DNA from: Candidatus Aphodovivens excrementavium
GTDB taxonomy: Bacteria; Actinomycetota; Coriobacteriia; Coriobacteriales; Eggerthellaceae
DNA length: 64,000 nt
NCBI GenBank assembly: GCA_018715935.1
Contig: DVKR01000030.1
Location: forward strand, 1 to 64,000
Reading direction: 5' to 3'
Numbering within the stretch: the first letter of the stretch is position 1; every line of letters starts with the position of its first letter. The notes under the pieces are model-generated. The model made no database searches, was not told the origin of the DNA, and saw only the letters and a program-made list of their open reading frames with translations. A program made the position numbers and the translations under genes. Below are positions 1 to 64,000 of this stretch, piece by piece.

Positions 1-1246
1 CCGCCCACATCTGATGTTGCCCCACTTCGGTGGTCACGACGCTCGCCTCCGGATCAAGCGCACAGGAAAGCTGCTTCATAACCGCTTCGGGAATGATTTC
101 GGTCGAGTCCCCCTCTTGAGCCGCATCCCGAGCTGGATCGAAGAACGGATAGCGCGCCTTCCATTCCGCGATGGCAGCAAGCCACGCGCGCGTGCGCACC
201 GGGGTCTCCTGCTTCGAGAGCTGCGAATTGATGTCGGAGAGCACGCTTGCCAGATCTCCCACGATCGGGATTTGAGCCTTGCGAACCTTTCCGATTTCCG
301 CGGGGTCGATGTCGATGTGTATGACGTCGGCATCCGGGGCGAATTCGTCAAGGCGTCCCGTCACGCGGTCGGAAAAGCGGGCTCCCGCCGCGATGATGAG
401 ATCGCTTTCGGTAAGCGCCCTATTGGCGTATTTAGAGCCATGCATACCGATAGCGCCCAGGTTCAACGGATGCGAGGCAGGCATGCCGCCTTTGCCCATA
501 AGCGTGGTCACAACCGGAATCTGCAGACGCTCGGCCAAAGACACCAGCTCTTCGGTAGCCCCGGAAGCTATCACGCCCCCGCCTGCGTAGAGAACGGGGC
601 GCTCGGCACTCGCCAAGCGCGCAACGGCCGCCTTGACCTGTCTCGCGTTGCCTTTGTAGGTGGGTTTATAGGAGGGGAGATCCACCTTCTCAGGATACGA
701 AAACTCAGTTCTTTCCGAAGCAATGTCGGAAGGGATGTCGATAACCACCGGACCGGGACGCCCGGTACGCGCGATATGAAACGCCTCTCGGAACGTCCTG
801 GCAATCTCGTTTACCGATTTCACGAGGTAGCTATGCTTGACGATAGGCATGGTGATGCCCACGATGTCCGATTCTTGAAACGAATCGGTTCCGATGACGC
901 CGCACGGCACCTGCCCGGTAATGACCACAAGGGGCACTGAATCCATATAGGCCGTGGCAATCCCCGTTACGGTGTTCGTCGCACCCGGCCCGCTGGTAAC
1001 AAGCACAACCCCCACCTCGCCCGTAGCGCGGGCATATCCGTCTGCTTCGTGGACGGCAGCCTGTTCATGCCGAGCGAGGATATGCGAAATCGCGCCGTTG
1101 CGATACAGCGCGTCGAACATTTTTATCGCCTGGCCGCCTGGGTAGCCGAACACATAGCGCACCCCTTCGGCAACAAGCGATGCAACCACCGCCTCTGCTC
1201 CAGTCACAACCTGTGCCTGCTTTGCGGGTCCGGTTTTTTCCGCCAT
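1..1246 (-). CDS. ilvB: Acetolactate synthase large subunit, 3' end cut by the window edge
   Basis: ThDP-dependent enzyme that condenses two pyruvates (or pyruvate and 2-oxobutyrate) at the start of branched-chain amino acid synthesis. About 415 codons are visible, starting MAEKTGPAKQ at an ATG preceded by AAGGTGG. The N-terminal pyrimidine domain shows the GYPGGQ and ARHEQAAVHEADGYAR motifs with the catalytic Glu, then TSGPGATN and TGQVP. The central domain shows YAGGGV, GKGG and DIDPAEIGK. The C-terminal ThDP domain is just beginning (TEVGQHQMW) when the window ends, so roughly 150 residues are missing. serC lies upstream on the same strand behind a terminator, so ilvB probably has its own promoter. 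Identification is firm; a related ThDP decarboxylase is unlikely given the motifs. Confidence 0.95.
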   Translation of the reverse strand, partial: MAEKTGPAKQAQVVTGAEAVVASLVAEGVRYVFGYPGGQAIKMFDALYRNGAISHILARHEQAAVHEADGYARATGEVGVVLVTSGPGATNTVTGIATAYMDSVPLVVITGQVPCGVIGTDSFQESDIVGITMPIVKHSYLVKSVNEIARTFREAFHIARTGRPGPVVIDIPSDIASERTEFSYPEKVDLPSYKPTYKGNARQVKAAVARLASAERPVLYAGGGVIASGATEELVSLAERLQIPVVTTLMGKGGMPASHPLNLGAIGMHGSKYANRALTESDLIIAAGARFSDRVTGRLDEFAPDADVIHIDIDPAEIGKVRKAQIPIVGDLASVLSDINSQLSKQETPVRTRAWLAAIAEWKARYPFFDPARDAAQEGDSTEIIPEAVMKQLSCALDPEASVVTTEVGQHQMWA

Positions 1247-1334
1247 ATCGCGCCACCTTGCCATACGTGTTATCAGCCTATCGCGTAACTATACCGCTTT
1301 AGCCGCTGATTAGAAAACGGCGTCCGCCAAGATG

Positions 1335-1374
1335 CAATAAGAAGGCGTGCAGGAAGGCAATCCCCCTGCACGCC
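1335..1374 (-). terminator. Intrinsic terminator after serC
   Basis: A perfect 10-bp stem (GGCGTGCAGG with CCTGCACGCC, 1344-1353 and 1365-1374) has an 11-nt loop. On the minus strand it is followed by the T-rich stretch TTCTTATT. It lies just past the serC stop and before ilvB. Confidence 0.75.
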
Positions 1375-1400
1375 GCACATGCGCATGCGCCACAAGCGCT

Positions 1401-2501
1401 TTACGCGTTTTCGCGCTCGAACTTCTCCATGAAGGAAATAAGCGCGCGCACCCCTTCTTCGGGCATGGCGTTGTAGATGCTGGCACGCATGCCGCCCACG
1501 CTGCGATGACCCTTGATGTTCACAATGCCTGCCTCCTTCGCCTGCGAGACGAACTTCGCGTCGAGATCGGCATCTCCCGTGACGAACGGAACGTTCATGA
1601 TCGAACGATCCTCTTTGGCTACCGTTGCCTTGAACAGGGAGCTTTGATCGAGGTAATCGTACAAAAGCGCGGCTTTTCGCCTGTTTCTCGTTTGCAGCTC
1701 GGAGAGACCTCCCTGTGCGATGATCCACTTAAACACCAAGCCGCAGATGTAAATTCCCCAAGTCGGAGGAGTGTTGTAGAGAGAGTTGGCATCGGCCTGC
1801 GTCTTCCACTTCAACATCGTGGGGCATCCAGGAACCACGTCGTCGCGGATAAGGTCTTCTCGGATAATGGCAATAACCGTCCCGGCAGGCCCGATGTTTT
1901 TCTGAACGCCGCCATACATCACGCCGTACTTTTCGATGTCGAACGGCTCGGACAAAAAGCACGAAGAAACGTCAGCAACCAGCGGAACCGACCCCGTATC
2001 CGGCAACTCGGGAAACTTAACGCCGTAGATGGTTTCGTTTTCGCAGATATAGACGTAGTCGGCATCAGGGGAAAGCGAAAGCTCATCCTGCTTGGGAACG
2101 CGCGTATAGCCCTCCTGCTCGGTTGACGCCGCCACGTGGGCATCGCCGTAGAGCTGCGCTTCCTTCCATGCCTTTTTACCCCATGAACCCGTGATAATGT
2201 AGTCGGCGCGCCCCGTTGCTCCATCGGCCTTCGGTTTCATGAGATTCAGCGGCACCGCTGCAAACTGAGACGAGGCTCCTCCCTGCAGGAAAAGCACCTT
2301 ATACGTGTCGGGGATGCCCGCAAGCGAGCGGAGATCGGCCTCTGCCTCCTCGATGATGCGTCCAAACTCCTTCGAGCGGTGGCTCATCTCCATGACCGAC
2401 ATGCCGCAACCCTGATAGTCCAGCATGTCTGTAGCCGCCTGCCTCAAAACGTCTTCAGGAAGAACCGCCGGCCCCGCAGAAAAGTTGTAGACCCTACCCA
2501 T
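1401..2501 (-). CDS. serC: Phosphoserine aminotransferase
   Basis: PLP-dependent transaminase that makes 3-phosphoserine from 3-phosphohydroxypyruvate in serine synthesis, and serves the parallel step of PLP synthesis. The protein is about 366 residues, the normal family length. It starts MGRVYNFSAGPAVLP, the family N-terminal signature, directly after AAGGAGG; the open frame extends further upstream but that part does not resemble the family. Other landmarks are MSHRSKEF, FLQGGASSQF, the Schiff-base Lys region GGVQKNIGPAG and the C-terminal SVGGMRASIYNA. It stands between coaD and ilvB with its own upstream gap and downstream terminator, so it is probably monocistronic. Confidence 0.96.
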   Translation of the reverse strand: MGRVYNFSAGPAVLPEDVLRQAATDMLDYQGCGMSVMEMSHRSKEFGRIIEEAEADLRSLAGIPDTYKVLFLQGGASSQFAAVPLNLMKPKADGATGRADYIITGSWGKKAWKEAQLYGDAHVAASTEQEGYTRVPKQDELSLSPDADYVYICENETIYGVKFPELPDTGSVPLVADVSSCFLSEPFDIEKYGVMYGGVQKNIGPAGTVIAIIREDLIRDDVVPGCPTMLKWKTQADANSLYNTPPTWGIYICGLVFKWIIAQGGLSELQTRNRRKAALLYDYLDQSSLFKATVAKEDRSIMNVPFVTGDADLDAKFVSQAKEAGIVNIKGHRSVGGMRASIYNAMPEEGVRALISFMEKFERENA

Positions 2502-2689
2502 GAATGCCTCCTTGCGTCGCGTACCCGTTGCGTTAGAAACTCTTAGCTGCTTTAGCATAGCAGTGTGATGGAGTGGCAACGTTTCGAGCAAGAAAAAATG
2601 TTGCAGAGGACCTGAAAACGGCGGAAACGGCATGCAGACGCATCGCCCCGCAAAACGCAGGCCGAAACCCTCCGTTTAAGAGACGCCGC

Positions 2690-3178
2690 CTATCTTCGCG
2701 ACGAAAACTTCTCGCGCAGCGCCTTGCACACGCAGTCGGGGGCAAAGCTTTCAAGCTTCTCGTCGTTCATGCTGGCAATCTCGCGCACTATGGAGGAAGA
2801 CAAGTACATGTACTGAGGCGGCGACATGATAAACACCGTCTCTAGCTCGGGGCTGAGCTGATAATTGAGCGCCGTCTGCTGAAATTCGTATTCAAAGTCG
2901 GTTACCGCCCGCAGACCTTTCACCACAATGGTCGCGCCGATCTCGTGGGCAAAATCAACCAGAAGCCCGTCAAAGGGCTCAACCCTCACATTGGGAAGAT
3001 GCGCGGTGGCCTCTCGAGCCAACCTCGTGCGCTCCTCGAGAGAAAAAAGGGGACCTTTCTTGCGCGAAGCAGCCACCGCCACAACAACCTCGTCAACCAG
3101 CTGCGCCGCACGCGAGATCACGTCCAAATGACCGTTTGTAATAGGATCGAAAGTTCCCGGGGTCACCGCACGCTTCAT
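2690..3178 (-). CDS. coaD: Phosphopantetheine adenylyltransferase
   Basis: Transfers AMP from ATP to 4'-phosphopantetheine, the penultimate step of coenzyme A synthesis. The protein is about 162 residues, as expected. It has the nucleotidyltransferase motif GTFDPITNGHLDVI near the N terminus and the C-terminal motif YLSSSIVREIA. I chose the ATG at 3178 (MKRAVTPG), 8 nt after GGAAAGG; a GTG three codons upstream is also in frame. It follows rsmD on the same strand with a gap of about 60 bp, the usual rsmD-coaD pairing in Gram-positives. Confidence 0.96.
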   Translation of the reverse strand: MKRAVTPGTFDPITNGHLDVISRAAQLVDEVVVAVAASRKKGPLFSLEERTRLAREATAHLPNVRVEPFDGLLVDFAHEIGATIVVKGLRAVTDFEYEFQQTALNYQLSPELETVFIMSPPQYMYLSSSIVREIASMNDEKLESFAPDCVCKALREKFSSRR

Positions 3179-3238
3179 AAACCGCACCTTTCCTTCACTA
3201 TCTCAGCAACGCCGCTATGAAAGCAGCCGCCGATCTCC

Positions 3239-3832
3239 CTAATCGCCCGTACCGCTTTGTTCAACCGAAAGCATGTCAACAACTGTATCACCATACTTCT
3301 TGCGAGAAACGCTCGTAAATCCTCGCTCCTGCGCCGCCCGATCGACCTCGGCGTTGGCGTCAGCGCTATGCTCGTACACCACTACGGCATCCGGTTCCAG
3401 CGCATGTTCCAAACGAAGCCGCTCTACCAGCCCAAGCACTTCATGGGGGCTGTAGGCATACGGAGGATCAAGAAGCACCACACTAAACGGCGGTCGCGCA
3501 TGAAAGGGCGGCGCCTTGAAGATATCGCGCCGCTGCAGGCGCACCGACTTCGCCGACAGCCCAAGAGCCTTTATATTGTCGTTGAGCGCCTGCAACGCAT
3601 TGCGGTCGCGCTCATACATCCACACCAACCGGGCACCACGCGAAAGCGCCTCGAAAGACAACGCGCCCGAACCGGCGAACGCATCCAGCACAACTGCGCC
3701 CTCAAGCCCGCCGCAAGCGCTCGAAAGGGCGCTGAAAAGGGCTTCTCGCACGCGATCGGTGGTAGGGCGCGTAGCCGAGCCCTTTGGCGCTTTAAGCACC
3801 CTCCCTTTGAACTCGCCGGCAATGATACGCAT
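3239..3832 (-). CDS. rsmD: 16S rRNA (guanine(966)-N2)-methyltransferase RsmD
   Basis: SAM-dependent methyltransferase that modifies one guanine of 16S rRNA during 30S assembly. 197 residues. It begins MRIIAGEFKGRVLKAPKG, typical of the family, with the RPTTDRVREALFSAL signature, a SAM-binding loop (DAFAGSGALSFEALSRGA) and the catalytic motif LLDPPYAY. It starts only 3 bp after the recG stop, so the two are cotranscribed and probably coupled. Confidence 0.95.
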   Translation of the reverse strand: MRIIAGEFKGRVLKAPKGSATRPTTDRVREALFSALSSACGGLEGAVVLDAFAGSGALSFEALSRGARLVWMYERDRNALQALNDNIKALGLSAKSVRLQRRDIFKAPPFHARPPFSVVLLDPPYAYSPHEVLGLVERLRLEHALEPDAVVVYEHSADANAEVDRAAQERGFTSVSRKKYGDTVVDMLSVEQSGTGD

Positions 3833-3835
3833 GCC

Positions 3836-6046
3836 CTATCTGCCTTTCTGCTTGCCTGCCGCCACACCGTGCGCCAAACGAGCCTCGCGCGCAAGCGCGC
3901 GGTGCTCGGGCTGCTCCAAAAGCGGATCTTCGTTCAGTATCGAAAGCGCATCGGCATGGGCGGCCTCGATGACGTTAGCGTCGCGCACCACGTTTACCAG
4001 CTTCAGCGAAGACGCGCCGCTTTGCCGGTTGCCCAAGATGTCTCCCTCCCGGCGCAGCGACAAGTCGAACGCCGCCAGTTCAAGGCCGTCATCGGTGCTC
4101 TCCATCGCCGACAGGCGCGCAAGCGCCACATCGGTGCGGGAGGCAGACACCAAAAACACGTTGCCCGGCTTCGATCCGCGCCCTACGCGGCCTCGCAGCT
4201 GATGCAGCTGCGACAGACCGAAGCGGTCGGCGTCCTCTATGATCATTACCGTCGCATTGGGCACGTCCACGCCGACTTCGATAACGGTAGTTGCCACCAA
4301 AACCTGCGTCTCACCTCGTCGGAAACGCTCCATAACCGATTGTTTCTCCGTACCCGACATGCGTCCGCACAAAAGCTCCACCTGCCAATCGGCGAAAACG
4401 GAACGCTGGAGGAATTCCGCTTCCTGCTGGGCAGCTGCAACGTTGTCGCCGGCATAGTCTTGGTCGCCCTCGATGCTGATGGCGGCATACACGTACTCGT
4501 CTTCGTCGCCTTCGCGGCTGGACGCCTTGCCTGCGCGCGTGTCGCGCTCCTCTGAGCTTTGCCCAACCAGGGGACACACCACATACACCTGCTCGCCACG
4601 CTCGAGAGCCTCGCGCGCCACATCATACGCACGCCCGCGTTCCTGCTTGGAAAGAACTGTCGTGGACCTGCCCGCCGCCGTTGCCGGACGCTCGCGCAGA
4701 TACGACAGCTCGGTGTTGCCAAACAGCGCCAAAGCCAGCGAACGCGGAATGGGCGTAGCGGTTAGCGAAAGCGCATCAACCGCCTCGCCTTTACACAAGA
4801 GCGCCTCTCGCTGCTCGACGCCAAAGCGCTGCTGCTCATCGATGACGACGAGGCTGCAGTTTCGAGGCGCGACGTCATCTTCCAGAAGCGCGTGGGTTCC
4901 AATAAGAACGTCCAGCTCGCCTTCAGACAGCCGGGAAAGGATAGCTTCTCGCTCGGATGCGGGCGTAGACCCCGTAAGCACCGCCCAGGAAACGTTCGCC
5001 GCGTCAAGCCACGGGCCAAGGCTTTTCCCGTGCTGATGCGCCAGCACTTCGGTGGGAGCCATCATCAGCGCTTGCGTGCCGGTGTCGGCTGCCGAAGCAA
5101 GCGCAAATGCCGCAACCGCCGTCTTGCCTGTGCCCACATCGCCAAGAAGCATATGGTTCATGGCGTGGCGCCCTGCCATAGCGGAAAGAATGGCGTCGCG
5201 GGCGCTCCGCTGGTCGTTGGTGAGAGCAAAGGGAAGCGCCGAAGCCAACGCCTCGCTATGCGGCCCCTCAAGGACATGACGCGTTGCCGCATGACCCCTT
5301 TCGCGCGCACGCGCCTCGCCGATGAGCGTAAGCTGCAAAACGAGCAGTTCCTCGTAAACCAAACGGCGGCGCGCCTGACGAGCCTCTTCCATCGTTTGGG
5401 GGAAATGGATGCAGGAAAGCGCCCGGCCCTTGCTCATGAGACGGTAGCGCAGCCGCAGGTCAAGCGGCAAAGGGTCAAGCATCCCCTCGCAGTCAGACAG
5501 CCCGTTTGCCACCAGACGCCTCATCCACGCCGCAGACAGCTTTTCGCAAGCCGGATGCACGGGAATGATCATGCCGGCGGCTCCGGCGGCGGCATCCAGT
5601 TTTTCCAGATAAGGATTGGTCATGCGCTTGAAGCCGTAATTGAACTCGATGGTGCCCGCAACGGCAACGCGCATGCCCGGTGAGAGCTGGTCAGCCAGCC
5701 AAGGCTGGCGGAAACAGGTCACCAAAAGCGTTCCGGTGGAATCGGTCAACGTGATCTCGGTAAGCGACAAACGCGGTTTCGGGCGCTTGAGCTTCACCTC
5801 GTACACTACGCCTTCAACGGTGCACTTTTCACCGAGAGAGGCCTGCGCAATGGTCTTTTTTTCCGACAGGTCCACATAGCGCCGAGGAAAATGGGTAACG
5901 AGGTCGCGCAACGTGCGAATGCCCAATCCCGCAAGCGCATTTACGCGCGACGGGCTCACCAAGCGCACGCGCCCAACCGGCTCATCGAGGGCGAGCGTCG
6001 CCGCAAGCCGATCGATGGGTTCAGTATGCGGGTTTTTCTCTGACAC
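3836..6046 (-). CDS. recG: ATP-dependent DNA helicase RecG
   Basis: Double-stranded DNA translocase that reverses stalled forks and branch-migrates Holliday junctions. 736 residues, somewhat longer than the usual 680-700. An N-terminal wedge/OB domain comes first (HFPRRYVDLS). Then the SF2 helicase: GDVGTGKTAVAAFA (motif I), MAPTEVLAHQH (Ia), VVIDEQQRFGVEQR (II), LSLTATPIPRSLAL (III), VLVATTVIEVGVDVPNA (V) and QLRGRVGRG (VI). Motif II is DEQQ rather than the commoner DEQH. An acidic segment around residues 500-540, between motifs III and V, accounts for the extra length. GTG start after AGGA. Upstream is fakA across a gap holding a large hairpin. Confidence 0.95.
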   Translation of the reverse strand: MSEKNPHTEPIDRLAATLALDEPVGRVRLVSPSRVNALAGLGIRTLRDLVTHFPRRYVDLSEKKTIAQASLGEKCTVEGVVYEVKLKRPKPRLSLTEITLTDSTGTLLVTCFRQPWLADQLSPGMRVAVAGTIEFNYGFKRMTNPYLEKLDAAAGAAGMIIPVHPACEKLSAAWMRRLVANGLSDCEGMLDPLPLDLRLRYRLMSKGRALSCIHFPQTMEEARQARRRLVYEELLVLQLTLIGEARARERGHAATRHVLEGPHSEALASALPFALTNDQRSARDAILSAMAGRHAMNHMLLGDVGTGKTAVAAFALASAADTGTQALMMAPTEVLAHQHGKSLGPWLDAANVSWAVLTGSTPASEREAILSRLSEGELDVLIGTHALLEDDVAPRNCSLVVIDEQQRFGVEQREALLCKGEAVDALSLTATPIPRSLALALFGNTELSYLRERPATAAGRSTTVLSKQERGRAYDVAREALERGEQVYVVCPLVGQSSEERDTRAGKASSREGDEDEYVYAAISIEGDQDYAGDNVAAAQQEAEFLQRSVFADWQVELLCGRMSGTEKQSVMERFRRGETQVLVATTVIEVGVDVPNATVMIIEDADRFGLSQLHQLRGRVGRGSKPGNVFLVSASRTDVALARLSAMESTDDGLELAAFDLSLRREGDILGNRQSGASSLKLVNVVRDANVIEAAHADALSILNEDPLLEQPEHRALAREARLAHGVAAGKQKGR

Positions 6047-6069
6047 TGCGGCCTATCCTGCATATCGCA

Positions 6070-6117
6070 GCGGCGCCGGTGAGAAGGCAATAGACAAGCC
6101 CTCCGCACCGGCGCCGC
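6070..6117 (-). repeat. Large inverted repeat between fakA and recG
   Basis: A perfect 12-bp G+C-rich stem (GCGGCGCCGGTG with CACCGGCGCCGC) flanks a 24-nt loop. No T-tract follows on either strand, so it may be a U-less terminator, an mRNA processing or stabilising structure, or a protein site. Confidence 0.5.
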
Positions 6118-6146
6118 ACCCTGTCGATTGACGAGACGGCACGCCC

Positions 6147-7790
6147 CTACTCCACCGACATCACGATGGGGTACAGCGGCTGATCACCCCGGTGGGCGTC
6201 CACCTCAAGCTCGTCGTAGGCGTCCTCGATACGGCTCACCAGCGCGTCAAAGGCGACATCGTCCATATCCTCGCCGGCCAAAATAGTGAGCGTGTCGGCA
6301 TCATCGGCCTCCATGACCTCCAAAAGGTGCATGACAACCTCTTCCACCTGAGCGCCTACCGCCTCGATAGACCCATCGGCAATGCCGATAACATCGCCTT
6401 CGCGAATGGGGTTGTCATGCGCATCTTTGGAGTTCTTGATGGCATGAGTGACCTCGCCGGTGCGCACGTCGGAGCACGCATCCTGCATCGCCTCGACGTT
6501 GTCCTCAAGCGAAGCGCCGCCATCGAGGCCGAACAATGCCGAGAACGCCTCGGGGACGCTCGTAGTGGGAACGACCGCGCACGGCTTTTCGGAGTACTCC
6601 GCCGCGCTCTGGGCAGCCATGATGATGTTTTTGTTGTTGGGCAGGATGATCACGGCGTCCGCGTTCACGCGCTCGGCAGCCTCGAGCAAATCGCGCGTGG
6701 AGGGATTCATCGTCTGACCGCCGGAGACCACGACGTCGACGCCGAGGCTCTCCAGGATGGCGGCGTTGCCCGCTCCGGCGGCGACCGCCACCACGCCCAG
6801 CGGCTTGCGCTCAGCCGCCTGCGCATCCTTTTCGGCCTCGAGCTTGTCGGTGCGCGCCGCGCTTTGCAGCTGCATGTTGTGGATGTGGACCTCAGAGATC
6901 TGCGCATCATGGGTGAGGAACCAACCCAGTACCTGGTCGGGCCTGTTGGTATGAACGTGAACCTTGAAGTTGGGATGCATGCCAACCATCAAATCGCAGT
7001 CGCCCATCGTGGGCAGGAATTCCTTCGCCGCGTCTACGTCAACCGTATCGGAATGCACCAAAAACTCCGTGCAGTACCTGAACGCCGAACCCTCCCAGTC
7101 GTTGATCTGCTCGATCTCGACTTTAGGTGCGAGCCCGCGCGCAAAGGCGAGCTCGTCGCCAAGCTGACCAGCCTTGCCCGTCAGCGCGGCGACGAACGCA
7201 TCGAAGAAAATCGCAAGCCCGAAGCCGCCAGCGTCAACCACGCCGTTTTCTTTGAGAACGGGCAGAAGATCCGGGGTGCGCTGCACCGACGCGAACGCCT
7301 CTTTCACCACGTGCTCAAGCGCTTCGTCGCAAGAGAACTTCTTTTTGCGCGCATGCTTTGCAGCAGCGGCGCAGTCCTTCAAAACCGTGAGGATGGTGCC
7401 CTCCACGGGCTTGCGTACCGCCTGAAACGCCACTTCTGCAGCGCGGTTGAAGGCAGCGTCGATACTTGCCGCGTCGATCTGATCCGATTTCGCCGAGCCT
7501 TCGCACAAGCCGCGCAGGATTTGGGAGGTGATTACGCCCGAATTGCCTCGGGCGCCCATCAGGGCGCCGGTGGTGATTGCCTTGCGCACAGCAGCTCCGT
7601 CGGCACCGATGGGAAGCGCCGCCAGGTTATCGACAACCGACGCAAGCGTGAGCGACATATTGGTTCCCGTGTCTCCATCGGGAACGGGGAATACGTTCAG
7701 ACGATTGATCTCATCCTTGCGTTCATCTAAGACCTTGCTTGCCGCTGCAATGGCATTGATGAGATCGTTGCGTGAGTATGAGTCAGACAT
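6147..7790 (-). CDS. fakA: FakA/YloV-type DAK2 domain protein (fatty acid kinase catalytic subunit)
   Basis: Member of the FakA/YloV family: an N-terminal DhaL (DAK2) kinase domain joined to a FakA-specific C-terminal region. In Firmicutes it phosphorylates fatty acids bound to a FakB (DegV) partner, and that role is inferred here by homology. About 547 residues from MSDSYSRNDL; the open frame upstream of this ATG has no family resemblance. The DhaL nucleotide/Mg site is visible as NVFPVPDGDTGTNM (about residues 32-45), followed by GALMGARGNSGVI. The C-terminal part contains ILPNNKNI and ends in an acidic stretch. The Asp23-family gene immediately upstream is the conserved Gram-positive partner. 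No FakB gene is in this window. Confidence 0.88.
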   Translation of the reverse strand: MSDSYSRNDLINAIAAASKVLDERKDEINRLNVFPVPDGDTGTNMSLTLASVVDNLAALPIGADGAAVRKAITTGALMGARGNSGVITSQILRGLCEGSAKSDQIDAASIDAAFNRAAEVAFQAVRKPVEGTILTVLKDCAAAAKHARKKKFSCDEALEHVVKEAFASVQRTPDLLPVLKENGVVDAGGFGLAIFFDAFVAALTGKAGQLGDELAFARGLAPKVEIEQINDWEGSAFRYCTEFLVHSDTVDVDAAKEFLPTMGDCDLMVGMHPNFKVHVHTNRPDQVLGWFLTHDAQISEVHIHNMQLQSAARTDKLEAEKDAQAAERKPLGVVAVAAGAGNAAILESLGVDVVVSGGQTMNPSTRDLLEAAERVNADAVIILPNNKNIIMAAQSAAEYSEKPCAVVPTTSVPEAFSALFGLDGGASLEDNVEAMQDACSDVRTGEVTHAIKNSKDAHDNPIREGDVIGIADGSIEAVGAQVEEVVMHLLEVMEADDADTLTILAGEDMDDVAFDALVSRIEDAYDELEVDAHRGDQPLYPIVMSVE

Positions 7791-7886
7791 AGTAACTTTC
7801 CGATTCTCCTTAGACAAAAGCACAGCGAGCCAGTGCGCAGGGCGCGCAACCGGCACGTCGGGCTGCAGATACGCGCGGGAAAGCGC

Positions 7887-8234
7887 TTAGCGTCGTACCT
7901 TTACCCCCTGCACATGCACCTCAACCCCGTCGAGGGGGACGCGCGCGTACTCCTTCAAAACAAACGACACCTGATCGATAAGGTTTTGAGAAACCGTGTT
8001 GATGTTGGTGCCGTACTCAATGACCACATACAGCTCAACATGCACGCCCGTTTCGGTGGTTGTGACCACCACGCCCCTGCGCAAGCGCGACGTCGGCAGA
8101 ATCTTAGCAATGCCGTCAGCTGCCGTTGGCGCCGTCATTCCCACGATGCCGTAGCACTCCAGCGCGGCGTTGCCCACCATGTCGGCAAGCACGTCGTTGG
8201 CTACATGCAGGTTGCCCGGGATTTGTGTGCCCAT
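7887..8234 (-). CDS. Asp23/Gls24 family envelope stress protein
   Basis: Small Asp23/Gls24 family protein (YloU-like), about 115 residues, starting MGTQIPGNLHVAND 7 nt after GGGAGGA. The family core is visible: a central GIVGM, then KILPTSRLRRGVVV and a final VHVQGVKV. Family members are linked to envelope homeostasis in Gram-positives and are almost always next to the FakA/YloV gene, as here. It is divergent from rpmB, the same arrangement as rpmB-yloU-yloV in Bacillus. Its biochemical role is not known. Confidence 0.88.
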   Translation of the reverse strand: MGTQIPGNLHVANDVLADMVGNAALECYGIVGMTAPTAADGIAKILPTSRLRRGVVVTTTETGVHVELYVVIEYGTNINTVSQNLIDQVSFVLKEYARVPLDGVEVHVQGVKVRR

Positions 8235-8315
8235 GACGCATCCTCCCTTTCGAAAGAAACCACTTGTGCAGTATCGCAAGCAAAACCCATAGAGAGCTGC
8301 TGTTTGTTGTTTTGC

Positions 8316-8321
8316 AGTATA
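8316..8321 (-). promoter_or_regulatory. Candidate -10 box for the Asp23-fakA transcript
   Basis: TATACT on the minus strand about 80 nt before the Asp23-family ATG. A TTTATT hexamer 18 bp upstream could be the -35. Single-sequence guess. Confidence 0.4.
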
Positions 8322-8384
8322 GCGCATGGAGGAACGGACAATAAAACACCGCTCATTTGAAGTTTCTTACTACATGAAAAATAC

Positions 8385-8414
8385 TTGTAGCACCCCCTGC
8401 AATTGTGCTATAGT
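8385..8414 (+). promoter_or_regulatory. Candidate sigma-A promoter for rpmB
   Basis: -35 TTGTAG (8385-8390), 18-bp spacer, -10 TATAGT (8409-8414). It lies about 75 nt before the rpmB start in a locally A+T-richer region. Confidence 0.55.
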
Positions 8415-8438
8415 AGATAGGCTTTTTTGTCATCAAGC

Positions 8439-8462
8439 GACCTTACATAGGTAGGTAAGGTC
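8439..8462 (+). promoter_or_regulatory. Hairpin in the rpmB 5' leader
   Basis: GACCTTAC and GTAAGGTC form a perfect 8-bp stem with an 8-nt loop. It sits between the candidate promoter and the rpmB ribosome binding site and ends 14 nt before the GGAG. No T-tract follows, so it is not an obvious terminator; a translational leader element is possible. Confidence 0.45.
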
Positions 8463-8488
8463 TAACCGAACCTGATGGAGTGAGAACT

Positions 8489-8680
8489 ATGTCGAAGATT
8501 TGCGAAGTTTGCGGTAAGGCCCCTTCTGCAGGCCGCAGCATCAGCCACTCTCATCGCGTAACCAACCGCATGTTCCGCCCGAATGTGCAAAAGGTTACCA
8601 TTCGCGACGAGAAAGGCCGTGTGCGCAAAGCCAATGTGTGCACCACGTGCATGAAGTCGGGCAAGGTGACCCGCGCCTAA
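8489..8680 (+). CDS. rpmB: 50S ribosomal protein L28
   Basis: Ribosomal large-subunit protein, 63 residues, starting MSKICEVCGKAP 8 nt after GGAG. An in-frame ATG three codons upstream (MRT) is less well placed. It is the zinc-binding (C+) form: one pair as CEVC at the N terminus and a second as CTTC near the C terminus. GRSISHSHRVTNRMFRPN is the family signature. It is the only plus-strand gene in this part of the window and is divergent from the Asp23-fakA-recG block. Confidence 0.97.
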   Translation: MSKICEVCGKAPSAGRSISHSHRVTNRMFRPNVQKVTIRDEKGRVRKANVCTTCMKSGKVTRA

Positions 8681-8740
8681 CTAAGGCTTAAGGCCTAAGG
8701 GCCTAAACAGCAAAGGTCTTTCCAACCGGACAAGACAAGG

Positions 8741-8766
8741 AAAGCCCCCGATACCGGGGGCTTTTT
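8741..8766 (+). terminator. Intrinsic terminator after rpmB
   Basis: A perfect 10-bp stem (AAAGCCCCCG with CGGGGGCTTT) closed by an ATAC loop, with the T-run continuing to 8766. The sequence before it (8680-8706) is built from repeated TTAAGGC/CTAAGGGC units. Confidence 0.9.
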
Positions 8767-8789
8767 CTGGTTGCGGGAACAAGCGCGCG

Positions 8790-9512
8790 TTACGATCCGA
8801 TCACCAAAATGCGTTTACAGTGCGGACACGTCGACAGAGGAGCCTCGCGCTTTATCTCCGCAAGACGCCCCGCCTCGATAGCCATGCGGCATGCGCCGCA
8901 AGAGGCATCGGTTAGCATGGCAACCGCAACCCCGCCGCAGCGCTGCGCGGTACGCTCATAGGTTTTCGCCAAATCGGCGGGAATCGCCTCTGCAAGCTCC
9001 TTGCGACTCGCTTCAAGTTGCAAAATGGTAGACTTCAAAGCCCCACCCTGCTTCTGAAACTCGGCGGTCGCCTGTTCCTCTTGCCGAGCCAAAGCAGAAA
9101 GCGCCTGGGCGATCTGCGCGGCCACCGCCTCGATCTTTTCCAACTCGTCGGCCTTCGCGGCAAGCTCCTCCTCGATTGCAGCACGCCGCTTTGCGATTCC
9201 GCCCAGCTCCTTTGTGCGCGACTCCACGTTGCGGTAGTCGCCGTGCGCCTCGTCGATAAGCGTTTGCACCTGGTGCTGCTTGTCGGCAAGTCGAGCGTCT
9301 TCGGCCTCCAGCTTGTCCACATCCGCCTCACAGCGAGCCTTAAGCTGACTCACCTGCTCGCGCTTTTTATCCACCTCGACGCGCTTCGCACGCGCTGCGC
9401 GAATCTGATCGCGCTGAGGAAGCGCTTCGAATTGCTTACGAGCTTTGAGAAGCGTAATGTCCGCTTGCTGCAGCTTGAGTAGCGCAGAAATCTCTTGAGC
9501 GGTTGCTTGCAC
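8790..9512 (-). CDS. Coiled-coil C4 zinc-ribbon protein (CT398-like)
   Basis: 240-residue protein with a long N-terminal coiled coil (residues about 10-195, rich in Ala, Glu, Lys and Gln). It ends in a C-terminal zinc ribbon formed by CGAC and CPHC. This matches the CT398/DUF164 family, which is usually paired with Nif3, as here. The family's function is unsettled; proposed links are to secretion, flagella or chaperone-like roles. GTG start after GGGGAG. The nif3 gene is 27 bp upstream on the same strand. Confidence 0.85.
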   Translation of the reverse strand: MQATAQEISALLKLQQADITLLKARKQFEALPQRDQIRAARAKRVEVDKKREQVSQLKARCEADVDKLEAEDARLADKQHQVQTLIDEAHGDYRNVESRTKELGGIAKRRAAIEEELAAKADELEKIEAVAAQIAQALSALARQEEQATAEFQKQGGALKSTILQLEASRKELAEAIPADLAKTYERTAQRCGGVAVAMLTDASCGACRMAIEAGRLAEIKREAPLSTCPHCKRILVIGS

Positions 9513-9539
9513 CCTGTCTCCCCTCTGTTAGAAAACGGT

Positions 9540-10424
9540 CTATATGCGCCTTGACTCCGGCAACGTCCAGTTATCAGACTGGTCGAGTACCTTGATCGTC
9601 TCTTCCGGCACGCCCGCCCTTCGGACGGCTGCCGCCAACACCGCAGCGAACGGCAGCTCGCTCACATCGTGACCCAACTCTATGATGCACAGGCCGGCTT
9701 CGGAGAGCGCAAGAGCCTCGTGGTATTTCACCTCTCCTGCCACAAGACAATCTATCTGAGCCTCAAGGCAGCGACGGCCGATGGTTCCGGCAGAGCCAGT
9801 GGTAGTCACAATGTGCGCAAGATTGCGGCCGAAGTCTCCCCACACGCGCGGCTGCCGCCCGAACACCGACGTGCAACGCGCAGCCAGCTGGGCAAGGGAA
9901 AGCGCGCCGTCGCTGTTGGTTACCGAGCATACTTGCCCGTAGCCCTTTGCCGGAGACGAGGCCAGCGGCTCCAAAACCCCTTCGAAGCGAAGGCTCAACA
10001 TGCCGGGAAGCATGTTTTGCGCATCTGCGCTTACGTCCAGGGCGGTGTGGTAGTTCATCAATGCAACGCCTTGCGATATGGCCGCCCACACCAAGGCGCC
10101 CGGGTTTTGCGCCACCGAGTTGGCAGGACGAAACGATGCAATAGGCTCCAAAAACGCCGGGTGGTGCGTCACCAGCACGTTTGCGCCCGCTTTTCTCGCG
10201 GCTGCCACCGCTTCGATGGTGGGATCGAGCGCCACCGCCACGCCCTTCACGAGCTCCGCCGGATCGCCCACGGTAATGCCGGTGCGATCCCACGTCTCTG
10301 CGTCTTCAGCAGGGTACATGCCCAGCAGCGCTTGCTCTAGCGCCCCTACGGTAAGCGGTACGTCCTGTTTGGAAAGCGTGCCCGAATTTCGCTTCGCAAG
10401 CGCGTCTTCAATGATGATTGCCAT
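9540..10424 (-). CDS. Nif3-like dinuclear metal centre protein
   Basis: Member of the Nif3 (YqfO/DUF34) family of hexameric proteins with a two-metal site. It has been proposed as a GTP cyclohydrolase-like or metal-handling enzyme, but its role is unresolved. 294 residues. Family motifs are seen: AEDAETWDRTGITVGD, VTHHPAFLEP with the metal-binding His pair, and NYHTALDV; LGHDVSELP lies near the C terminus. The first 25 residues before LTVGALEQAL are not typical, so the true start could be later. It lies between the PHP phosphatase and the zinc-ribbon gene. Confidence 0.9.
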   Translation of the reverse strand: MAIIIEDALAKRNSGTLSKQDVPLTVGALEQALLGMYPAEDAETWDRTGITVGDPAELVKGVAVALDPTIEAVAAARKAGANVLVTHHPAFLEPIASFRPANSVAQNPGALVWAAISQGVALMNYHTALDVSADAQNMLPGMLSLRFEGVLEPLASSPAKGYGQVCSVTNSDGALSLAQLAARCTSVFGRQPRVWGDFGRNLAHIVTTTGSAGTIGRRCLEAQIDCLVAGEVKYHEALALSEAGLCIIELGHDVSELPFAAVLAAAVRRAGVPEETIKVLDQSDNWTLPESRRI

Positions 10425-10441
10425 TCAGCCTACCTCGCTTT

Positions 10442-11254
10442 CTACTCCAAGGGTATACGACGACGATCTCCATCCGCCGTCGGCACGGTAACGAATCGAT
10501 ATCCCGCCTCGCGCATAAGTCGATACGCGTCCTCTATCCCGCGAACGACGTTTTCCGGCGTATGCGCATCGCTTCCCACCGAGCACTCCACGCCCGCCTT
10601 GCAGAACAGGGAGAGAAGCTCCTGGGACGGATACGCCTGTTTGCACGGACAATAGAGTCCCGAGGCGTTCACCTCAATCATGCGGTCGGCGCTTTTTACC
10701 GCCTCTACTGCGCGATTGTAATTCGCACTCATATCGCAGGTGGGATAAAAGCCGAATTTCTTTACCAAATCGGGGTGAGACATTGCATGAAACGGCATCG
10801 AAGAAGACGCCGCCTCGCACCAAACCTCGAAGTATCGGTTCCAGATGTCGTTAACGCTGCCGTGTTCTTGCCAGGTGTCCACCAGCGCCGGATCATCGAA
10901 CGCCCAGCCGTCCAGATAGTGCACCGATCCCAGGATCCAGGCATAGGGTGCCCAGCTCTCCTGCGTAAAGACGCGGTCCTCCTGCGCACCCAGCCAATCG
11001 ACCTCGCACCCGCACACAAGATCGATCGGAAGGCCCAGCGCTCGCTGCGCCTCGATTTCGCAAAGGTAGCGCGGCTCTTCGTCTTGGGAAAGGGAAACCG
11101 TGTGCGTTGGATCCATCGCATCGGAAAGCGGATAGTGCTCGGTAATCGCAAGAGTGGTTACGCCGGCCTCAACCGCCGCAGCAACCAGCTCTTCAACTGT
11201 CCCCTGCCCATGACCTGAATAAACGGTGTGGGTGTGACACGTAACAAGTTCCAT
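10442..11254 (-). CDS. PHP-domain phosphatase, histidinol-phosphatase family
   Basis: 270-residue PHP-domain metallophosphoesterase. Metal ligands are seen at the N terminus (CHTHTVYSGHGQG), in AITEHYPLS, in CEVDW, in SVHYLDGWAFDD and in GSDAHTPE near the C terminus. The whole-length resemblance is to monofunctional histidinol-phosphate phosphatase (HisJ/HisK), which would place it in histidine synthesis. No other his genes are near, so the substrate is uncertain. It abuts the cysteine desulfurase gene, whose stop is 4 bp before this gene's ATG in genomic coordinates. Confidence 0.82.
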   Translation of the reverse strand: MELVTCHTHTVYSGHGQGTVEELVAAAVEAGVTTLAITEHYPLSDAMDPTHTVSLSQDEEPRYLCEIEAQRALGLPIDLVCGCEVDWLGAQEDRVFTQESWAPYAWILGSVHYLDGWAFDDPALVDTWQEHGSVNDIWNRYFEVWCEAASSSMPFHAMSHPDLVKKFGFYPTCDMSANYNRAVEAVKSADRMIEVNASGLYCPCKQAYPSQELLSLFCKAGVECSVGSDAHTPENVVRGIEDAYRLMREAGYRFVTVPTADGDRRRIPLE

Positions 11255-11257
11255 AGG

Positions 11258-12460
11258 CTAACCCCATTCCAAGCAACGCCGCATCGCCTGCAGAAAACGT
11301 TCGACCTCGTCTGCGGTTGTGTCGCGCCCCAGCGAAACACGCAATGCCCCTTGCGCTTCGTCGGGGTTCACTCCCATAGCGCGCAGGACATGACTCGACT
11401 CAAGCGAATGCGACGAACAGGCCGAACCGCCCGACACCCCAAATCCCAAAGAGTCCAGACGCAAGATCATCGTTTGGCTTTCGAGGCCGTGTACAAGCAC
11501 ATGCACGATATTGGGAAGATATTCGCGGCTGCCGCGTGCGACCTCCACCGTTGCCTGCACGCCCTCCATGGCGTCAAGCTCTTGGTAGAGCGTGTCGCGC
11601 AGGCCTCCAAGGCGGACCTGCTCGTCGGAAAGCAAAGACACCGCCGCTTCGCAGGCGGCGGCGAACCCGGCAGCACCGCAAGGGTTTTGCGTTCCGCTGC
11701 GACGTCCCGCCTCCTGCCCCCCGCCAAGCACAAAGGCCTCGCAGGGCGTGCGGGTCTTCAAATACAGAAGGCCCACACCTTTGGGCCCGCCGATTTTATG
11801 AGCGGAAAACGAGGCGGCATCGACGTCCCAATCCTTTAGACTAACCGGGTGCTTTCCCAAAGCCTGAACGACGTCGGTGTGAAAAAGGGCGCCTGCGTCA
11901 TGGGCGACCCGAGCGAGCTCTTTAACTGGCTGAACGCTTCCCACCTCGCTGTTGGCTGCCTGAACCGAAAGCAGTGCCGCATGCCCGTCATGCCCCAAAG
12001 ACTCCCGCGCCGCCTCGGGAGAAACGAAGCCCTTTCGGTTGGGCTGGACGTACACAACCTCGAAACCCTCTGCCTCAAGGCGCCGAGCGGATGACAGCAC
12101 GGCATCGTGCTCTATCGCCGACACAACAACGCGCACGTCCTTGCTCGACGCGTGCCGCTTGTCCCGCACGGCGTGCGCCATGCCCAAAAGCGCCGTGTTG
12201 TCCGCTTCGGTTGCCCCCGAGGTAAACACCAGTTCGTCGGGACGATGAGCCCCCAACGAACGCGCCAAGCTCGATCGGGAGCTCTCCAGCGCGGAAAACG
12301 CAGCCCGGCCAGGACTGTGCAAAGAGTTAGGGTTTGCGCCCAAGGCGATATTCTCACTGCCGCACAGCAAGTAGGGCTTCATTGCCAAAGCCGCCTCTTC
12401 GCAAAGAGGCGCCGTAGCAGCCCAGTCTAAATACACGTAGTTCTGAGGTTCGAAAGCCAT
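11258..12460 (-). CDS. Cysteine desulfurase (NifS/IscS-like)
   Basis: PLP enzyme releasing sulfur from cysteine for Fe-S clusters, tRNA thiolation or other sulfur transfer. About 400 residues from MAFEPQNYVYLDWAATAP, 7 nt after GGGGAG; the open frame runs further upstream but is not family-like. Landmarks are FTSGATEADN, HTDVVQALGK, the PLP-Lys motif SAHKIGGPKGVG and the reactive Cys in SGGSACSSHS. No IscU or regulator gene is adjacent. It follows rpe by about 20 bp on the same strand. Confidence 0.93.
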   Translation of the reverse strand: MAFEPQNYVYLDWAATAPLCEEAALAMKPYLLCGSENIALGANPNSLHSPGRAAFSALESSRSSLARSLGAHRPDELVFTSGATEADNTALLGMAHAVRDKRHASSKDVRVVVSAIEHDAVLSSARRLEAEGFEVVYVQPNRKGFVSPEAARESLGHDGHAALLSVQAANSEVGSVQPVKELARVAHDAGALFHTDVVQALGKHPVSLKDWDVDAASFSAHKIGGPKGVGLLYLKTRTPCEAFVLGGGQEAGRRSGTQNPCGAAGFAAACEAAVSLLSDEQVRLGGLRDTLYQELDAMEGVQATVEVARGSREYLPNIVHVLVHGLESQTMILRLDSLGFGVSGGSACSSHSLESSHVLRAMGVNPDEAQGALRVSLGRDTTADEVERFLQAMRRCLEWG

Positions 12461-12479
12461 AGGAGCGCTCCCCTTGCCA

Positions 12480-13178
12480 CTATTCGCTTCCAAGCGCCTG
12501 CATGCGCGCAGACTCCGCCGCCGCCTGAACGGCGCGCAAGGCGCATGCGGGATCCTCTGCCGCAAACACCGCGTTCCCGCACACCAAAACATCGGCGCCT
12601 TCACGAGCGACCTTCGGAGCGGTTGCCTCGCCAATGCCGCCATCCACCTGAATGAGAGGCGAGGCGCCCATCGCACGCGCGAGCGAAACCACCTCCGCCA
12701 CGCGGCCTTCGCTCCCTTCGATATAGCTCTGGCCGGAAAAACCCGGCTCCACGCTCATGATAAGCACCATATCGACATCGCCCAAAACGGGAAGCAGGGT
12801 CTGCACCGGGGTCTTCGGTTTGAGGCTCACGGCAGCCTTGCAGCCCGCTTCATGAATCATGCGAACTGCCTGCACCAGCGCATCGCCGTAGAGAACCTCA
12901 GCATGCACCGTCAGCGAAGAAGCACCCGCCTGCGCAAACCATGGAATCTGATCGAGCGGGTTCGACACCATCAGATGAACGTCGAGCGGAAGGCTCGTTG
13001 CCTTTGCCAGCTGCTTCACCAGCGGCACGCCCATCGACAGGTTTGGAACGAAATGCCCGTCCATTACGTCAACATGCACATACCCCGCACCAGCCCGCTC
13101 GATACAGGCGATGTCGTTTCCCATCGACAAGAAATCCGCCGAAAGGATGGACGGGGCAATTTTCACCGGTTGGTACAT
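12480..13178 (-). CDS. rpe: Ribulose-phosphate 3-epimerase
   Basis: Interconverts ribulose 5-phosphate and xylulose 5-phosphate in the pentose phosphate pathway. About 232 residues of TIM-barrel sequence. Family motifs are IAPSILSADF, HVDVMDGHFVPNLS, DVHLMV, MSVEPGFSGQSYI and QVDGGI. I chose ATG 13178 (MYQPVK), preceded by GAAAGGG; an ATG two codons upstream is also possible. A minus-strand TAGAAT (13261-13266) is a candidate -10. Confidence 0.95.
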   Translation of the reverse strand: MYQPVKIAPSILSADFLSMGNDIACIERAGAGYVHVDVMDGHFVPNLSMGVPLVKQLAKATSLPLDVHLMVSNPLDQIPWFAQAGASSLTVHAEVLYGDALVQAVRMIHEAGCKAAVSLKPKTPVQTLLPVLGDVDMVLIMSVEPGFSGQSYIEGSEGRVAEVVSLARAMGASPLIQVDGGIGEATAPKVAREGADVLVCGNAVFAAEDPACALRAVQAAAESARMQALGSE

Positions 13179-13433
13179 GAGCATCCCTTTCGCGCGACGC
13201 CAGCGCAACGCGCTCGCTGCGCACTTTGCCGCTACTCGTTTCCACCGTTTTCCTCACATCATTCTAACGCAACACGTTCGTAGAGGCAGCGCAAGGATGG
13301 CGCGATCGCTACGGCTTGCTACGTATGCAAGACTGTTTATTGAACCCCCTGGCAAAAGCCGCCGCCCAGGTAAAGCGCGAGCCTCTTGTCCGGCGCAGTG
13401 CCCGTCCAGCACCTCGCGCAAAAGATCATGGCG

Positions 13434-13439
13434 TATAAT
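13434..13439 (+). promoter_or_regulatory. Candidate -10 box for the alkyltransferase-like gene
   Basis: A perfect TATAAT 31 nt before the ATG. The hexamer 17 bp upstream (ACCTCG) is a poor -35. The 13179-13470 interval otherwise holds only the rpe upstream region; I see no gene in it. Confidence 0.45.
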
Positions 13440-13470
13440 GAGAGCGATCCCTAGCAGGAAGAAGGTCGTC

Positions 13471-14007
13471 ATGAGCCAGCCTTCGCATTCTCCTCAACGC
13501 GCACAGCAGCAAGCTCGCGGCGCTTCGTCGAACGGCCTTTACTACCCCTATCGCACGCCCTACGGAACGCTTACCATCCGCGTAGAGCAAGGCAGTGTCA
13601 CCAACATTGCGCTGGGAGACGTCTCGTTCGAAGGCAAAAAGAGGCCAACCGAGCTCGCCAGCACCACCGCAACGCAAATCCAAGAGTATCTCGCAGGAAA
13701 GCGGCAAAGCTTCAGCGTGCCCTTCGCGCCGCAGGGGAGCCCCTTTCAGCAAAGCGTCTGGCGCGCCGTCTCTCAAATTCCCTATGGGCAGACGCGCACC
13801 TGCGCGGATATCGCATCCTCCATACAGAGGCCCGACAGCTTTAGGGCGGTGGGCTCGGCAGTCCGCCACAACCCTTTAGTCATGGTCATCCCCGCGCACC
13901 GCGTTGTCGATACCGCCGGAAAGCCGCTTGGCAGCGGTAGAGAAGCCAGGGTCAAAGGAGCGCTGTTGCGCCTTGAACAAAAGACGCTTCGTGGAGCCGA
14001 GGGCTAA
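13471..14007 (+). CDS. Alkyltransferase-like protein: Ogt/AGT fold with Cys-to-Ala at the active site
   Basis: 178-residue protein with the two-domain layout of O6-alkylguanine-DNA alkyltransferase. The N-terminal Ogt-like domain (about residues 20-90) starts YYPYRTPYGTL. The DNA-binding domain contains FQQSVWRAVSQIPYGQTRT, with the flipping Tyr, and RAVGSAVRHNP, with the Arg finger. The active-site PCHR motif reads PAHR (residues 141-144; codons CCC GCG CAC CGC), so the alkyl-accepting Cys is missing. Alkyltransferase-like (ATL) proteins also lack this Cys, bind O6-alkylguanine and recruit nucleotide excision repair, but most are single-domain. It is therefore unlikely to be a self-inactivating methyltransferase. 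Start chosen at the ATG after AGGAAGAAGG. Confidence 0.85.
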   Translation: MSQPSHSPQRAQQQARGASSNGLYYPYRTPYGTLTIRVEQGSVTNIALGDVSFEGKKRPTELASTTATQIQEYLAGKRQSFSVPFAPQGSPFQQSVWRAVSQIPYGQTRTCADIASSIQRPDSFRAVGSAVRHNPLVMVIPAHRVVDTAGKPLGSGREARVKGALLRLEQKTLRGAEG

Positions 14008-14017
14008 AAGACGGAAT

Positions 14018-15019
14018 CTAGATTCCGTAGAACTCGGTGGTAAGCGGACGCAGCGTCAGGGTCTTTCCCACAACCGCAGGGCTTACTCCCTCCCATACCA
14101 CCTTGCGAACAACTTCGGTAATGGGCAGCTCGACCCCGTAATGGGCGGCAAGCGTTCCGATGGTCTTGCACGCAAGTGCGCCTTCGGCAACCATGTGAGT
14201 CTCCTGCGTGAAATCGTCGAGCGTTTTGCCCTCAGCCAGCATTTTCCCGAAACGGCGATTACGCGAATGCTCGGAAGTGCAGGTGGCTATAAGGTCGCCG
14301 GTACCGGCAAGTCCCATACAAGTGATGGCTTCGCCTCCCGCCTTTACCACCAAGCGGCTCATCTCGGCAAGGCCGCGCGTCATGAGCATGGCCGCGGTGT
14401 TGTCGCCAAACCCCAGACCATAGCTTGCGCCAACCGCGATGGCGATGACGTTTTTGAACGCAGCGCACAGTTCAACGCCGGTGACGTCGCTGCTCACATA
14501 CGTGCGAAACGCAGGAGCGGCAAACATGTCCCGGAAAAACTGGGCCGTTTGCTCCGATTCACTGGCAATGACGGTGCCCGAGGGAACGCCGTGGATCACT
14601 TCCTCTGCGTGGTTTGGCCCAGAAAGCACCGCGAGTCTTTGTGCGTTGCCCATTTCCGACTCAAACACCTCTATCGGCAAGAGGCCGCTTCCCTCCTCGA
14701 CTCCTTTTGAGCAGATGATGATGGGGAACTCGGAATCAACCACGTTCGCCATCGCCCGCGCCACCCCGCGCAAAAGATTGGAGGGGGTCACGATGACGGC
14801 CGCCCTTGCGCGCAGCAAAGCATCCTGGTGAGACAGGGTGGCAACCACGTCCTCATGGAGCTTCGCATTGCTAAGGTAGCGCGGATTGCGATGCTCTTTG
14901 TTGATGGCAGAAACCACCTCGGCCCGCCGAGCCCACAAACTCACGTTATGCCCGTTGTTAGCAAGGAGGTTGGCAAGCGCCGTTCCCCAAGAACCGGCGC
15001 CAATGACTGCGACTTTCAT
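14018..15019 (-). CDS. gpsA: Glycerol-3-phosphate dehydrogenase [NAD(P)+]
   Basis: Reduces dihydroxyacetone phosphate to sn-glycerol 3-phosphate, the entry to phospholipid synthesis. 333 residues from MKVAVIGAGSWGTALANLLA (Rossmann GxGxxG). Other motifs are VTPSNLLR, CSKGVE, the catalytic-Lys segment CAAFKNVIAIAVGASYGLGFG and GLAGTGDLIATC. plsY, the acyltransferase using its product, lies directly upstream on the same strand, a common and functionally coherent pair. Confidence 0.96.
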   Translation of the reverse strand: MKVAVIGAGSWGTALANLLANNGHNVSLWARRAEVVSAINKEHRNPRYLSNAKLHEDVVATLSHQDALLRARAAVIVTPSNLLRGVARAMANVVDSEFPIIICSKGVEEGSGLLPIEVFESEMGNAQRLAVLSGPNHAEEVIHGVPSGTVIASESEQTAQFFRDMFAAPAFRTYVSSDVTGVELCAAFKNVIAIAVGASYGLGFGDNTAAMLMTRGLAEMSRLVVKAGGEAITCMGLAGTGDLIATCTSEHSRNRRFGKMLAEGKTLDDFTQETHMVAEGALACKTIGTLAAHYGVELPITEVVRKVVWEGVSPAVVGKTLTLRPLTTEFYGI

Positions 15020-15113
15020 TCCCTCAATCCTTCCAAACACGTTTGTCTGCAGGACACGCTCGGCCAAGCGGCAGGTGCGCCCGGCGAGTCAAACAGCGCC
15101 TAAGCTCCCGCGT

Positions 15114-15764
15114 CTAAGCGCTCTTCTTGCTTCCAATGCGGCTTTCGGATCCCGCTCTCAATCGGGCGATATTTCCTCGATGTGCCCAAATAACCGTCAA
15201 TGCCGCAATAACGCACATCGCCCACGCAGGCCATTCGCCCCAAAAGATCCACAGCGAGAGAAACGGGCAGACAACAGCGGCTGCCAAGGAGCCAGCAGAA
15301 ACATACCTCGACGCAACCACCACCACAATAAAGACCGCCAGCTCGATAAGAGCCCCCACCGGCCCAAACGTGAAAAACAGGCTGCCAACCGCAACCGCTA
15401 TGCCCTTGCCCCCTTTAAACTTCAACCACGGGCTGAAGATGTGTCCCCATACGCAGCCAAGAAAGCCGACACCTTGATAGGTGGCGTAGCTCAACGGAGA
15501 GTCGGGCGATACCCCACCGCCCGGAACGAAGAACCAGCAAGCAACGAGGGGCAAGAAGCCCGCCAAAAGCCCCTTGCCGAAATCAAGGAGAAAGACGGCA
15601 GCGCCGCCCTTCTTGCCCATCGTTCGCATGGCGTTGGTGGTTCCAATGTTTCCGCTGCCATGCTCTCGGATGTCGGTATGGTAAAACAGCTTCGAGATGA
15701 TAAGCCCCCAGGGAATAGATCCCAAAAGGAAGCAGACCACGAACAAACAAACCGCAACAAACAA
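15114..15764 (-). CDS. plsY: Acyl-phosphate:glycerol-3-phosphate acyltransferase PlsY
   Basis: Integral membrane enzyme that transfers acyl groups from acyl-phosphate to glycerol 3-phosphate, the first acylation in phospholipid synthesis. 216 residues with about five hydrophobic segments. The three family motifs are visible: GSIPWGLIISK, GSGNIGTTNAMRTMG and KGGKGIAVAVG. The start is a TTG (TTGTTTGTTGCG) 6 nt after GGAG; no ATG is available nearby. It is followed by gpsA. Confidence 0.95.
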   Translation of the reverse strand: MFVAVCLFVVCFLLGSIPWGLIISKLFYHTDIREHGSGNIGTTNAMRTMGKKGGAAVFLLDFGKGLLAGFLPLVACWFFVPGGGVSPDSPLSYATYQGVGFLGCVWGHIFSPWLKFKGGKGIAVAVGSLFFTFGPVGALIELAVFIVVVVASRYVSAGSLAAAVVCPFLSLWIFWGEWPAWAMCVIAALTVIWAHRGNIARLRAGSESRIGSKKSA

Positions 15765-15900
15765 CCGCTTCTCCTAACCACAACCCCAAGACAACGCCCT
15801 ATCTGCGCTTCTCGTTCCAATGCGCCTGACACCCATGCGCCACGCTCCCTCGTATCGCAGTGTAGCGCAATGGGAACGAAGCGCCTCCGCATTTGGGCGA

Positions 15901-17220
15901 CTAGTCTTTTTTCTTGAACCTCAGCTGCACGGGCGTTCCCTCAAGATCGAACTCCTTGCGCAGCCGGTTCTCCAGGAAGCGCTCGTAGTTGTCGTCGACA
16001 AGGTCGGGCCGGTTTACGAAAAACGTCAGACGCGGAGGGCAGGTTCCGGTTTGGGTAACGTATTTCATACGCAAAACGGCTTTGCCCTTGCGTACGGTAT
16101 GCCCCTCTTCGCGAATGCCGCCAAGCCAAGTATTGAGCCTGTTGGTGGGAATGACCTGCGTGTAGTTAGCATACGCCTTATTGATGGCACTCCATACCCT
16201 ATCTACGCGCTTTCCGGTAAGCGCAGAGATGGCTATCGTCGGCGCATAGCCTACAAACATCATCCTGTCTGCCACACGCTCGCGAATTTCGGCTTTCTTG
16301 TCGGGTCCTTCGGCAAGGTCCCACTTGTTCAAGACGATGACAAGGGCGCAGCCGCGCTCCTGGGCGTACCCGGCGACTTTTTGGTCTTGGTCGGTAAGCC
16401 CGATAGACGAGTCTATCACCAGTAGCGCAACCTCAGCGCGATCGATCGCTCGCATCGCCCGCACGAAGCCGTAGTACTCCACGTCCTCATCGATTTTGCT
16501 TTTGCGGCGCAATCCCGCCGTGTCCACGATGGTGTAGCGAACCCCGTCGTGCTCGATGGTGGTGTCGACGGCGTCTCGCGTCGTGCCTGCGACATCCGAC
16601 ACGATCGAGCGGTCGGATCCCACCATGCAATTGGTCAACGAGCTTTTCCCGGCATTGGGCCTTCCGATAATGGCGACGTTAATGGACGGGGCGTCCTGTT
16701 CTTCTTCGTCTGCCAGATCAAGGTTGCGCAGAGCCGCAACCACCTCGTCAAGCAGATCCCCGGTGCCATGCCCGTGGATAGACGAGACAGGCCAAGGATC
16801 CCCAAGGCCAAGCTGGTAGAACTCCCACAGTTCGTCGGTCTTGCCCGGAGCGTCCAGCTTGTTGACCGCCAAAAACACCGGCTTTTTCGCGCGGCGCAGA
16901 ATACGCGCCACCTCTTCGTCGTCGGCGTTGATGCCCGTTTTGCCGTCTACCAAAAAGATAATAACGTCGGCCTCTTCTGTGGCAGCGAATGCCTGAGAGC
17001 GAATTGAGCCCTGGAACGCGTCGTCATTGCCCATTTCGATGCCGCCGGTGTCCACCAGCATGAAATGAACGCCGTTCCAATCGGCCTCATGATACGACCT
17101 ATCGCGCGTCACGCCGCGCATCTCATGAACAATGGCCTCATCTGCACGGGCAATGCGGTTGACAAACGTAGACTTCCCCACATTGGGACGCCCCACAACC
17201 GCAACAAGCGGCAAGCTCAT
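15901..17220 (-). CDS. der: GTPase Der (EngA), 50S assembly
   Basis: Tandem-GTPase ribosome biogenesis factor, 439 residues. GTPase 1 has GRPNVGKSTF, DTGG and NKLD; GTPase 2 has GRPNAGKSSL, DTAGLRRK and NKWD. A C-terminal KH-like domain follows, ending VQLRFKKKD. Length and architecture are normal. It sits between the DUF512 gene and plsY, with a gap of about 136 bp before plsY. Confidence 0.97.
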   Translation of the reverse strand: MSLPLVAVVGRPNVGKSTFVNRIARADEAIVHEMRGVTRDRSYHEADWNGVHFMLVDTGGIEMGNDDAFQGSIRSQAFAATEEADVIIFLVDGKTGINADDEEVARILRRAKKPVFLAVNKLDAPGKTDELWEFYQLGLGDPWPVSSIHGHGTGDLLDEVVAALRNLDLADEEEQDAPSINVAIIGRPNAGKSSLTNCMVGSDRSIVSDVAGTTRDAVDTTIEHDGVRYTIVDTAGLRRKSKIDEDVEYYGFVRAMRAIDRAEVALLVIDSSIGLTDQDQKVAGYAQERGCALVIVLNKWDLAEGPDKKAEIRERVADRMMFVGYAPTIAISALTGKRVDRVWSAINKAYANYTQVIPTNRLNTWLGGIREEGHTVRKGKAVLRMKYVTQTGTCPPRLTFFVNRPDLVDDNYERFLENRLRKEFDLEGTPVQLRFKKKD

Positions 17221-17251
17221 AGCACATTCCTTCTTCTAGCGTATACGACTA

Positions 17252-18721
17252 TTAAAAAGACGCTGCGTCTTTTGCGAAAGACGCAATCTCACTGAGATAT
17301 TCGGACGGGTTACAGGATACCACGCTCACCGGGCATTTTGCGGCGCTCCTCACATCCTCCAACGACCAGCCGTCCAACGTTAGCCCATCGTCGTTGAACA
17401 TGACGGCGGGAAGGAAAAACAGGGGGCTGCAAGTATCCGACGCCTCATCGCAAATACCGCCAAAGCGCCCTTCCTCCTTGTCGTGGCACGCACCCGGCTC
17501 GCTTAAAGACAGCCGCGCAACGGTGGCGGAAATGGCACGTGCAACATCGGTGCCGGTAAGAAGCCCGGTCACATCCACGTTGCCGCCAAAAAACTCATTC
17601 GCAACGAACAGCGGCTCGAAAACCTCCGAAAGAGGGCTTTCCTCCAACAAAGCCGGAAATGACTCACGCAGAGCGCATCCGCACACGTAGTACGCATGCA
17701 CGCCGGCATCTTGAAGCGCTTCTGCGCAGGCGTGCGCAATGCCGCCTCTGTGCGCATCACGCCAATTGTCTGCGCAGGAGCGGAGAATGCCTATGCCGTC
17801 TTCGAACATGCTGAAATCGCCGTAGTCCGCCGCCGGAGGCAGGCAATCCAGCACGTCTGCACCGTAGGCATTTCGGTAGAATTCGTCCGAGGCAAACACC
17901 CACAAGCTGCCCCGCTGCTCGCGTGCGCGACGCTGAAACGGCGCGATCGCCTCGAGTACCGCAGACGCAGCGTCGGCAGTGCCGAAGCTTTCAGAGAAAA
18001 GCGTCTGATGACGCGTGTACCCTAAGGGAACTATGCCCACATCCAAGATGCCAGGACGCTCCCACGCCCAACGCAGCGTCTGTCTGAGCGCCTCCCCGTC
18101 GTTGACCCCAGGCACTAGCACGATTTGGGCATGCACCTCTACACCAGCGTCAAGCAGCCTCTCAAGCGCCTCGATGCCCGCCTGAGCGTGTTTGCCAATA
18201 AGCGCTTTGCGCACATGCTCATCGGAAGCGTGCAAAGACACGCGTAACGGGGATATGCGTTGCTCGAGGATGCGGCGCTCGTCTTCAGGCGTCAGGTTGG
18301 TGAGCGTTACGAACGTGCCCGACAAAAAGCTCAGCCGATAGTCGTCGTCGCGCACAGAAAGCGAAGCGCGCAAACCCGAAGGAAGTTGGCGCATGAAACA
18401 GAACGTGCAGGCGTTGCGGCACTGCTTCACGCCGTCGAACACCACGCCCTCGAAAGTAAAGCCCCACGACTCCCCTTCTTCGCGCTCCAATTCCACTTCG
18501 CCTGTTTCTCCATCAAGATCCCGGTAGCCCACGCAAACGACGTCTTCAGAGCTGAACCAGCGCCAATCGATGAGGTCGCGCAGGGGATGACCGTCAACGG
18601 ATGCAATTATGCAACCCGGCTCGAACCCAGCATCGTCGGCGGGAGATAGCGGGTCAACTGCAGAAATGCGCGCGCCGCCCACGTAGGGCAACGCCGAATC
18701 TTTGGGAGGGTATATCGTCAT
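17252..18721 (-). CDS. PDZ and radical-SAM DUF512 family protein
   Basis: 489-residue protein of the DUF512 family. An N-terminal PDZ-like segment (residues about 15-65) is followed by a radical SAM core with the cluster-binding Cys triad CRNACTFCF (C101, C105, C108). The C-terminal DUF512 region includes VPLGYTRHQ and a late FFGGNVDVTGLLTG segment. The family is widespread in anaerobic Gram-positives and is usually next to der, as here. Its reaction is unknown. ATG start at 18721; 91 bp separate it from the dprA stop. Confidence 0.9.
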   Translation of the reverse strand: MTIYPPKDSALPYVGGARISAVDPLSPADDAGFEPGCIIASVDGHPLRDLIDWRWFSSEDVVCVGYRDLDGETGEVELEREEGESWGFTFEGVVFDGVKQCRNACTFCFMRQLPSGLRASLSVRDDDYRLSFLSGTFVTLTNLTPEDERRILEQRISPLRVSLHASDEHVRKALIGKHAQAGIEALERLLDAGVEVHAQIVLVPGVNDGEALRQTLRWAWERPGILDVGIVPLGYTRHQTLFSESFGTADAASAVLEAIAPFQRRAREQRGSLWVFASDEFYRNAYGADVLDCLPPAADYGDFSMFEDGIGILRSCADNWRDAHRGGIAHACAEALQDAGVHAYYVCGCALRESFPALLEESPLSEVFEPLFVANEFFGGNVDVTGLLTGTDVARAISATVARLSLSEPGACHDKEEGRFGGICDEASDTCSPLFFLPAVMFNDDGLTLDGWSLEDVRSAAKCPVSVVSCNPSEYLSEIASFAKDAASF

Positions 18722-18812
18722 GTCTCAGCCTTGCTTTACCGTGCAGAGGGATCACGTGATTTCGTATCGAGCCGGTCTATAGTAAACGGAAACAGCGAGA
18801 ACGTCCACTTTC

Positions 18813-19772
18813 TCACCCAACAGGACCCCACGTGCCATCGGGGTAGCGAGCAGCCAGACCCGCCGCCTCGGCTTCTGCCAGGTGCTGAGCGAGCCAGCTG
18901 CGCGGATCCTGCCCATTGCACTCCTCTTTCGCGAGCACCAGCAGCGCATCCATGGAAAGCGGCTCCACCGAAACGGCGGTGACAAGACGCCTGGCTCCCG
19001 CCTCGCGCGCGCCCGAGCATTCGCCATCCTTCCGCGCTCCTCTCTCGACAGCAGGCGAAGAGTCGCCCTTGACATGCCCCTGCTGCTTGAGGCAGCCAAA
19101 AAACATAAGCAGCGCATCTTCAAACGACTCGTCGTCAACGATTGGCACCGCACCCTGCACCAGCAAACGATTTGCTCCGCGAGACGAAGGCGCGGTAATG
19201 GCGCCCGGCACCACCATAACGTCGCGCGACGCGGCAAGCGCCTCGTCTGCCGTGGAGAACGTTCCCGAAGGAAGCCCCGCCTCAACAATGAGCGTCGCGC
19301 GCGCCAACGACGCAATCAGCCGGTTGCGCGCGCGAAACATCCACGGCTGAGGGTGGGTTCCCCAAGGATGCTCCGACACCAGGGCGCCACCTGCTTCCAG
19401 TACCCGACGAAACAGCCCTGCATGGCTTGCCGGGTACACGTAGTCGGATCCGCCCCCCAAGAACACAACGGTCTTTCCTCCTGCCTCCATCGCTCCTTTA
19501 TGCGCCGCCGCATCGCAGCCCCGCGCCCCTCCCGAAATGACGACGACGCCATGGCGTGCAGCGGCTGCGGCAAAGCGATGCGCGCACCCCGCGCCATAAG
19601 GCGTCGCCTTCCGGGCGCCCACGATGGCCAGCCCCTCCTGAAGCGCATGCGGATCCCCAATCACATAGAGCTGCTCTGGTGGTTTGGCGGTGCGAAGCAA
19701 CGCCTGAGGATAGGCGGAGTCTTTTTGGTCGATCTCCACATACGAATCGCAGGGCAAGCCCGACAGCAGCAT
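18813..19772 (-). CDS. dprA: DNA-processing protein DprA
   Basis: Rossmann-fold DNA-binding protein that loads RecA on single-stranded DNA during natural transformation; it is also widespread in non-competent bacteria. 319 residues. Family motifs include AIVGARKATPYG, ISGGARGCDAAAHKGAM, FLGGGSDYVYPASH, SEHPWGTHPQPWMFRARNRL and VVPGAITAPSSRGANRLL. A short C-terminal winged-helix (DML1-like) tail is present (LSMDALLVLA). Its ATG overlaps the comM stop (TAATG), so the two are translationally coupled. Confidence 0.95.
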   Translation of the reverse strand: MLLSGLPCDSYVEIDQKDSAYPQALLRTAKPPEQLYVIGDPHALQEGLAIVGARKATPYGAGCAHRFAAAAARHGVVVISGGARGCDAAAHKGAMEAGGKTVVFLGGGSDYVYPASHAGLFRRVLEAGGALVSEHPWGTHPQPWMFRARNRLIASLARATLIVEAGLPSGTFSTADEALAASRDVMVVPGAITAPSSRGANRLLVQGAVPIVDDESFEDALLMFFGCLKQQGHVKGDSSPAVERGARKDGECSGAREAGARRLVTAVSVEPLSMDALLVLAKEECNGQDPRSWLAQHLAEAEAAGLAARYPDGTWGPVG

Positions 19773-21274
19773 TATCGCTCTCCTTCCCTCACCCTGAACG
19801 CCAGCGCCTCACATAAATGAGCGCGCTGAACGGTGTTTGCTTCTTCCATATCAGCCACTGTGCGCGCAACGGCAAGCGTTCTAATGATCGCTCTGCCGCT
19901 CATATGCATGCGCAAGGCAGCTTGCTCGAAAAAGTCCTCGTCTTCAGGAGCAAGGCCGCATGCCTTCACAACGCTTGACGCGCCGCGCGTTTGATCGGCG
20001 TGGTGCCTGACCTCGCGTCGCCACGAAGCGAACTCGCGGGCAAGCAGCACCTGCTCTCGCAACGCCTCAGAGCTCGTACCGCCCCCGGTAGCAAGCACGT
20101 CGCCCGGCGGAATGCGCTTCACGTCTATGTGCAAATCTATACGATCGAGCAAAGGGCCTCCAATCCGGCTTCTATACGAGCGGATCTGCCCCGCCCCGCA
20201 GCTGCACTCCCGCTCGGCATCGCCGAGATAGCCGCACGGACACGGGTTCGTTGCCGCCACCAACATGAATCTGGCGGGAAACACGACGTTGCCGTCCGCC
20301 CTCGTTATAACAACCCGTCCCGACTCCAGGGGTTGACGCAAACCCTGCAGAACCGACGGACGAAACTCGGCAAGCTCGTCGAGAAACAGCACCCCGTTAT
20401 GGGCAAGGGATATCTCACCTGGCCGGGGAGGAGAGCCTCCCCCGATAAGCCCAGCTGCACTCGCGCTGTGATGGGGGCTGCGAAACGGCCGCACCCCTGC
20501 GAAGGCGAAGGAGGGATCCTCGCCTGCAACCGAATGGATGAGCGCGGTCAGCAAGCTTTCTTCGGGTGTAAGCTCGGGGAGGATGGAAGCCAGCCGCGAG
20601 GCGAGCATGGTCTTTCCCGAGCCGGGAGGACCCATCATCAGCACGCCATGGCTTCCTGCCGCCGCAATCTGCAACGCGCGTTTTGCCATCTCGTGCCCCG
20701 CGACATCGGAGAAGTCAGGCGACGAGCGTTCGCGGCGGTAGGCCGTGACCTTGCCCTCGGAAAACGCTCCCGCCCGAAACGAGGAAAGCGACATAGCAAC
20801 AAGCTGACGCACGCCGTCCACGTGCACGTAGCCCGTAGCGCAGGGAGCCGTAAGAACATCGCATCCCGCCTCTTTGGCGCAGAGCGCGTATGCCAAAGCC
20901 CCCGTCACAGGACGCACTGCGCCCTCAAGCGACAGCTCCCCCACCACGAGCCGTCCTTCCGTGCAGCGAGCATCAATCTGTCCTGTAGCCGTTAAGATAC
21001 CCACGGCAATGGGCAGATCGAACCCAGAACCGCTCTTTCGCAACGATCCCGGCGCCAGATTCACCACTACGCGCTCGTTGGGCATCGAAAAACCGCTTGC
21101 GCGAATGGCGGCTCGAATCCGTTCGCGCGACTCCTGAATGGCGGCATCGGGCATTCCCACAATGAACATCCCCGGCATGCCGTTTCCCACAACCACTTCC
21201 ACGTCTACCGGAAGAGCTTCAACACCGCGTACCGTAGCGCTGCGCACAACGCACTGTCCGGTCATGGCGCTCAC
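19772..21274 (-). CDS. comM: YifB/ComM family Mg-chelatase-like AAA+ ATPase
   Basis: Hexameric AAA+ helicase that promotes branch migration during integration of transforming DNA (shown for ComM of Proteobacteria). 500 residues. An N-terminal Lon-like domain (GMPGMFIVGMPDAAIQESRE) comes first. The AAA+ core has Walker A MMGPPGSGKTMLA, FRSPHHSAS, Walker B VLFLDELAEF and the zinc-finger-like segment NPCPCGYLGD. It overlaps yraN upstream by 4 nt and dprA downstream by 1 nt, forming a yraN-comM-dprA unit. Confidence 0.95.
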   Translation of the reverse strand: MSAMTGQCVVRSATVRGVEALPVDVEVVVGNGMPGMFIVGMPDAAIQESRERIRAAIRASGFSMPNERVVVNLAPGSLRKSGSGFDLPIAVGILTATGQIDARCTEGRLVVGELSLEGAVRPVTGALAYALCAKEAGCDVLTAPCATGYVHVDGVRQLVAMSLSSFRAGAFSEGKVTAYRRERSSPDFSDVAGHEMAKRALQIAAAGSHGVLMMGPPGSGKTMLASRLASILPELTPEESLLTALIHSVAGEDPSFAFAGVRPFRSPHHSASAAGLIGGGSPPRPGEISLAHNGVLFLDELAEFRPSVLQGLRQPLESGRVVITRADGNVVFPARFMLVAATNPCPCGYLGDAERECSCGAGQIRSYRSRIGGPLLDRIDLHIDVKRIPPGDVLATGGGTSSEALREQVLLAREFASWRREVRHHADQTRGASSVVKACGLAPEDEDFFEQAALRMHMSGRAIIRTLAVARTVADMEEANTVQRAHLCEALAFRVREGER

Positions 21275-21756
21275 CCTTCCGCAAAGGCGTTAATATGATG
21301 ACGCACCAAGGCGCGATCGCTGTCTATTACCAGCAGCGACACGACGTCGAAGCGCACCGGCACGTCAACCGCATCGTATTGAGACAAAAACATTGCGGCG
21401 ATTTTTTCGTATTTGCTGCGCTTCGCCTGGTTGACCGCTTCCGAAGGAAGCCCCTTCTCTATGCTCGTACGCGTTTTCACCTCGACGAACACCACCGCCT
21501 CGCCGTCGCGGGCAATGATATCCGCCTCCCCTGCCGCACACGTCCAGTTGCGCTCAACGATGTCATAGCCACGACGATACAAAAACCGCGCCGCTGCGTC
21601 CTCGCCGCGCCTGCCAAGCTCGGCGTTGGCTTTGCCTCTCGGCTTCTTCTGCCTTGCAATGCGCGGAGCCTCTTCGTGCAAAGGCGCGCTTGCGCCTGCG
21701 TCGCCATCGAGCTCGCAAGTATGTCCCTCAAACCGTGCGTTATCGGTAGCTCCCAT
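21271..21756 (-). CDS. YraN family (UPF0102) endonuclease-like protein
   Basis: Small PD-(D/E)XK-fold protein of the YraN family, which lies beside rnhB and comM in many genomes. The conserved core runs from ANAELGRRGEDAAARFL through NWTCAAGEADIIARDG to VVFVEVKTR, with the Glu, Asp and ExK residues expected of this nuclease fold. The start is uncertain: I chose MGATDNARF (21756), after AAGGGG, but the frame is open to 21867 with another ATG at 21786. About 160 residues either way, with a non-conserved N-terminal 45. Nuclease activity is inferred from the fold only. Confidence 0.85.
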   Translation of the reverse strand: MGATDNARFEGHTCELDGDAGASAPLHEEAPRIARQKKPRGKANAELGRRGEDAAARFLYRRGYDIVERNWTCAAGEADIIARDGEAVVFVEVKTRTSIEKGLPSEAVNQAKRSKYEKIAAMFLSQYDAVDVPVRFDVVSLLVIDSDRALVRHHINAFAEG

Positions 21757-21950
21757 ACCAACCACCCCTTTCTTAGGTGGAGGCATGATAGTGCCGTCGC
21801 CTTTCGTCTCTGTCGTAGAAGCGTCTTCTATTCGCCCGCGAATCGGCCCTGAACTTCGACACGGCAATAACGGCTATCTCGCAGGAATCCAACGCGTCTC
21901 TTATGCGCTTTCCATGCGCAGCGAGCAAAATCTCCTACAAATTGAACACT

Positions 21951-22739
21951 TTAGAACAGGGTTTGCTGAGCAAACGCCGTGCAGAAGCTCTTCCGATGAA
22001 CCGGAGAGAGCCCGAACCGCTTAATAGCCTCAATGTGCTGAGCGCTGGCATATCCCTTATTCGAGGAAAAATCGTAGGCGGGATACATCGGAGAGATCTT
22101 ATCCATGTAGGCGTCCCGCTCCACTTTCGCAACGAGCGAGGCTGCCGCAATAGAGGCGCACCGCGCGTCGCCTTTCACCAGATTGCATTCTCTCTCATCG
22201 AGATGCAATGGGTTCCCGTCGAGCAGAATCAGCCCCACGGAAACCCCCTGCGCTTCGACGCTTTGAAGAGCCCGCAAAAACGTTCGACGCAAACAGGCAG
22301 ACATTCCGTAGGTATCTATATCATGCGGAGAAGCGTATTCCACGCTCCAGGCAAGAGCGCACTCCTTGATACGCTCGGCAAGGCGAGCTCGCTGTGCAGG
22401 AGGAACCTGCTTGGAGTCGTTTAGGCCTTCGATGCGCGGCGTACGTGGCAGAACCACCGCCCCTACCGCCAACGGCCCGGCAACCGGGCCTCTTCCCACC
22501 TCGTCAAGCCCCACGCACAAGGTCGCGCCGCGGCTTTCCATCAACTCGTCCTCAAGGGCGTAGAGTCCCTCCAAGCGTTTTGCTTCGGCCTCCTCGGCAG
22601 CCAACCTGCGGCGGGCGACCTCCACTGCCGTGCGCACCCCTTTGCGCGCGTCGGCCACCAGCGAGCGCTCCAGAACGGCAAACTCTTGCGCGTCGGCTTC
22701 TTGCAAACGCCGCTTTATCTCTGCAACGGTGGTGCCCAC
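21951..22739 (-). CDS. rnhB: Ribonuclease HII
   Basis: Cleaves RNA in RNA/DNA hybrids and removes misincorporated ribonucleotides. 262 residues. Catalytic acidic residues are in CVGLDEVGRGPVAGPLAVGAVVLP and LLDGNPLHL; SIAAASLVAKVERDAYM and YDFSSNKGYASAQHIEAIKRFG complete the signature. An N-terminal helical extension (residues 1-65, EIKRRLQEADAQEF) is typical of Gram-positive RNase HII. No ATG fits: the start is a GTG (GTGGGCACC) 8 nt after GGGAGG. The open frame upstream of it is not RNase-like. Confidence 0.93.
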   Translation of the reverse strand: MGTTVAEIKRRLQEADAQEFAVLERSLVADARKGVRTAVEVARRRLAAEEAEAKRLEGLYALEDELMESRGATLCVGLDEVGRGPVAGPLAVGAVVLPRTPRIEGLNDSKQVPPAQRARLAERIKECALAWSVEYASPHDIDTYGMSACLRRTFLRALQSVEAQGVSVGLILLDGNPLHLDERECNLVKGDARCASIAAASLVAKVERDAYMDKISPMYPAYDFSSNKGYASAQHIEAIKRFGLSPVHRKSFCTAFAQQTLF

Positions 22740-22820
22740 AATGCACGCCTCCCTTACCCGATTGAACCGACAGCGTCTCAAGGCGCCTTTCACAGTGGCG
22801 CACGTTGAGTCCAAAAACGC

Positions 22821-22855
22821 AAAACCCCTCGCTTGCAGTATGGCAAACGAGGGGT
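22821..22855 (-). terminator. Intrinsic terminator after rplS
   Basis: A 13-bp stem with one G-T wobble (outer arms ACCCCTCG and CGAGGGGT) and a CATACT loop. It is followed by TTTT on the minus strand and lies between rplS and rnhB. Confidence 0.85.
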
Positions 22856-22899
22856 GATTCCACCATAGACCCGCACTGCGGATATATTGCTGAAAGATC

Positions 22900-23247
22900 C
22901 TAGCGGAAAGACTTCTCTTTGATCTTGGCGGCCTTACCCACCTTGTCGCGCAGGTAGTAGAGCTTCGCGCGACGGACGTCGCCCTGGCGAACAACCTCGA
23001 TCTTTTCAATCTTGGGAGAATGCACGGGGAACGTACGCTCAACGCCAACGGAGAAGCTGACCTTGCGAACGGTGAAGGTCTCGCGGCTCGACTCGCCATG
23101 GCGGCGGATCACGTCGCCCTGGAACACCTGGATGCGCTCGCGGTTACCTTCCGTAATGCGATAGTGCACCTTTACATTGTCTCCCACGTGAAACTCGGGG
23201 ATGTCATTTTTGAACTGCTGCTGCTCGATGGCGCGAATGATATCCAT
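22900..23247 (-). CDS. rplS: 50S ribosomal protein L19
   Basis: Ribosomal protein at the 30S-50S interface. 115 residues, full length. Signatures are [55 protein letters not shown] (given in part) and [10 protein letters not shown]. It has a recognisable promoter and its own terminator, so it is probably monocistronic, without the usual trmD-rimM neighbours in view. Confidence 0.97.
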
Positions 23248-23311
23248 GGTTTTTCGATCCTTCTATCCTTACATCAACGCATACGTTGTTTGCTTAAAGA
23301 CGCGATTGGTT

Positions 23312-23340
23312 AGTATATCGCCCTTTTTCCCGCAGCGCAA
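23312..23340 (-). promoter_or_regulatory. Candidate sigma-A promoter for rplS
   Basis: Minus-strand -35 TTGCGC (23335-23340), exact 17-bp spacer, -10 TATACT (23312-23317). It lies about 65 nt before the rplS ATG. Confidence 0.65.
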
Positions 23341-23447
23341 GACAAATCTACGCAGATATGTAATAAATTGCAGGAAAACGAAGCAGGCTTCACGCAATGC
23401 GCAAACTTCGCTGCCCCGCGCGCTTCCCAACGCGCCCTTTTCCGCGG

Positions 23448-23771
23448 TTACAAAAGCGTCAGCAGCGCATACGCCGCAACACCGGTCACCGCGCTCCATA
23501 AAAGAGACTTCGACTTAACCGCCACCACAACCACCGCCAGCGAGGCTATGAGCGGAGCCGCCGCAGGCCACAAGCCCGCATCGAACATCCCGGGCGTGAG
23601 CAGATCGTTTGCCACCAATGCGGCAAACGCAGCAGGGGGAATGTAGCCAAGCGCCCGCTCAATCCCCTCAGGAAGGCTTCTTCCCTTAAGCGCAAACAGG
23701 GGAATAACGCGGCAAGCGAGCATCGTGAGCGCGCAACACGCGAACACGATCAGAAAATCGGTCCAGCTCAC
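23448..23771 (-). CDS. azlD: AzlD-family branched-chain amino acid exporter subunit
   Basis: Small membrane protein of the AzlD family, the partner of AzlC in branched-chain amino acid export. About 107 residues with four hydrophobic segments and the signature RVIPLFALKGRSLPEGIERALGYIPPA (given in part). The start is a GTG (GTGAGCTGG) overlapping the azlC TGA by 4 nt, so translation is coupled. The open frame upstream of it lies inside azlC and is not used. Confidence 0.88.
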   Translation of the reverse strand: MSWTDFLIVFACCALTMLACRVIPLFALKGRSLPEGIERALGYIPPAAFAALVANDLLTPGMFDAGLWPAAAPLIASLAVVVVAVKSKSLLWSAVTGVAAYALLTLL

Positions 23772-24469
23772 GCGCCACCGCCCTTTGCCCTCCGCCTCGC
23801 GCCGCCTACAAGCATCGCGGCAACAACGCCTACGACGGCGCCAACAAGAATGGCCGGGCCGGTAAGCCCTATCGCTTTGCACGCGAACACGCCCGCCATG
23901 GCCGTCAACGCCGCCACGACGTTTTCAAACGTGATTTTCTGCGTAACGAGAAGACAGATGAAAATTGAGGTCATGGCAAACGACGCAATGGCAAGCGGAA
24001 TGCCGATAGCGCCGCCCACCAACACGCCCACCACATTGGAAAGCGTCCAGGAGCTCTGAGAGAAAACGTTGACGAGAAACGCGCGGTCGACGCTCCATCC
24101 CCCCTCCTCGAAGCACGCCGTGTTCACGCCGTAGCTCTCATCGGTCACCGTTGCGGCAAACAGAAACGCCAACCGCTTGCTCACTCCCGCGCACTGGGGG
24201 GCAAACGATGCGGAGTAGAGCATCTGACGCGTGTTCACCAGCGACACGCTCAAAATGATGGAAGCAAGCGGCGACCCGGCAAGCCACATGTTCGGAATCA
24301 TGAACTGGCCGGCACCTGAATAAAAAAGAACCGACATCATAACAACCTCCAAAGGGCCAAGCCCAATGGAGTCGCACAGGATGCCGCAGGGAATGCCAAT
24401 GGCAACGTAGCCCAGCATGATGGGCACCGCCGCTTGGAACGCTTCACGTATGTGCAGTTTGGTAGGCAT
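23768..24469 (-). CDS. azlC: AzlC-family branched-chain amino acid exporter subunit
   Basis: Membrane permease of the AzlC family, about 233 residues with several membrane-spanning segments. Family features are GYVAIGIPCGIL near the N terminus, FYSGAGQFMIPNMW, NTRQMLYSASFAP and FLFAATVTDESYG. With AzlD it would export leucine, isoleucine, valine or analogues. Start chosen at MPTKLHIREAF, where family similarity begins. A TATAAT box (minus strand, 24479-24484) lies only about 10 bp before the ATG. Confidence 0.9.
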   Translation of the reverse strand: MPTKLHIREAFQAAVPIMLGYVAIGIPCGILCDSIGLGPLEVVMMSVLFYSGAGQFMIPNMWLAGSPLASIILSVSLVNTRQMLYSASFAPQCAGVSKRLAFLFAATVTDESYGVNTACFEEGGWSVDRAFLVNVFSQSSWTLSNVVGVLVGGAIGIPLAIASFAMTSIFICLLVTQKITFENVVAALTAMAGVFACKAIGLTGPAILVGAVVGVVAAMLVGGARRRAKGGGA

Positions 24470-24478
24470 AGCCTGCTG

Positions 24479-24484
24479 ATTATA
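24479..24484 (-). promoter_or_regulatory. TATAAT box immediately before azlC
   Basis: A perfect TATAAT on the minus strand with a weak -35 (TTTTCC) 17 bp upstream. Normal spacing would put the transcript start within a few bases of the azlC ATG, implying a leaderless or nearly leaderless mRNA if it is used. Confidence 0.35.
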
Positions 24485-24561
24485 GCGGTTTACCCATGCA
24501 AGGAAAACCGTGTATCCGCCACTTCTCGCGCCGACAGGCAGGCATTGACGCCGCAGTTGTG

Positions 24562-25617
24562 TCAGTAGTGGATGGCGGAAGGGACGAACAACGCCTTGAA
24601 CCGGCTTTTCGCGTAGCGGTCGGTCATGCCGGCAATATAGTCGCACACCGCCGTCAGCGAATCGCCTTCAGAAATCGCCCGGTACTCCTCCGGGATCTCA
24701 TCGAGATGTCCAACGTAGTAGTCGAACAACGCCTCGATAAGGCGAGAGGCCTTCGCCGTTTCCTCCAAAACAACCGGCGCCGTGTAGACCTTCTTGAACA
24801 GAAACGCACGCAATTCCATCATGGCATCCCACACCGCATCGCTCATGCGAATATCGTCGCAGGCGTCAGACGTCTGCACCATGTCGACCACAAGCGTTTC
24901 GATGCGCGCGGAATGATCCACCCCTAAAACCTCATGCGTCGAAGAAGGCAGATCGCTTTCATGCAGAATTCCCGCGCGAATGGCGTCGTCTATGTCATGG
25001 TTTACGTATGCAATACGATCTGCGGTGGCAACGACGCGCCCTTCGAGAGTTTCCGCACGAACGCCGCCGGTATGGTGCAAGATGCCGTCGCGCACCTCGG
25101 GAGTGAGGTTGAGCCCCCTGCCTCCGTTTTCGATGCGCTCCACCACGCGCAGGCTCTGCTCGTTATGCCGATACAGCAAAAGCGGCTTTTCCTCGTATGC
25201 CTCGCTTGCAGGTGCCGATCTGCCATAGCGCGACAAACAGCGCGAGAGCGCCTGCTCCCCCGCATGGCCGAACGGCGTGTGTCCAAGGTCGTGCCCTAAA
25301 GAAATGGCTTCCGTAAGATCCTCGTTAAGCCCCAGCGCACGAGAAATCGTCCGCGCTATCTGTGCAACCTCAAGCGTGTGCGTGAGCCGCGTGCGGTAAT
25401 GATCGCCCTCAGCAGCAAGGAATACCTGCGTTTTGTGAGATAGGCGCCTGAACGACTTCGAGTGAAGAATCTTGTCGCGGTCGCGCTGGTAATCGTTACG
25501 CAGGACATCGGGAGCAGCGGAGCGGTCGCGCCCCTCGCTGTCGGCAGAGCAGGAAGCGTCGTCTGACAGCAACGCGCGCTCTCGCTGCTCCTGATCCTCA
25601 CGGTAAATAATGCGCAT
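24562..25617 (-). CDS. dgt: Deoxyguanosinetriphosphate triphosphohydrolase (dGTPase)
   Basis: HD-domain hydrolase that splits dNTPs into nucleoside and tripolyphosphate. About 351 residues from MRIIYREDQEQRE, after AAGGGG. The family signatures are DRDKILHSKSFRRLSHKTQVF, TRLTHTLEVAQIARTI (first His) and ISLGHDLGHTPFGHAGE (HD pair); AYVNHDIDDA supplies the late Asp. The upstream MRFCYTLD segment in the open frame is not conserved. It is divergent from the glutaredoxin-like gene. Confidence 0.92.
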   Translation of the reverse strand: MRIIYREDQEQRERALLSDDASCSADSEGRDRSAAPDVLRNDYQRDRDKILHSKSFRRLSHKTQVFLAAEGDHYRTRLTHTLEVAQIARTISRALGLNEDLTEAISLGHDLGHTPFGHAGEQALSRCLSRYGRSAPASEAYEEKPLLLYRHNEQSLRVVERIENGGRGLNLTPEVRDGILHHTGGVRAETLEGRVVATADRIAYVNHDIDDAIRAGILHESDLPSSTHEVLGVDHSARIETLVVDMVQTSDACDDIRMSDAVWDAMMELRAFLFKKVYTAPVVLEETAKASRLIEALFDYYVGHLDEIPEEYRAISEGDSLTAVCDYIAGMTDRYAKSRFKALFVPSAIHY

Positions 25618-25949
25618 GGTGGCCCCTTTTCCCAAAACCTCGCTGTCCAAAGTGTAGCAGAAGCGCACGTGGCCTCAGTGACCCTCTTGCAGGCACCCGC
25701 GTAAAATGAGGCTCGCTTCCGCAGAACCCAGGCGCGTTTTGCTCAATGCCCCATTATGGCAACCTTACACAACCCTTACCAAAAGAAACCCCTTGGCAAC
25801 GAATGCTCTTCGTGCATCGAATCTCCCCAAATTCGCACTATCATGAGTATCGGTTTCATTGTATGCAGTTTCGGGGCTGCAATACCGCTTTCGGCATCTG
25901 CTCGCAAACGAGCATCCAACAGATCACACATCTTAAAAGGGAGGGAACC
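25618..25949 (+). other. 332-bp intergenic region between dgt and the glutaredoxin-like gene
   Basis: No convincing gene. The sequence is A+T-richer than its surroundings and must hold divergent promoters, but I could not identify boxes with confidence. A 6-bp hairpin (TGCTCG-CAAA-CGAGCA, 25899-25914) lies in the presumed leader of the plus-strand gene, 35 nt before its ATG. Confidence 0.5.
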
Positions 25950-26207
25950 ATGGCATATCTGAAGAATCATCTGCTGTACTACAAGAAAGCATGTCCCTAC
26001 TGCCAGAAAGTATTGCGTTTCATGGAAGACAACAAGATCACTATGGACACGCGCGATACCACCCAGCCCGGCAACCAGAACGATCTCGTTCGCATCGGAG
26101 GGAAAAAGCAGGTTCCCTGCCTTGTAATCGCCGGAAAGGCGCTCTACGAATCGGACGATATAATCGCCTACCTCAAAGACACCCTCGCAAACTCCCACGA
26201 TGAATAG
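25950..26207 (+). CDS. Glutaredoxin-like protein with a CPYC motif
   Basis: 85-residue thioredoxin-fold protein. CPYC sits near the N terminus (LLYYKKACPYCQKVLRF), cis-Pro in KKQVPCLVIAG, and the glutathione-S-transferase-N-like end is YESDDIIAYLKDTL. This matches small glutaredoxins and GST N-terminal domains that reduce disulfides. Whether glutathione or another thiol is the partner in this lineage cannot be told. Start at the ATG after GGGAGGGAACC. It is monocistronic on the plus strand with its own terminator. Confidence 0.85.
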   Translation: MAYLKNHLLYYKKACPYCQKVLRFMEDNKITMDTRDTTQPGNQNDLVRIGGKKQVPCLVIAGKALYESDDIIAYLKDTLANSHDE

Positions 26208-26280
26208 CGTCAATGTCGCACTCAGCGCAAGAGAGAGAGTCTCTGCCTTTGCGGTGTAATTCAACCGTCTCTGCAACACA

Positions 26281-26312
26281 AACCGACCCGAAACGCAACC
26301 GACCCGAAACGC
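26281..26312. repeat. Two tandem 16-bp repeats
   Basis: AACCGACCCGAAACGC occurs twice in direct succession, just before the bidirectional terminator. No coding potential is seen. Confidence 0.7.
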
Positions 26313-26330
26313 AGCCGGCTCGGTAACGCA

Positions 26331-26379
26331 AAAGGCGCCTGCACCCTTCGCATACCACGCAAGAGTGCAGGCGCTTTTC
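26331..26379. terminator. Bidirectional terminator between the convergent grx-like gene and accDA
   Basis: A 10-bp stem (GCGCCTGCAC with GTGCAGGCGC), followed by TTTT on the plus strand. On the minus strand it is followed by CTTTTG. It serves the glutaredoxin-like gene from the left and accDA from the right. Confidence 0.85.
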
Positions 26380-26427
26380 GTTGAAGCGACTTCGAAAGCC
26401 TACCGGCTTTCGCCGAAGACAGAGTCT

Positions 26428-28941
26428 CTAGAATCTTCCGAAGCGCTCATGGCGCTTTTCGACAAGCTCGTCAACGTTACAGTCCGCAAGCTCATCGAGC
26501 GCAGTGCGCACGTAGTCGGCAACGTTGTCCACCGCCTGGCGAGGGTTCTCATGCGCCGGGCCGTCGCCCTCGGAGAGAACCTCGTCAATAATTCCCATGC
26601 GCGCAACATCGGCAGCGCCCATGCGCATGACCGCCGCAGCCTCAGGAGCACGCGTGCGATCCTTCCAAAGAATCGACGCGAAGCCTTCAGGCGACAACAC
26701 CGAATAGACCGCATGCTCCTGCATCGCAACCTTGTCGGCAAGCGCAAGCGCCAAAGCGCCGCCGGAGCCGCCCTCGCCCAAAAGCACGCTTACCACCGGC
26801 ACGCGCAAACCTGCCAGGGTGAACAGGTTGTCGGCGATGGCGTTGCCTTGCCCGCGCTCCTCTGCCTCGGTTCCACAGAATGCGCCTTGGGTGTCTACCA
26901 GGCACACCACCGGACGATGGAACTTCTCCGCCTGACGCATCAGGCGAATCGTCTTTCGGTATCCCTCCGGCTGCGGGCAGCCGAAGTTACGACGAATGCG
27001 CTCCTTGAGATCGACGCCCTTCTCCTGAGCAAGAACGGTTACCGGCCGTCCGGCAATCCACCCGATGCCCCCTACAATAGCGCCGTCGTCTCCAAACGCG
27101 CGATCTCCGTGGAGCTCAATGAAGCCGTCCACCATGCCGTCGATATACGTAAGCGACGTTGGCCGATGGGTATTTCGCGCAAGCTGCACATGGTTCCACG
27201 CCTCCTCCGCCGCGTCGGAGGTAGGGCATTGCGCTTGATCGGAGAAAGCCGTCTCTCCCAACAAGGATCCGTCTTCCGCATTGAAGCCGCCTGCCGCCAC
27301 CGCACGCTCAATCCGCTTCTCTGCGGAGGATCCTCCCGAAAACAGCGGGAAGCTAAAACGCGGCTTCTCCTGCGGTTCTGCGGGGAGCTCAACGGGGAAC
27401 ATGCCGTAGGTGATGGAATTGTAGGTATCGGCGCCGCCTTCCAAGTTTGCGCACACCGAATCGTAGTCGACGATGAGCGCCCGGTCGCCCGGTTTCGGGT
27501 TGTCGGGGAGGCAGGCAGACGCATGCAGGGCAAGAAGATGGGCCAACCGCTCGCGAAGCTCTCCGCGCGCAACCACACCGTCGATCAAGCCGTGCTGCAA
27601 TGCGAATTCCGCCGTTTGGAACCCTTCGGGAAGCTCTTGCTTGATAGTGTCGCGAATAACGCGTTGGCCGGCAAAGCCGATAAGAGCCTTGGGTTCGGCA
27701 AGTATGATATCGCCCTGCATGGCAAACGACGCAGTGACGCCGCCGGTGGTGGGATCGGTGTGCACCACGATATACAAAAGGCCCGCGGCGCTGTGACGTT
27801 CGACGGCGCATGACACCTTCGCCATCTGCATCAGTGACATCAAGCCCTCTTGCATGCGCGCGCCTCCCGAGGCGGTGAACATCACAACGGGCAGGCGTTC
27901 TTCAGTCGCGCGGTCGAACAGACGAGAGACACGCTCGCCCACCACGGTGCCCATAGACCCCATCAGAAACGTGGAGTCCATCACGCCGAGCGCAAGCTTT
28001 AGGCCGGCAATGGACCCCGCCCCTGTTCGAACGGCTTCCTCGAGGCCGGTTTTTTCTCGAAGCCCCTCGATTTTGTCGAGATAGCCGGGGAAAGAAAGCG
28101 GGTCGCGCTCTTCAAGCCCAACGTCCCACTCCTCAAACGTGCCCGCATCCAGCAGGTCGGCAATGCGCTCGTTAGAGCTCATGCGGAAGTAGCCCCCGCA
28201 CTGCGGGCAGATGTAATGACCGGCTGCCAAGCCCGCCGCGTCGAACGTCAGGCCGCAGTGTCGGCACGTGCGCCATTCCTCCTCGTCGGCAACGGTGCGC
28301 TCTGTCGTGCAAAGGACCCAGCCGAAGCCGATTGCGTTGTCCGTCATAGGTTTGAACACGCGCACCTTGCGCTGCGCCGCCCGCGCCAAGAAGATGTCGA
28401 CATCGGCAAGCGGAAGCGACTCTCCCGCCAGCAAGATGGTAGAAGCCCCGCATTCGCGCGCCGCCTCCAACACCGCATACCCATTGCAGAACAGGGCGTC
28501 AGAGTAGCGCTCCCCCAGCACAACCGTGCCGTCGGCCTCGCGCAGGTTCAGGTCGAAGCGTCGCTCTTGGGTCAGGGGCGCCCAGGCGGAAAACCCGGCG
28601 TCTTTGGCCTCTTGGATAAGCTGGCGGGCGGTCTTTCCGCGCGCCATCACCAGCACGCGCGGGCGAAGCTCGGAAAGCTCCTCGTTTTCGTCTTCGGGAA
28701 TCGGCGCCGCTTCGACCTGCTTTTCAAGATACTCGGTTACGTTCGAGGCGCCCACGGCATTGGGGGCAACCTCGCTGCGAACGGCTTCTTCGGCAACTCG
28801 CGTTAAGCGGTAGGCCACATCGGAGGAATCCTTCTCCTTTGAAGGCTGCTGGGATTCTTGCTCCGAGCGACGAGTTTCCTCCTCGCTGACCAGGCGACCC
28901 TCCGAAGAAAAGGTGATGTAGTTTTGCGCTTTGGTTTTCAT
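26428..28941 (-). CDS. accDA: Fused acetyl-CoA carboxylase carboxyltransferase (AccD-AccA) with an N-terminal biotin-carboxylase-like segment
   Basis: Carboxyltransferase that moves CO2 from biotin to acetyl-CoA to make malonyl-CoA. 837 residues. Residues 1-90 are polar and low-complexity. Residues 93-207 resemble the biotin-carboxylase N-terminal domain (VLVMARGKTARQL, READGTVVLG, YAVLEAARECGAS). Residues 226-248 form the AccD C4 zinc ribbon (CRHC, CPQC). The AccD crotonase fold (FTASGGARMQEGL, DPTTGGV) runs to about 500. The AccA part covers about 590-837 (LHGDRAFGDD, DTQGAFCG, GEGGSGGALAL, LSPEGFASILW). It is the last gene of the fab cluster. Neither accC nor accB is in the window. A fused AccDA is known in several Gram-positives; the N-terminal segment is the odd part. 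Confidence 0.93.
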   Translation of the reverse strand: MKTKAQNYITFSSEGRLVSEEETRRSEQESQQPSKEKDSSDVAYRLTRVAEEAVRSEVAPNAVGASNVTEYLEKQVEAAPIPEDENEELSELRPRVLVMARGKTARQLIQEAKDAGFSAWAPLTQERRFDLNLREADGTVVLGERYSDALFCNGYAVLEAARECGASTILLAGESLPLADVDIFLARAAQRKVRVFKPMTDNAIGFGWVLCTTERTVADEEEWRTCRHCGLTFDAAGLAAGHYICPQCGGYFRMSSNERIADLLDAGTFEEWDVGLEERDPLSFPGYLDKIEGLREKTGLEEAVRTGAGSIAGLKLALGVMDSTFLMGSMGTVVGERVSRLFDRATEERLPVVMFTASGGARMQEGLMSLMQMAKVSCAVERHSAAGLLYIVVHTDPTTGGVTASFAMQGDIILAEPKALIGFAGQRVIRDTIKQELPEGFQTAEFALQHGLIDGVVARGELRERLAHLLALHASACLPDNPKPGDRALIVDYDSVCANLEGGADTYNSITYGMFPVELPAEPQEKPRFSFPLFSGGSSAEKRIERAVAAGGFNAEDGSLLGETAFSDQAQCPTSDAAEEAWNHVQLARNTHRPTSLTYIDGMVDGFIELHGDRAFGDDGAIVGGIGWIAGRPVTVLAQEKGVDLKERIRRNFGCPQPEGYRKTIRLMRQAEKFHRPVVCLVDTQGAFCGTEAEERGQGNAIADNLFTLAGLRVPVVSVLLGEGGSGGALALALADKVAMQEHAVYSVLSPEGFASILWKDRTRAPEAAAVMRMGAADVARMGIIDEVLSEGDGPAHENPRQAVDNVADYVRTALDELADCNVDELVEKRHERFGRF

Positions 28942-28977
28942 TGCAGTCTCACTTACCCTCTTGCGCCAGCAATGCGC

Positions 28978-29433
28978 CTACTGTTCATCGGCAGCATGCG
29001 CAAGCACGTACTTCTGCGTTGCGGAGGCGCACAGCTGCCCGTCAACGCTCGCCTCGACCTCGGCTACGCACAAGCGAGAAGAGGCCTTAACGATAGTTGC
29101 TTTTAAGTCAAGCGTTTCGCCCGGCGCAACTTGGCGACGGAACTTTGCCTTGTCGATACCGGTCAAAAAGCCAAGAGCGCCCTGTGCCCCTCGATCTACC
29201 AGAATGCAGAACGACGCCGTCTGGGCGAGAGCCTCCATTATGATAACGCCCGGCAAAACCGGATGGCCGGGAAAATGCCCCTTGAACAGCGGCAGATCAG
29301 GGTCGACATCGAGCTGAGCGTGAATCGTCGAACCGGCATCGCATGTCAGAACGCGCGTCACCCACACAAAAGGATCTCGATGAGGCAAAACCGCCTCAAC
29401 CGCTTCCTTCCCGCAAGGATACTGAAACTCCAT
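28978..29433 (-). CDS. fabZ: 3-hydroxyacyl-ACP dehydratase FabZ
   Basis: Hot-dog-fold dehydratase of fatty-acid elongation. About 151 residues. Catalytic His and Glu are in FKGHFPGHPVLPGVIIMEALAQ (given in part); LPHRDPFVWVTRV and FLTGIDKAKFRRQVAPG complete the signature. ATG at 29433 after GGGAGA; a TTG one codon upstream is possible. Lies between fabF and accDA, all on one strand with short gaps. Confidence 0.95.
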   Translation of the reverse strand: MEFQYPCGKEAVEAVLPHRDPFVWVTRVLTCDAGSTIHAQLDVDPDLPLFKGHFPGHPVLPGVIIMEALAQTASFCILVDRGAQGALGFLTGIDKAKFRRQVAPGETLDLKATIVKASSRLCVAEVEASVDGQLCASATQKYVLAHAADEQ

Positions 29434-29450
29434 CAAGGTCTCCCTTCACC

Positions 29451-30767
29451 CTAGAACGGCGAAATTGCCAAGCAGGCGTTGTGGCCGCCGAACCCGAGGC
29501 TGTTCGACAGAGCCACCTTCTGCGGGTAATCCGTCATAGCCTCCCGAACCACTGAAACGGGGCAGTCGGGGTCAGGCTCGGCAAAGCCATGCGTAGGAGG
29601 CACGCAGTCGTTGGCAACCGAAAGGGCGGTGACAATGGCCTCAAGCGCTCCCGCTGCGCCAAGGGTGTGTCCAATGGACCCCTTCACCGAGGTGACGGGG
29701 ATGTTCGAGCCGGCGTCCTCGCCGCACAGCGCAAGCAGCGCATGGGACTCAGTTGCGTCATTTGCCGGAGTACCCGTTCCATGTGCGTTCAGATGACCCA
29801 GATCGGCGGGCGTGAAACCGCCTTCAGCCAGCGCCTGCTCCATGGCGCGGCGAATACCTTCGCCATCGGGAGACGGCGCGGTCATGTGGTAGGCGTCACC
29901 CGTTACGCCATACCCCGTGACTTCGGCAACGATCTTGGCTCCGCGCGCAAGCGCATGCTCGAGCGACTCAAGCACAATCGCTCCAGCCCCCTCGCCCGCC
30001 ACAAACCCAGCACGACGCACGTCGAACGGCAGCGAGGCCTCGTGCGGATTTTCCGCTTTGGTGAGTGCGCTCAAATTCGTAAAGCCCGCGATGCAGATAG
30101 GCGAGATGCTCTCCTCGGTGCCGCCCGTCAACGCCACGTCGGTGTAGCCGTGGCGGATATCGCGCAACGCGGTTCCAATGCTGTTGGCACCCGTTGCGCA
30201 AGCGGTTACGATGTCGAGGCACTCGCCTTTCATCCCGTAGCGGATAGCCAACGTGCCGGCTGCAATGTTGCCAATCATCGTGGGAACGAACAGCGGGTTC
30301 ACGCGCTTGGGGCCTTTCTCCAGAAGCGTGGTGAAACCGCTTTGCAGCTCGTCGATGCCGCCAATCCCCGAGCCAAACAGGATAGACACGCGAGAGGGGT
30401 CCTCATCCTCCATAGTGAGGCCAGACATAGCCAGCGCCTCGTCGGAAGCGACGATGGCGTACTGCACGAAGCGTTCGAATCGGCGCGCTTCTTTCTTCGT
30501 CAGGCCATGCTCGGTGGGCTCGAAGCCGCGCACCTCTGCAGCATTATGAACTTCGTAGTCGGTTGTATCGAACCGCTCTATCGGCGCGATACAGCACTGT
30601 TTGCCGAACACGGCATCCCACAATGCCGAAACGCCAACTCCCGCCGGCGAGACGGCGCCCATGCCCGTGATGACCACGCGATGCGTGCCGTCCGGGCGGC
30701 GCGTCTGGATGGCATCGGGATCCGCAGGAGCTGCGCCCGTCAGTTTGAATGCGGTCTTCTCACTCAT
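29451..30767 (-). CDS. fabF: 3-oxoacyl-ACP synthase II FabF
   Basis: Condensing enzyme that extends acyl-ACP with malonyl-ACP. About 438 residues from MSEKTAFKL, after GGAGG. Thiolase-fold motifs are VVITGMGAVSPAGVG, the nucleophile Cys in VTACATGANSIG, and the His residues in NAHGTGTPAND and SVKGSIGHTLGAAGALE; LGFGGHNA is the C-terminal loop. Its ATG overlaps the fabG stop (ATGA), so the two are translationally coupled. The extra 25 residues before THRVVITG are lineage-specific. Confidence 0.95.
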   Translation of the reverse strand: MSEKTAFKLTGAAPADPDAIQTRRPDGTHRVVITGMGAVSPAGVGVSALWDAVFGKQCCIAPIERFDTTDYEVHNAAEVRGFEPTEHGLTKKEARRFERFVQYAIVASDEALAMSGLTMEDEDPSRVSILFGSGIGGIDELQSGFTTLLEKGPKRVNPLFVPTMIGNIAAGTLAIRYGMKGECLDIVTACATGANSIGTALRDIRHGYTDVALTGGTEESISPICIAGFTNLSALTKAENPHEASLPFDVRRAGFVAGEGAGAIVLESLEHALARGAKIVAEVTGYGVTGDAYHMTAPSPDGEGIRRAMEQALAEGGFTPADLGHLNAHGTGTPANDATESHALLALCGEDAGSNIPVTSVKGSIGHTLGAAGALEAIVTALSVANDCVPPTHGFAEPDPDCPVSVVREAMTDYPQKVALSNSLGFGGHNACLAISPF

Positions 30768-31534
30768 AGCGACATACCTCCGTCGATGCAAATTACCTGG
30801 CCGGTGATATAGCCCGAACCCTCGCTCGCCAAGAAGCGCACCAGCGCAGCAACTTCCTCGGCAGTTCCGAAACGCTTGGCGGCAATGCGCTCGCCGATAG
30901 CCGCGCGCTGCTTTTCAGACAGCGCGTCTGTCATGTCGGTCTCGATGAACCCGGGAGCTACGGCATTGCAGGTGATGTTCCTACCGGCAAGCTCGCGGGC
31001 GATGGATTTCGTCAAGCCGATCACGCCCGCCTTTGATGCCGCATAGTTTGCCTGGCCGGCATTGCCGGCAACGCCCACCACGCTGCTCATGTTGACGATG
31101 CGGCCATAGCGCTGCTTCATCATGCGCTGGGCAGCTGCGCGGCAGCAGTTAAACGTTCCTTTCAGGTTGACGTCGATCACCGCGTCGAAATCCTCGTCTT
31201 TCATGCGCGCCAAAAGGCCGTCGCGCGTTATGCCGGCGTTGTTCACCAGCACGTCAATGCGCCCGAACTCTTCAAAGGCGGCCTCGATCAGCCCCTTGGC
31301 CTGGTCGGGATCGGCGACATTGGCAACGCGAGCAATTGCCCCCACTCCGTAAGCGCCGCGCAAATGCTCGGCAAGCTCCCGAATCGCCTCGAGCCCCGAT
31401 TCGCTCGAGCAATTGACGCACACGTCATACCCCGCGTCTGCCAATTTCTCGGCAATGGCGCGGCCGATTCCGCGGCTCGAGCCGGTAACCACCGCAGCGC
31501 GGCGCACGTCCTGGATGTTTTCCTGAGCGGCCAT
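30764..31534 (-). CDS. fabG: 3-oxoacyl-ACP reductase FabG
   Basis: NADPH-dependent short-chain dehydrogenase of fatty-acid synthesis. 256 residues. Cofactor motif TGSSRGIGRAIAEKL, NNAGITRDGLLARM, catalytic Ser (NMSSVVG) and the YxxxK motif (QANYAASKAG), then APGFIETDMT and GQVICIDGGMSL. Start after AAGGAG. It follows fabD by 3 bp and overlaps fabF by 4 nt. Confidence 0.95.
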   Translation of the reverse strand: MAAQENIQDVRRAAVVTGSSRGIGRAIAEKLADAGYDVCVNCSSESGLEAIRELAEHLRGAYGVGAIARVANVADPDQAKGLIEAAFEEFGRIDVLVNNAGITRDGLLARMKDEDFDAVIDVNLKGTFNCCRAAAQRMMKQRYGRIVNMSSVVGVAGNAGQANYAASKAGVIGLTKSIARELAGRNITCNAVAPGFIETDMTDALSEKQRAAIGERIAAKRFGTAEEVAALVRFLASEGSGYITGQVICIDGGMSL

Positions 31535-31537
31535 CGC

Positions 31538-32521
31538 CTACTCCTTCCCAACTTCGCCATGCAATTCGACACATGAATCGAAGCTCGACCTGTCTTGAAC
31601 GCATGAGCGCTTGAGTTCTTTGTTGATGCGCTTGACCAGATTCGTCAGTACGCCGCCAAAGCCAACTTCGATACATTCCCGAGCATGTGCGGCCTCTAGC
31701 GCGCGCACGCACTGCACGAACCGCACCGGGTGGGTCATCTGAAGAGCCAGATGCTCGCGTGCGGTTTCCGCAGTGAGCGGCGCAGCGTCCACGTTGCAAA
31801 TAAGAGGAATGCGCGGCTGAGAGAACGAGACCGCTTCCATGTAGGAGTACAGCTCTTCAGCCGCCTCCGCCATGAGAGGGCTGTGGAACGCGCCCGAGGT
31901 TTTCAGGCGCGATGCGCGCTTGCCCAAAGCGCTCCAGCGCTCCTCGGCTCGCGCAACCGCCTCCAGCTCGCCGGAAATAACCACTTGCCCTGGACTGTTG
32001 TAGTTGGCGGGCACCAGCACCTGGCCTTGCGCGCACTCCTCGCACAGCTGCTCGACTTCTTCGTCGGTGCCCTTGAGCAGAGCGCTCATCGCTCCCGGAT
32101 GCCTGTCGGCGGCACGCGCCATGGCGTCAGTGCGACAGCGAACCAACGCAAAGGTCTCCGTATCGGAAAGCATGCCGGAAACCGCCAATGCCCCAATCTG
32201 CCCAAGCGAGAAGCCAAGCACCGCCGACGGAGCAACCCCGCGCGCCTCCAGCGCACGGGCGATGCCCACCGACAGCGCGCACAGGGCAGGCTGAGCATAA
32301 CGCGTGTCGTTGATGCGCTCCGCATCGTCGGAACAGACCAAATCGGCGACGTCGAAGCCAAACGCGTCCGAAGCGCAGGCAAAGGTTGCCGCCACCTCGG
32401 GAACGTCAAGCAAGTCGGCGCCCATGCCGGGTTTTTGGGAGCCCTGACCAGAAAGCATAAACACCAATCCGGGCTCGTCGAGCGACTCGAGACTGGAAGA
32501 GTGCACAGCAGTTTCGCTCAT
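31538..32521 (-). CDS. fabD: Malonyl-CoA:ACP transacylase FabD
   Basis: Loads malonyl groups onto ACP. 327 residues. FMLSGQGSQKPGMG is the oxyanion motif. The nucleophile motif reads GFSLGQ (Ser105) where most family members have GHSLGE. The catalytic His lies in SGAFHSPLM, and GFGGVLTNLVKRI is the C-terminal motif. The catalytic Ser and His are kept, so activity is expected. About 30 residues longer than the E. coli protein, mostly at the two ends. Start after GGGAG, 9 bp downstream of fabK. Confidence 0.93.
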   Translation of the reverse strand: MSETAVHSSSLESLDEPGLVFMLSGQGSQKPGMGADLLDVPEVAATFACASDAFGFDVADLVCSDDAERINDTRYAQPALCALSVGIARALEARGVAPSAVLGFSLGQIGALAVSGMLSDTETFALVRCRTDAMARAADRHPGAMSALLKGTDEEVEQLCEECAQGQVLVPANYNSPGQVVISGELEAVARAEERWSALGKRASRLKTSGAFHSPLMAEAAEELYSYMEAVSFSQPRIPLICNVDAAPLTAETAREHLALQMTHPVRFVQCVRALEAAHARECIEVGFGGVLTNLVKRINKELKRSCVQDRSSFDSCVELHGEVGKE

Positions 32522-32530
32522 TTCTGCTCC

Positions 32531-33517
32531 CTACTCCGCGCTCGACGCAACCAGCCGCTCGCCCCGAGCGTTCAAGGCGGCAACCTCTTCGATATTCAAG
32601 CCGCACAGCGCTTGCGCCTCAGAGACGATCTCGTTAAGAACCTGAGCAGCCGTCTTGCGCTCGCGCACCAAAGCCGCAACCTGGCCGGCCATCATAGATC
32701 CGTTGTCCACATCGCCTTCCACCGCACGGCGCAGGCTTCCCAAATACATCTGCTCGAGCTCATCGCCGTTTTTCGCCATGTCGCCCTCAAGGGAACGGAC
32801 CTTGCGGGAGAACTTGTTCTTCAAGCAACGAGCCGGATGGCCGCTGCCGCGGCCGGTGACGATGGTGTCGGAGTCTTTCGCCGCCAGCACGCGCTGCTTA
32901 TACGCATCGGCAACGGTGCACTCCTCAACGGTAAGAAAGCGCGTTCCCATCTGCACGCCTTCCGCACCCAGCATGAATGCGGCGGCAAAGCCGCGGCCAT
33001 CCGCCACGCCGCCGGCACCGATAACGGGAATGGAAACCGCCTCGCGCACCGAAGGAAGAAGCGCCATCGTAGTGAGCTCGCCAATGTGGCCGCCCGACTC
33101 CGTGCCTTCCGCAACCACCGCGTCAGCTCCCAAGCGCTCCATGCGAACAGCCAAAGCGGTGGACGCCACCACGGGGATGACCTTGATGCCCGCCTCTTTC
33201 CACATGTCCATATAGTTGGCAGGGCTTCCCGCGCCCGTGGTAACAACATCCACCTTCAGCTCGCACAAAAGCTTTGCAAGCTCTCCGGCGTTAGGGTCCA
33301 TAAGCATGACATTCGCACCAATGGGTTTTTGGGTGATCTCGCGCGCCTGGCGCACTTGGTCTTCCACCCAATCCAGCGGCGCGCCGCCACAGGCGATGAT
33401 GCCCAGTCCGCCCGCTTCGCTTACCGCACCCGCCAAGCTCGCGTTTGCGATACGCGCCATGGCACCCTGAATGATGGGCACCTCGATGCCCAAAAGCTCC
33501 GTGACCCGCGTCTTCAT
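32531..33517 (-). CDS. fabK: Enoyl-ACP reductase FabK (FMN-dependent)
   Basis: Flavoprotein enoyl-ACP reductase of the nitronate-monooxygenase TIM-barrel family; it does the last reduction of elongation in place of FabI. About 328 residues from MKTRVTELLGIEVPIIQGAM. Typical segments are SEAGGLGIIACGG, KPIGANVMLM, VVAEGTESGGHIGE, PVIGAGGVADGRG and GAEGVQMGTRFL. Its position between acpP and fabD supports FabK over nitronate monooxygenase. A terminator and a possible -10 (TATAGT, 33579-33584) separate it from acpP. Confidence 0.93.
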   Translation of the reverse strand: MKTRVTELLGIEVPIIQGAMARIANASLAGAVSEAGGLGIIACGGAPLDWVEDQVRQAREITQKPIGANVMLMDPNAGELAKLLCELKVDVVTTGAGSPANYMDMWKEAGIKVIPVVASTALAVRMERLGADAVVAEGTESGGHIGELTTMALLPSVREAVSIPVIGAGGVADGRGFAAAFMLGAEGVQMGTRFLTVEECTVADAYKQRVLAAKDSDTIVTGRGSGHPARCLKNKFSRKVRSLEGDMAKNGDELEQMYLGSLRRAVEGDVDNGSMMAGQVAALVRERKTAAQVLNEIVSEAQALCGLNIEEVAALNARGERLVASSAE

Positions 33518-33578
33518 ACTCGATAATCCTTTCGATGCTTCCCCCTGCTGCGAATCCATCGTCCGCAGAAATGTGTGT

Positions 33579-33584
33579 ACTATA
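33579..33584 (-). promoter_or_regulatory. Candidate -10 box for the fabK-accDA transcript
   Basis: TATAGT on the minus strand about 60 nt before fabK and just past the acpP terminator. The -35 is unclear. Position suggests a second promoter for the rest of the fab operon. Confidence 0.35.
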
Positions 33585-33597
33585 GGCTCAATTACCC

Positions 33598-33631
33598 AAA
33601 AAGCCGAAAGGGGGCCGCTTTCGCAGCCCCC
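33598..33631 (-). terminator. Terminator or attenuator between acpP and fabK
   Basis: A GGGGGC/GCCCCC stem extended by two inner pairs. On the minus strand it is followed by TTTCGGCTTTTT. It would let acpP be transcribed in excess of the downstream fab genes. Confidence 0.75.
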
Positions 33632-33650
33632 TGCACGTAGCAATCGATTG

Positions 33651-33872
33651 TTATTTGAGAGAATCGATATGGGCAACCAGCTGACCGATGGTCTCGATGC
33701 CCTCGGGCTCACCAAACTCGATCTCGCACTTTTCCTCCAGATCGCAGATGAGCTCCATCATGTCCAAAGAGTCGATGCCCAAAGCCTCCATGGTGGCGTC
33801 CTCGGTGATCTGATCGGTGTCGATGTCGAGATTCTCGGACAGTACCTCTTTAACGGTGTCGATCGTTGCCAT
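33651..33872 (-). CDS. acpP: Acyl carrier protein
   Basis: 73-residue acidic acyl carrier protein. The phosphopantetheine-attachment Ser is in ALGIDSLDMMEL; helix 3 reads IETIGQLVAHIDSL. Start after AAAGGA. It heads the fab structural genes, directly after the MarR regulator, and is separated from fabK by a terminator, which fits its need for high expression. Confidence 0.96.
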   Translation of the reverse strand: MATIDTVKEVLSENLDIDTDQITEDATMEALGIDSLDMMELICDLEEKCEIEFGEPEGIETIGQLVAHIDSLK

Positions 33873-33891
33873 AATCGTTCCTTTCCGACAT

Positions 33892-33905
33892 TCAAATTAG
33901 TTTGA
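33892..33905. promoter_or_regulatory. Candidate operator upstream of acpP
   Basis: TCAAATTAGTTTGA is an inverted repeat (TCAAA and TTTGA, 4-bp spacer) 20 nt before the acpP ATG. It has the TTTGA/TCAAA half-sites typical of FabT operators, in the opposite order. The MarR gene next door is the obvious candidate to bind it. Inference only. Confidence 0.4.
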
Positions 33906-34003
33906 TTGTCTAAGTAATAACTGTTCCTAGTATGGTATGGGGCAATTCCCGTGAATGCAATACCCCACAACGCCCCTCCATTATTTCTTCGGTGTTTTCA
34001 TCC

Positions 34004-34441
34004 TCAAGCGCGCTCGTCGAAAAACGCCTTCACTTTCACCAGGGCAGTGGTAAGCACCCGCTCCTCTTCGTCAGTGAGCCCCGAGAGCGCGTCGTCGATC
34101 ATCTGCTTATGGAAAAGGCTGTGAGCGCGGTATACCAACCGTCCTTTTTTCGTGAGAGAGAGCATGACCTTGCGCCTGTCTTCCACGTCTCGCTCTCGGC
34201 GAATGAACCCGCGTTTCTCAAGCTTGTTCACCGCCGTCGTCAACGTCGCCGTGGTGACGCACAGCCGCGCCGCAATCACATTCATGGGATTCTGCTCGTA
34301 AAGCCCGATAGCCACAATGGTGTGAACCTCTGTAATTGTGAGCCCTTCAGTGAGCCTATTGTCCAGCGAACGCTCTTCAATGCGTAAGATCGAGTTGAAC
34401 GTCCCTGAAAGCAGATCGTCTATATCGGCTCGAGAACCCAT
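34004..34441 (-). CDS. MarR-family regulator, FabT-like
   Basis: 145-residue winged-helix repressor of the MarR family. The recognition region reads NVIAARLCVTTATLTTAVNKLEKRGFI (given in part), and the wing carries RRERDVEDRRKVMLSLT with the conserved DRR. Position at the head of a fab cluster matches FabT, which represses fatty-acid genes together with acyl-ACP in Firmicutes. Start at ATG 34441, after GGAGGTGG. It begins 9 bp after rnr, so it can also be read from upstream; 131 bp separate it from acpP. Confidence 0.85.
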   Translation of the reverse strand: MGSRADIDDLLSGTFNSILRIEERSLDNRLTEGLTITEVHTIVAIGLYEQNPMNVIAARLCVTTATLTTAVNKLEKRGFIRRERDVEDRRKVMLSLTKKGRLVYRAHSLFHKQMIDDALSGLTDEEERVLTTALVKVKAFFDERA

Positions 34442-34450
34442 GACCACCTC

Positions 34451-36541
34451 CTAACGCACCGTATCGCCTGCTAAGCGGAATTCGAGTATACGCCTCCTGG
34501 CATCGGCTGCGCTCAGCACTACCGCAACCCGCTGACCAAGCCGCCAAACCCTGCCGCTGTCCTGTCCCACCAGTCGATGCAGATCCGCATCGAACGAATA
34601 GTACTCGCATCCCAGCTTGCGTACGGGCAAAAGCCCTTCTGCCGTAGAGTCCAACCGAACGTAGAGCCCATAGGCGGCTACCCCTGAGACCACGCCGGAA
34701 AACGCCTCTCCCACGTGCTGTTCTAGAAGCTCGATAAGCTTGAGCTCTTGCGACTCGCGCGCCGCCTCGTCTGCTTCTCGCTCCTTCTCCGAGCAATGCC
34801 GCCCAAGCCACCGTAGCGCAGAGACCTCCTGATCGTAGAGCTCAGGCCGTCCGTAGAGGCAGGCTTTCAGCATACGATGAACCACGAGATCGGGATATCG
34901 CCTGATAGGCGACGTAAAGTGAACATAAGCACTTAGCGCCAAACCGTAGTGCCCGTCGCACGTTGGGCGATAGTCGGCCCTCTTCATGGAGCGGAGCAGA
35001 AGCGAGCCCACCAGATCCGCCTCGCTGCGCCCCTTGCTTGCCGCAAGACACTCCTGCAACGCGAACGGATCGCCCGCCGCAAACTTCGTCGTGTCAACAC
35101 GCTCGAACCAGGAAAACTCCTCGAAAAGGGGGATAAGCCCGGCGAGCGCATCGGCGGCAGGACGTTCATGAACGCGAAAGAGCCCGGGGCATTCAGCCGA
35201 AACAAGATAGCATGCAACTGCCTCATTTGCCAGAATCATTGTCTGCTCAACCAAAGACGTCGCAAGGGTCTTCTTCCTCAGCACCACCTCAACAGGGCTC
35301 CCTTGCGCGTCAAGGCTCACCTTCGCTTCCACCGAAGGGAAGTCAAGCGCGCCTGCGTTGCGGCGAATCGCATCGCGAAGGCGCGCAATCCGAGAAAGCC
35401 CGGCGAGGCGCTGCGCGATCGGCGCAGGCACCCCCTCTTCTTCCGCGCTGCCCTCTAGCGCCGCCTGCGCCTGATCGTAGGTCAGCCGCGCATCGGAGCA
35501 AATCACCGCAGGATAGACCCGATAGCTTGCTACGCGCGCGCAGTCATCCAAAAAAAGATCAACCGTCAGAGAAAGGCGCGGCTCGTTGGGCCGAAGAGAG
35601 CACAAATCGCACGAGAGCTTTTCGGGCAGCATGGGCACCACCCGGTCGGCAAGATAAACGCTCGTCGCCCTGCTGCGCGCGTCGACATCCACCGAGCTGC
35701 CCCACGGCACGTAGGCAGAGACGTCGGCGATGTGCACGCCTAAACGCCACACAGGAGAAGCGGCGCCCTCCCAGCCCTTTCCCTGTAGTGCAGGTAGGTC
35801 TTCCGAACCGCGCAACACAGCCGTCTTAAGCGCAGTTTCGTCCTCTCCCACATAATCAAGCGACAACGCGTCGTCGAAATCGCGCGCATCGGTCGGGTCG
35901 ATGGTGCAAACGCAACGCTGCCGTAAATCTGCATACCCCTTTAAAAGAGCCTTGTCCACCTCAAGCGTAAGCCCTTCCGCCTCTTCGCTGCATGCGCGGG
36001 AAAAGCGCGTCTCGATCTTGTGCCGAGCGATAATCGACTCTATTCCCACCCGAGGCTTTCCCGCTTCTCCCAAAACCTCTTCCACCACACCGGTAGCTGC
36101 CGTATTGCGCGAAGGATAGGTGGTGATGCGGACACGCACAAGCGCACCGTCAGGCACGTCGGGAGACGCGCTGCGCTGAGTGAAAACGTCATAGGGAATG
36201 CGCGGGTCTTCCGGAACGACCACGCCGAAAGGATCGGCAACCTCATAGCGACCGACAAGCAACTCGTGAGCGCGCTCAATCACGCGAACAACTCGAGCCG
36301 CCGGCCGCCCTCCCGAGCGAGAGGCCCCACCCGCTGTTTTTCTATAGGATTTAGAAGAGGTTGCGGGAAGAGGGCTTATTTCCACGGTATCGCCGTCGAA
36401 GGCTCCGCCCAACTTAGCTGCAGGGATGAAGTATTCGCCCTCCGCCGTGCGAACGAAGCCATACCCCTCGGCGTGAACAATCAACGTCCCCGCAGGGTAG
36501 CTATGGGGCGCACGGCGCGTTTTAGAACGCGACCTTGCCAT
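34451..36541 (-). CDS. rnr: Ribonuclease R
   Basis: 3'-5' exoribonuclease of the RNB family that degrades structured RNA. 696 residues. Cold-shock domains come first (ILVHAEGYGFVRTAEGEYF in the sense of the family, given in part as EGYGFVRTAEGEYF). The RNB catalytic centre is DPTDARDFDDALSL, with four acidic residues. ADVSAYVPWGSSVD and YVHFTSPIRRYPDLVVHRML follow, then an S1 domain (FSGVVSGVAAYGLYVRLD). It begins 2 bp after the S41 protease stop, so the two are cotranscribed. The usual smpB partner is not adjacent. Confidence 0.95.
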   Translation of the reverse strand: MARSRSKTRRAPHSYPAGTLIVHAEGYGFVRTAEGEYFIPAAKLGGAFDGDTVEISPLPATSSKSYRKTAGGASRSGGRPAARVVRVIERAHELLVGRYEVADPFGVVVPEDPRIPYDVFTQRSASPDVPDGALVRVRITTYPSRNTAATGVVEEVLGEAGKPRVGIESIIARHKIETRFSRACSEEAEGLTLEVDKALLKGYADLRQRCVCTIDPTDARDFDDALSLDYVGEDETALKTAVLRGSEDLPALQGKGWEGAASPVWRLGVHIADVSAYVPWGSSVDVDARSRATSVYLADRVVPMLPEKLSCDLCSLRPNEPRLSLTVDLFLDDCARVASYRVYPAVICSDARLTYDQAQAALEGSAEEEGVPAPIAQRLAGLSRIARLRDAIRRNAGALDFPSVEAKVSLDAQGSPVEVVLRKKTLATSLVEQTMILANEAVACYLVSAECPGLFRVHERPAADALAGLIPLFEEFSWFERVDTTKFAAGDPFALQECLAASKGRSEADLVGSLLLRSMKRADYRPTCDGHYGLALSAYVHFTSPIRRYPDLVVHRMLKACLYGRPELYDQEVSALRWLGRHCSEKEREADEAARESQELKLIELLEQHVGEAFSGVVSGVAAYGLYVRLDSTAEGLLPVRKLGCEYYSFDADLHRLVGQDSGRVWRLGQRVAVVLSAADARRRILEFRLAGDTVR

Positions 36542-36543
36542 GG

Positions 36544-37824
36544 CTACACCGAAATGGCGGACTGCGCAGTCTCCTCCGCCAAAGCCAGCTGGTTGTCGTA
36601 GCCTCCGTCCTCGGCGCCCACCACGAAATCAGGCACAACGCCCAAACCGTCTATCGAACGCCCCTGAGGGCTTAAATAATACGCCGCCGTATAGCGCAAC
36701 GCCCCGCCAAAGGAAAGCTCGCGAACCACCTGAACCGAACCTTTCCCCATGGTAGTCTGTCCAACCAACGAGGCGCGCTGATTGTCTTGAACTGCCGCCG
36801 CAAGCACCTCGGCAGCAGCGGAGGTGTTCTCGTTGACAAGAACGACCAAGGGCTTGTCGGTAATTACCTCTCCCGTCGCCTGACGCGTGGTAACGCCTGA
36901 GTTCGTCTCGATCTGAACGATGATGCCGTTGCGCACGAACAAGTTGGCAATTTCCACCGCTTGCGACAGATATCCGCCCGGAACATCGCGGATATCCAGT
37001 ACGTAGGCTTGCGCTCCCTGAGACTCGAGATCTTCTACTGCAGAACGGATAAGATCAGCCGAGTTGCCAGATATCTGGCGCAAAGTGATAACTCCCACGC
37101 CGGCGTCGGTGAGCGTAGACTCGACGTTCACCGTCGTAGATTTGGTGCACGTCAGCGCAGTAGTGAACTCCTCGCCGCCTTCAGATCCCGAGGTTTCCGG
37201 TCGGCGCCACGTCACCACAACCGACGCGCCTTCCTCCCGATCGAGCGCGGCAAGCACTTCGGTCTGGGACCACTGACGGCCACGATCTCCGTCTATCGCC
37301 ACGACGAAGTCGCCCTCCTGCACGCCGGCGGCCTGAGCAGGCGATCCGTCAAACACATCCACCACATAGGCATTGCCGTTCGATTCCCCGAACAAAACCC
37401 CGATGCCTTCGTAGTCATCGCCGCCGTCCTGTTCGAGCTGGGCGTATTCCGAAGGAGAATAATAGCGAAGGTAAGGGTCTTCGGTCGCGTCCGCCACCGA
37501 AGCAAGCACGCCGGCGGTCGTTTGATCTAAATCGTAGGAGTCAAGGCTCTCCTCTGAGAGCAGGTCTTCAACCTCCTCCACGCGTTTAGACAGAGAATTG
37601 AAGACGTTGACCTGCTCTGCGGCACCAGGGGCGGTGTCGTCCCCCACAAGCGCGGTGAATCCCAATGCCGAAAGCATCGACTGGTCTCCACGGACGAAGA
37701 AGCCAAGGCAAAAGGCGCCCGCCACCACAATGACGGAAACAAACACCCTGATAAGACGCAGGTTGCGAGCCCGTGCCTTGCGCGCGGACGCCGCAACCTG
37801 CTTACTGTCGCTATGTTTTGCCAT
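36544..37824 (-). CDS. S41 family (CtpA-like) carboxy-terminal processing protease
   Basis: Membrane-anchored periplasm- or wall-side protease. 426 residues. One N-terminal transmembrane segment (VFVSVIVVAGAFCLGFFV, about residues 28-45) is followed by a PDZ domain (FDGSPAQAAGVQEGDFVVAIDG, given in part as GSPAQAAGVQEGDFVVAIDG). The tail-specific protease core has the catalytic Ser in NENTSAAAEVLA and Lys in TTMGKGSVQ. The motif DIRDVPGGYL replaces the commoner DLRNNPGG. Genes ftsX and ftsE upstream suggest a link to division or wall turnover. Confidence 0.92.
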   Translation of the reverse strand: MAKHSDSKQVAASARKARARNLRLIRVFVSVIVVAGAFCLGFFVRGDQSMLSALGFTALVGDDTAPGAAEQVNVFNSLSKRVEEVEDLLSEESLDSYDLDQTTAGVLASVADATEDPYLRYYSPSEYAQLEQDGGDDYEGIGVLFGESNGNAYVVDVFDGSPAQAAGVQEGDFVVAIDGDRGRQWSQTEVLAALDREEGASVVVTWRRPETSGSEGGEEFTTALTCTKSTTVNVESTLTDAGVGVITLRQISGNSADLIRSAVEDLESQGAQAYVLDIRDVPGGYLSQAVEIANLFVRNGIIVQIETNSGVTTRQATGEVITDKPLVVLVNENTSAAAEVLAAAVQDNQRASLVGQTTMGKGSVQVVRELSFGGALRYTAAYYLSPQGRSIDGLGVVPDFVVGAEDGGYDNQLALAEETAQSAISV

Positions 37825-37842
37825 ACAGCGCTAAACGCCTGC

Positions 37843-38748
37843 CTACACCTTAAGGTAGCGGCGCATGGCCAGGGCAGATCCAATAAGGCCGATGAGAAGG
37901 CCGGCAATGACAAGAATCACATACACGAAGATAAACGCATTCAAGCTGAGGTCGAAGGGCAGAAACGCCAGAGCGCCTTGCACCTGGGGCAGAACGAAAC
38001 TGCGCAGAAGCTCAAGGCAGCCTACCGCCAGAAGCGAGCCGATAACAGCGTGAAGCGCGCCCTCCATGAGAAACGGCCCGCGAATAAAGCCGTTGCTCGC
38101 ACCAACCAAACGCATGATGGCGATCTCTTTGCGGCGAGCCAGAATCGCCAGACGAATCGTGTTGTTGATAAACACCATCGCAATGAAGATCAGCAAGACG
38201 ATGAGAGCCAGGCCGATGTAGCGCACGTAGTTGGTAAGCGAGAACAGGCGCTCAACCGACTTCTCGCCATAGCGGACATCTTCGGAGGGGTTTCCTTCGG
38301 TGTCGCAGATCTTCTGATAGTCTTCGTTGGCAATAAGGTCTTCTGCAACCTGCTGCACCATCTGAGGATCAGACAGCTCAACGTCGATAGAAGCCGGCAG
38401 TGGGTTGGATCCGTCGAGGGCATCGACGATGTCCGAGCTGGTGGACTGGAAATTCTCCAACGCCTGCTCTTTGGTGGTAAAGCCAACAGACGCCACCGAC
38501 TCCTGCGAGGAGAGGTAGTTCATCACCGTGTCGATATCCTGCTGCGAGGCATCGTCCGACACGTAGGCGGTAATGGAGACTTCGCTTTCTACAGAAGAGA
38601 TGATGTTTTCCACCATGCGGCCGCCCACCAAGAAAATACCGATGATGAGCAGCGACAAGAAAATAGTGATGATAGACCCTAAAGCGGTGGACAGGTGACG
38701 CGTGAAGCCGGTAAGCGACTCGCGGAAAAAGTAAAACAGACTAGACAT
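37843..38748 (-). CDS. ftsX: Cell division protein FtsX
   Basis: Membrane subunit of the FtsEX complex that controls peptidoglycan hydrolases at the septum. 301 residues with four transmembrane segments and a large extracellular loop after the first. Motifs: [20 protein letters not shown] at the N terminus, [22 protein letters not shown] in the cytoplasmic part (given in part), and a last helix before [12 protein letters not shown]. Overlaps the ftsE stop by 8 nt. Confidence 0.95.
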
Positions 38749-39598
38749 CGAACCCGTACACCCCCCTGTCTTGGTCGCGCGTAAGGCAGCCGCGATCCAA
38801 AGCGATGACGCGACGGCGCATGTTGTCTACCATTTCGCGGTCATGGGTTGCCACCAAAACCGTGGTGCCCGTGCGATTGATGCGCTCGAGAAGGTCCATG
38901 ATTCCGCGAGAGGTTTGCGGATCAAGGTTGCCCGTAGGCTCATCGCACACCAGCATAGGAGGTCGGTTCACAATGGCGCGCGCAATGGAGACGCGCTGCT
39001 GCTCGCCACCAGAAAGCTGGTCGGGCATTTTGTTGAGTTTGTCCTGCAAGCCAACCAAGCGCAGCACCTCGGGAACCTGCGTCTTGATAACGTGGCGGCT
39101 CTTGCCGATTACCTCAAGGGCAAACGCCACATTCTCGAATACCGTTTTGTTCGGCAACAGCTTGAAGTCCTGAAACACGCAGCCGATGTTGCGGCGCAAG
39201 TAGGGCACGCGCCAATTGCGCATCGTGCCCAGATCCTCGCCCGCAACGTAGATGTGGCCTTCGGTTGGCTTGATTTCGCGAATGAGCATGCGGATGAAAG
39301 TCGACTTACCCGAGCCCGAGTGACCCACCAAAAAGATGAACTCGCCTGCATAGATTTGCAGCGAGATGTCCGAGAGGGCCGGACGGTTTGGCTGAGCGGG
39401 GTACACCTTCGTCACATGGTCAAACGTAATTACCGGCGTGCCAGTCTGCTGGGGAATGTCTTCTACCTCCAGCACAGGCAACGACTGCGACAGCTGAGCG
39501 CTCATCTGAGCCTGACGAGAATGCGCTCCTCGCGCTGCGCGAGCGCGACGGGGCGTCGCCGGCTGAGCGGCTGTCGCCTGATCAATATCGTTCGTCAC
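38741..39598 (-). CDS. ftsE: Cell division ATP-binding protein FtsE
   Basis: ABC ATPase partner of FtsX. 285 residues, about 55 longer than usual because of an N-terminal Ala/Gln/Arg-rich extension before [11 protein letters not shown]. Walker A is [11 protein letters not shown], the Q-loop [20 protein letters not shown] (in part), the signature [16 protein letters not shown], Walker [13 protein letters not shown] and the H-loop [12 protein letters not shown] start at 39598 after CGGAG; an internal ATG (MSAQLSQS) would shorten the extension. Confidence 0.94.
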
Positions 39599-39655
39599 AG
39601 AATGCTCCGTTCATATAGCGATGTACTGAGACTTCAACGCATTTTATCAGATGGC

Positions 39656-40627
39656 TTACCGTTGACGTACCTTTTTCACAGCTTCGACAATAGAGGGAGC
39701 GTCTAAGTTGAAATACTCAAGAAGCTCCTCGAACTCGCCAGACTTTCCGAACCTGTCCTGCACGCCGACGAACTCCACGGGCGCAGGATGACGGCGTGCA
39801 AGCGTCTCGGCAACCGCCGAACCCAAACCGCCAACGACGCTGTGCTCCTCGGCAACAACGGCGCAGCCGGTCTTTTCCACCGACGCAACAATGGCGTCTT
39901 CGTCTAGGGGCTTTACGCTGAATACGTCAATCACTTCGGCATCGATTCCTTGTTCGGCAAGGATGTCCGCCGCCTTTAAAGCCTGCTCGACCTCAACGCC
40001 GCAGGCAAAAATCGAAACATCGGAGCCTTCTCGCAAAACGTACGCGCGTCCTACTTCCAGCTCCACCCCATCGGCATAGACGGAAGGAACCGACGCCCTG
40101 CCCATGCGCACGTAAACCGGGCCTTCGGTCTGAGCCGCAGCGCGAATGGCCGCGCGCGCCGCCGCGTAGTCCGCGGGAACCAAAACGCGCATGCCCGGCA
40201 GGCCGCGCATAAGCGAAATGTCCTCGAGCATCTGATGGCTGCCTCCGTCAGGGCCAACCGACACGCCGGCATGCGTGGGAGCCACCTTGACGTTGAGCTT
40301 GCTATAGGCAACCGTATTGCGTATCTGGTCGTAGGCTCGACCCGTGCCAAACACCGCAAACGAACCGGTAAAGGCAATATGGCCGGTAACCGCCAAACCC
40401 GCTGCGACGTCGATCATGTTCTGTTCGGCGATTCCGCAGTTGAACAGACGCTTCTCATATGCAGGGTCGGCATCTGCGAACTTTTTCGTCGTCGTAGAGC
40501 CCGACAGATCCGCGTCAACCGCAACGACCGGCAGACCCTCTGCCGCAAGCTCGGCCAACGTCACGCCGTACGCCGCACGCGTGGCGCGCTTTACCTGCTT
40601 TTCCTCGGCGCTCGCCAGCTTAACCAC
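39656..40627 (-). CDS. Transketolase, C-terminal half
   Basis: Second subunit of a split transketolase (or TktC-like protein). It carries the pyrimidine-binding domain (FNCGIAEQNMIDVAAGLA with the catalytic Glu) and the C-terminal transketolase domain (FSVKPLDEDAI, EEHSVVGGLGSAV). About 323 residues from a GTG (GTGGTTAAGCTG) that overlaps the end of the N-terminal-half gene by 8 nt, with GGAGG 6 nt before it. Together the halves act in the non-oxidative pentose phosphate pathway; rpe elsewhere in the window serves the same pathway. Confidence 0.92.
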   Translation of the reverse strand: MVKLASAEEKQVKRATRAAYGVTLAELAAEGLPVVAVDADLSGSTTTKKFADADPAYEKRLFNCGIAEQNMIDVAAGLAVTGHIAFTGSFAVFGTGRAYDQIRNTVAYSKLNVKVAPTHAGVSVGPDGGSHQMLEDISLMRGLPGMRVLVPADYAAARAAIRAAAQTEGPVYVRMGRASVPSVYADGVELEVGRAYVLREGSDVSIFACGVEVEQALKAADILAEQGIDAEVIDVFSVKPLDEDAIVASVEKTGCAVVAEEHSVVGGLGSAVAETLARRHPAPVEFVGVQDRFGKSGEFEELLEYFNLDAPSIVEAVKKVRQR

Positions 40628-41471
40628 GGCAGGCCTCCTCTCCTTCAGTGCAGCCAAGATCAGCCAAAGCCAAGGCAAGCTGATCGGCATTGGGAGCCTT
40701 GCCGTGCCAGCCGGCTTGTCCTTCCATGAACGAGACGCCCTTGCCCTTGACGGTGCGGGCGACAAATACATGAGGCTTGCCCTCGCGCGATGCTTTCGCA
40801 GAAGCAAGCGCCTCAATCAGCGCAGGAATGTCGTGCCCGTCAACTTCTGCGGCATCCCAGCCAAACGCCGCGAACTTCGCCGCAATATCGCCCGGATCGC
40901 ATACCTCTTCGGTTGAGCCGTCGATCTGCAGTCCGTTGCGGTCAACGATGGCGACAAGGTTGTCGAGCTTGTGGTGCGCCGCAAACATGGCAGCTTCCCA
41001 CACCTGGCCTTCCTGGCACTCTCCGTCGCCAAGCAAAGCGAACACCGTCTGGGACGTGCCGTCAAGCTTCAAGCCGGCAGCAGCGCCGCAGGCAATCGAA
41101 AGGCCTTGACCCAAAGAGCCCGTAGAGACCTCCACTCCGGGCACCTGGTTAGAATCGGGATGACCCTGAAGGCGGCTGCCCAACTTGCGAAGCGTCGCAA
41201 GCTCTTCTTCGGGGAAATAGCCCGCCTGCGCCAATGCCGCATACAAGGCAGGCGCCGCATGGCCTTTTGCCAGAATGAAGCGATCTCTTCCCTCCCACGA
41301 CGGCTCGTCAGGTCGATGCTCGAGCACACCGCCAAAATACAGCGCGGTGAGAATGTCGGCGCAAGATAGCGAACCGCCCGGATGTCCGCTACCTGCTTCG
41401 GCAATCATGCGCACGATGTTAACGCGCATATGCCGTGCCTGTTCGGCCAATTGCTGTGCCTGCATGGGCAT
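40620..41471 (-). CDS. Transketolase, N-terminal half
   Basis: ThDP/pyrophosphate-binding subunit of the split transketolase, about 283 residues. Motifs: AEAGSGHPGGSLSCADILTALYF (in part), GSLGQGLSIACGAAAG, and the ThDP signature GDGECQEGQVWEAAMFAAHH (DGxxxE at LLGDGECQEGQ). RDRFILAKGHAAPALYA is also typical. Start chosen at ATG 41471 (MPMQAQQLAEQ), 5 nt after AAGG; ATG 41465 is an alternative. The downstream gene supplies the remaining domains. Confidence 0.93.
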   Translation of the reverse strand: MPMQAQQLAEQARHMRVNIVRMIAEAGSGHPGGSLSCADILTALYFGGVLEHRPDEPSWEGRDRFILAKGHAAPALYAALAQAGYFPEEELATLRKLGSRLQGHPDSNQVPGVEVSTGSLGQGLSIACGAAAGLKLDGTSQTVFALLGDGECQEGQVWEAAMFAAHHKLDNLVAIVDRNGLQIDGSTEEVCDPGDIAAKFAAFGWDAAEVDGHDIPALIEALASAKASREGKPHVFVARTVKGKGVSFMEGQAGWHGKAPNADQLALALADLGCTEGEEACRG

Positions 41472-41602
41472 GTCATCCTTTCTGTGCATCTTGGCGCAGC
41501 CCTATCATGCGGCGCCAAAGCGGTACCGCACCATTCTACACGCCTTTTCCCCTGATAAAAGTTAAAAGCTGAATCACCACGGCGTTTATTCGAAACGACG
41601 GA

Positions 41603-41620
41603 CCGGCGAGCGCGCCGGTT
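41603..41620 (-). repeat. Short hairpin after prfB
   Basis: A perfect 7-bp stem (ACCGGCG with CGCCGGT, 4-nt loop) directly after the prfB stop. There is no T-run, so termination is uncertain. Confidence 0.4.
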
Positions 41621-41622
41621 GG

Positions 41623-42720
41623 CTACTGCGCCGCCTTCCAGCGGTGATACCCAATCACGAACTCGTCGAGATCGCCACCGAGCACGGCGTCAACGTTGCC
41701 CGTCTCAATACCGCTGCGCAGGTCTTTTACCATCTGGTAGGGATACAGCACGTAATTGCGGATCTGGCTGCCGAACGTGTTTTCCATGCGCTCGCCGCGC
41801 AGCTCGGCAAGCTCCTCTTCCCTTTTCTGCCGCTCAAGCTCGTAGAGCTTGGCGCGTAGCACCTTGAAGGCGGCTTCCTTGTTCTGCAGCTGGCTTTTCT
41901 CGTTTTGACACGTCACCACAATGCCGGTGGGAATATGGGTGAGGCGCACGGCGGAATCGGTGGTGTTTACGCACTGCCCGCCCGGACCGCTCGAGCGATA
42001 CACGTCAACGCGAACATCCGCCACGTTGAGATCAACTTCGATATCGTCAGGCAAAACGGGGAGCACCTCCACACCGGCAAACGTGGTATGGCGGCGTTTC
42101 TTGTCATCGGTGGGGCTAATACGCACCAGACGGTGAACGCCCGACTCGCTGGTGAGCATGCCGTAGGCGTTGCGACCCTCAATTTGAATGGTCGCCTTGT
42201 CAAGGCCAACCGCATCAGAGCCAGCAACCACGTCCAAATCGCGCACCTTCCACCCCTTGCTCTCCGCATAGCGGGTGTACATGCGGTAGAGCATCTCGGT
42301 CCAGTCCTGGGCTTCAAGGCCTCCCTGCCCGGGATTGACCGTGAGAATGGCGTCGCCCGCATCAAAACGCCCCGAAAACCACGAGGCAACCTCCAGCCCG
42401 TCAAGCATGGCGTCCAGGCGGCTTAAGCCTTCTTGCGCCTCGGCCGCAAACAGATCGTCTTCCGAAGCCAGCTCAAATGCGGTTCGCACGTCCTCAAGCA
42501 AAGCGCGCGCGTCGAGATACTCCTGGATGGTGGCGCGCACATTGCTCGCCTGCTTCGAGACGACCTGGGCGTGGGTGGTATCGTCCCAAAACCCAGGGCT
42601 CGCAATCTGCTCGTCGAGCCGAGCAAGCTCGGCTTCCTTTTCTTCTATATGCAAGTAGGCATGCGCATCGTCCACGCGTCGCGCAGCCTCTTTGAGCTCT
42701 TTGATTTCCTTGTCAGCCAT
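41623..42720 (-). CDS. prfB: Peptide chain release factor 2, with SPT in place of SPF
   Basis: Class I release factor, 365 residues. The GGQ loop is intact (SSGPGGQCVNTTDSAVR, Q249), and the C-terminal part shows TCQNEKSQLQNKEAA. Domain order and the HRLVRISP context identify RF2 rather than RF1. The codon-reading tripeptide reads SPT (residues 202-204), where RF2 normally has SPF. The gene is a single uninterrupted frame: there is no internal UGA and no programmed +1 frameshift near codon 25, as in many actinobacteria. The ribosome binding site is poor. It is read after secA across a 203-bp gap. Confidence 0.94.
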   Translation of the reverse strand: MADKEIKELKEAARRVDDAHAYLHIEEKEAELARLDEQIASPGFWDDTTHAQVVSKQASNVRATIQEYLDARALLEDVRTAFELASEDDLFAAEAQEGLSRLDAMLDGLEVASWFSGRFDAGDAILTVNPGQGGLEAQDWTEMLYRMYTRYAESKGWKVRDLDVVAGSDAVGLDKATIQIEGRNAYGMLTSESGVHRLVRISPTDDKKRRHTTFAGVEVLPVLPDDIEVDLNVADVRVDVYRSSGPGGQCVNTTDSAVRLTHIPTGIVVTCQNEKSQLQNKEAAFKVLRAKLYELERQKREEELAELRGERMENTFGSQIRNYVLYPYQMVKDLRSGIETGNVDAVLGGDLDEFVIGYHRWKAAQ

Positions 42721-42889
42721 ATCGTTTCTCGCAACAAAAACCTAAGGGGAACTAAAAGATGGCGCCAGCAAAAAACGGCGAAACGCCCTTCTTCTCGCGC
42801 GACGCCAAGGCGCTTCATGGCCATGGCACATAAGTCTCTGGGGGTTGCGCGAGGCAGAAAGCGAACCGCCGCATCGCCGCATCGGCAGA

Positions 42890-42915
42890 CCCCGACTGCC
42901 GGCAGGCGGTCGGGG
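42890..42915 (-). repeat. Hairpin between secA and prfB
   Basis: CCCCGAC and GTCGGGG form a 7-bp stem over a 12-nt G+C-rich loop, 9 bp past the secA stop. No T-run follows on the minus strand. It may be a weak terminator or 3'-end structure. Confidence 0.45.
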
Positions 42916-42923
42916 CCCTAGAC

Positions 42924-45794
42924 TCAAAAGTCTTTTCCGTGGCACTTCTTGAACTTCAAGCCGCTCCCACAAGGGCAAGGATCGTTTCTTCCGACGTTTG
43001 CGAAGGGATCGTCTTTATCCTTGACATAGGTTTGGGGCTTCCGTATCTCTTGGGGCGGTTTTTTCGCCGCGCCAGCAGAAGGCGAAGCCGCCTGGGGAAC
43101 CTGGGCGCGCGCGTTGCGAACGGCTGAACCCACCCCCGTGGAGTCCAACGCCGCCTCGGGCGAAGAGTAGCTGACCTTCCCGGAAAGGACGTCTTTCTGC
43201 TCCGGCATATCGGGAACGTCCTTCTTTACCGCAACCTGGAGGCGCAGCAACGTGCGCAGGTAATCGGTATACATAGTGGAAGTCAGATTCTCAAACGCAC
43301 GATACGCTTCGTTCTTGTATTCAACGAGAGGATCCCTCTGACCGAATGCGCGCAACCCGATACCGGTTTTGAGGTAGTCCATCTCCGAAAGATGGGCCAT
43401 CCAGCGGGTGTCGATGATGCGCAGCATCACCTGGCGCTCCAGAGCCTTCATGGCGGGCGCGCCCAGCTGCTGGGTCTTTTCGTCGTAGACCGATTGCAGA
43501 TACTCCTGCAGCGCCTCGGCAAGAAGCTCTGGGTCGTCCTCGTGATCAACTTCGTTGCAGGTAAAATCGGTTCGGCCGGTCATTTCCGCCGCCCATGCGT
43601 CAACCGCCTTGGTGTCCCAGTCGTCGCTAGGGTCTTTCGCGGAGCAGTTTTCGCCCACAATCGCCTCTACCGCGTCTTCAATGATGGAGGGAATGCGCTC
43701 GTCCAGGTCTTTGCCGTCAAGGATGGCATTGCGCTCACCGTAAATAGCCTCGCGCTGCAGGTTCATAACGTCGTCGTATTCAAGCACGTTTTTACGAGCG
43801 GCGAAATGTATCGTTTCCACCTGACGCTGCGCGCCCTCAATCGCTTTGGAAACCATGCCCGCCTGGATGGGCACATCGTCAGGCATCTTCATCTTTGCCA
43901 TCATGCGGTCGATGGAGTCCATGCGGTCCCCGCCGAACAGGCGCATCAGATCGTCTTCCAGCGAGAGATAGAACTGCGTGACGCCAGGATCTCCCTGACG
44001 ACCCGACCTGCCGCGAAGCTGGTTGTCGATACGCCTGCTCTCATGACGCTCGGTGCCAATGACCGCCAAACCGCCTGCCGAGCGCACCTGCTCGCGCTCG
44101 ACAGCGCACAACTCCTCCGCCTGATGCAGCGCTTGCTCGCGCTGCTCTTCTGAAGGAGCCGGCATCAGCTTCTCGGACAGCTTCTTTGCCACCTCGTCTC
44201 CCGCCGCCACCGCTGCAGCCAGCCGCTCATCGTCTTCGGGCGTGCGGACGGGGTCGAGTCCCTTCTCGCGCAGAAAATCCTCTGCGAGCACTTCAGGATT
44301 GCCTCCCAGCAGGATGTCGGTGCCGCGGCCTGCCATATTGGTTGCGATGGTCACTGCCCCCACACGACCTGCCTGGGCGATGATGTGGGCTTCGCGTTCA
44401 TGGTTTTTCGCGTTCAGCGTCTCGTGCTTAATGCCGCGCTTGTCAAGCAAGCGAGAGAGGCGCTCTGAGCTCTCAACCGAAACCGTGCCGATCAGACACG
44501 GCTGCCCCGCCTCATGGCGAAGCGCAACCTCGTCGGCAACTGCGTTGAACTTGGCGTCGATGGTGCGATACACCAGGTCGTCTTCGTCTTTGCGGATGAC
44601 CGGCTTGTTGGGAGGAATGGCGACGACGGGAAGCTTGTAGATCTGGCGGAACTCGGCGTCTTCGGTCATGGCCGTGCCGGTCATGCCCGAAAGCTTGTCG
44701 TAAAGACGGAAGTAGTTTTGCAGCGTTATGGTTGCAAGCGTCTGGTTCTCTTCGCGCACCAGCACTTTCTCTTTTGCCTCAAGAGCCTGATGCAGACCCT
44801 CAGAATAGCGGCGACCTTCCATGATGCGGCCGGTGAACTCGTCTACGATTTTCACCTCGCCGTCAACCACGACGTAGTCAACGTCGCGATGGAACAAAAA
44901 CTGAGCCTTCAAAGCCTGCTGAAGGTGGTTGGGAAGCTGTCCGGAGGGATCCGCATAGATATCGTCGATGCCAAGCATGGCTTCGATTTTCTCCAGACCG
45001 CTCTCGGTTGCCGTTATGGTCCGCTTTGCCTCGTCCATCTCGAAATCGACGCCTTCCGTCAAGCCAGGCATCACGCGGGCGAATTTGTTGTAGGTTTCCG
45101 CCGCCTGCGTGCCTGCGCCGGAAATAATCAGCGGTGTGCGCGCTTCGTCGATGAGGATGGAGTCCACCTCGTCGACGATTGCGAAATGATGCCCGCGCTG
45201 AACGCGCGCCTCGGCACGCGTGACCATGTTGTCGCGCAGATAGTCGAAGCCGAACTCCGAGTTGGTGCCATAAGTGACGTCGGCTTGGTAGGCAGGCTTC
45301 TTTCTGTCGAAACGCATGCCGTTTTGAATAAGGCCGACGCTCAATCCCATGAAGCGGTAGATAGCGCCCATCCACTCGCTGTCGCGGCGAGCGAGATAGT
45401 CGTTAACGGTAACGATATGGACGTTTTTCCCTGGAAGCGCATTCAGGTAGCCGGCGAGGGTGGAAACGAGCGTTTTGCCTTCACCGGTTTTCATTTCAGC
45501 GATCTGCCCGTCGTTAAGCGCCATGCCGCCGATAAGCTGCACGTCGAAATGACGCAGCCCCCGCGAGCGCACCGAAGCTTCGCGCACGGCGGCAAACGCC
45601 TCGGGAAGAAGCGCAGATAGGTCTTCGCCTGCATCCAGGCGCTCGCGGAACCGCGCGGTGAGGCCGCGCAGCTCGTCGTCGCTGAGAGCCTGCATGTCGG
45701 GCTCTAGCGCATTGATTTCGTCCACCATCGCCTGATAGCGTTTCATCTGCTTGCCTTCGCCCAGCGTAAGCAGTTTTGAGAGGAATCCAGCCAT
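42924..45794 (-). CDS. secA: Preprotein translocase ATPase SecA
   Basis: Motor ATPase of the Sec pathway. 956 residues from MAGFLSKLLTLGEGKQMKRY. Motifs: Walker A EMKTGEGKTLV, TYGTNSEFGFDYLRDNM, DEVDSILIDEARTPLIISG, TGTAMTEDAEF, TNMAGRGTDILLGGNPE and QLRGRSGRQGDPG. The C-terminal zinc site is intact (DPCPCGSGLKFKKCHG), which binds lipids or SecB-like partners. The GAAGGGA preceding the ATG is about 13 nt away; an in-frame TTG at 45818 is the alternative. The SARP-type regulator gene lies upstream on the same strand, 177 bp away. Confidence 0.97.
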   Translation of the reverse strand: MAGFLSKLLTLGEGKQMKRYQAMVDEINALEPDMQALSDDELRGLTARFRERLDAGEDLSALLPEAFAAVREASVRSRGLRHFDVQLIGGMALNDGQIAEMKTGEGKTLVSTLAGYLNALPGKNVHIVTVNDYLARRDSEWMGAIYRFMGLSVGLIQNGMRFDRKKPAYQADVTYGTNSEFGFDYLRDNMVTRAEARVQRGHHFAIVDEVDSILIDEARTPLIISGAGTQAAETYNKFARVMPGLTEGVDFEMDEAKRTITATESGLEKIEAMLGIDDIYADPSGQLPNHLQQALKAQFLFHRDVDYVVVDGEVKIVDEFTGRIMEGRRYSEGLHQALEAKEKVLVREENQTLATITLQNYFRLYDKLSGMTGTAMTEDAEFRQIYKLPVVAIPPNKPVIRKDEDDLVYRTIDAKFNAVADEVALRHEAGQPCLIGTVSVESSERLSRLLDKRGIKHETLNAKNHEREAHIIAQAGRVGAVTIATNMAGRGTDILLGGNPEVLAEDFLREKGLDPVRTPEDDERLAAAVAAGDEVAKKLSEKLMPAPSEEQREQALHQAEELCAVEREQVRSAGGLAVIGTERHESRRIDNQLRGRSGRQGDPGVTQFYLSLEDDLMRLFGGDRMDSIDRMMAKMKMPDDVPIQAGMVSKAIEGAQRQVETIHFAARKNVLEYDDVMNLQREAIYGERNAILDGKDLDERIPSIIEDAVEAIVGENCSAKDPSDDWDTKAVDAWAAEMTGRTDFTCNEVDHEDDPELLAEALQEYLQSVYDEKTQQLGAPAMKALERQVMLRIIDTRWMAHLSEMDYLKTGIGLRAFGQRDPLVEYKNEAYRAFENLTSTMYTDYLRTLLRLQVAVKKDVPDMPEQKDVLSGKVSYSSPEAALDSTGVGSAVRNARAQVPQAASPSAGAAKKPPQEIRKPQTYVKDKDDPFANVGRNDPCPCGSGLKFKKCHGKDF

Positions 45795-45971
45795 AAAAAA
45801 GAAATGTCCCTTCTTCAATGGAGAGCAGCGCTTTCGAACGCTGTCGCACCAGGACAGCCTGGCGCCAAAAGCTGCGCACTACTGTATCACAATGAGGATA
45901 ACGCTTGCGGAATTACACGGATCAGATGGCTTGTCAGAGCCGTTTTGACCTGAAATTCTCCAAACAATTCC

Positions 45972-48593
45972 CTAGAGGAGACCCTCTTCAGATTCAATGA
46001 TGCCATGATAGATTGCCATCGTTTCTAAAGAAGGGTCTATGCCCAGCTGCTCGGCGAGAAAACGCCGACATTCGAAATAGGTGTCAAGCGCTGCTGCGCG
46101 TTGACCCGCTGCCACCTGAACCCGCATCAAAACGGTGTAGGCGTCCTCTCGCGTCTTGTCGCGCTTTAGCGCCGCCCGGGCAAACCAGAGGCTTTCTTGG
46201 ATCCGCCCAGCGTCAACGAGCCTTCGCGCCGCTGCAACCAGCGCGTCAACCAGGCGCGTTCTGCATTCCTTTCGCATGCGCTCTATCGTTTCGGTTCCCC
46301 GCTCGCCCGGCATGAGGTCGTCAAGGTAATGCTCGTCCACTTCCGTGGACAGGCGCTCCCAGCCATCGGTCTCCATCGATCCGAACATAAGCGTCCGACA
46401 AACCTCGTCGAATTCCGTGATGTCGCTTCTCAGCAAGCTGGGCTCTATGCGGCAGACGTTTTGCTGCCGAACAAGATACGGACACGACCCGTCCGGCAAC
46501 GCCAACGCTGTTCTGAGAAGCGACCAAATGGTGTAGAAGTTCTTTCGCGCCGATTCCAAGTTGGCATCGGGCCACATGATGGCCACCAAACGATCGCGCG
46601 AAACATCACGGCCTCGATTGAGCACCAGCAGCGCCAGCAGCGTTTTCACCTTTTGACGCCGAAGAAGCTTGGGATCGACAAGCCGATCCCCAATGCGAAC
46701 CTCTACGCCGCCAAACAGTTTCACGCAGAGCATCGGTTCGCGCGGATTGCCGGAAGCGTCCGCAGGCGCATAACGACCGTCCAAAAACGAATCGGGATGT
46801 GTTGCCGCATACTCTTGCCGTCGGCGACTCTTCTCCCGTCCGCGCCGTTCGAGCTCCCTGCGCTGAGAGAAAACCGATGCCTCGATTTCGCGCGCATGCT
46901 GTTGTGCCGCGGGATCCGTCAACGGATCGCAAGCCCCACACAACGCCTCGGCGCGACGCAACCCCGTCCACGCCAAACACGCCATCGAGGCAAACGCATC
47001 GGGATGATCGTCACCCGCAAGTTCGAGCCGCTGGGCAACATGCCTGGCAGCAGCGGTCAACAGCAGCGCATCCGCAGCACCGGTTAGCGCTGCCGAGCCA
47101 ACAACGGCTGCCGCACGTTCGCCCTCTCGCACGTCCCTTCCTTCTGCACGCGCACAGGCATCCTCAAACAGCCACAGCGCGGCTATCGACAGCGCGTCGG
47201 GATCCGCCTCGCCACGCGACCAATCGACCCAGCGACGGCGCGCGTCTTCAGCAGGAAGATCAGCCAGGTTGCTCATGCTAGCGAGGGGGCGCGTCCAGCA
47301 CGCATGACCCAAGCCGCCCTCCTCCTTCTGAGACAGGGGCATGCTTTGCCATCCCTCCAACTGGGTCTGAGCCCTCGACCGCTCACGAGCGGTTCCGTGA
47401 CGCAAAAGCACAAGAAGCCCCATCACTTGGGGAGATTCGCTTTTCGACGATGCCGCGCGCCGCGCATGGCGCCGCGCCGACTCAAAGTCGCCCAGCGCGG
47501 CATAGCGCCAAGCATCGTTGGCATCGAGCAGAGAACTGCTTCCCCGAGAGTCTTTGCCCGAGCAGCGAGAAAGATCGCTCGCCGGAAGAATGCACGCCTG
47601 CTTTGCCAGCGCCACGCAGCGCCGCTCAAGCCAAGACGTTTTGTCGGCTCGGGGACACAGAGAGGCAACCACGCCGCATGCCCGTTTTCCTTCAAACCGA
47701 CCGAGGAGAACGTCGGCGATGCCGCACGCCAAATCAGAACGCGAGGAGAAGTTGGAGCGCTGAGCAACCGAGTCAAGCTTCGGCAAAAAGGCATGCGCGA
47801 TGTCATCGGGCTCAAACCAGGGAGTCTTGAACACGCCCGCTCGCTCGTCAATCCCCAAAAAGGGGTACTGGTATGCCAAAAGCTCAAGCGTCTCGCTGCC
47901 GCATGCGCCAAACGCGCTCACCTCGTCGAGGCACCCCTCCCTCAGCGAAAGCATAATCATAAGGGAAAGCAGCAGCTCGGAAGGAAGATCTTCCCGCGTT
48001 ATGCCATCGAGAAACGCCCGAGAGGAAAGCCCCGACCCTCGCTGCAAACCCGCAATTCGCGCATGCGGAGCGTCTGCCGCCTCACTGTCGCTTGACGAAG
48101 CCGCGTCAGCTGAAGCCAACAGCAGATCTGCGGGGTCGAGCTTGAGCCGATCGCGCTGGAGCGCCGCGAACGCGTCACATGAGGGCGAACAGCACACAAG
48201 CACTTCGCACCCGTGCGCCAACAGCGTGTCAATCTGGGCAGAAAGAAGTGCGGCGCGCTCGGGCGCCAAAGGAGGAACGTCGTCCATGACCACCAAGGCG
48301 GCTTGAGCGTCAACAGCAGTCACGCCCGAAGCGATGGAGCCCAAATCGAGGTCGCGCAAAAAGCACGGGCTTTTCCCGTTGATCCACAGCACGTGCCGAA
48401 ACGCAAACACAGTTTCGGCATAGCCTGACGCCAAACTGCTTTTCCCAAATCCGTCGGGAGCAACAACGAAGCGCGCGACATGACGATCCCCCAAAAGACG
48501 CGCAATGAGGTCAGACCGAGGGAAGCAGCGAAGGGACGAGAGGTGCTTAGGCCGCCGCCCCTCACAAGCGGCCATTTTAATAAACGATGCCAT
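45972..48593 (-). CDS. SARP/BTAD-type transcriptional regulator with a degenerate P-loop region
   Basis: 873-residue regulator. Residues about 20-200 look like a degraded STAND/NTPase module: the P-loop position reads APDGFGKSS (residues 45-53), with the first Gly replaced, and LVVMDDVPP could be Walker B. The middle (about 200-600) is helical, Ala/Arg-rich and unassigned. Residues about 621-718 form an OmpR-like winged helix (VKLFGGVEVRIGDR, RRQKVKTLLALLVLNRGRDVSR in part, WPDANLESARKNFYTIWSLLR in part). Residues about 725-868 form the bacterial transcriptional activation domain (ALVAAARRLVDAGRIQESLW, LAEQLGIDPS). Targets are unknown; it is divergent from the P1 peptidase gene. Start at the ATG after AAAGGA. 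Confidence 0.85.
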   Translation of the reverse strand: MASFIKMAACEGRRPKHLSSLRCFPRSDLIARLLGDRHVARFVVAPDGFGKSSLASGYAETVFAFRHVLWINGKSPCFLRDLDLGSIASGVTAVDAQAALVVMDDVPPLAPERAALLSAQIDTLLAHGCEVLVCCSPSCDAFAALQRDRLKLDPADLLLASADAASSSDSEAADAPHARIAGLQRGSGLSSRAFLDGITREDLPSELLLSLMIMLSLREGCLDEVSAFGACGSETLELLAYQYPFLGIDERAGVFKTPWFEPDDIAHAFLPKLDSVAQRSNFSSRSDLACGIADVLLGRFEGKRACGVVASLCPRADKTSWLERRCVALAKQACILPASDLSRCSGKDSRGSSSLLDANDAWRYAALGDFESARRHARRAASSKSESPQVMGLLVLLRHGTARERSRAQTQLEGWQSMPLSQKEEGGLGHACWTRPLASMSNLADLPAEDARRRWVDWSRGEADPDALSIAALWLFEDACARAEGRDVREGERAAAVVGSAALTGAADALLLTAAARHVAQRLELAGDDHPDAFASMACLAWTGLRRAEALCGACDPLTDPAAQQHAREIEASVFSQRRELERRGREKSRRRQEYAATHPDSFLDGRYAPADASGNPREPMLCVKLFGGVEVRIGDRLVDPKLLRRQKVKTLLALLVLNRGRDVSRDRLVAIMWPDANLESARKNFYTIWSLLRTALALPDGSCPYLVRQQNVCRIEPSLLRSDITEFDEVCRTLMFGSMETDGWERLSTEVDEHYLDDLMPGERGTETIERMRKECRTRLVDALVAAARRLVDAGRIQESLWFARAALKRDKTREDAYTVLMRVQVAAGQRAAALDTYFECRRFLAEQLGIDPSLETMAIYHGIIESEEGLL

Positions 48594-48721
48594 GCGTGCA
48601 TCCTTTCAAAGGCGCACGCGACAACCCAGACGAAGCGCATTATATCCTCAAACATACCTTAATACAAGCGCAGAATACCCTGCGGTAGAATGAGAGCGTT
48701 ACCGAGTTAAAGGAGGCTTCG

Positions 48722-49711
48722 ATGCTTAAAGCCGCAACTCTAGCCGACCTGCCCGCGTTTTCCTGCGCTCATACCCAAGACGAATCAAGGGGAACGGGAT
48801 GCACGGTCATCGTTGCCCCTTCGGGCGCCACGTGCGGCGTGGCAGTGCGCGGCGGTGGCCCCGCCACGCGCGAAACCGATCTTTTGAAGCCTGAAAACAT
48901 GGTAGAGAAAGTGCACGCCGTGGTGCTGTCGGGCGGAAGCGCCTTCGGACTCGAAGCGTCCTGCGGCGTCATGGAAGCACTGGCAGAGCAAGGGATCGGA
49001 TTCGAGCTTGCCGGCGCTCACGTCCCCATTGTTACCGGCGCCTGCCTGTTCGATCTTTTGGTAGGGCAAAACGCGCACCCCGACGCCGCTATGGGAAAGG
49101 CTGCCGCTCAAACCGCGCTCGCGCAACAGCCAGGCGCTCGCCTTGCGGAAGGGAACGTAGGTGCCGGCACCGGCGCAAGCGTCGGCAAGCTGCTTGGAGC
49201 CGACTACGCCATGAAGTCAGGGTTCGGCACAGCGGGCATGCGCTGGGGCGGCCTGGTGTGCGTTGCGCTCGTCGCGGTAAACGCGCTTGGCCATGTGTTC
49301 GACGCGTCCGGCACTCAACTCGCCGGAACGCGCGACGGACACGGCGGCATCCTAGACCCACTCGATGCGTTTGTGCGGGCGGCTGCTTCGGAAGAAACGC
49401 ATCAGACGAGCTCGGCGCCGGTAACCAACACCACCATCGGGTGCATTCTCACCAACGCCCGCATAACCAAGGCTCAAGCAACAAAGACGGCTTCGTGCGC
49501 TCATGACGCCTATGCGCGCGCCATCAAGCCCGTTCACACCCTCAACGACGGGGACACGATCTTCGCCTACGCGTCGGGCGAGATCGCCGCAGACCCCGAT
49601 GCCGTTTCGATCCTGGCAACCGAGGCGATGCAGCACGCCGTCATTCGCGCCGTAACGCAAGCGGAGAGCGCATACGGCCTGCCCTCCGCCAAGGAATACA
49701 ACACACGGTAA
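48722..49711 (+). CDS. P1 family (S58, DmpA/NylC-like) peptidase
   Basis: 329-residue N-terminal nucleophile hydrolase of the P1/S58 family, related to the aminopeptidase DmpA and to NylC. The likely self-cleavage site is Asn-Thr in PVTNTTIGCILTNA, which would split the precursor into a longer alpha and a shorter beta chain with Thr as nucleophile. Other family segments are SGGSAFGLEASCGVMEAL, GNVGAGTGASVGKL and GYDxGxx-like FGTAGMRWGGLVC. Perfect AAAGGAGG before the ATG. It is divergent from the SARP-type regulator (128-bp gap), which could control it. The substrate is unknown. Confidence 0.87.
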   Translation: MLKAATLADLPAFSCAHTQDESRGTGCTVIVAPSGATCGVAVRGGGPATRETDLLKPENMVEKVHAVVLSGGSAFGLEASCGVMEALAEQGIGFELAGAHVPIVTGACLFDLLVGQNAHPDAAMGKAAAQTALAQQPGARLAEGNVGAGTGASVGKLLGADYAMKSGFGTAGMRWGGLVCVALVAVNALGHVFDASGTQLAGTRDGHGGILDPLDAFVRAAASEETHQTSSAPVTNTTIGCILTNARITKAQATKTASCAHDAYARAIKPVHTLNDGDTIFAYASGEIAADPDAVSILATEAMQHAVIRAVTQAESAYGLPSAKEYNTR

Positions 49712-49738
49712 CGCGCTTCTCGCGCACTTCAGCGTGCA

Positions 49739-50200
49739 TTAGCCAAGCATTTGCGAAATGCGTTCGGAGTACTGCACGTCAGTCAAACCGGCCTCTTTAG
49801 CGAGGTCGACGGCAGGAGCGTCGTTCCACAGCTCTTCGAGGCGATAGTACTCGCGCGCTTCGGGCATGAACACATGAACCACCACGTCGCCGTAGTCGAG
49901 CAGCGACCACGAGCCATCTCGGCTGTCTTCGGTGTGATTGGGCTTGACGTGGGCCTGCTCAAATAAAGCCTCTTCTATCTCGTCGATGATTGCATCAACC
50001 TGACGAGAGTTCGCAGCGGTGACAATCACGAAGTAGTCGGTAATGCTCACCAATGCGCGAACGTCTTGAACCAAGATATCCGTTGCCTTTTTCTCATCGG
50101 CTGCACGGGCGGCGATAAGCGCACATGAGCGCGCGAACGCCTTCTTGTCGGCAGCTTCGTCCAATTGGCCGGCTTGGGCAACGTCATCAATTTCGGACAT
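49739..50200 (-). CDS. rsfS: Ribosome silencing factor RsfS
   Basis: Binds L14 on the free 50S subunit and blocks subunit joining in starvation. 153 residues. The core has KATDILVQDVRALVSITDYFVIVTA (in part), NSRQVDAIIDEIEE, DGSWSLLDYGDVVVHVF and EAREYYRLEELW. N-terminal 25 residues are extra. It is the last gene of the obg-proBA-nadD-yqeK-rsfS block and is convergent with the P1 peptidase gene, only 27 bp apart, with no clear terminator between. Confidence 0.94.
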   Translation of the reverse strand: MSEIDDVAQAGQLDEAADKKAFARSCALIAARAADEKKATDILVQDVRALVSITDYFVIVTAANSRQVDAIIDEIEEALFEQAHVKPNHTEDSRDGSWSLLDYGDVVVHVFMPEAREYYRLEELWNDAPAVDLAKEAGLTDVQYSERISQMLG

Positions 50201-50215
50201 ACTGTTCCTTTCCTG

Positions 50216-50848
50216 TTAGCGAGAGCGCTTTTGTCTCATAAGGTAATAATTCCACACTTTAAGCGTCTCGGGGTGTATAAAACGATGCCGATCTACAAGA
50301 TTCCCAAGAACATGCGCCGACACGTCTACGAACAGCTCCTCGAGGGGCTTTGCCCCCACCAGCTCCCGCAGCTTGTCAACGCCGTCAAAATCCCGATGGG
50401 GCTCTATCACATCTGCTATATAAACAATCATGTCCAAATCGGACATGCCCACCGCTCCGGCAGTATGCTTTTCGATCGCGCTTAAAACATCGGCGGGAAT
50501 CTGAGGGAACTCCAGCGCCAACGCTTGAGCAGCCGTGGGACCGTGAAGAAGCTGCGGCATGTGCTCAAGGAGAAACGGATCGAACCGAAGACCCAATTCC
50601 TCAGCGCGCGTCCGAATCTCCTCGTCGTCGTACCCTTTGTCCCAATCGTGAAGAAGCCCGGCGAGGCGCGCTTTTCTCACGTCCGCCCCATAGACCTCCG
50701 CCAGCTCCTCGGACTGCTTCGCCACGCCGATGCTGTGGCGAAACCGGCTCTTTTTCGGCAGGCGCTCACGCAACGCCTCGTGCATTTGCTGGTAAAACTC
50801 ATCTGAAAGCGCGTCAATCGACGCGTCCGAATCGCTCATTTCTCCCAT
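50216..50848 (-). CDS. yqeK: HD-domain hydrolase YqeK (bis(5'-nucleosyl)-tetraphosphatase)
   Basis: HD-superfamily protein of the YqeK family, which cleaves Ap4A symmetrically. About 210 residues from MGEMSDSDAS, 6 nt after AAAGGGG. Metal ligands: SRFRHSIGVAKQSEELA, LAGLLHDWDKGY and EKHTAGAVGMSDLDMIVYIADVIEP (in part), HGPTAAQALA. A start at the internal ATG (MSDSD) is possible. Gene order nadD-yqeK-rsfS is conserved. Confidence 0.9.
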   Translation of the reverse strand: MGEMSDSDASIDALSDEFYQQMHEALRERLPKKSRFRHSIGVAKQSEELAEVYGADVRKARLAGLLHDWDKGYDDEEIRTRAEELGLRFDPFLLEHMPQLLHGPTAAQALALEFPQIPADVLSAIEKHTAGAVGMSDLDMIVYIADVIEPHRDFDGVDKLRELVGAKPLEELFVDVSAHVLGNLVDRHRFIHPETLKVWNYYLMRQKRSR

Positions 50849-50858
50849 CGAAGCCCCT

Positions 50859-51674
50859 TTAATACCTGTTGAGTTCGGAAGCCTCAGCATCGCAGCACGC
50901 CGCTTTGCCACGAGCAGAAGCCGCCCCGTACAAACCATGCTCGTAAATGTAGTCACGCACGCGCGCCATCGTCAAATAGCGGATCGAAAGCCCGTTTGCC
51001 ACCCGCGAACGCAAATCGCTCGAAGAAACGGAGAGCGCCGTCGCCTCCAGGTAGCGCACGTCAAACGGACCTGCTGAGGCGATGTCGTCTTTCACCTGCT
51101 CCGTCAAAGCGAAGCCCGGGCGCGTGACCGCAATGAGCGTTGCCAGGCCGGCGATGGCGGCGCTTTCACGCCACTTGACGATGCTTGCCACCGCATCGGC
51201 GCCCGTTATAAACCAAAGCTCAACGTTTTCAGGGTAATGAGCACGCATCTGGCGAAGGGTTTCTACGGTGTAGGTATTCCCCTTGCGGCGGATCTCTATG
51301 TCGCTCACGTCGAACGCAGGGTTGCTCTCAACTGCAAGCCGACACATTTCCAAGCGGTGTTCGGCAGGCGTTACGTCGCGGTCTTTCTTGAACACGGGCT
51401 CCCCTGTGGGAACGAACACCACTGCATCAAGCTGCATGGCTTCGCGCGCCTGTTCCGCCACTGCCAAATGCCCAATATGGATAGGATCGAAGGTGCCGCC
51501 CATAATCCCCAAGCGAACCGCGGCACCATCGCTTCCAAGAGAATCGAGGCGAGGGCTAATTACCGAGCCGCCCGAGCGCTGAGCGCCGAAAGGAGACGCG
51601 CCGAGCTGCCCGACGGCTCGCCCGCCATGGGCAGCGCCCCGCCTCGAACGCCCGCTTTCCTCGGCAAGGGCCAT
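50859..51674 (-). CDS. nadD: Nicotinate-nucleotide adenylyltransferase
   Basis: Adenylates nicotinate mononucleotide in NAD synthesis. The nucleotidyltransferase domain begins LGIMGGTFDPIHIGHLAVAEQA (in part) and has the late motif LSVSSSDLRSRVANGLSIRYL (in part). From the ATG at 51674 the protein has 271 residues, which gives an unusual Gly/Arg/Ser-rich extension of about 55 residues before the catalytic domain. No better ATG exists; an internal TTG just before GIMGGTFD would remove the extension. The start directly follows the proA stop by 1 nt. Confidence 0.9.
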   Translation of the reverse strand: MALAEESGRSRRGAAHGGRAVGQLGASPFGAQRSGGSVISPRLDSLGSDGAAVRLGIMGGTFDPIHIGHLAVAEQAREAMQLDAVVFVPTGEPVFKKDRDVTPAEHRLEMCRLAVESNPAFDVSDIEIRRKGNTYTVETLRQMRAHYPENVELWFITGADAVASIVKWRESAAIAGLATLIAVTRPGFALTEQVKDDIASAGPFDVRYLEATALSVSSSDLRSRVANGLSIRYLTMARVRDYIYEHGLYGAASARGKAACCDAEASELNRY

Positions 51675-51675
51675 G

Positions 51676-52968
51676 CTACGCGCGCACCTGCCCATCGCCG
51701 CGCAAAACGTATTTGTAGGAAGTAAGAGCCTGCAGCGCGAAAGGCCCGCGTGCGTGAAGCTTCTGCGTGGAAATGCCGATTTCGGCGCCCATGCCGAACT
51801 GCCCGCCGTCGGTAAACGCCGTAGAGGCATTCGCGTAGACCGCAGCGGCATCAACCCGCGCCAAGAAGCGCTCGGCTGCCGAAGAGTCTTGTGCCACGAT
51901 AGCCTCGGAGTGGTGGGTGCCGAAAGCGTTTACGTGATCGATTGCTTCGTCCACGCCAGACACGCACTTCACCGCCAGTTCAGGCGCAAGATACTCGGTT
52001 TCCCAATCAGAGGCGTCCGCTCTTTCAAAGGAAAGCTCGCCGCCACCGGCAACCACGCGCTCGGCGATTGCGTAGGACGCCTCGTCGCAGTGCAAGGCTA
52101 CTCCATGATCTGCGAGCGCCGCGAACACGGGAGGCAAGAACTGTTCTGCAATAGATCTGTCCACCAGCAACGTTTCTGCCGCGTTGCACACCCCGAATCG
52201 GCGGCATTTCGCGTTTACCACTATCGCCTTCGCCTTTTCCAAATCGGCAGAGGCGTTCACATACACATGGCAGTTGCCCGTGCCCGTTTCGATGACCGGA
52301 ACCTTTGAGCATTCCACGCAATGCCGGATAAGCCCTGCACCGCCACGAGGAATAAGCACGTCAACGATGCCGTGCAATTGCATGAGCTCGTCGGTCGCAG
52401 CACGATCGGTGGAAGCTATCGACCCGATGCAGCCGGCGGGAAGACCCACCTCCACGGCAGCATCGTGAAGCACGCGCGCGATCGCGGCGTTGGAGGCGGC
52501 AGCCATGCTGCCCCCGCGCAGCACGCAGGCGTTGCCGGCCTTCAGGCAGATGCCGGCGGCGTCGGCGGTAACGTTGGGGCGCGCCTCGTACACTACTGCC
52601 ACCACGCCGAGCGGCACGCTCACGCGCTCAAGCTCGATGCCGTTGTAGAGAGCACGTCTCTCCTGCACCTCGCCGAGCGGATCGGGCAGCGCCACCAGGT
52701 CCTCAAGCGCCGCAGCCATTGCCTCGACGCGTCCCTCGTCGAGCATTAGCCGGTCGAGCAGGCTCTCCTTAGTGCCCGCCGCCCGCGCCGCTTCCATGTC
52801 GCGCTCGTTTGCCGCGACGATCTCGTCCGCGTGAGCGCGCAGGGCGGCAGCCATCGCACGCAAAGCCCCGTTGCGCGCATCGAGTGACGTTTGCCCCAGT
52901 TCGGCGCTTGCGGCTTTCGCCGCCTGCGCGATCTCGATCACTTCCGCTTTGACCTGGTCGTTTTTCAT
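51676..52968 (-). CDS. proA: Gamma-glutamyl phosphate reductase
   Basis: Second enzyme of proline synthesis, reducing gamma-glutamyl phosphate to glutamate semialdehyde. 430 residues. Motifs: PLGVVAVVYEARPNVTADAA (aldehyde-dehydrogenase-type NADP binding, in part), IPRGGAGLIRH, the catalytic Cys in NAKCRRFGVCNAAETLLVD, and AVYANASTAFTDGGQFGMGAEIGISTQK (in part). Start after GGAGG. It follows proB with a 118-bp gap in which I see no gene. Confidence 0.95.
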   Translation of the reverse strand: MKNDQVKAEVIEIAQAAKAASAELGQTSLDARNGALRAMAAALRAHADEIVAANERDMEAARAAGTKESLLDRLMLDEGRVEAMAAALEDLVALPDPLGEVQERRALYNGIELERVSVPLGVVAVVYEARPNVTADAAGICLKAGNACVLRGGSMAAASNAAIARVLHDAAVEVGLPAGCIGSIASTDRAATDELMQLHGIVDVLIPRGGAGLIRHCVECSKVPVIETGTGNCHVYVNASADLEKAKAIVVNAKCRRFGVCNAAETLLVDRSIAEQFLPPVFAALADHGVALHCDEASYAIAERVVAGGGELSFERADASDWETEYLAPELAVKCVSGVDEAIDHVNAFGTHHSEAIVAQDSSAAERFLARVDAAAVYANASTAFTDGGQFGMGAEIGISTQKLHARGPFALQALTSYKYVLRGDGQVRA

Positions 52969-53086
52969 CGGATATTACCTCCCCTTCGCCCTCTGCCAAC
53001 GGGGTTACAAGAAACCTCGCATCGAAAATCTGCGGCAGCTTCGTCGTCTCCATCGGGTTTCGTCGGCCACAAACCCGGTAAAGCAC

Positions 53087-55659
<2,573 letters not shown>

Positions 55660-55727
55660 TCAAGCAGCAGTTAAGCCTGCCGCCGTGCCATCTTGCTCCT
55701 TTTCTGCCTGTCAAGCCGATTGTATAT

Positions 55728-55754
55728 GAAAATGCCCTCTGGGTTGCAGAGGGC
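55728..55754 (-). terminator. Terminator-like hairpin between rpmA and obg
   Basis: GCCCTCTG and CAGAGGGC form a perfect 8-bp stem with a 5-nt loop, followed by ATTTTCAT on the minus strand. The short T-run suggests partial termination, separating the abundant L21-L27 message from obg. Confidence 0.65.
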
Positions 55755-55801
55755 AATCGGTTCAAGTGATATGCAGCCGGCCTGAACAGCCAGTGATACG
55801 T

Positions 55802-56053
55802 CTACGCCTGGGGACGTACGTGAACGCGGCGCTTCACGCCGCGGGTGAACTCAAGCGTGCCGTCGCACTTGGCAAACAGCGTGTCGTCCTTGCCACGACC
55901 TACGTTCTCGCCCGGATGGAACTTCGTACCACGCTGACGAACGATGACGTTGCCTGCACGCACCGTCTGACCAGCAAACATCTTCACGCCAAGACGCTGC
56001 GCGTGGGAATCGCGACCGTTACGGCTGGAACCGAGACCTTTCTTATGAGCCAT
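55802..56053 (-). CDS. rpmA: 50S ribosomal protein L27
   Basis: 83 residues, starting [20 protein letters not shown]. Signatures are [35 protein letters not shown] (in part). There is no Firmicute-type N-terminal cleaved extension: the mature-like start is encoded directly. GGGAGG before the ATG. Follows rplU by 16 bp. Confidence 0.97.
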
Positions 56054-56069
56054 GAGACTACCTCCCTCG

Positions 56070-56390
56070 TTACTCGGCCTTGGCCGAACCCACCGACTCG
56101 ACCTGAATGCGGGTCAGATACTGACGATGACCGCGCATCTTCTTGTAGTTCTTGCGCTTCTTGAACTTGAACACAAGCTGCTTCTCGCCGCGGAACTGCT
56201 CGAGAACCGTTGCGGTTACCTTGGTGTCGGCAGCCTTAGCGGGATCTGCCTCGACCTTTTCGCCATCCACAACGCAAATGGCGGTGAGCTCCACCTGAGA
56301 GCCCACTTCAGCGTCGATCTTCTCGACGTTGAGCTTGTCGCCGGGAGCAACCTTATACTGCTTGCCGCCGGTCTTTACGATTGCGTACAT
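56070..56390 (-). CDS. rplU: 50S ribosomal protein L21
   Basis: 106 residues from [14 protein letters not shown], 7 nt after AAGGAG. C-terminal signature [17 protein letters not shown]. Leads the rplU-rpmA pair, with a clear promoter and a structured leader upstream. Confidence 0.97.
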
Positions 56391-56500
56391 GAGTGTCTCC
56401 TTGTAATCCTTACGCAAGGCGATAACTTTCTACGTCACCGTCGCAAGCCCCGCAGGGTCGGATGCACGATCGACGTGTATCATCGCACTCTTCCTACGCC

Positions 56501-56517
56501 GCGCCCCCTTTGGGCGC
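56501..56517 (-). promoter_or_regulatory. Hairpin at the start of the rplU leader
   Basis: GCGCCC and GGGCGC form a 6-bp stem a few nucleotides after the predicted transcript start. About 110 nt of leader follow before the rplU ATG. This could be part of an L21-type autoregulatory leader; I did not match a known motif. Confidence 0.35.
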
Positions 56518-56527
56518 AACCTCATGC

Positions 56528-56555
56528 ATTATACTCTGATTTCCTCGCTATTCAA
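56528..56555 (-). promoter_or_regulatory. Sigma-A promoter for rplU-rpmA
   Basis: Minus-strand -35 TTGAAT (56550-56555), 16-bp spacer, perfect -10 TATAAT (56528-56533), in an A+T-rich patch. About 130 nt before rplU. Confidence 0.75.
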
Positions 56556-56628
56556 TAAACCATTTATGGAGTTTTGGAAAATGAAGCCCTGGGGCGTCGG
56601 AGGCCGCCCAGAAGCGGTCGGCGCGAAC

Positions 56629-56657
56629 GGTTCCGCGTACCGCAGGAACGCGGAACC
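56629..56657 (-). repeat. Perfect hairpin overlapping the polA stop codon
   Basis: GGTTCCGCGT and ACGCGGAACC form a perfect 10-bp stem with a 9-nt loop. It begins at the first base of the polA stop triplet (56657-56659). No T-tract follows, so it may be a U-less terminator or a 3'-end stabiliser. Confidence 0.5.
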
Positions 56658-59284
56658 TAGTGGGCCTCTGCCCAGTTCGCACCTGTTTGCACGTCCACCA
56701 CTAACGGCACGCGCAGCTTCGCCACGTTCTCCATCACGTCCCGCACCAAGGCAGACAGCGCATCCACCTCGCCCTCCGGCACGCTGAAGTCGAGTTCGTC
56801 GTGCACTTGAACCAAAAGACGCGCCTTCATACCTTCGGCTATGAGCCTCTCCTGAACCTGCCGCATGGCAAGCTTGATGATATCGGCGGCGCTTCCCTGC
56901 ATGGGATGATTCATCGCCGTGCGCTCCCCAAAACCGCGCTTGGCGGCGTTGGACGACTTCAGCTCGGGAATATGGCGCTTTCTGCCGAACATGGTTTCAG
57001 CATAGCCGCGCTCTTTTGCAAGAGCCACCGTGCGATCCAGATAGACACGCACGCCCGGGTACGCCTCGAAGTAGCGGTCGATCATCTCTTTGGCCTCGCC
57101 AAAGGGGATCCCAAGGCTCTGCGAAAGCCCGAACGCCTGCTGGCCGTACACGATGCCGAAGTTAACGGCCTTCGCACGGCTGCGAAGTTCAGAAGTAACC
57201 TCGTCAACCGACACGCCAAACACTCTCGCCGCCGTTGACGCATGGAAGTCGGCGCCTGAGCAAAACGCGTCAATCAAGTGCTCATCCCCCGACAGATGGG
57301 CAAGCAAGCGCAGCTCGATTTGCGAGTAGTCAGCCGACAGGAAGCGCTCGCGCTCGGCGAGGGGAATGAAGCACGTGCGGATCTGCCGACCGAACTCGGT
57401 GCGCACGGGGATGTTTTGCAGGTTCGGATCCGACGAAGACAAGCGCCCCGTCGTGGTAACCGTTTCGTTGAAGGTAGTATGCACCCTGCCATCGCCCGCG
57501 CGTAGGCGCGGCAGCGTGTCGATATAGGTTGATTTGATCTTTGCGAGCTCGCGGTAGCGCAAAACCAGCCCGGGAACCTCGTGCTCACCCGCGAGCTCTT
57601 TGAGCACGCTAGCGTCGGTGGAATAGCCGCGCTGGTTTTTCTTGCGCGGCTTAAGCCCCAGCACCTCGAATAGCACATGCGCAAGCTGCTTGGGAGAATC
57701 GAGGTTGAACTGCTCCCCCGCCAGCTCGAATATTCGCGACGACAGCTCATCAAGCTCGAGCTGCGTCGTCTCGCCAAGCTTCTTCAGATGGGCGGTGTCT
57801 ATTGCGGCACCCGTGCGCTCCATGATGGCAAGCACCGCAACCAAGGGCATGTCAATGGAGCGATACGTCTCAAGCGACGCATCGCGCTCAAGCGCCTTGG
57901 TGAGAGGCCCAACCAAACGCCGCGCCGCCGCCGCCTGCGAGGCAGCACGCACCGCGTCGTCTTTCGTTTCGGGCAAAACTCCCCCTACGTAGGCGTCCAT
58001 GAGCGCATCGAAGGAGTAGGCGGCAACCGAGGAGTTCAAAACATAACCGGCAAGCCCCAAATCGAAAGCGTCCATAGCCATGATGTCAGCGTCTTCGACC
58101 AGCGCTCTCAGTGAGGTGTCGGCGGGATAGACCCGATGAAGCTCCGCCTTGACGTCAAGCGCGGCGAACGGAACCGAGCGCACCACCTGGGAAAACGCGC
58201 ACAGGCCTTCGTCGTCGGTGAGGATCGCCGTGCCTTCATCGGTGTTGATTGCGCAATACACGCCCGAGCTGAAAAGCGACTCCTGCTCCGGCGCAACAAA
58301 CGCAACGCCAACGCGCGCGGAGCCATCGCAGGCGCGCTCAACCAACTCCTTAGCGGCGTCTCCGGTGAAAACCGGCTCCCACTCAAGCGGAGCCACCTGC
58401 TTAACAGGCTCCTCGCCAATCAGCTTAAGCACGCGAGTAAGGTGCGAGTTGAAGCGCACGTCGCGAAACGCCTTTGTCACCGTTTCGACGTCAAACGAAG
58501 GGAAGCTCGCCTGCTCGATGTCGAGAGGAAAATCGAGGTCGCACACGATGGTTGCCACGCGTCGGCTAATAAAGGCGGCGTCTTTGTTTTCCTGAAGGTT
58601 TTGCAGCTGTTTGCCCTTGAGCTTGTCAAGGTTGTCGTAAATGCCATCAATGCTTCCATACGCCTGAAGCAAGCGAGCGGCGCCCTTGTCGCCGATGCCG
58701 GGAACGCCGGGGATATTGTCGGAGCTGTCTCCCTTCAAGCCCAAAAAGTCGGGGAACTGCTCGGGGGTGACCCCGTAGCGCTCCTCAACTTCCTGCGGCC
58801 CGTAAATCGCCACGTCGGTAATGCCCTTTTTCGTGGTGACGATATGCGTGAGATCGCTCGCGAGCTGATAGGCGTCCTTGTCTCCCGTAACAAGCAGCGT
58901 TTGATATCCCAACCGCTCGTCGCGCGCGGCGATGGTTCCTAAGACGTCGTCGCCCTCCCATCCTTTAACGCGCACAACCGGCACGCTCATCGCCTCAAGC
59001 AAGCGCTCGATAATGGGAAACTGCACTTTAAGATCTTCGTCCATGGGCGGACGCTGCGCTTTGTACTGCTTGAGCGCCTCCATGCGGAAAGCCGGACGTC
59101 CCGCATCGAAGGCGCAGATTATCGCATCGGGCTGGGAGATCTCAACGAATTTCAAAAGCATCGAGATAAACCCGAACGCCGCATTGGTCGGCGTGCCGTC
59201 GGGAGCGTTCATGGTGGGCGGAACAGCATGGTACGCCCGGTGCATGAGCGAATTACCGTCAATAACAGCGATCTTTTTTGGCAT
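56657..59284 (-). CDS. polA: DNA polymerase I
   Basis: 875 residues. The N-terminal 5'-3' nuclease domain (1-290) has KKIAVIDGNSLMHRAYHA, GWEGDDVLGT and LLVTGDKDAYQL, plus GLKGDSSDNIPGVPGIGDKGA (in part). The middle domain (about 300-480) lacks the DTET and other metal-binding residues of the proofreading exonuclease, so 3'-5' activity is probably absent, as in many Gram-positives. The polymerase domain has RLSSSDPNLQNIPVRTE, LSADYSQIELRLLAHLS, RAKAVNFGIVYGQQAFGLSQ and LVQVHDELDFSVP. The next gene upstream on this strand is the OmpR-type regulator. Confidence 0.96.
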   Translation of the reverse strand: MPKKIAVIDGNSLMHRAYHAVPPTMNAPDGTPTNAAFGFISMLLKFVEISQPDAIICAFDAGRPAFRMEALKQYKAQRPPMDEDLKVQFPIIERLLEAMSVPVVRVKGWEGDDVLGTIAARDERLGYQTLLVTGDKDAYQLASDLTHIVTTKKGITDVAIYGPQEVEERYGVTPEQFPDFLGLKGDSSDNIPGVPGIGDKGAARLLQAYGSIDGIYDNLDKLKGKQLQNLQENKDAAFISRRVATIVCDLDFPLDIEQASFPSFDVETVTKAFRDVRFNSHLTRVLKLIGEEPVKQVAPLEWEPVFTGDAAKELVERACDGSARVGVAFVAPEQESLFSSGVYCAINTDEGTAILTDDEGLCAFSQVVRSVPFAALDVKAELHRVYPADTSLRALVEDADIMAMDAFDLGLAGYVLNSSVAAYSFDALMDAYVGGVLPETKDDAVRAASQAAAARRLVGPLTKALERDASLETYRSIDMPLVAVLAIMERTGAAIDTAHLKKLGETTQLELDELSSRIFELAGEQFNLDSPKQLAHVLFEVLGLKPRKKNQRGYSTDASVLKELAGEHEVPGLVLRYRELAKIKSTYIDTLPRLRAGDGRVHTTFNETVTTTGRLSSSDPNLQNIPVRTEFGRQIRTCFIPLAERERFLSADYSQIELRLLAHLSGDEHLIDAFCSGADFHASTAARVFGVSVDEVTSELRSRAKAVNFGIVYGQQAFGLSQSLGIPFGEAKEMIDRYFEAYPGVRVYLDRTVALAKERGYAETMFGRKRHIPELKSSNAAKRGFGERTAMNHPMQGSAADIIKLAMRQVQERLIAEGMKARLLVQVHDELDFSVPEGEVDALSALVRDVMENVAKLRVPLVVDVQTGANWAEAH

Positions 59285-59348
59285 AGGAAATCCTCACTCG
59301 TTACGCTCGATCACTCGTCACAGCTTTCGAACGCATAGTATAGAGCAA

Positions 59349-60017
59349 TTAATTCCAAAGATAGCCTACGCCACGTACCGTTTCGAGATGCTGGGCAAGC
59401 TCAGGCCCAAGCTTGGCGCGAATGCGGCGCACATGCACATCAACTGTGCGCGAGCCTCCATAGTAGTCGAAGCCCCACACATGCCGCAAAAGAGCATCCC
59501 TCGAATAGGTGCGCCCAGGATGGGTTGCCAAAAACGCCAGCAAGGCGTATTCCAAATAGGTAAGATCGAGAGGCTTGCCATCGACCTCGACTTGGTATGT
59601 GGCAAGGTTGATGGTCATCGCGTCAACCGTCACGCACGATGCGGCCGTCTGCTCGCTGCCCGGCCACAGAAGCTGACGAACGCGCACGCTGCACTCGGCA
59701 GGGGTGGCGTTGCGCATCACGAAGTCAGAACGCACGCGAGCCGGTGGCGTGAACTGGCCGAGCTGGTCTTCCGACAGGATAACCAAAAGCGTCCCGTTCC
59801 CATCGGCAACAAGCATATCTTCTGCCGCAGACACGCCCGCCGTCACATCGCCTCTAACTTCGTAAATCACCAGATCATAGCCAGGATGTTTAACTAAAAG
59901 ATTTTTAAACTGCACCGAAGAGCCTGCTGCAACTTCCACATCGAGCGCAGAAAGCACCTGCTGGAACTTGTGGGCGTTATCCAAGCTATCCGCGACGAAT
60001 ATCACCGATTTTTTCAT
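59349..60017 (-). CDS. OmpR-family regulator with a pseudo-receiver domain (GlnR-like candidate)
   Basis: 222-residue response-regulator-like protein. The receiver half (1-115) lacks the phosphorylation apparatus: the acceptor Asp position is Glu (YDLVIYEVRG, E53), the acidic pocket DD is AD (IFVADS), and no conserved Lys is seen near VMRN. The C-terminal winged helix is intact (LDLTYLEYALLAFLATHPG in part, YSRDALLRHVWGFDYYGGSRTVDVHVRRIRAKLG in part, ETVRGVGYLW). Actinobacterial GlnR, the nitrogen regulator of glnA, also is an OmpR-type protein without a functional phospho-site. Here the gene lies 35 bp downstream of glnA on the same strand, so a nitrogen role is a reasonable inference. AGGAGAGG before the ATG. 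Confidence 0.8.
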   Translation of the reverse strand: MKKSVIFVADSLDNAHKFQQVLSALDVEVAAGSSVQFKNLLVKHPGYDLVIYEVRGDVTAGVSAAEDMLVADGNGTLLVILSEDQLGQFTPPARVRSDFVMRNATPAECSVRVRQLLWPGSEQTAASCVTVDAMTINLATYQVEVDGKPLDLTYLEYALLAFLATHPGRTYSRDALLRHVWGFDYYGGSRTVDVHVRRIRAKLGPELAQHLETVRGVGYLWN

Positions 60018-60051
60018 CGCGCACCTCTCCTATTTCCAGTCCGCGCCCTCA

Positions 60052-61362
60052 TTACAACACCGCCAGATACCTGTCGCGTTCCCACTGGGAAACGCAGCTT
60101 TGGTACTCGCGCCACTCTTCGCGCTTCGCTTCCACCAAGTAGCCGTGAATGTGTTCGCCAAGCGTCTTCTTCATCAGCTCGGACTCCGCAAACAGCTCGA
60201 CCGCCTCGCCAAGGGTTTGGGGAAGCGTGCCTGTTTGCCCATCGGAATCATCGGCAGAGGGCATCAGCTGCAGCCCCTCCTCTATTCCCGCCAAACCGGC
60301 GGAAAGCATGACGGCAAACGCCAAGTAGGGGTTGGCCGCCGGATCGGGGCTGCGCAGCTCCACACGACAGGTGCGCTCGCAATTCGGGCGATACCCGGGA
60401 ATCCTGACCAGGCTCGTGCGATCAGAGCGCGCCCACGAAAGGCGAACGGGCGCCTTCGGATCTCCCATGAGACGCTTGTAGGAGTTTACGGTCTGGTTGG
60501 TAACCAGGCAGAATTCCGGAGCGTATTTCAGCAGGCCGGCAATATAGCTTTTCGCCACAGTGGACAGGCAGTATCCCTCAGGGTCTTCAGGATCGTAAAA
60601 TGCGTTGCGGCCATCAAGGTCGAACAGGCTCTGATGAACATGCATCGCGCTTCCCGATGCGTCAGTCATGGGCTTGGGCATAAACGAAGCATGCACCCCG
60701 TGTTTAATGGCAATCTCTTTCACTACCATCTTGTAGGTCATGACCGCGTCCGCCATTGCCAGCGCTTCGTCGTAGCGCAAATCGATCTCATGTTGCGAAG
60801 GGCCAAGCTCGTGATGGGAGTACTCAACCGGGATGCCCATCTTCTCCAAGGTGAGGACCGTGTCGCGACGCAAGTCGCTCGCATAGTCAAGCGTCGTAAG
60901 GTCAAAGTATCCGCCCGTGTCGAGAACCTTCGTGTCCGTGGGATCCTTGAAGTAGTAATACTCCAGCTCAGGGCCAACGTTGAAAACATACCCCCTATCG
61001 GCGGCGCGCTCGACCGTCTGCGCAAGCACGTGGCGCGGATCGCCTTCGAACGGGCTGCCGTCGGGTTTTCTGATATCGCAGAACATGCGACCGACCGCAT
61101 TAGACTCGGGTCGCCAAGGAAGCACCTGGAACGTAGACGCATCGGGGAAGGCCAGCATGTCCGACTCCCGTTCGAGCGCAAACCCTTCGATGCAGCTGCC
61201 ATCGAAGCCCATACCGTCGGCAAAGGCGTTTTCCAGCTCACTTGGAATCACCGCAAAGGACTTCATCGTGCCCATAACATCGGTGAACCAAAACCGCACG
61301 AAATGGACATCGCGGCTTTTGATCGTCTTGAGCACAAAATCCTGCTGCGGATTGGGAGTCAT
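60052..61362 (-). CDS. glnA: Glutamine synthetase, type I (alpha-like)
   Basis: Makes glutamine from glutamate, ammonia and ATP. About 436 residues from MTPNPQQDFVLKTIKSRDV. Motifs: FTDVMGTMKSFAVIP, GFDGSCIEGF, ELEYYYFKDP, HHELGPSQHEIDLRYDEAL (in part), HGVHASFMPKP and GSAMHVHQSLFDLDGRNAF (in part). RLSWARSDRTSLVRIP and the NPYLAFAVMLSAGLAGI segment follow. The length and the absence of the beta-type insert and adenylylation-site region suggest GSI-alpha, regulated by feedback rather than adenylylation. The AAAGGA site is 8 nt before the ATG. Confidence 0.95.
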   Translation of the reverse strand: MTPNPQQDFVLKTIKSRDVHFVRFWFTDVMGTMKSFAVIPSELENAFADGMGFDGSCIEGFALERESDMLAFPDASTFQVLPWRPESNAVGRMFCDIRKPDGSPFEGDPRHVLAQTVERAADRGYVFNVGPELEYYYFKDPTDTKVLDTGGYFDLTTLDYASDLRRDTVLTLEKMGIPVEYSHHELGPSQHEIDLRYDEALAMADAVMTYKMVVKEIAIKHGVHASFMPKPMTDASGSAMHVHQSLFDLDGRNAFYDPEDPEGYCLSTVAKSYIAGLLKYAPEFCLVTNQTVNSYKRLMGDPKAPVRLSWARSDRTSLVRIPGYRPNCERTCRVELRSPDPAANPYLAFAVMLSAGLAGIEEGLQLMPSADDSDGQTGTLPQTLGEAVELFAESELMKKTLGEHIHGYLVEAKREEWREYQSCVSQWERDRYLAVL

Positions 61363-61462
61363 TGTCTGATCCTTTCCTTGAGAGCGTTCTGGGGACAGGC
61401 GCACAGCCGTCCCGCGCCAGTGAAGTCCTTGTCACCCGCGCAGACCTCGCCTATGGCCGATC

Positions 61463-61494
61463 AGTATAGCGCGTAAAGTTTGCCAACTGGTTAC
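61463..61494 (-). promoter_or_regulatory. glnA promoter with a GlnR-box-like site
   Basis: Minus-strand -10 TATACT (61463-61468), with no recognisable -35. In its place lies GTAAC, 6 bp, GCAAA (61479-61494), resembling the GTnAC-n6-GaAAC unit of actinobacterial GlnR boxes. Placement fits an activator site. One copy only; low certainty. Confidence 0.4.
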
Positions 61495-61527
61495 ATCCAG
61501 GCTCGAAAATCAAAACAACGCGATGCG

Positions 61528-62649
61528 CTACTTGCCAATATCTCGCGCTGCAATGTTCTTACTTCTGCGAACGACCAACGAATTGAACAGTTTTTGAATC
61601 TTTTCAAGAATCAGAGGATCAAGCACTGAAGCGATAAGCAGTGCTAGCAGATAAGAAAGCAGTACGAACAGCATCCAAATTGCAAACACCACGGGAAGCG
61701 GAAGAAGAGCGACGTCACCGAACACCATTTGCGTATACACCAGATCCGCAATGATCGCAATGGTGGTTCCCTGGAAAAGGTAAACAGAATACGACCTCTT
61801 TGCAGCCCAAACGACAATCCTAGACGCCGCCCCCTCCGGAATCCGCACCCTCTCGAAAAGGAAAAACAAACCGAAAGCCGCAATCACCCAAAGTTGATTC
61901 GGATCGTCTCTCCCCACGCCGAGCCCCGCAAACACGAAGGTAGCAGCTATCGCAAGCAGCGAAAAGACGGAGATGAGCTTTTTCTTAGACGGGTCCAGTA
62001 TGCGGGTAAGACGACGATACAAGTACCCGAAGCAAAACACCGGGAAGTAGCTCGAAACCAAAACGGTAGGCACGCAAGCAGTTGCCATGGTAAGCAAATT
62101 GCTCAAACCCGGCCGTTCTATAGCAACGGCAACGTAATCGAGCACATGATAGAGAGCGCCCCATACGTAAATGACCGCGAGAATCACTGACAATCTCACA
62201 ATCCAACGATCATCAAGCCCCTCGAAAGCCTGATGCAGAAACGGCGAAAGCAACAGGCATGGGATCAACGCCGGAATGAACCACCACCATCCGAAAAAGA
62301 TCAATGCGGCAAACGACACGTAGCCTCCCAGCCCCAAAGACCCCCATGACGTGAAAACATAAAGAATGACCGAATAGAGCAAAATCGGAATCACTATCGA
62401 TGAGACTTTCTTTAGATAGTATTCCTTGAGGCTGCATTTGAGCGGCGTTAAGGCAAAGTACCCCGACAGCATGAAAAAGACGGGGTTGCAGATAATAGCC
62501 GCCTCGGAAACCGCACGCGGAAGTGCGAACGATTCAGAAATCTGGGGAAGGTATGCGGCGGTATGAACGACAACGACCATAAACATACTGAGGGAGCGCA
62601 AGAGATCCCAGTTCGTTTGCCGCTTCTTGCTTATCGTTGCACCAGACAC
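61528..62649 (-). CDS. Acyltransferase 3 family integral membrane protein
   Basis: O-acyltransferase of the acyltransferase-3 (OafA/YrhL/WecH-like) family, which usually modifies surface sugars or other extracellular acceptors. About 373 residues with roughly ten transmembrane helices. The N-terminal motif is KRQTNWDLLRSLSMFMVVVVHT, in part, with the catalytic-type His in the first helix. I chose a GTG (GTGTCTGGTGCA) after GGGGTGG, because family similarity starts at once; the frame is open to 62766, with ATG at 62745 as the alternative. Base composition is visibly lower in G+C than its neighbours and its codon use differs, which suggests acquisition. Acceptor unknown. Confidence 0.82.
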   Translation of the reverse strand: MSGATISKKRQTNWDLLRSLSMFMVVVVHTAAYLPQISESFALPRAVSEAAIICNPVFFMLSGYFALTPLKCSLKEYYLKKVSSIVIPILLYSVILYVFTSWGSLGLGGYVSFAALIFFGWWWFIPALIPCLLLSPFLHQAFEGLDDRWIVRLSVILAVIYVWGALYHVLDYVAVAIERPGLSNLLTMATACVPTVLVSSYFPVFCFGYLYRRLTRILDPSKKKLISVFSLLAIAATFVFAGLGVGRDDPNQLWVIAAFGLFFLFERVRIPEGAASRIVVWAAKRSYSVYLFQGTTIAIIADLVYTQMVFGDVALLPLPVVFAIWMLFVLLSYLLALLIASVLDPLILEKIQKLFNSLVVRRSKNIAARDIGK

Positions 62650-62786
62650 GATCCACCCCAACACAACTTGACCGTAATGCGTGAATATAGTACCGCTCGT
62701 CTGAAAAACCCGCTCTTGAAGTTTAGCCGAGTATGCATTTTTCATAACCGCACGGATAGACCGCATGTAAAATGCGCCAACAAACT

Positions 62787-62816
62787 CAAATGCGCCCGGT
62801 TTCCCAGGCGCATTTG
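62787..62816 (-). terminator. Terminator-like hairpin after metQ, with an alternative pairing partner
   Basis: CAAATGCGCC and GGCGCATTTG form a perfect 10-bp stem. A further GGCGCATTTT copy (minus strand, about 62769-62778) lies 8-10 nt downstream and could replace one arm. No strong T-run. It is between metQ and the acyltransferase gene. Confidence 0.55.
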
Positions 62817-62844
62817 CTCAAGTATCACCTATGCAGCAGTCGGC

Positions 62845-63705
62845 CTACTGAAGACCGTCCAGCGACGTGGTCTTGCCGGGATACAGCCCCAAAGGCTCGA
62901 AATGGATGCCACCGGCATTGGCCAGATCGGTGCCATTCTGGGCGTTGTAGTCGTCCAAGTAAGTAATGTGCTGGAAGTAATTTGCATCCAGCTCGCCGTC
63001 AGTCACGGCAACGTTGGGCTGAATGTAATCGTTGAACTCGGTTACCTCCAGCGTCCATCCCTTAGCAGCCAGGATATCGACGATCTGGGCAAGAATCTCG
63101 GCATGGGGAGCCGGAGAGGCGCCCACAGTGATGGTGGTGTCGTCGCCGGTAGCCTCAGGAATGGCGTCCTCGCTCACCACGTCGGCAACCATTACGACGC
63201 TGCCGCTATAGGTTGCGTCGATGTAGTCCTTGACGGTCTGGGTCGAAAGGGCGGCCACCAAAGCCTGAATCTTGGGTGAATCCTCGTCTCCCGCACGGCA
63301 GGCAACGACGTTTTGGTACATGTCGGCGGCTTCGGAGTCGGTTGCCTCAACTGCCAGGGTGGAGGCAGTGTCGAGCCCGGCGCCAATGGCGTAGTTGCCG
63401 TTGATGACCGCCATGTCAAGATCGGGCAGCGACGTCGGCAGCGATGCAGCCTCCATCTCGACGAGCTCGATGTTGTGCGGGTTATCGGCAACGTCGTTTT
63501 TAGTCGCTTGCAGGCCTGCGCCCTCTTCCAGCGTCAGCAGACCCTCGTCTTGCAGCAGCAAAAGCGCGCGCGCCTCGTTGGTGGGGTCAGACGGAACGCC
63601 AATCTGCACGCTCTGGGCGCTCCCTCCGCACCCTACCAAAGCAACCAGCGCTGCGCCCACTACCGCAGCGGAAGCCACAGCTTTGGCCAGTCTCTTGTTC
63701 TTCAT
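62845..63705 (-). CDS. metQ: MetQ/NlpA-family substrate-binding lipoprotein with circularly permuted lobes
   Basis: 286-residue lipoprotein. Signal peptide with lipobox ALVGC (Cys26). It is a NlpA/MetQ-type binding protein for D/L-methionine or related substrates, but the order of the family sequence is swapped. Residues 33-175 (VQIGVPSDPTNEARALLLLQ, LVEMEAASLP, DMAVINGNYA, ALVAALSTQTVKDYI) match the second half of ordinary MetQ. After a short linker, residues 191-286 (ITVGASPAPHAEIL, VTEFNDYIQPNVAV, ELDANYFQHITYLDDYN, IHFEPLGLYPGKTTSLDGLQ) match the first half. The break is exactly at the family's SLDELQ / VPNDPTN junction. The frame is continuous. No metN or metI is in view; they may lie beyond the right edge. 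Confidence 0.88.
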   Translation of the reverse strand: MKNKRLAKAVASAAVVGAALVALVGCGGSAQSVQIGVPSDPTNEARALLLLQDEGLLTLEEGAGLQATKNDVADNPHNIELVEMEAASLPTSLPDLDMAVINGNYAIGAGLDTASTLAVEATDSEAADMYQNVVACRAGDEDSPKIQALVAALSTQTVKDYIDATYSGSVVMVADVVSEDAIPEATGDDTTITVGASPAPHAEILAQIVDILAAKGWTLEVTEFNDYIQPNVAVTDGELDANYFQHITYLDDYNAQNGTDLANAGGIHFEPLGLYPGKTTSLDGLQ

Positions 63706-64000
63706 ACAAATCCCTTCCTTATTCATAAAAACGGATACTCAGCTTATACCATCAAACCAAAATGTAATTTCCAACAGGTTACCAATACGGTAGAGAATAG
63801 GCCCGAAGCGGCAGAATGCACCGCATATGGCACCGACCCTTCCACGCGCCCCGCCCTCCAGAGAACGAAGCGGATCAACGGGCGCCGCAAACAAAGAGTC
63901 AAGCGCAAGCGACGTGACACGGCGTGAGCCGATCCCGTCTGCCTACAATCGGAACTACCTGTTTCGACGATCGATACGCCGCGCAAGTATGTCGCCAGCG
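63706..64000 (-). other. Upstream region of metQ at the window edge
   Basis: 295 bp without a convincing gene. The 60 nt nearest metQ are A+T-rich and contain GGTATAAGC as a possible -10. An 80-codon minus-strand frame (63744-63986) has Arg/Leu/Ser-rich, non-conserved sequence and is not called. No SAM riboswitch or other known leader was recognised. Confidence 0.45.

Follow-up and report, generated by a model that had tools for sequence, protein, structure and literature searches.

Our analysis suggests that one gene in the window, i.e. the whole 64,000-nucleotide stretch of Candidatus Aphodovivens excrementavium DNA that was analysed, is a vertically inherited ogt of the Eggerthellaceae that has become catalytically dead and is still under selection, and that its product most likely serves as a non-catalytic DNA-binding protein. 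We give this reading a probability of about 55%. The loss of the acceptor Cys in nearly all of the clade and of the base-flipping Tyr in all of it, the retention of the gene, its dN/dS values and the presence of another, Cys-bearing AGT in 41 of 42 genomes together point to a family-wide and apparently catalytically dead Ogt.

A two-domain Ogt homologue with PAHR in place of PCHR

The source genome has a size of 2.08 Mb and is 98.95% complete. The likely start of the gene is the ATG at 13471, with the Shine-Dalgarno-like AGGAAGAAGG just upstream (13456-13465), and its stop codon ends at 14007. All residue numbers follow the translation P0001, which begins at an alternative ATG (13438) and has 11 additional residues. 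The features of the locus are:

12480..13208, minus strand: rpe (ribulose-phosphate 3-epimerase), divergent neighbour that adjoins the orthologue in most loci
13471..14007, plus strand: coding sequence of the Cys-less two-domain Ogt homologue, 178 amino acids from the ATG at 13471 (open frame, Pfam domains)
13546..13728, plus strand: N-terminal ribonuclease-like Ogt domain PF02870, residues 37-97 (Pfam, over the cut-off)
13741..13980, plus strand: C-terminal DNA-binding/alkyltransferase domain PF01035, residues 102-181 (Pfam, over the cut-off)
13801..13803, plus strand: Cys122 (TGC), which replaces the base-flipping Tyr known as Y114 in the human protein and Y25 in Atl1 (alignment)
13843..13845, plus strand: Arg136, the arginine finger, human R128 and Atl1 R39 (alignment)
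13891..13902, plus strand: PAHR replacing PCHR, with GCG at 13894-13896 for Ala153, human C145 (codons, alignment)
13933..13935, plus strand: Ser166 at the human Tyr158 position of the active-site loop (alignment)
13975..13977, plus strand: Glu180, human E172, kept in 64/64 clade members (alignment)

The original prediction had read the codons CCC GCG CAC CGC at 13891-13902 as PAHR in a protein that keeps the Ogt N-terminal domain, and we confirmed both points: the codons read inside the open frame, and PF02870 is over the Pfam cut-off. The NCBIfam model TIGR00589 is also over its cut-off, and labels the protein a methylated-DNA cysteine methyltransferase. PAHR is found as well in Candidatus Aphodovivens avistercoris (L005/L069), the second genome of the genus, which makes a sequencing error very unlikely and, taken together with the 64-member clade described below, leads us to reject both such an error and an isolated mutant as explanations.

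AlphaFold models of 45 orthologues have the Ogt fold with a mean pLDDT of 87 and a disordered N-terminal tail, and the model of the window protein is confident from about residue 31. The best solved structural match is the M. tuberculosis Ogt (4wxc; Z 20.8, 2.4 A, 157 residues), followed by archaeal and human AGTs, while Atl1 matches in the C-terminal domain only (Z 11.4, 84 residues). The window protein is like the Ogts (M. tuberculosis Ogt, 4bhb/4wxc, and human MGMT) in both domains and in the fold.

Active-site residues lost and kept

The sequences of human MGMT and S. pombe Atl1 were checked against the PDB letter by letter and then aligned with the orthologues. The flipping Tyr had been thought to be retained in the motif IPYGQTR, which proved wrong: Y116 of this motif aligns with human F108 and Atl1 Y19, the true position is that of Cys122, and Tyr is absent there from all 64 members of the clade. 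The arginine finger, on the other hand, had been placed correctly (R136 = human R128 = Atl1 R39). The Tyr at Y114/Y25 supports base flipping and is common to AGTs and ATLs (PMC10779285), and according to simulations it is also active in proton transfer (PMC9515978).

We compared the residues of the 64 Tyr-less clade members with those of 43 Cys/Tyr orthologues. At the Tyr114 position none of the 64 has Tyr or Phe, versus one or the other in 43/43, and Tyr158 is missing from all 64, versus an almost always aromatic residue in the Cys/Tyr orthologues. K165 is found in 7/64 (lost in 57/64) versus 43/43, and N137 in 41/64 versus 43/43; the window protein retains both (Lys and Asn), unlike many clade members. 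R128 is present in 61/64 versus 42/43, and the Tyr-less clade keeps H146 in 63/64, R147 in 64/64, E172 in 64/64 and W100 in 63/64. The human R135 position carries R or K in 49/64 of the Tyr-less sequences versus N in 36/43 of the Cys orthologues, which is compatible with a retained DNA contact. The mean side-chain volume is down by about 95 cubic angstroms at position 114 and 75 at position 158, and this would be compatible with a widened pocket, the alignment of the loop being less certain. The window protein has the arginine finger, the His and Arg of PxHR and E172 in common with Ogt and MGMT, but differs from them by the absence of the acceptor Cys, the flipping Tyr and Tyr158, and its GYxGG-type active-site loop is replaced or shortened (GSGRE).

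The window protein contains no Cys other than Cys122, and in the orthologue L069 from the same genus the flipping-Tyr position is likewise Cys, which could mean that in this genus a Cys lining the pocket takes the alkyl group in place of the lost acceptor. However only 6/64 clade members have Cys at the Tyr114 position, with no wider conservation. Structures of AGTs have the alkyl group directed at C145, not Y114, and we regard such relocated chemistry as extremely improbable.

One clade at one chromosomal site

We scanned the named genomes using a single pattern located in the N-terminal domain, and hence the scan was blind to the Cys. It gave 80 loci, nearly all with the label Eggerthellaceae or unclassified Coriobacteriia/Coriobacteriaceae, and the residues at the Cys position are C (35), T (12), D (11), A (9), S (5), V (4), I (2), G (1) and L (1). 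A Paraeggerthella orthologue has PDHR, and a Slackia orthologue bears the Cys. An order-wide draw of 197 genomes gave strong matches in 46 members of the window's family and in a single genome outside it. Nearly all Eggerthellaceae have an orthologue next to rpe, at one and the same place in the chromosome. Cys-bearing and Cys-less genes share this site, with rpe and a cysteine desulfurase adjoining and gpsA-plsY-der often near, so they are orthologues and not paralogues. The locus partners were also considered as a functional clue, and are uninformative since the neighbours are identical for both forms.

In a tree of 110 rows, the Tyr-less sequences form a single clade of 64 (support 99/94), of which 61 are without the acceptor Cys and 3 have it; several rows have long branches and the fine placement is unsure. 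The phylogeny thus does not show an isolated recent mutant, and the independent loss of the Cys in a true Ogt lineage, as the original prediction had suggested, is borne out by one Eggerthellaceae Ogt clade at a conserved syntenic site. Trees and synteny indicate that the window gene descends vertically from orthologues at this locus that bear the Cys, and the nesting of the clade among Cys-bearing Ogts implies an origin separate from the ATLs.

The acceptor-Cys site of the clade has drifted, with T, D, A, S, V, I, L and G as the replacements and never Trp. The changes on the tree number 1 for the Tyr loss, 4 for the Cys and 22 for the full residue set at the Cys site. The tree prefers several changes for the Cys, but the AU test does not reject a scenario with only one loss (p = 0.21). 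Three members, L074 (Adlercreutzia faecimuris), L083 and L133, have PCHR but neither the flipping Tyr nor a loop of the GYxGG type, and are possible intermediates; they suggest that the Tyr and the active-site loop were perhaps lost before the Cys, with a regain of the Cys as another possibility. Outside the Tyr-less clade, L019 (G020:C1, about 805266-805706) has PSHR and keeps the flipping Tyr, apparently through an independent Cys-to-Ser loss.

We calculated NG86 dN/dS on hand-picked close pairs since YN00 was saturated for most. The values are 0.05-0.31 (median 0.15) for 19 close Cys-less pairs, and the median is 0.10 for 12 Cys pairs with one identical pair left out; NG86 is crude in GC-rich codons, and what counts is the contrast with a dN/dS of 1. 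The Cys-less gene is under purifying selection, slightly weaker than in its Cys relatives.

Of the 50 genomes that are at least 90% complete, 48 have the orthologue (with PDHR in G082), 33 have the Ada-cluster-type Ogt and 36 have the short AGT. The orthologue is Cys-less in 42 of these genomes, and 41 of the 42 also encode a Cys-bearing AGT, which is either an Ogt of the Ada-cluster type or the short single-domain protein with PCHRVVFKDG; G059 is the one that does not. The window's genome has two further AGT genes on contig C2, both PCHR and about 0.6 kb apart, which answers the question raised by the original prediction of whether a Cys-bearing form exists elsewhere in the genome. The pair adjoins a gene that, by sequence reading, resembles an AraC-type/AlkA protein. 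Two short AGT relatives differ from this pattern: the single-domain L170 (G071:C30:11837-13205) has PYHR for PCHR and adjoins a Cys-bearing Ogt, and L223 (G109:C4:77811-78940) has a PCHR region that does not align to the profile, perhaps owing to an insertion.

With other AGTs covering repair, the gene could be redundant and slowly drifting to loss. The redundant Cys AGT in 41/42 genomes, the drifting catalytic site, the absence of the gene from 2/50 genomes and further losses in the divergent members L024, L030 and L244 are in line with this. The Cys-less gene also evolves somewhat faster than its Cys-bearing orthologues, and some divergent or small-genome members lose more, e.g. R128 has become Thr in G059 and the motif is PDYR in G009; these observations fit slow decay and count against a dead but selected DNA-binding protein. 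We nevertheless consider decay improbable given the low dN/dS of all 19 pairs, the invariance of R147 and E172 across a deep clade, and an orthologue that is found in more of the near-complete genomes than either of the other two AGTs.

Possible function and meaning for the Eggerthellaceae

A functional two-domain ATL, handing O6-alkylguanine to nucleotide excision repair, was the proposal of the original prediction; such a protein would bind O6-alkylguanine and recruit UvrA/UvrC. The ATLs (S. pombe Atl1, E. coli YbaZ/Atl and T. thermophilus TTHA1564) are likewise without the acceptor Cys and keep the arginine finger and the His and Arg of PxHR; E172 is kept too in the window protein, and its genome encodes a canonical UvrA (G000:C25:486-3296). 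Besides this UvrA, the genome has another UvrA-like protein that is divergent, in a frame of 968 residues at G000:C9:3319-5844 (L246-L248). The Cys has also been removed from a two-domain Ogt in engineered archaeal proteins (SsOGT C119A, StoMGMT C120S and Y91F/C120S), and SsOGT C119A still binds O6-methylguanine DNA in crystals (PMC4605297), but these mutants are laboratory-made, their flipping position is still aromatic and their active-site loop is complete.

The differences from the ATLs are substantial. ATLs are without the N-terminal domain, whereas the window protein has PF02870; they keep the flipping Tyr (Atl1 Y25), which is Cys122 here and missing throughout the clade; and most of them have Trp at the Cys position, whereas residue 153 is small or branched in the window clade. 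As judged from its sequence, the window protein is a two-domain, Tyr-less and Cys-less Ogt descendant that fails two ATL hallmarks. With the flipping Tyr absent, the case for a hand-over of O6-alkylguanine to NER is weaker than had been assumed. An ATL-like route via UvrA is possible, though its main structural argument is gone with the Tyr, and on balance we find a functional ATL rather unlikely. We found no report of ATLs in Coriobacteriia in the open-access literature that we searched.

The reading that we prefer is a non-catalytic DNA-binding protein. The base-flipping Tyr (human Y114) was lost in the ancestor of the clade. Nearly all members have also lost the acceptor Cys, whose site drifts; Tyr158 is gone, and so in most members is Lys165. 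Purifying selection has retained the N-terminal domain and, in the C-terminal one, the helix-turn-helix, the arginine finger, Glu172 and both His and Arg of PxHR. Such a protein should still dock in the DNA minor groove, should be incapable of alkyl transfer, and probably could not flip O6-methylguanine in the normal manner. Its most likely job would be the probing or marking of DNA, possibly at distorted or adducted bases that fit a widened pocket, with direct repair left to the Cys-bearing AGTs elsewhere in the genome; it is perhaps a lesion-sensing DNA-binding protein. Neither the clade nor its loci showed a newly conserved residue or a partner gene that hints at a specific new function. 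We tentatively propose that this is an undescribed AGT-derived clade whose members may bind DNA but neither flip nor repair O6-alkylguanine and whose pocket, widened by the change of Tyr114 and Tyr158 to small residues, could make them sensors of other or bulkier lesions, or DNA-binding regulators, in gut Eggerthellaceae.

Database models label the gene a cysteine methyltransferase (TIGR00589), and the repair capacity of the Eggerthellaceae, which include human gut members such as Gordonibacter, Paraeggerthella and Adlercreutzia, may therefore be misread. The family also offers a natural series of about 60 apparently dead Ogts beside living orthologues at the same locus, plus the three Tyr-less forms with Cys. 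It may thus serve as a testable system for the passage from a suicide repair enzyme to a non-catalytic DNA-binding protein, and for the question of whether an ATL-like function can evolve anew.
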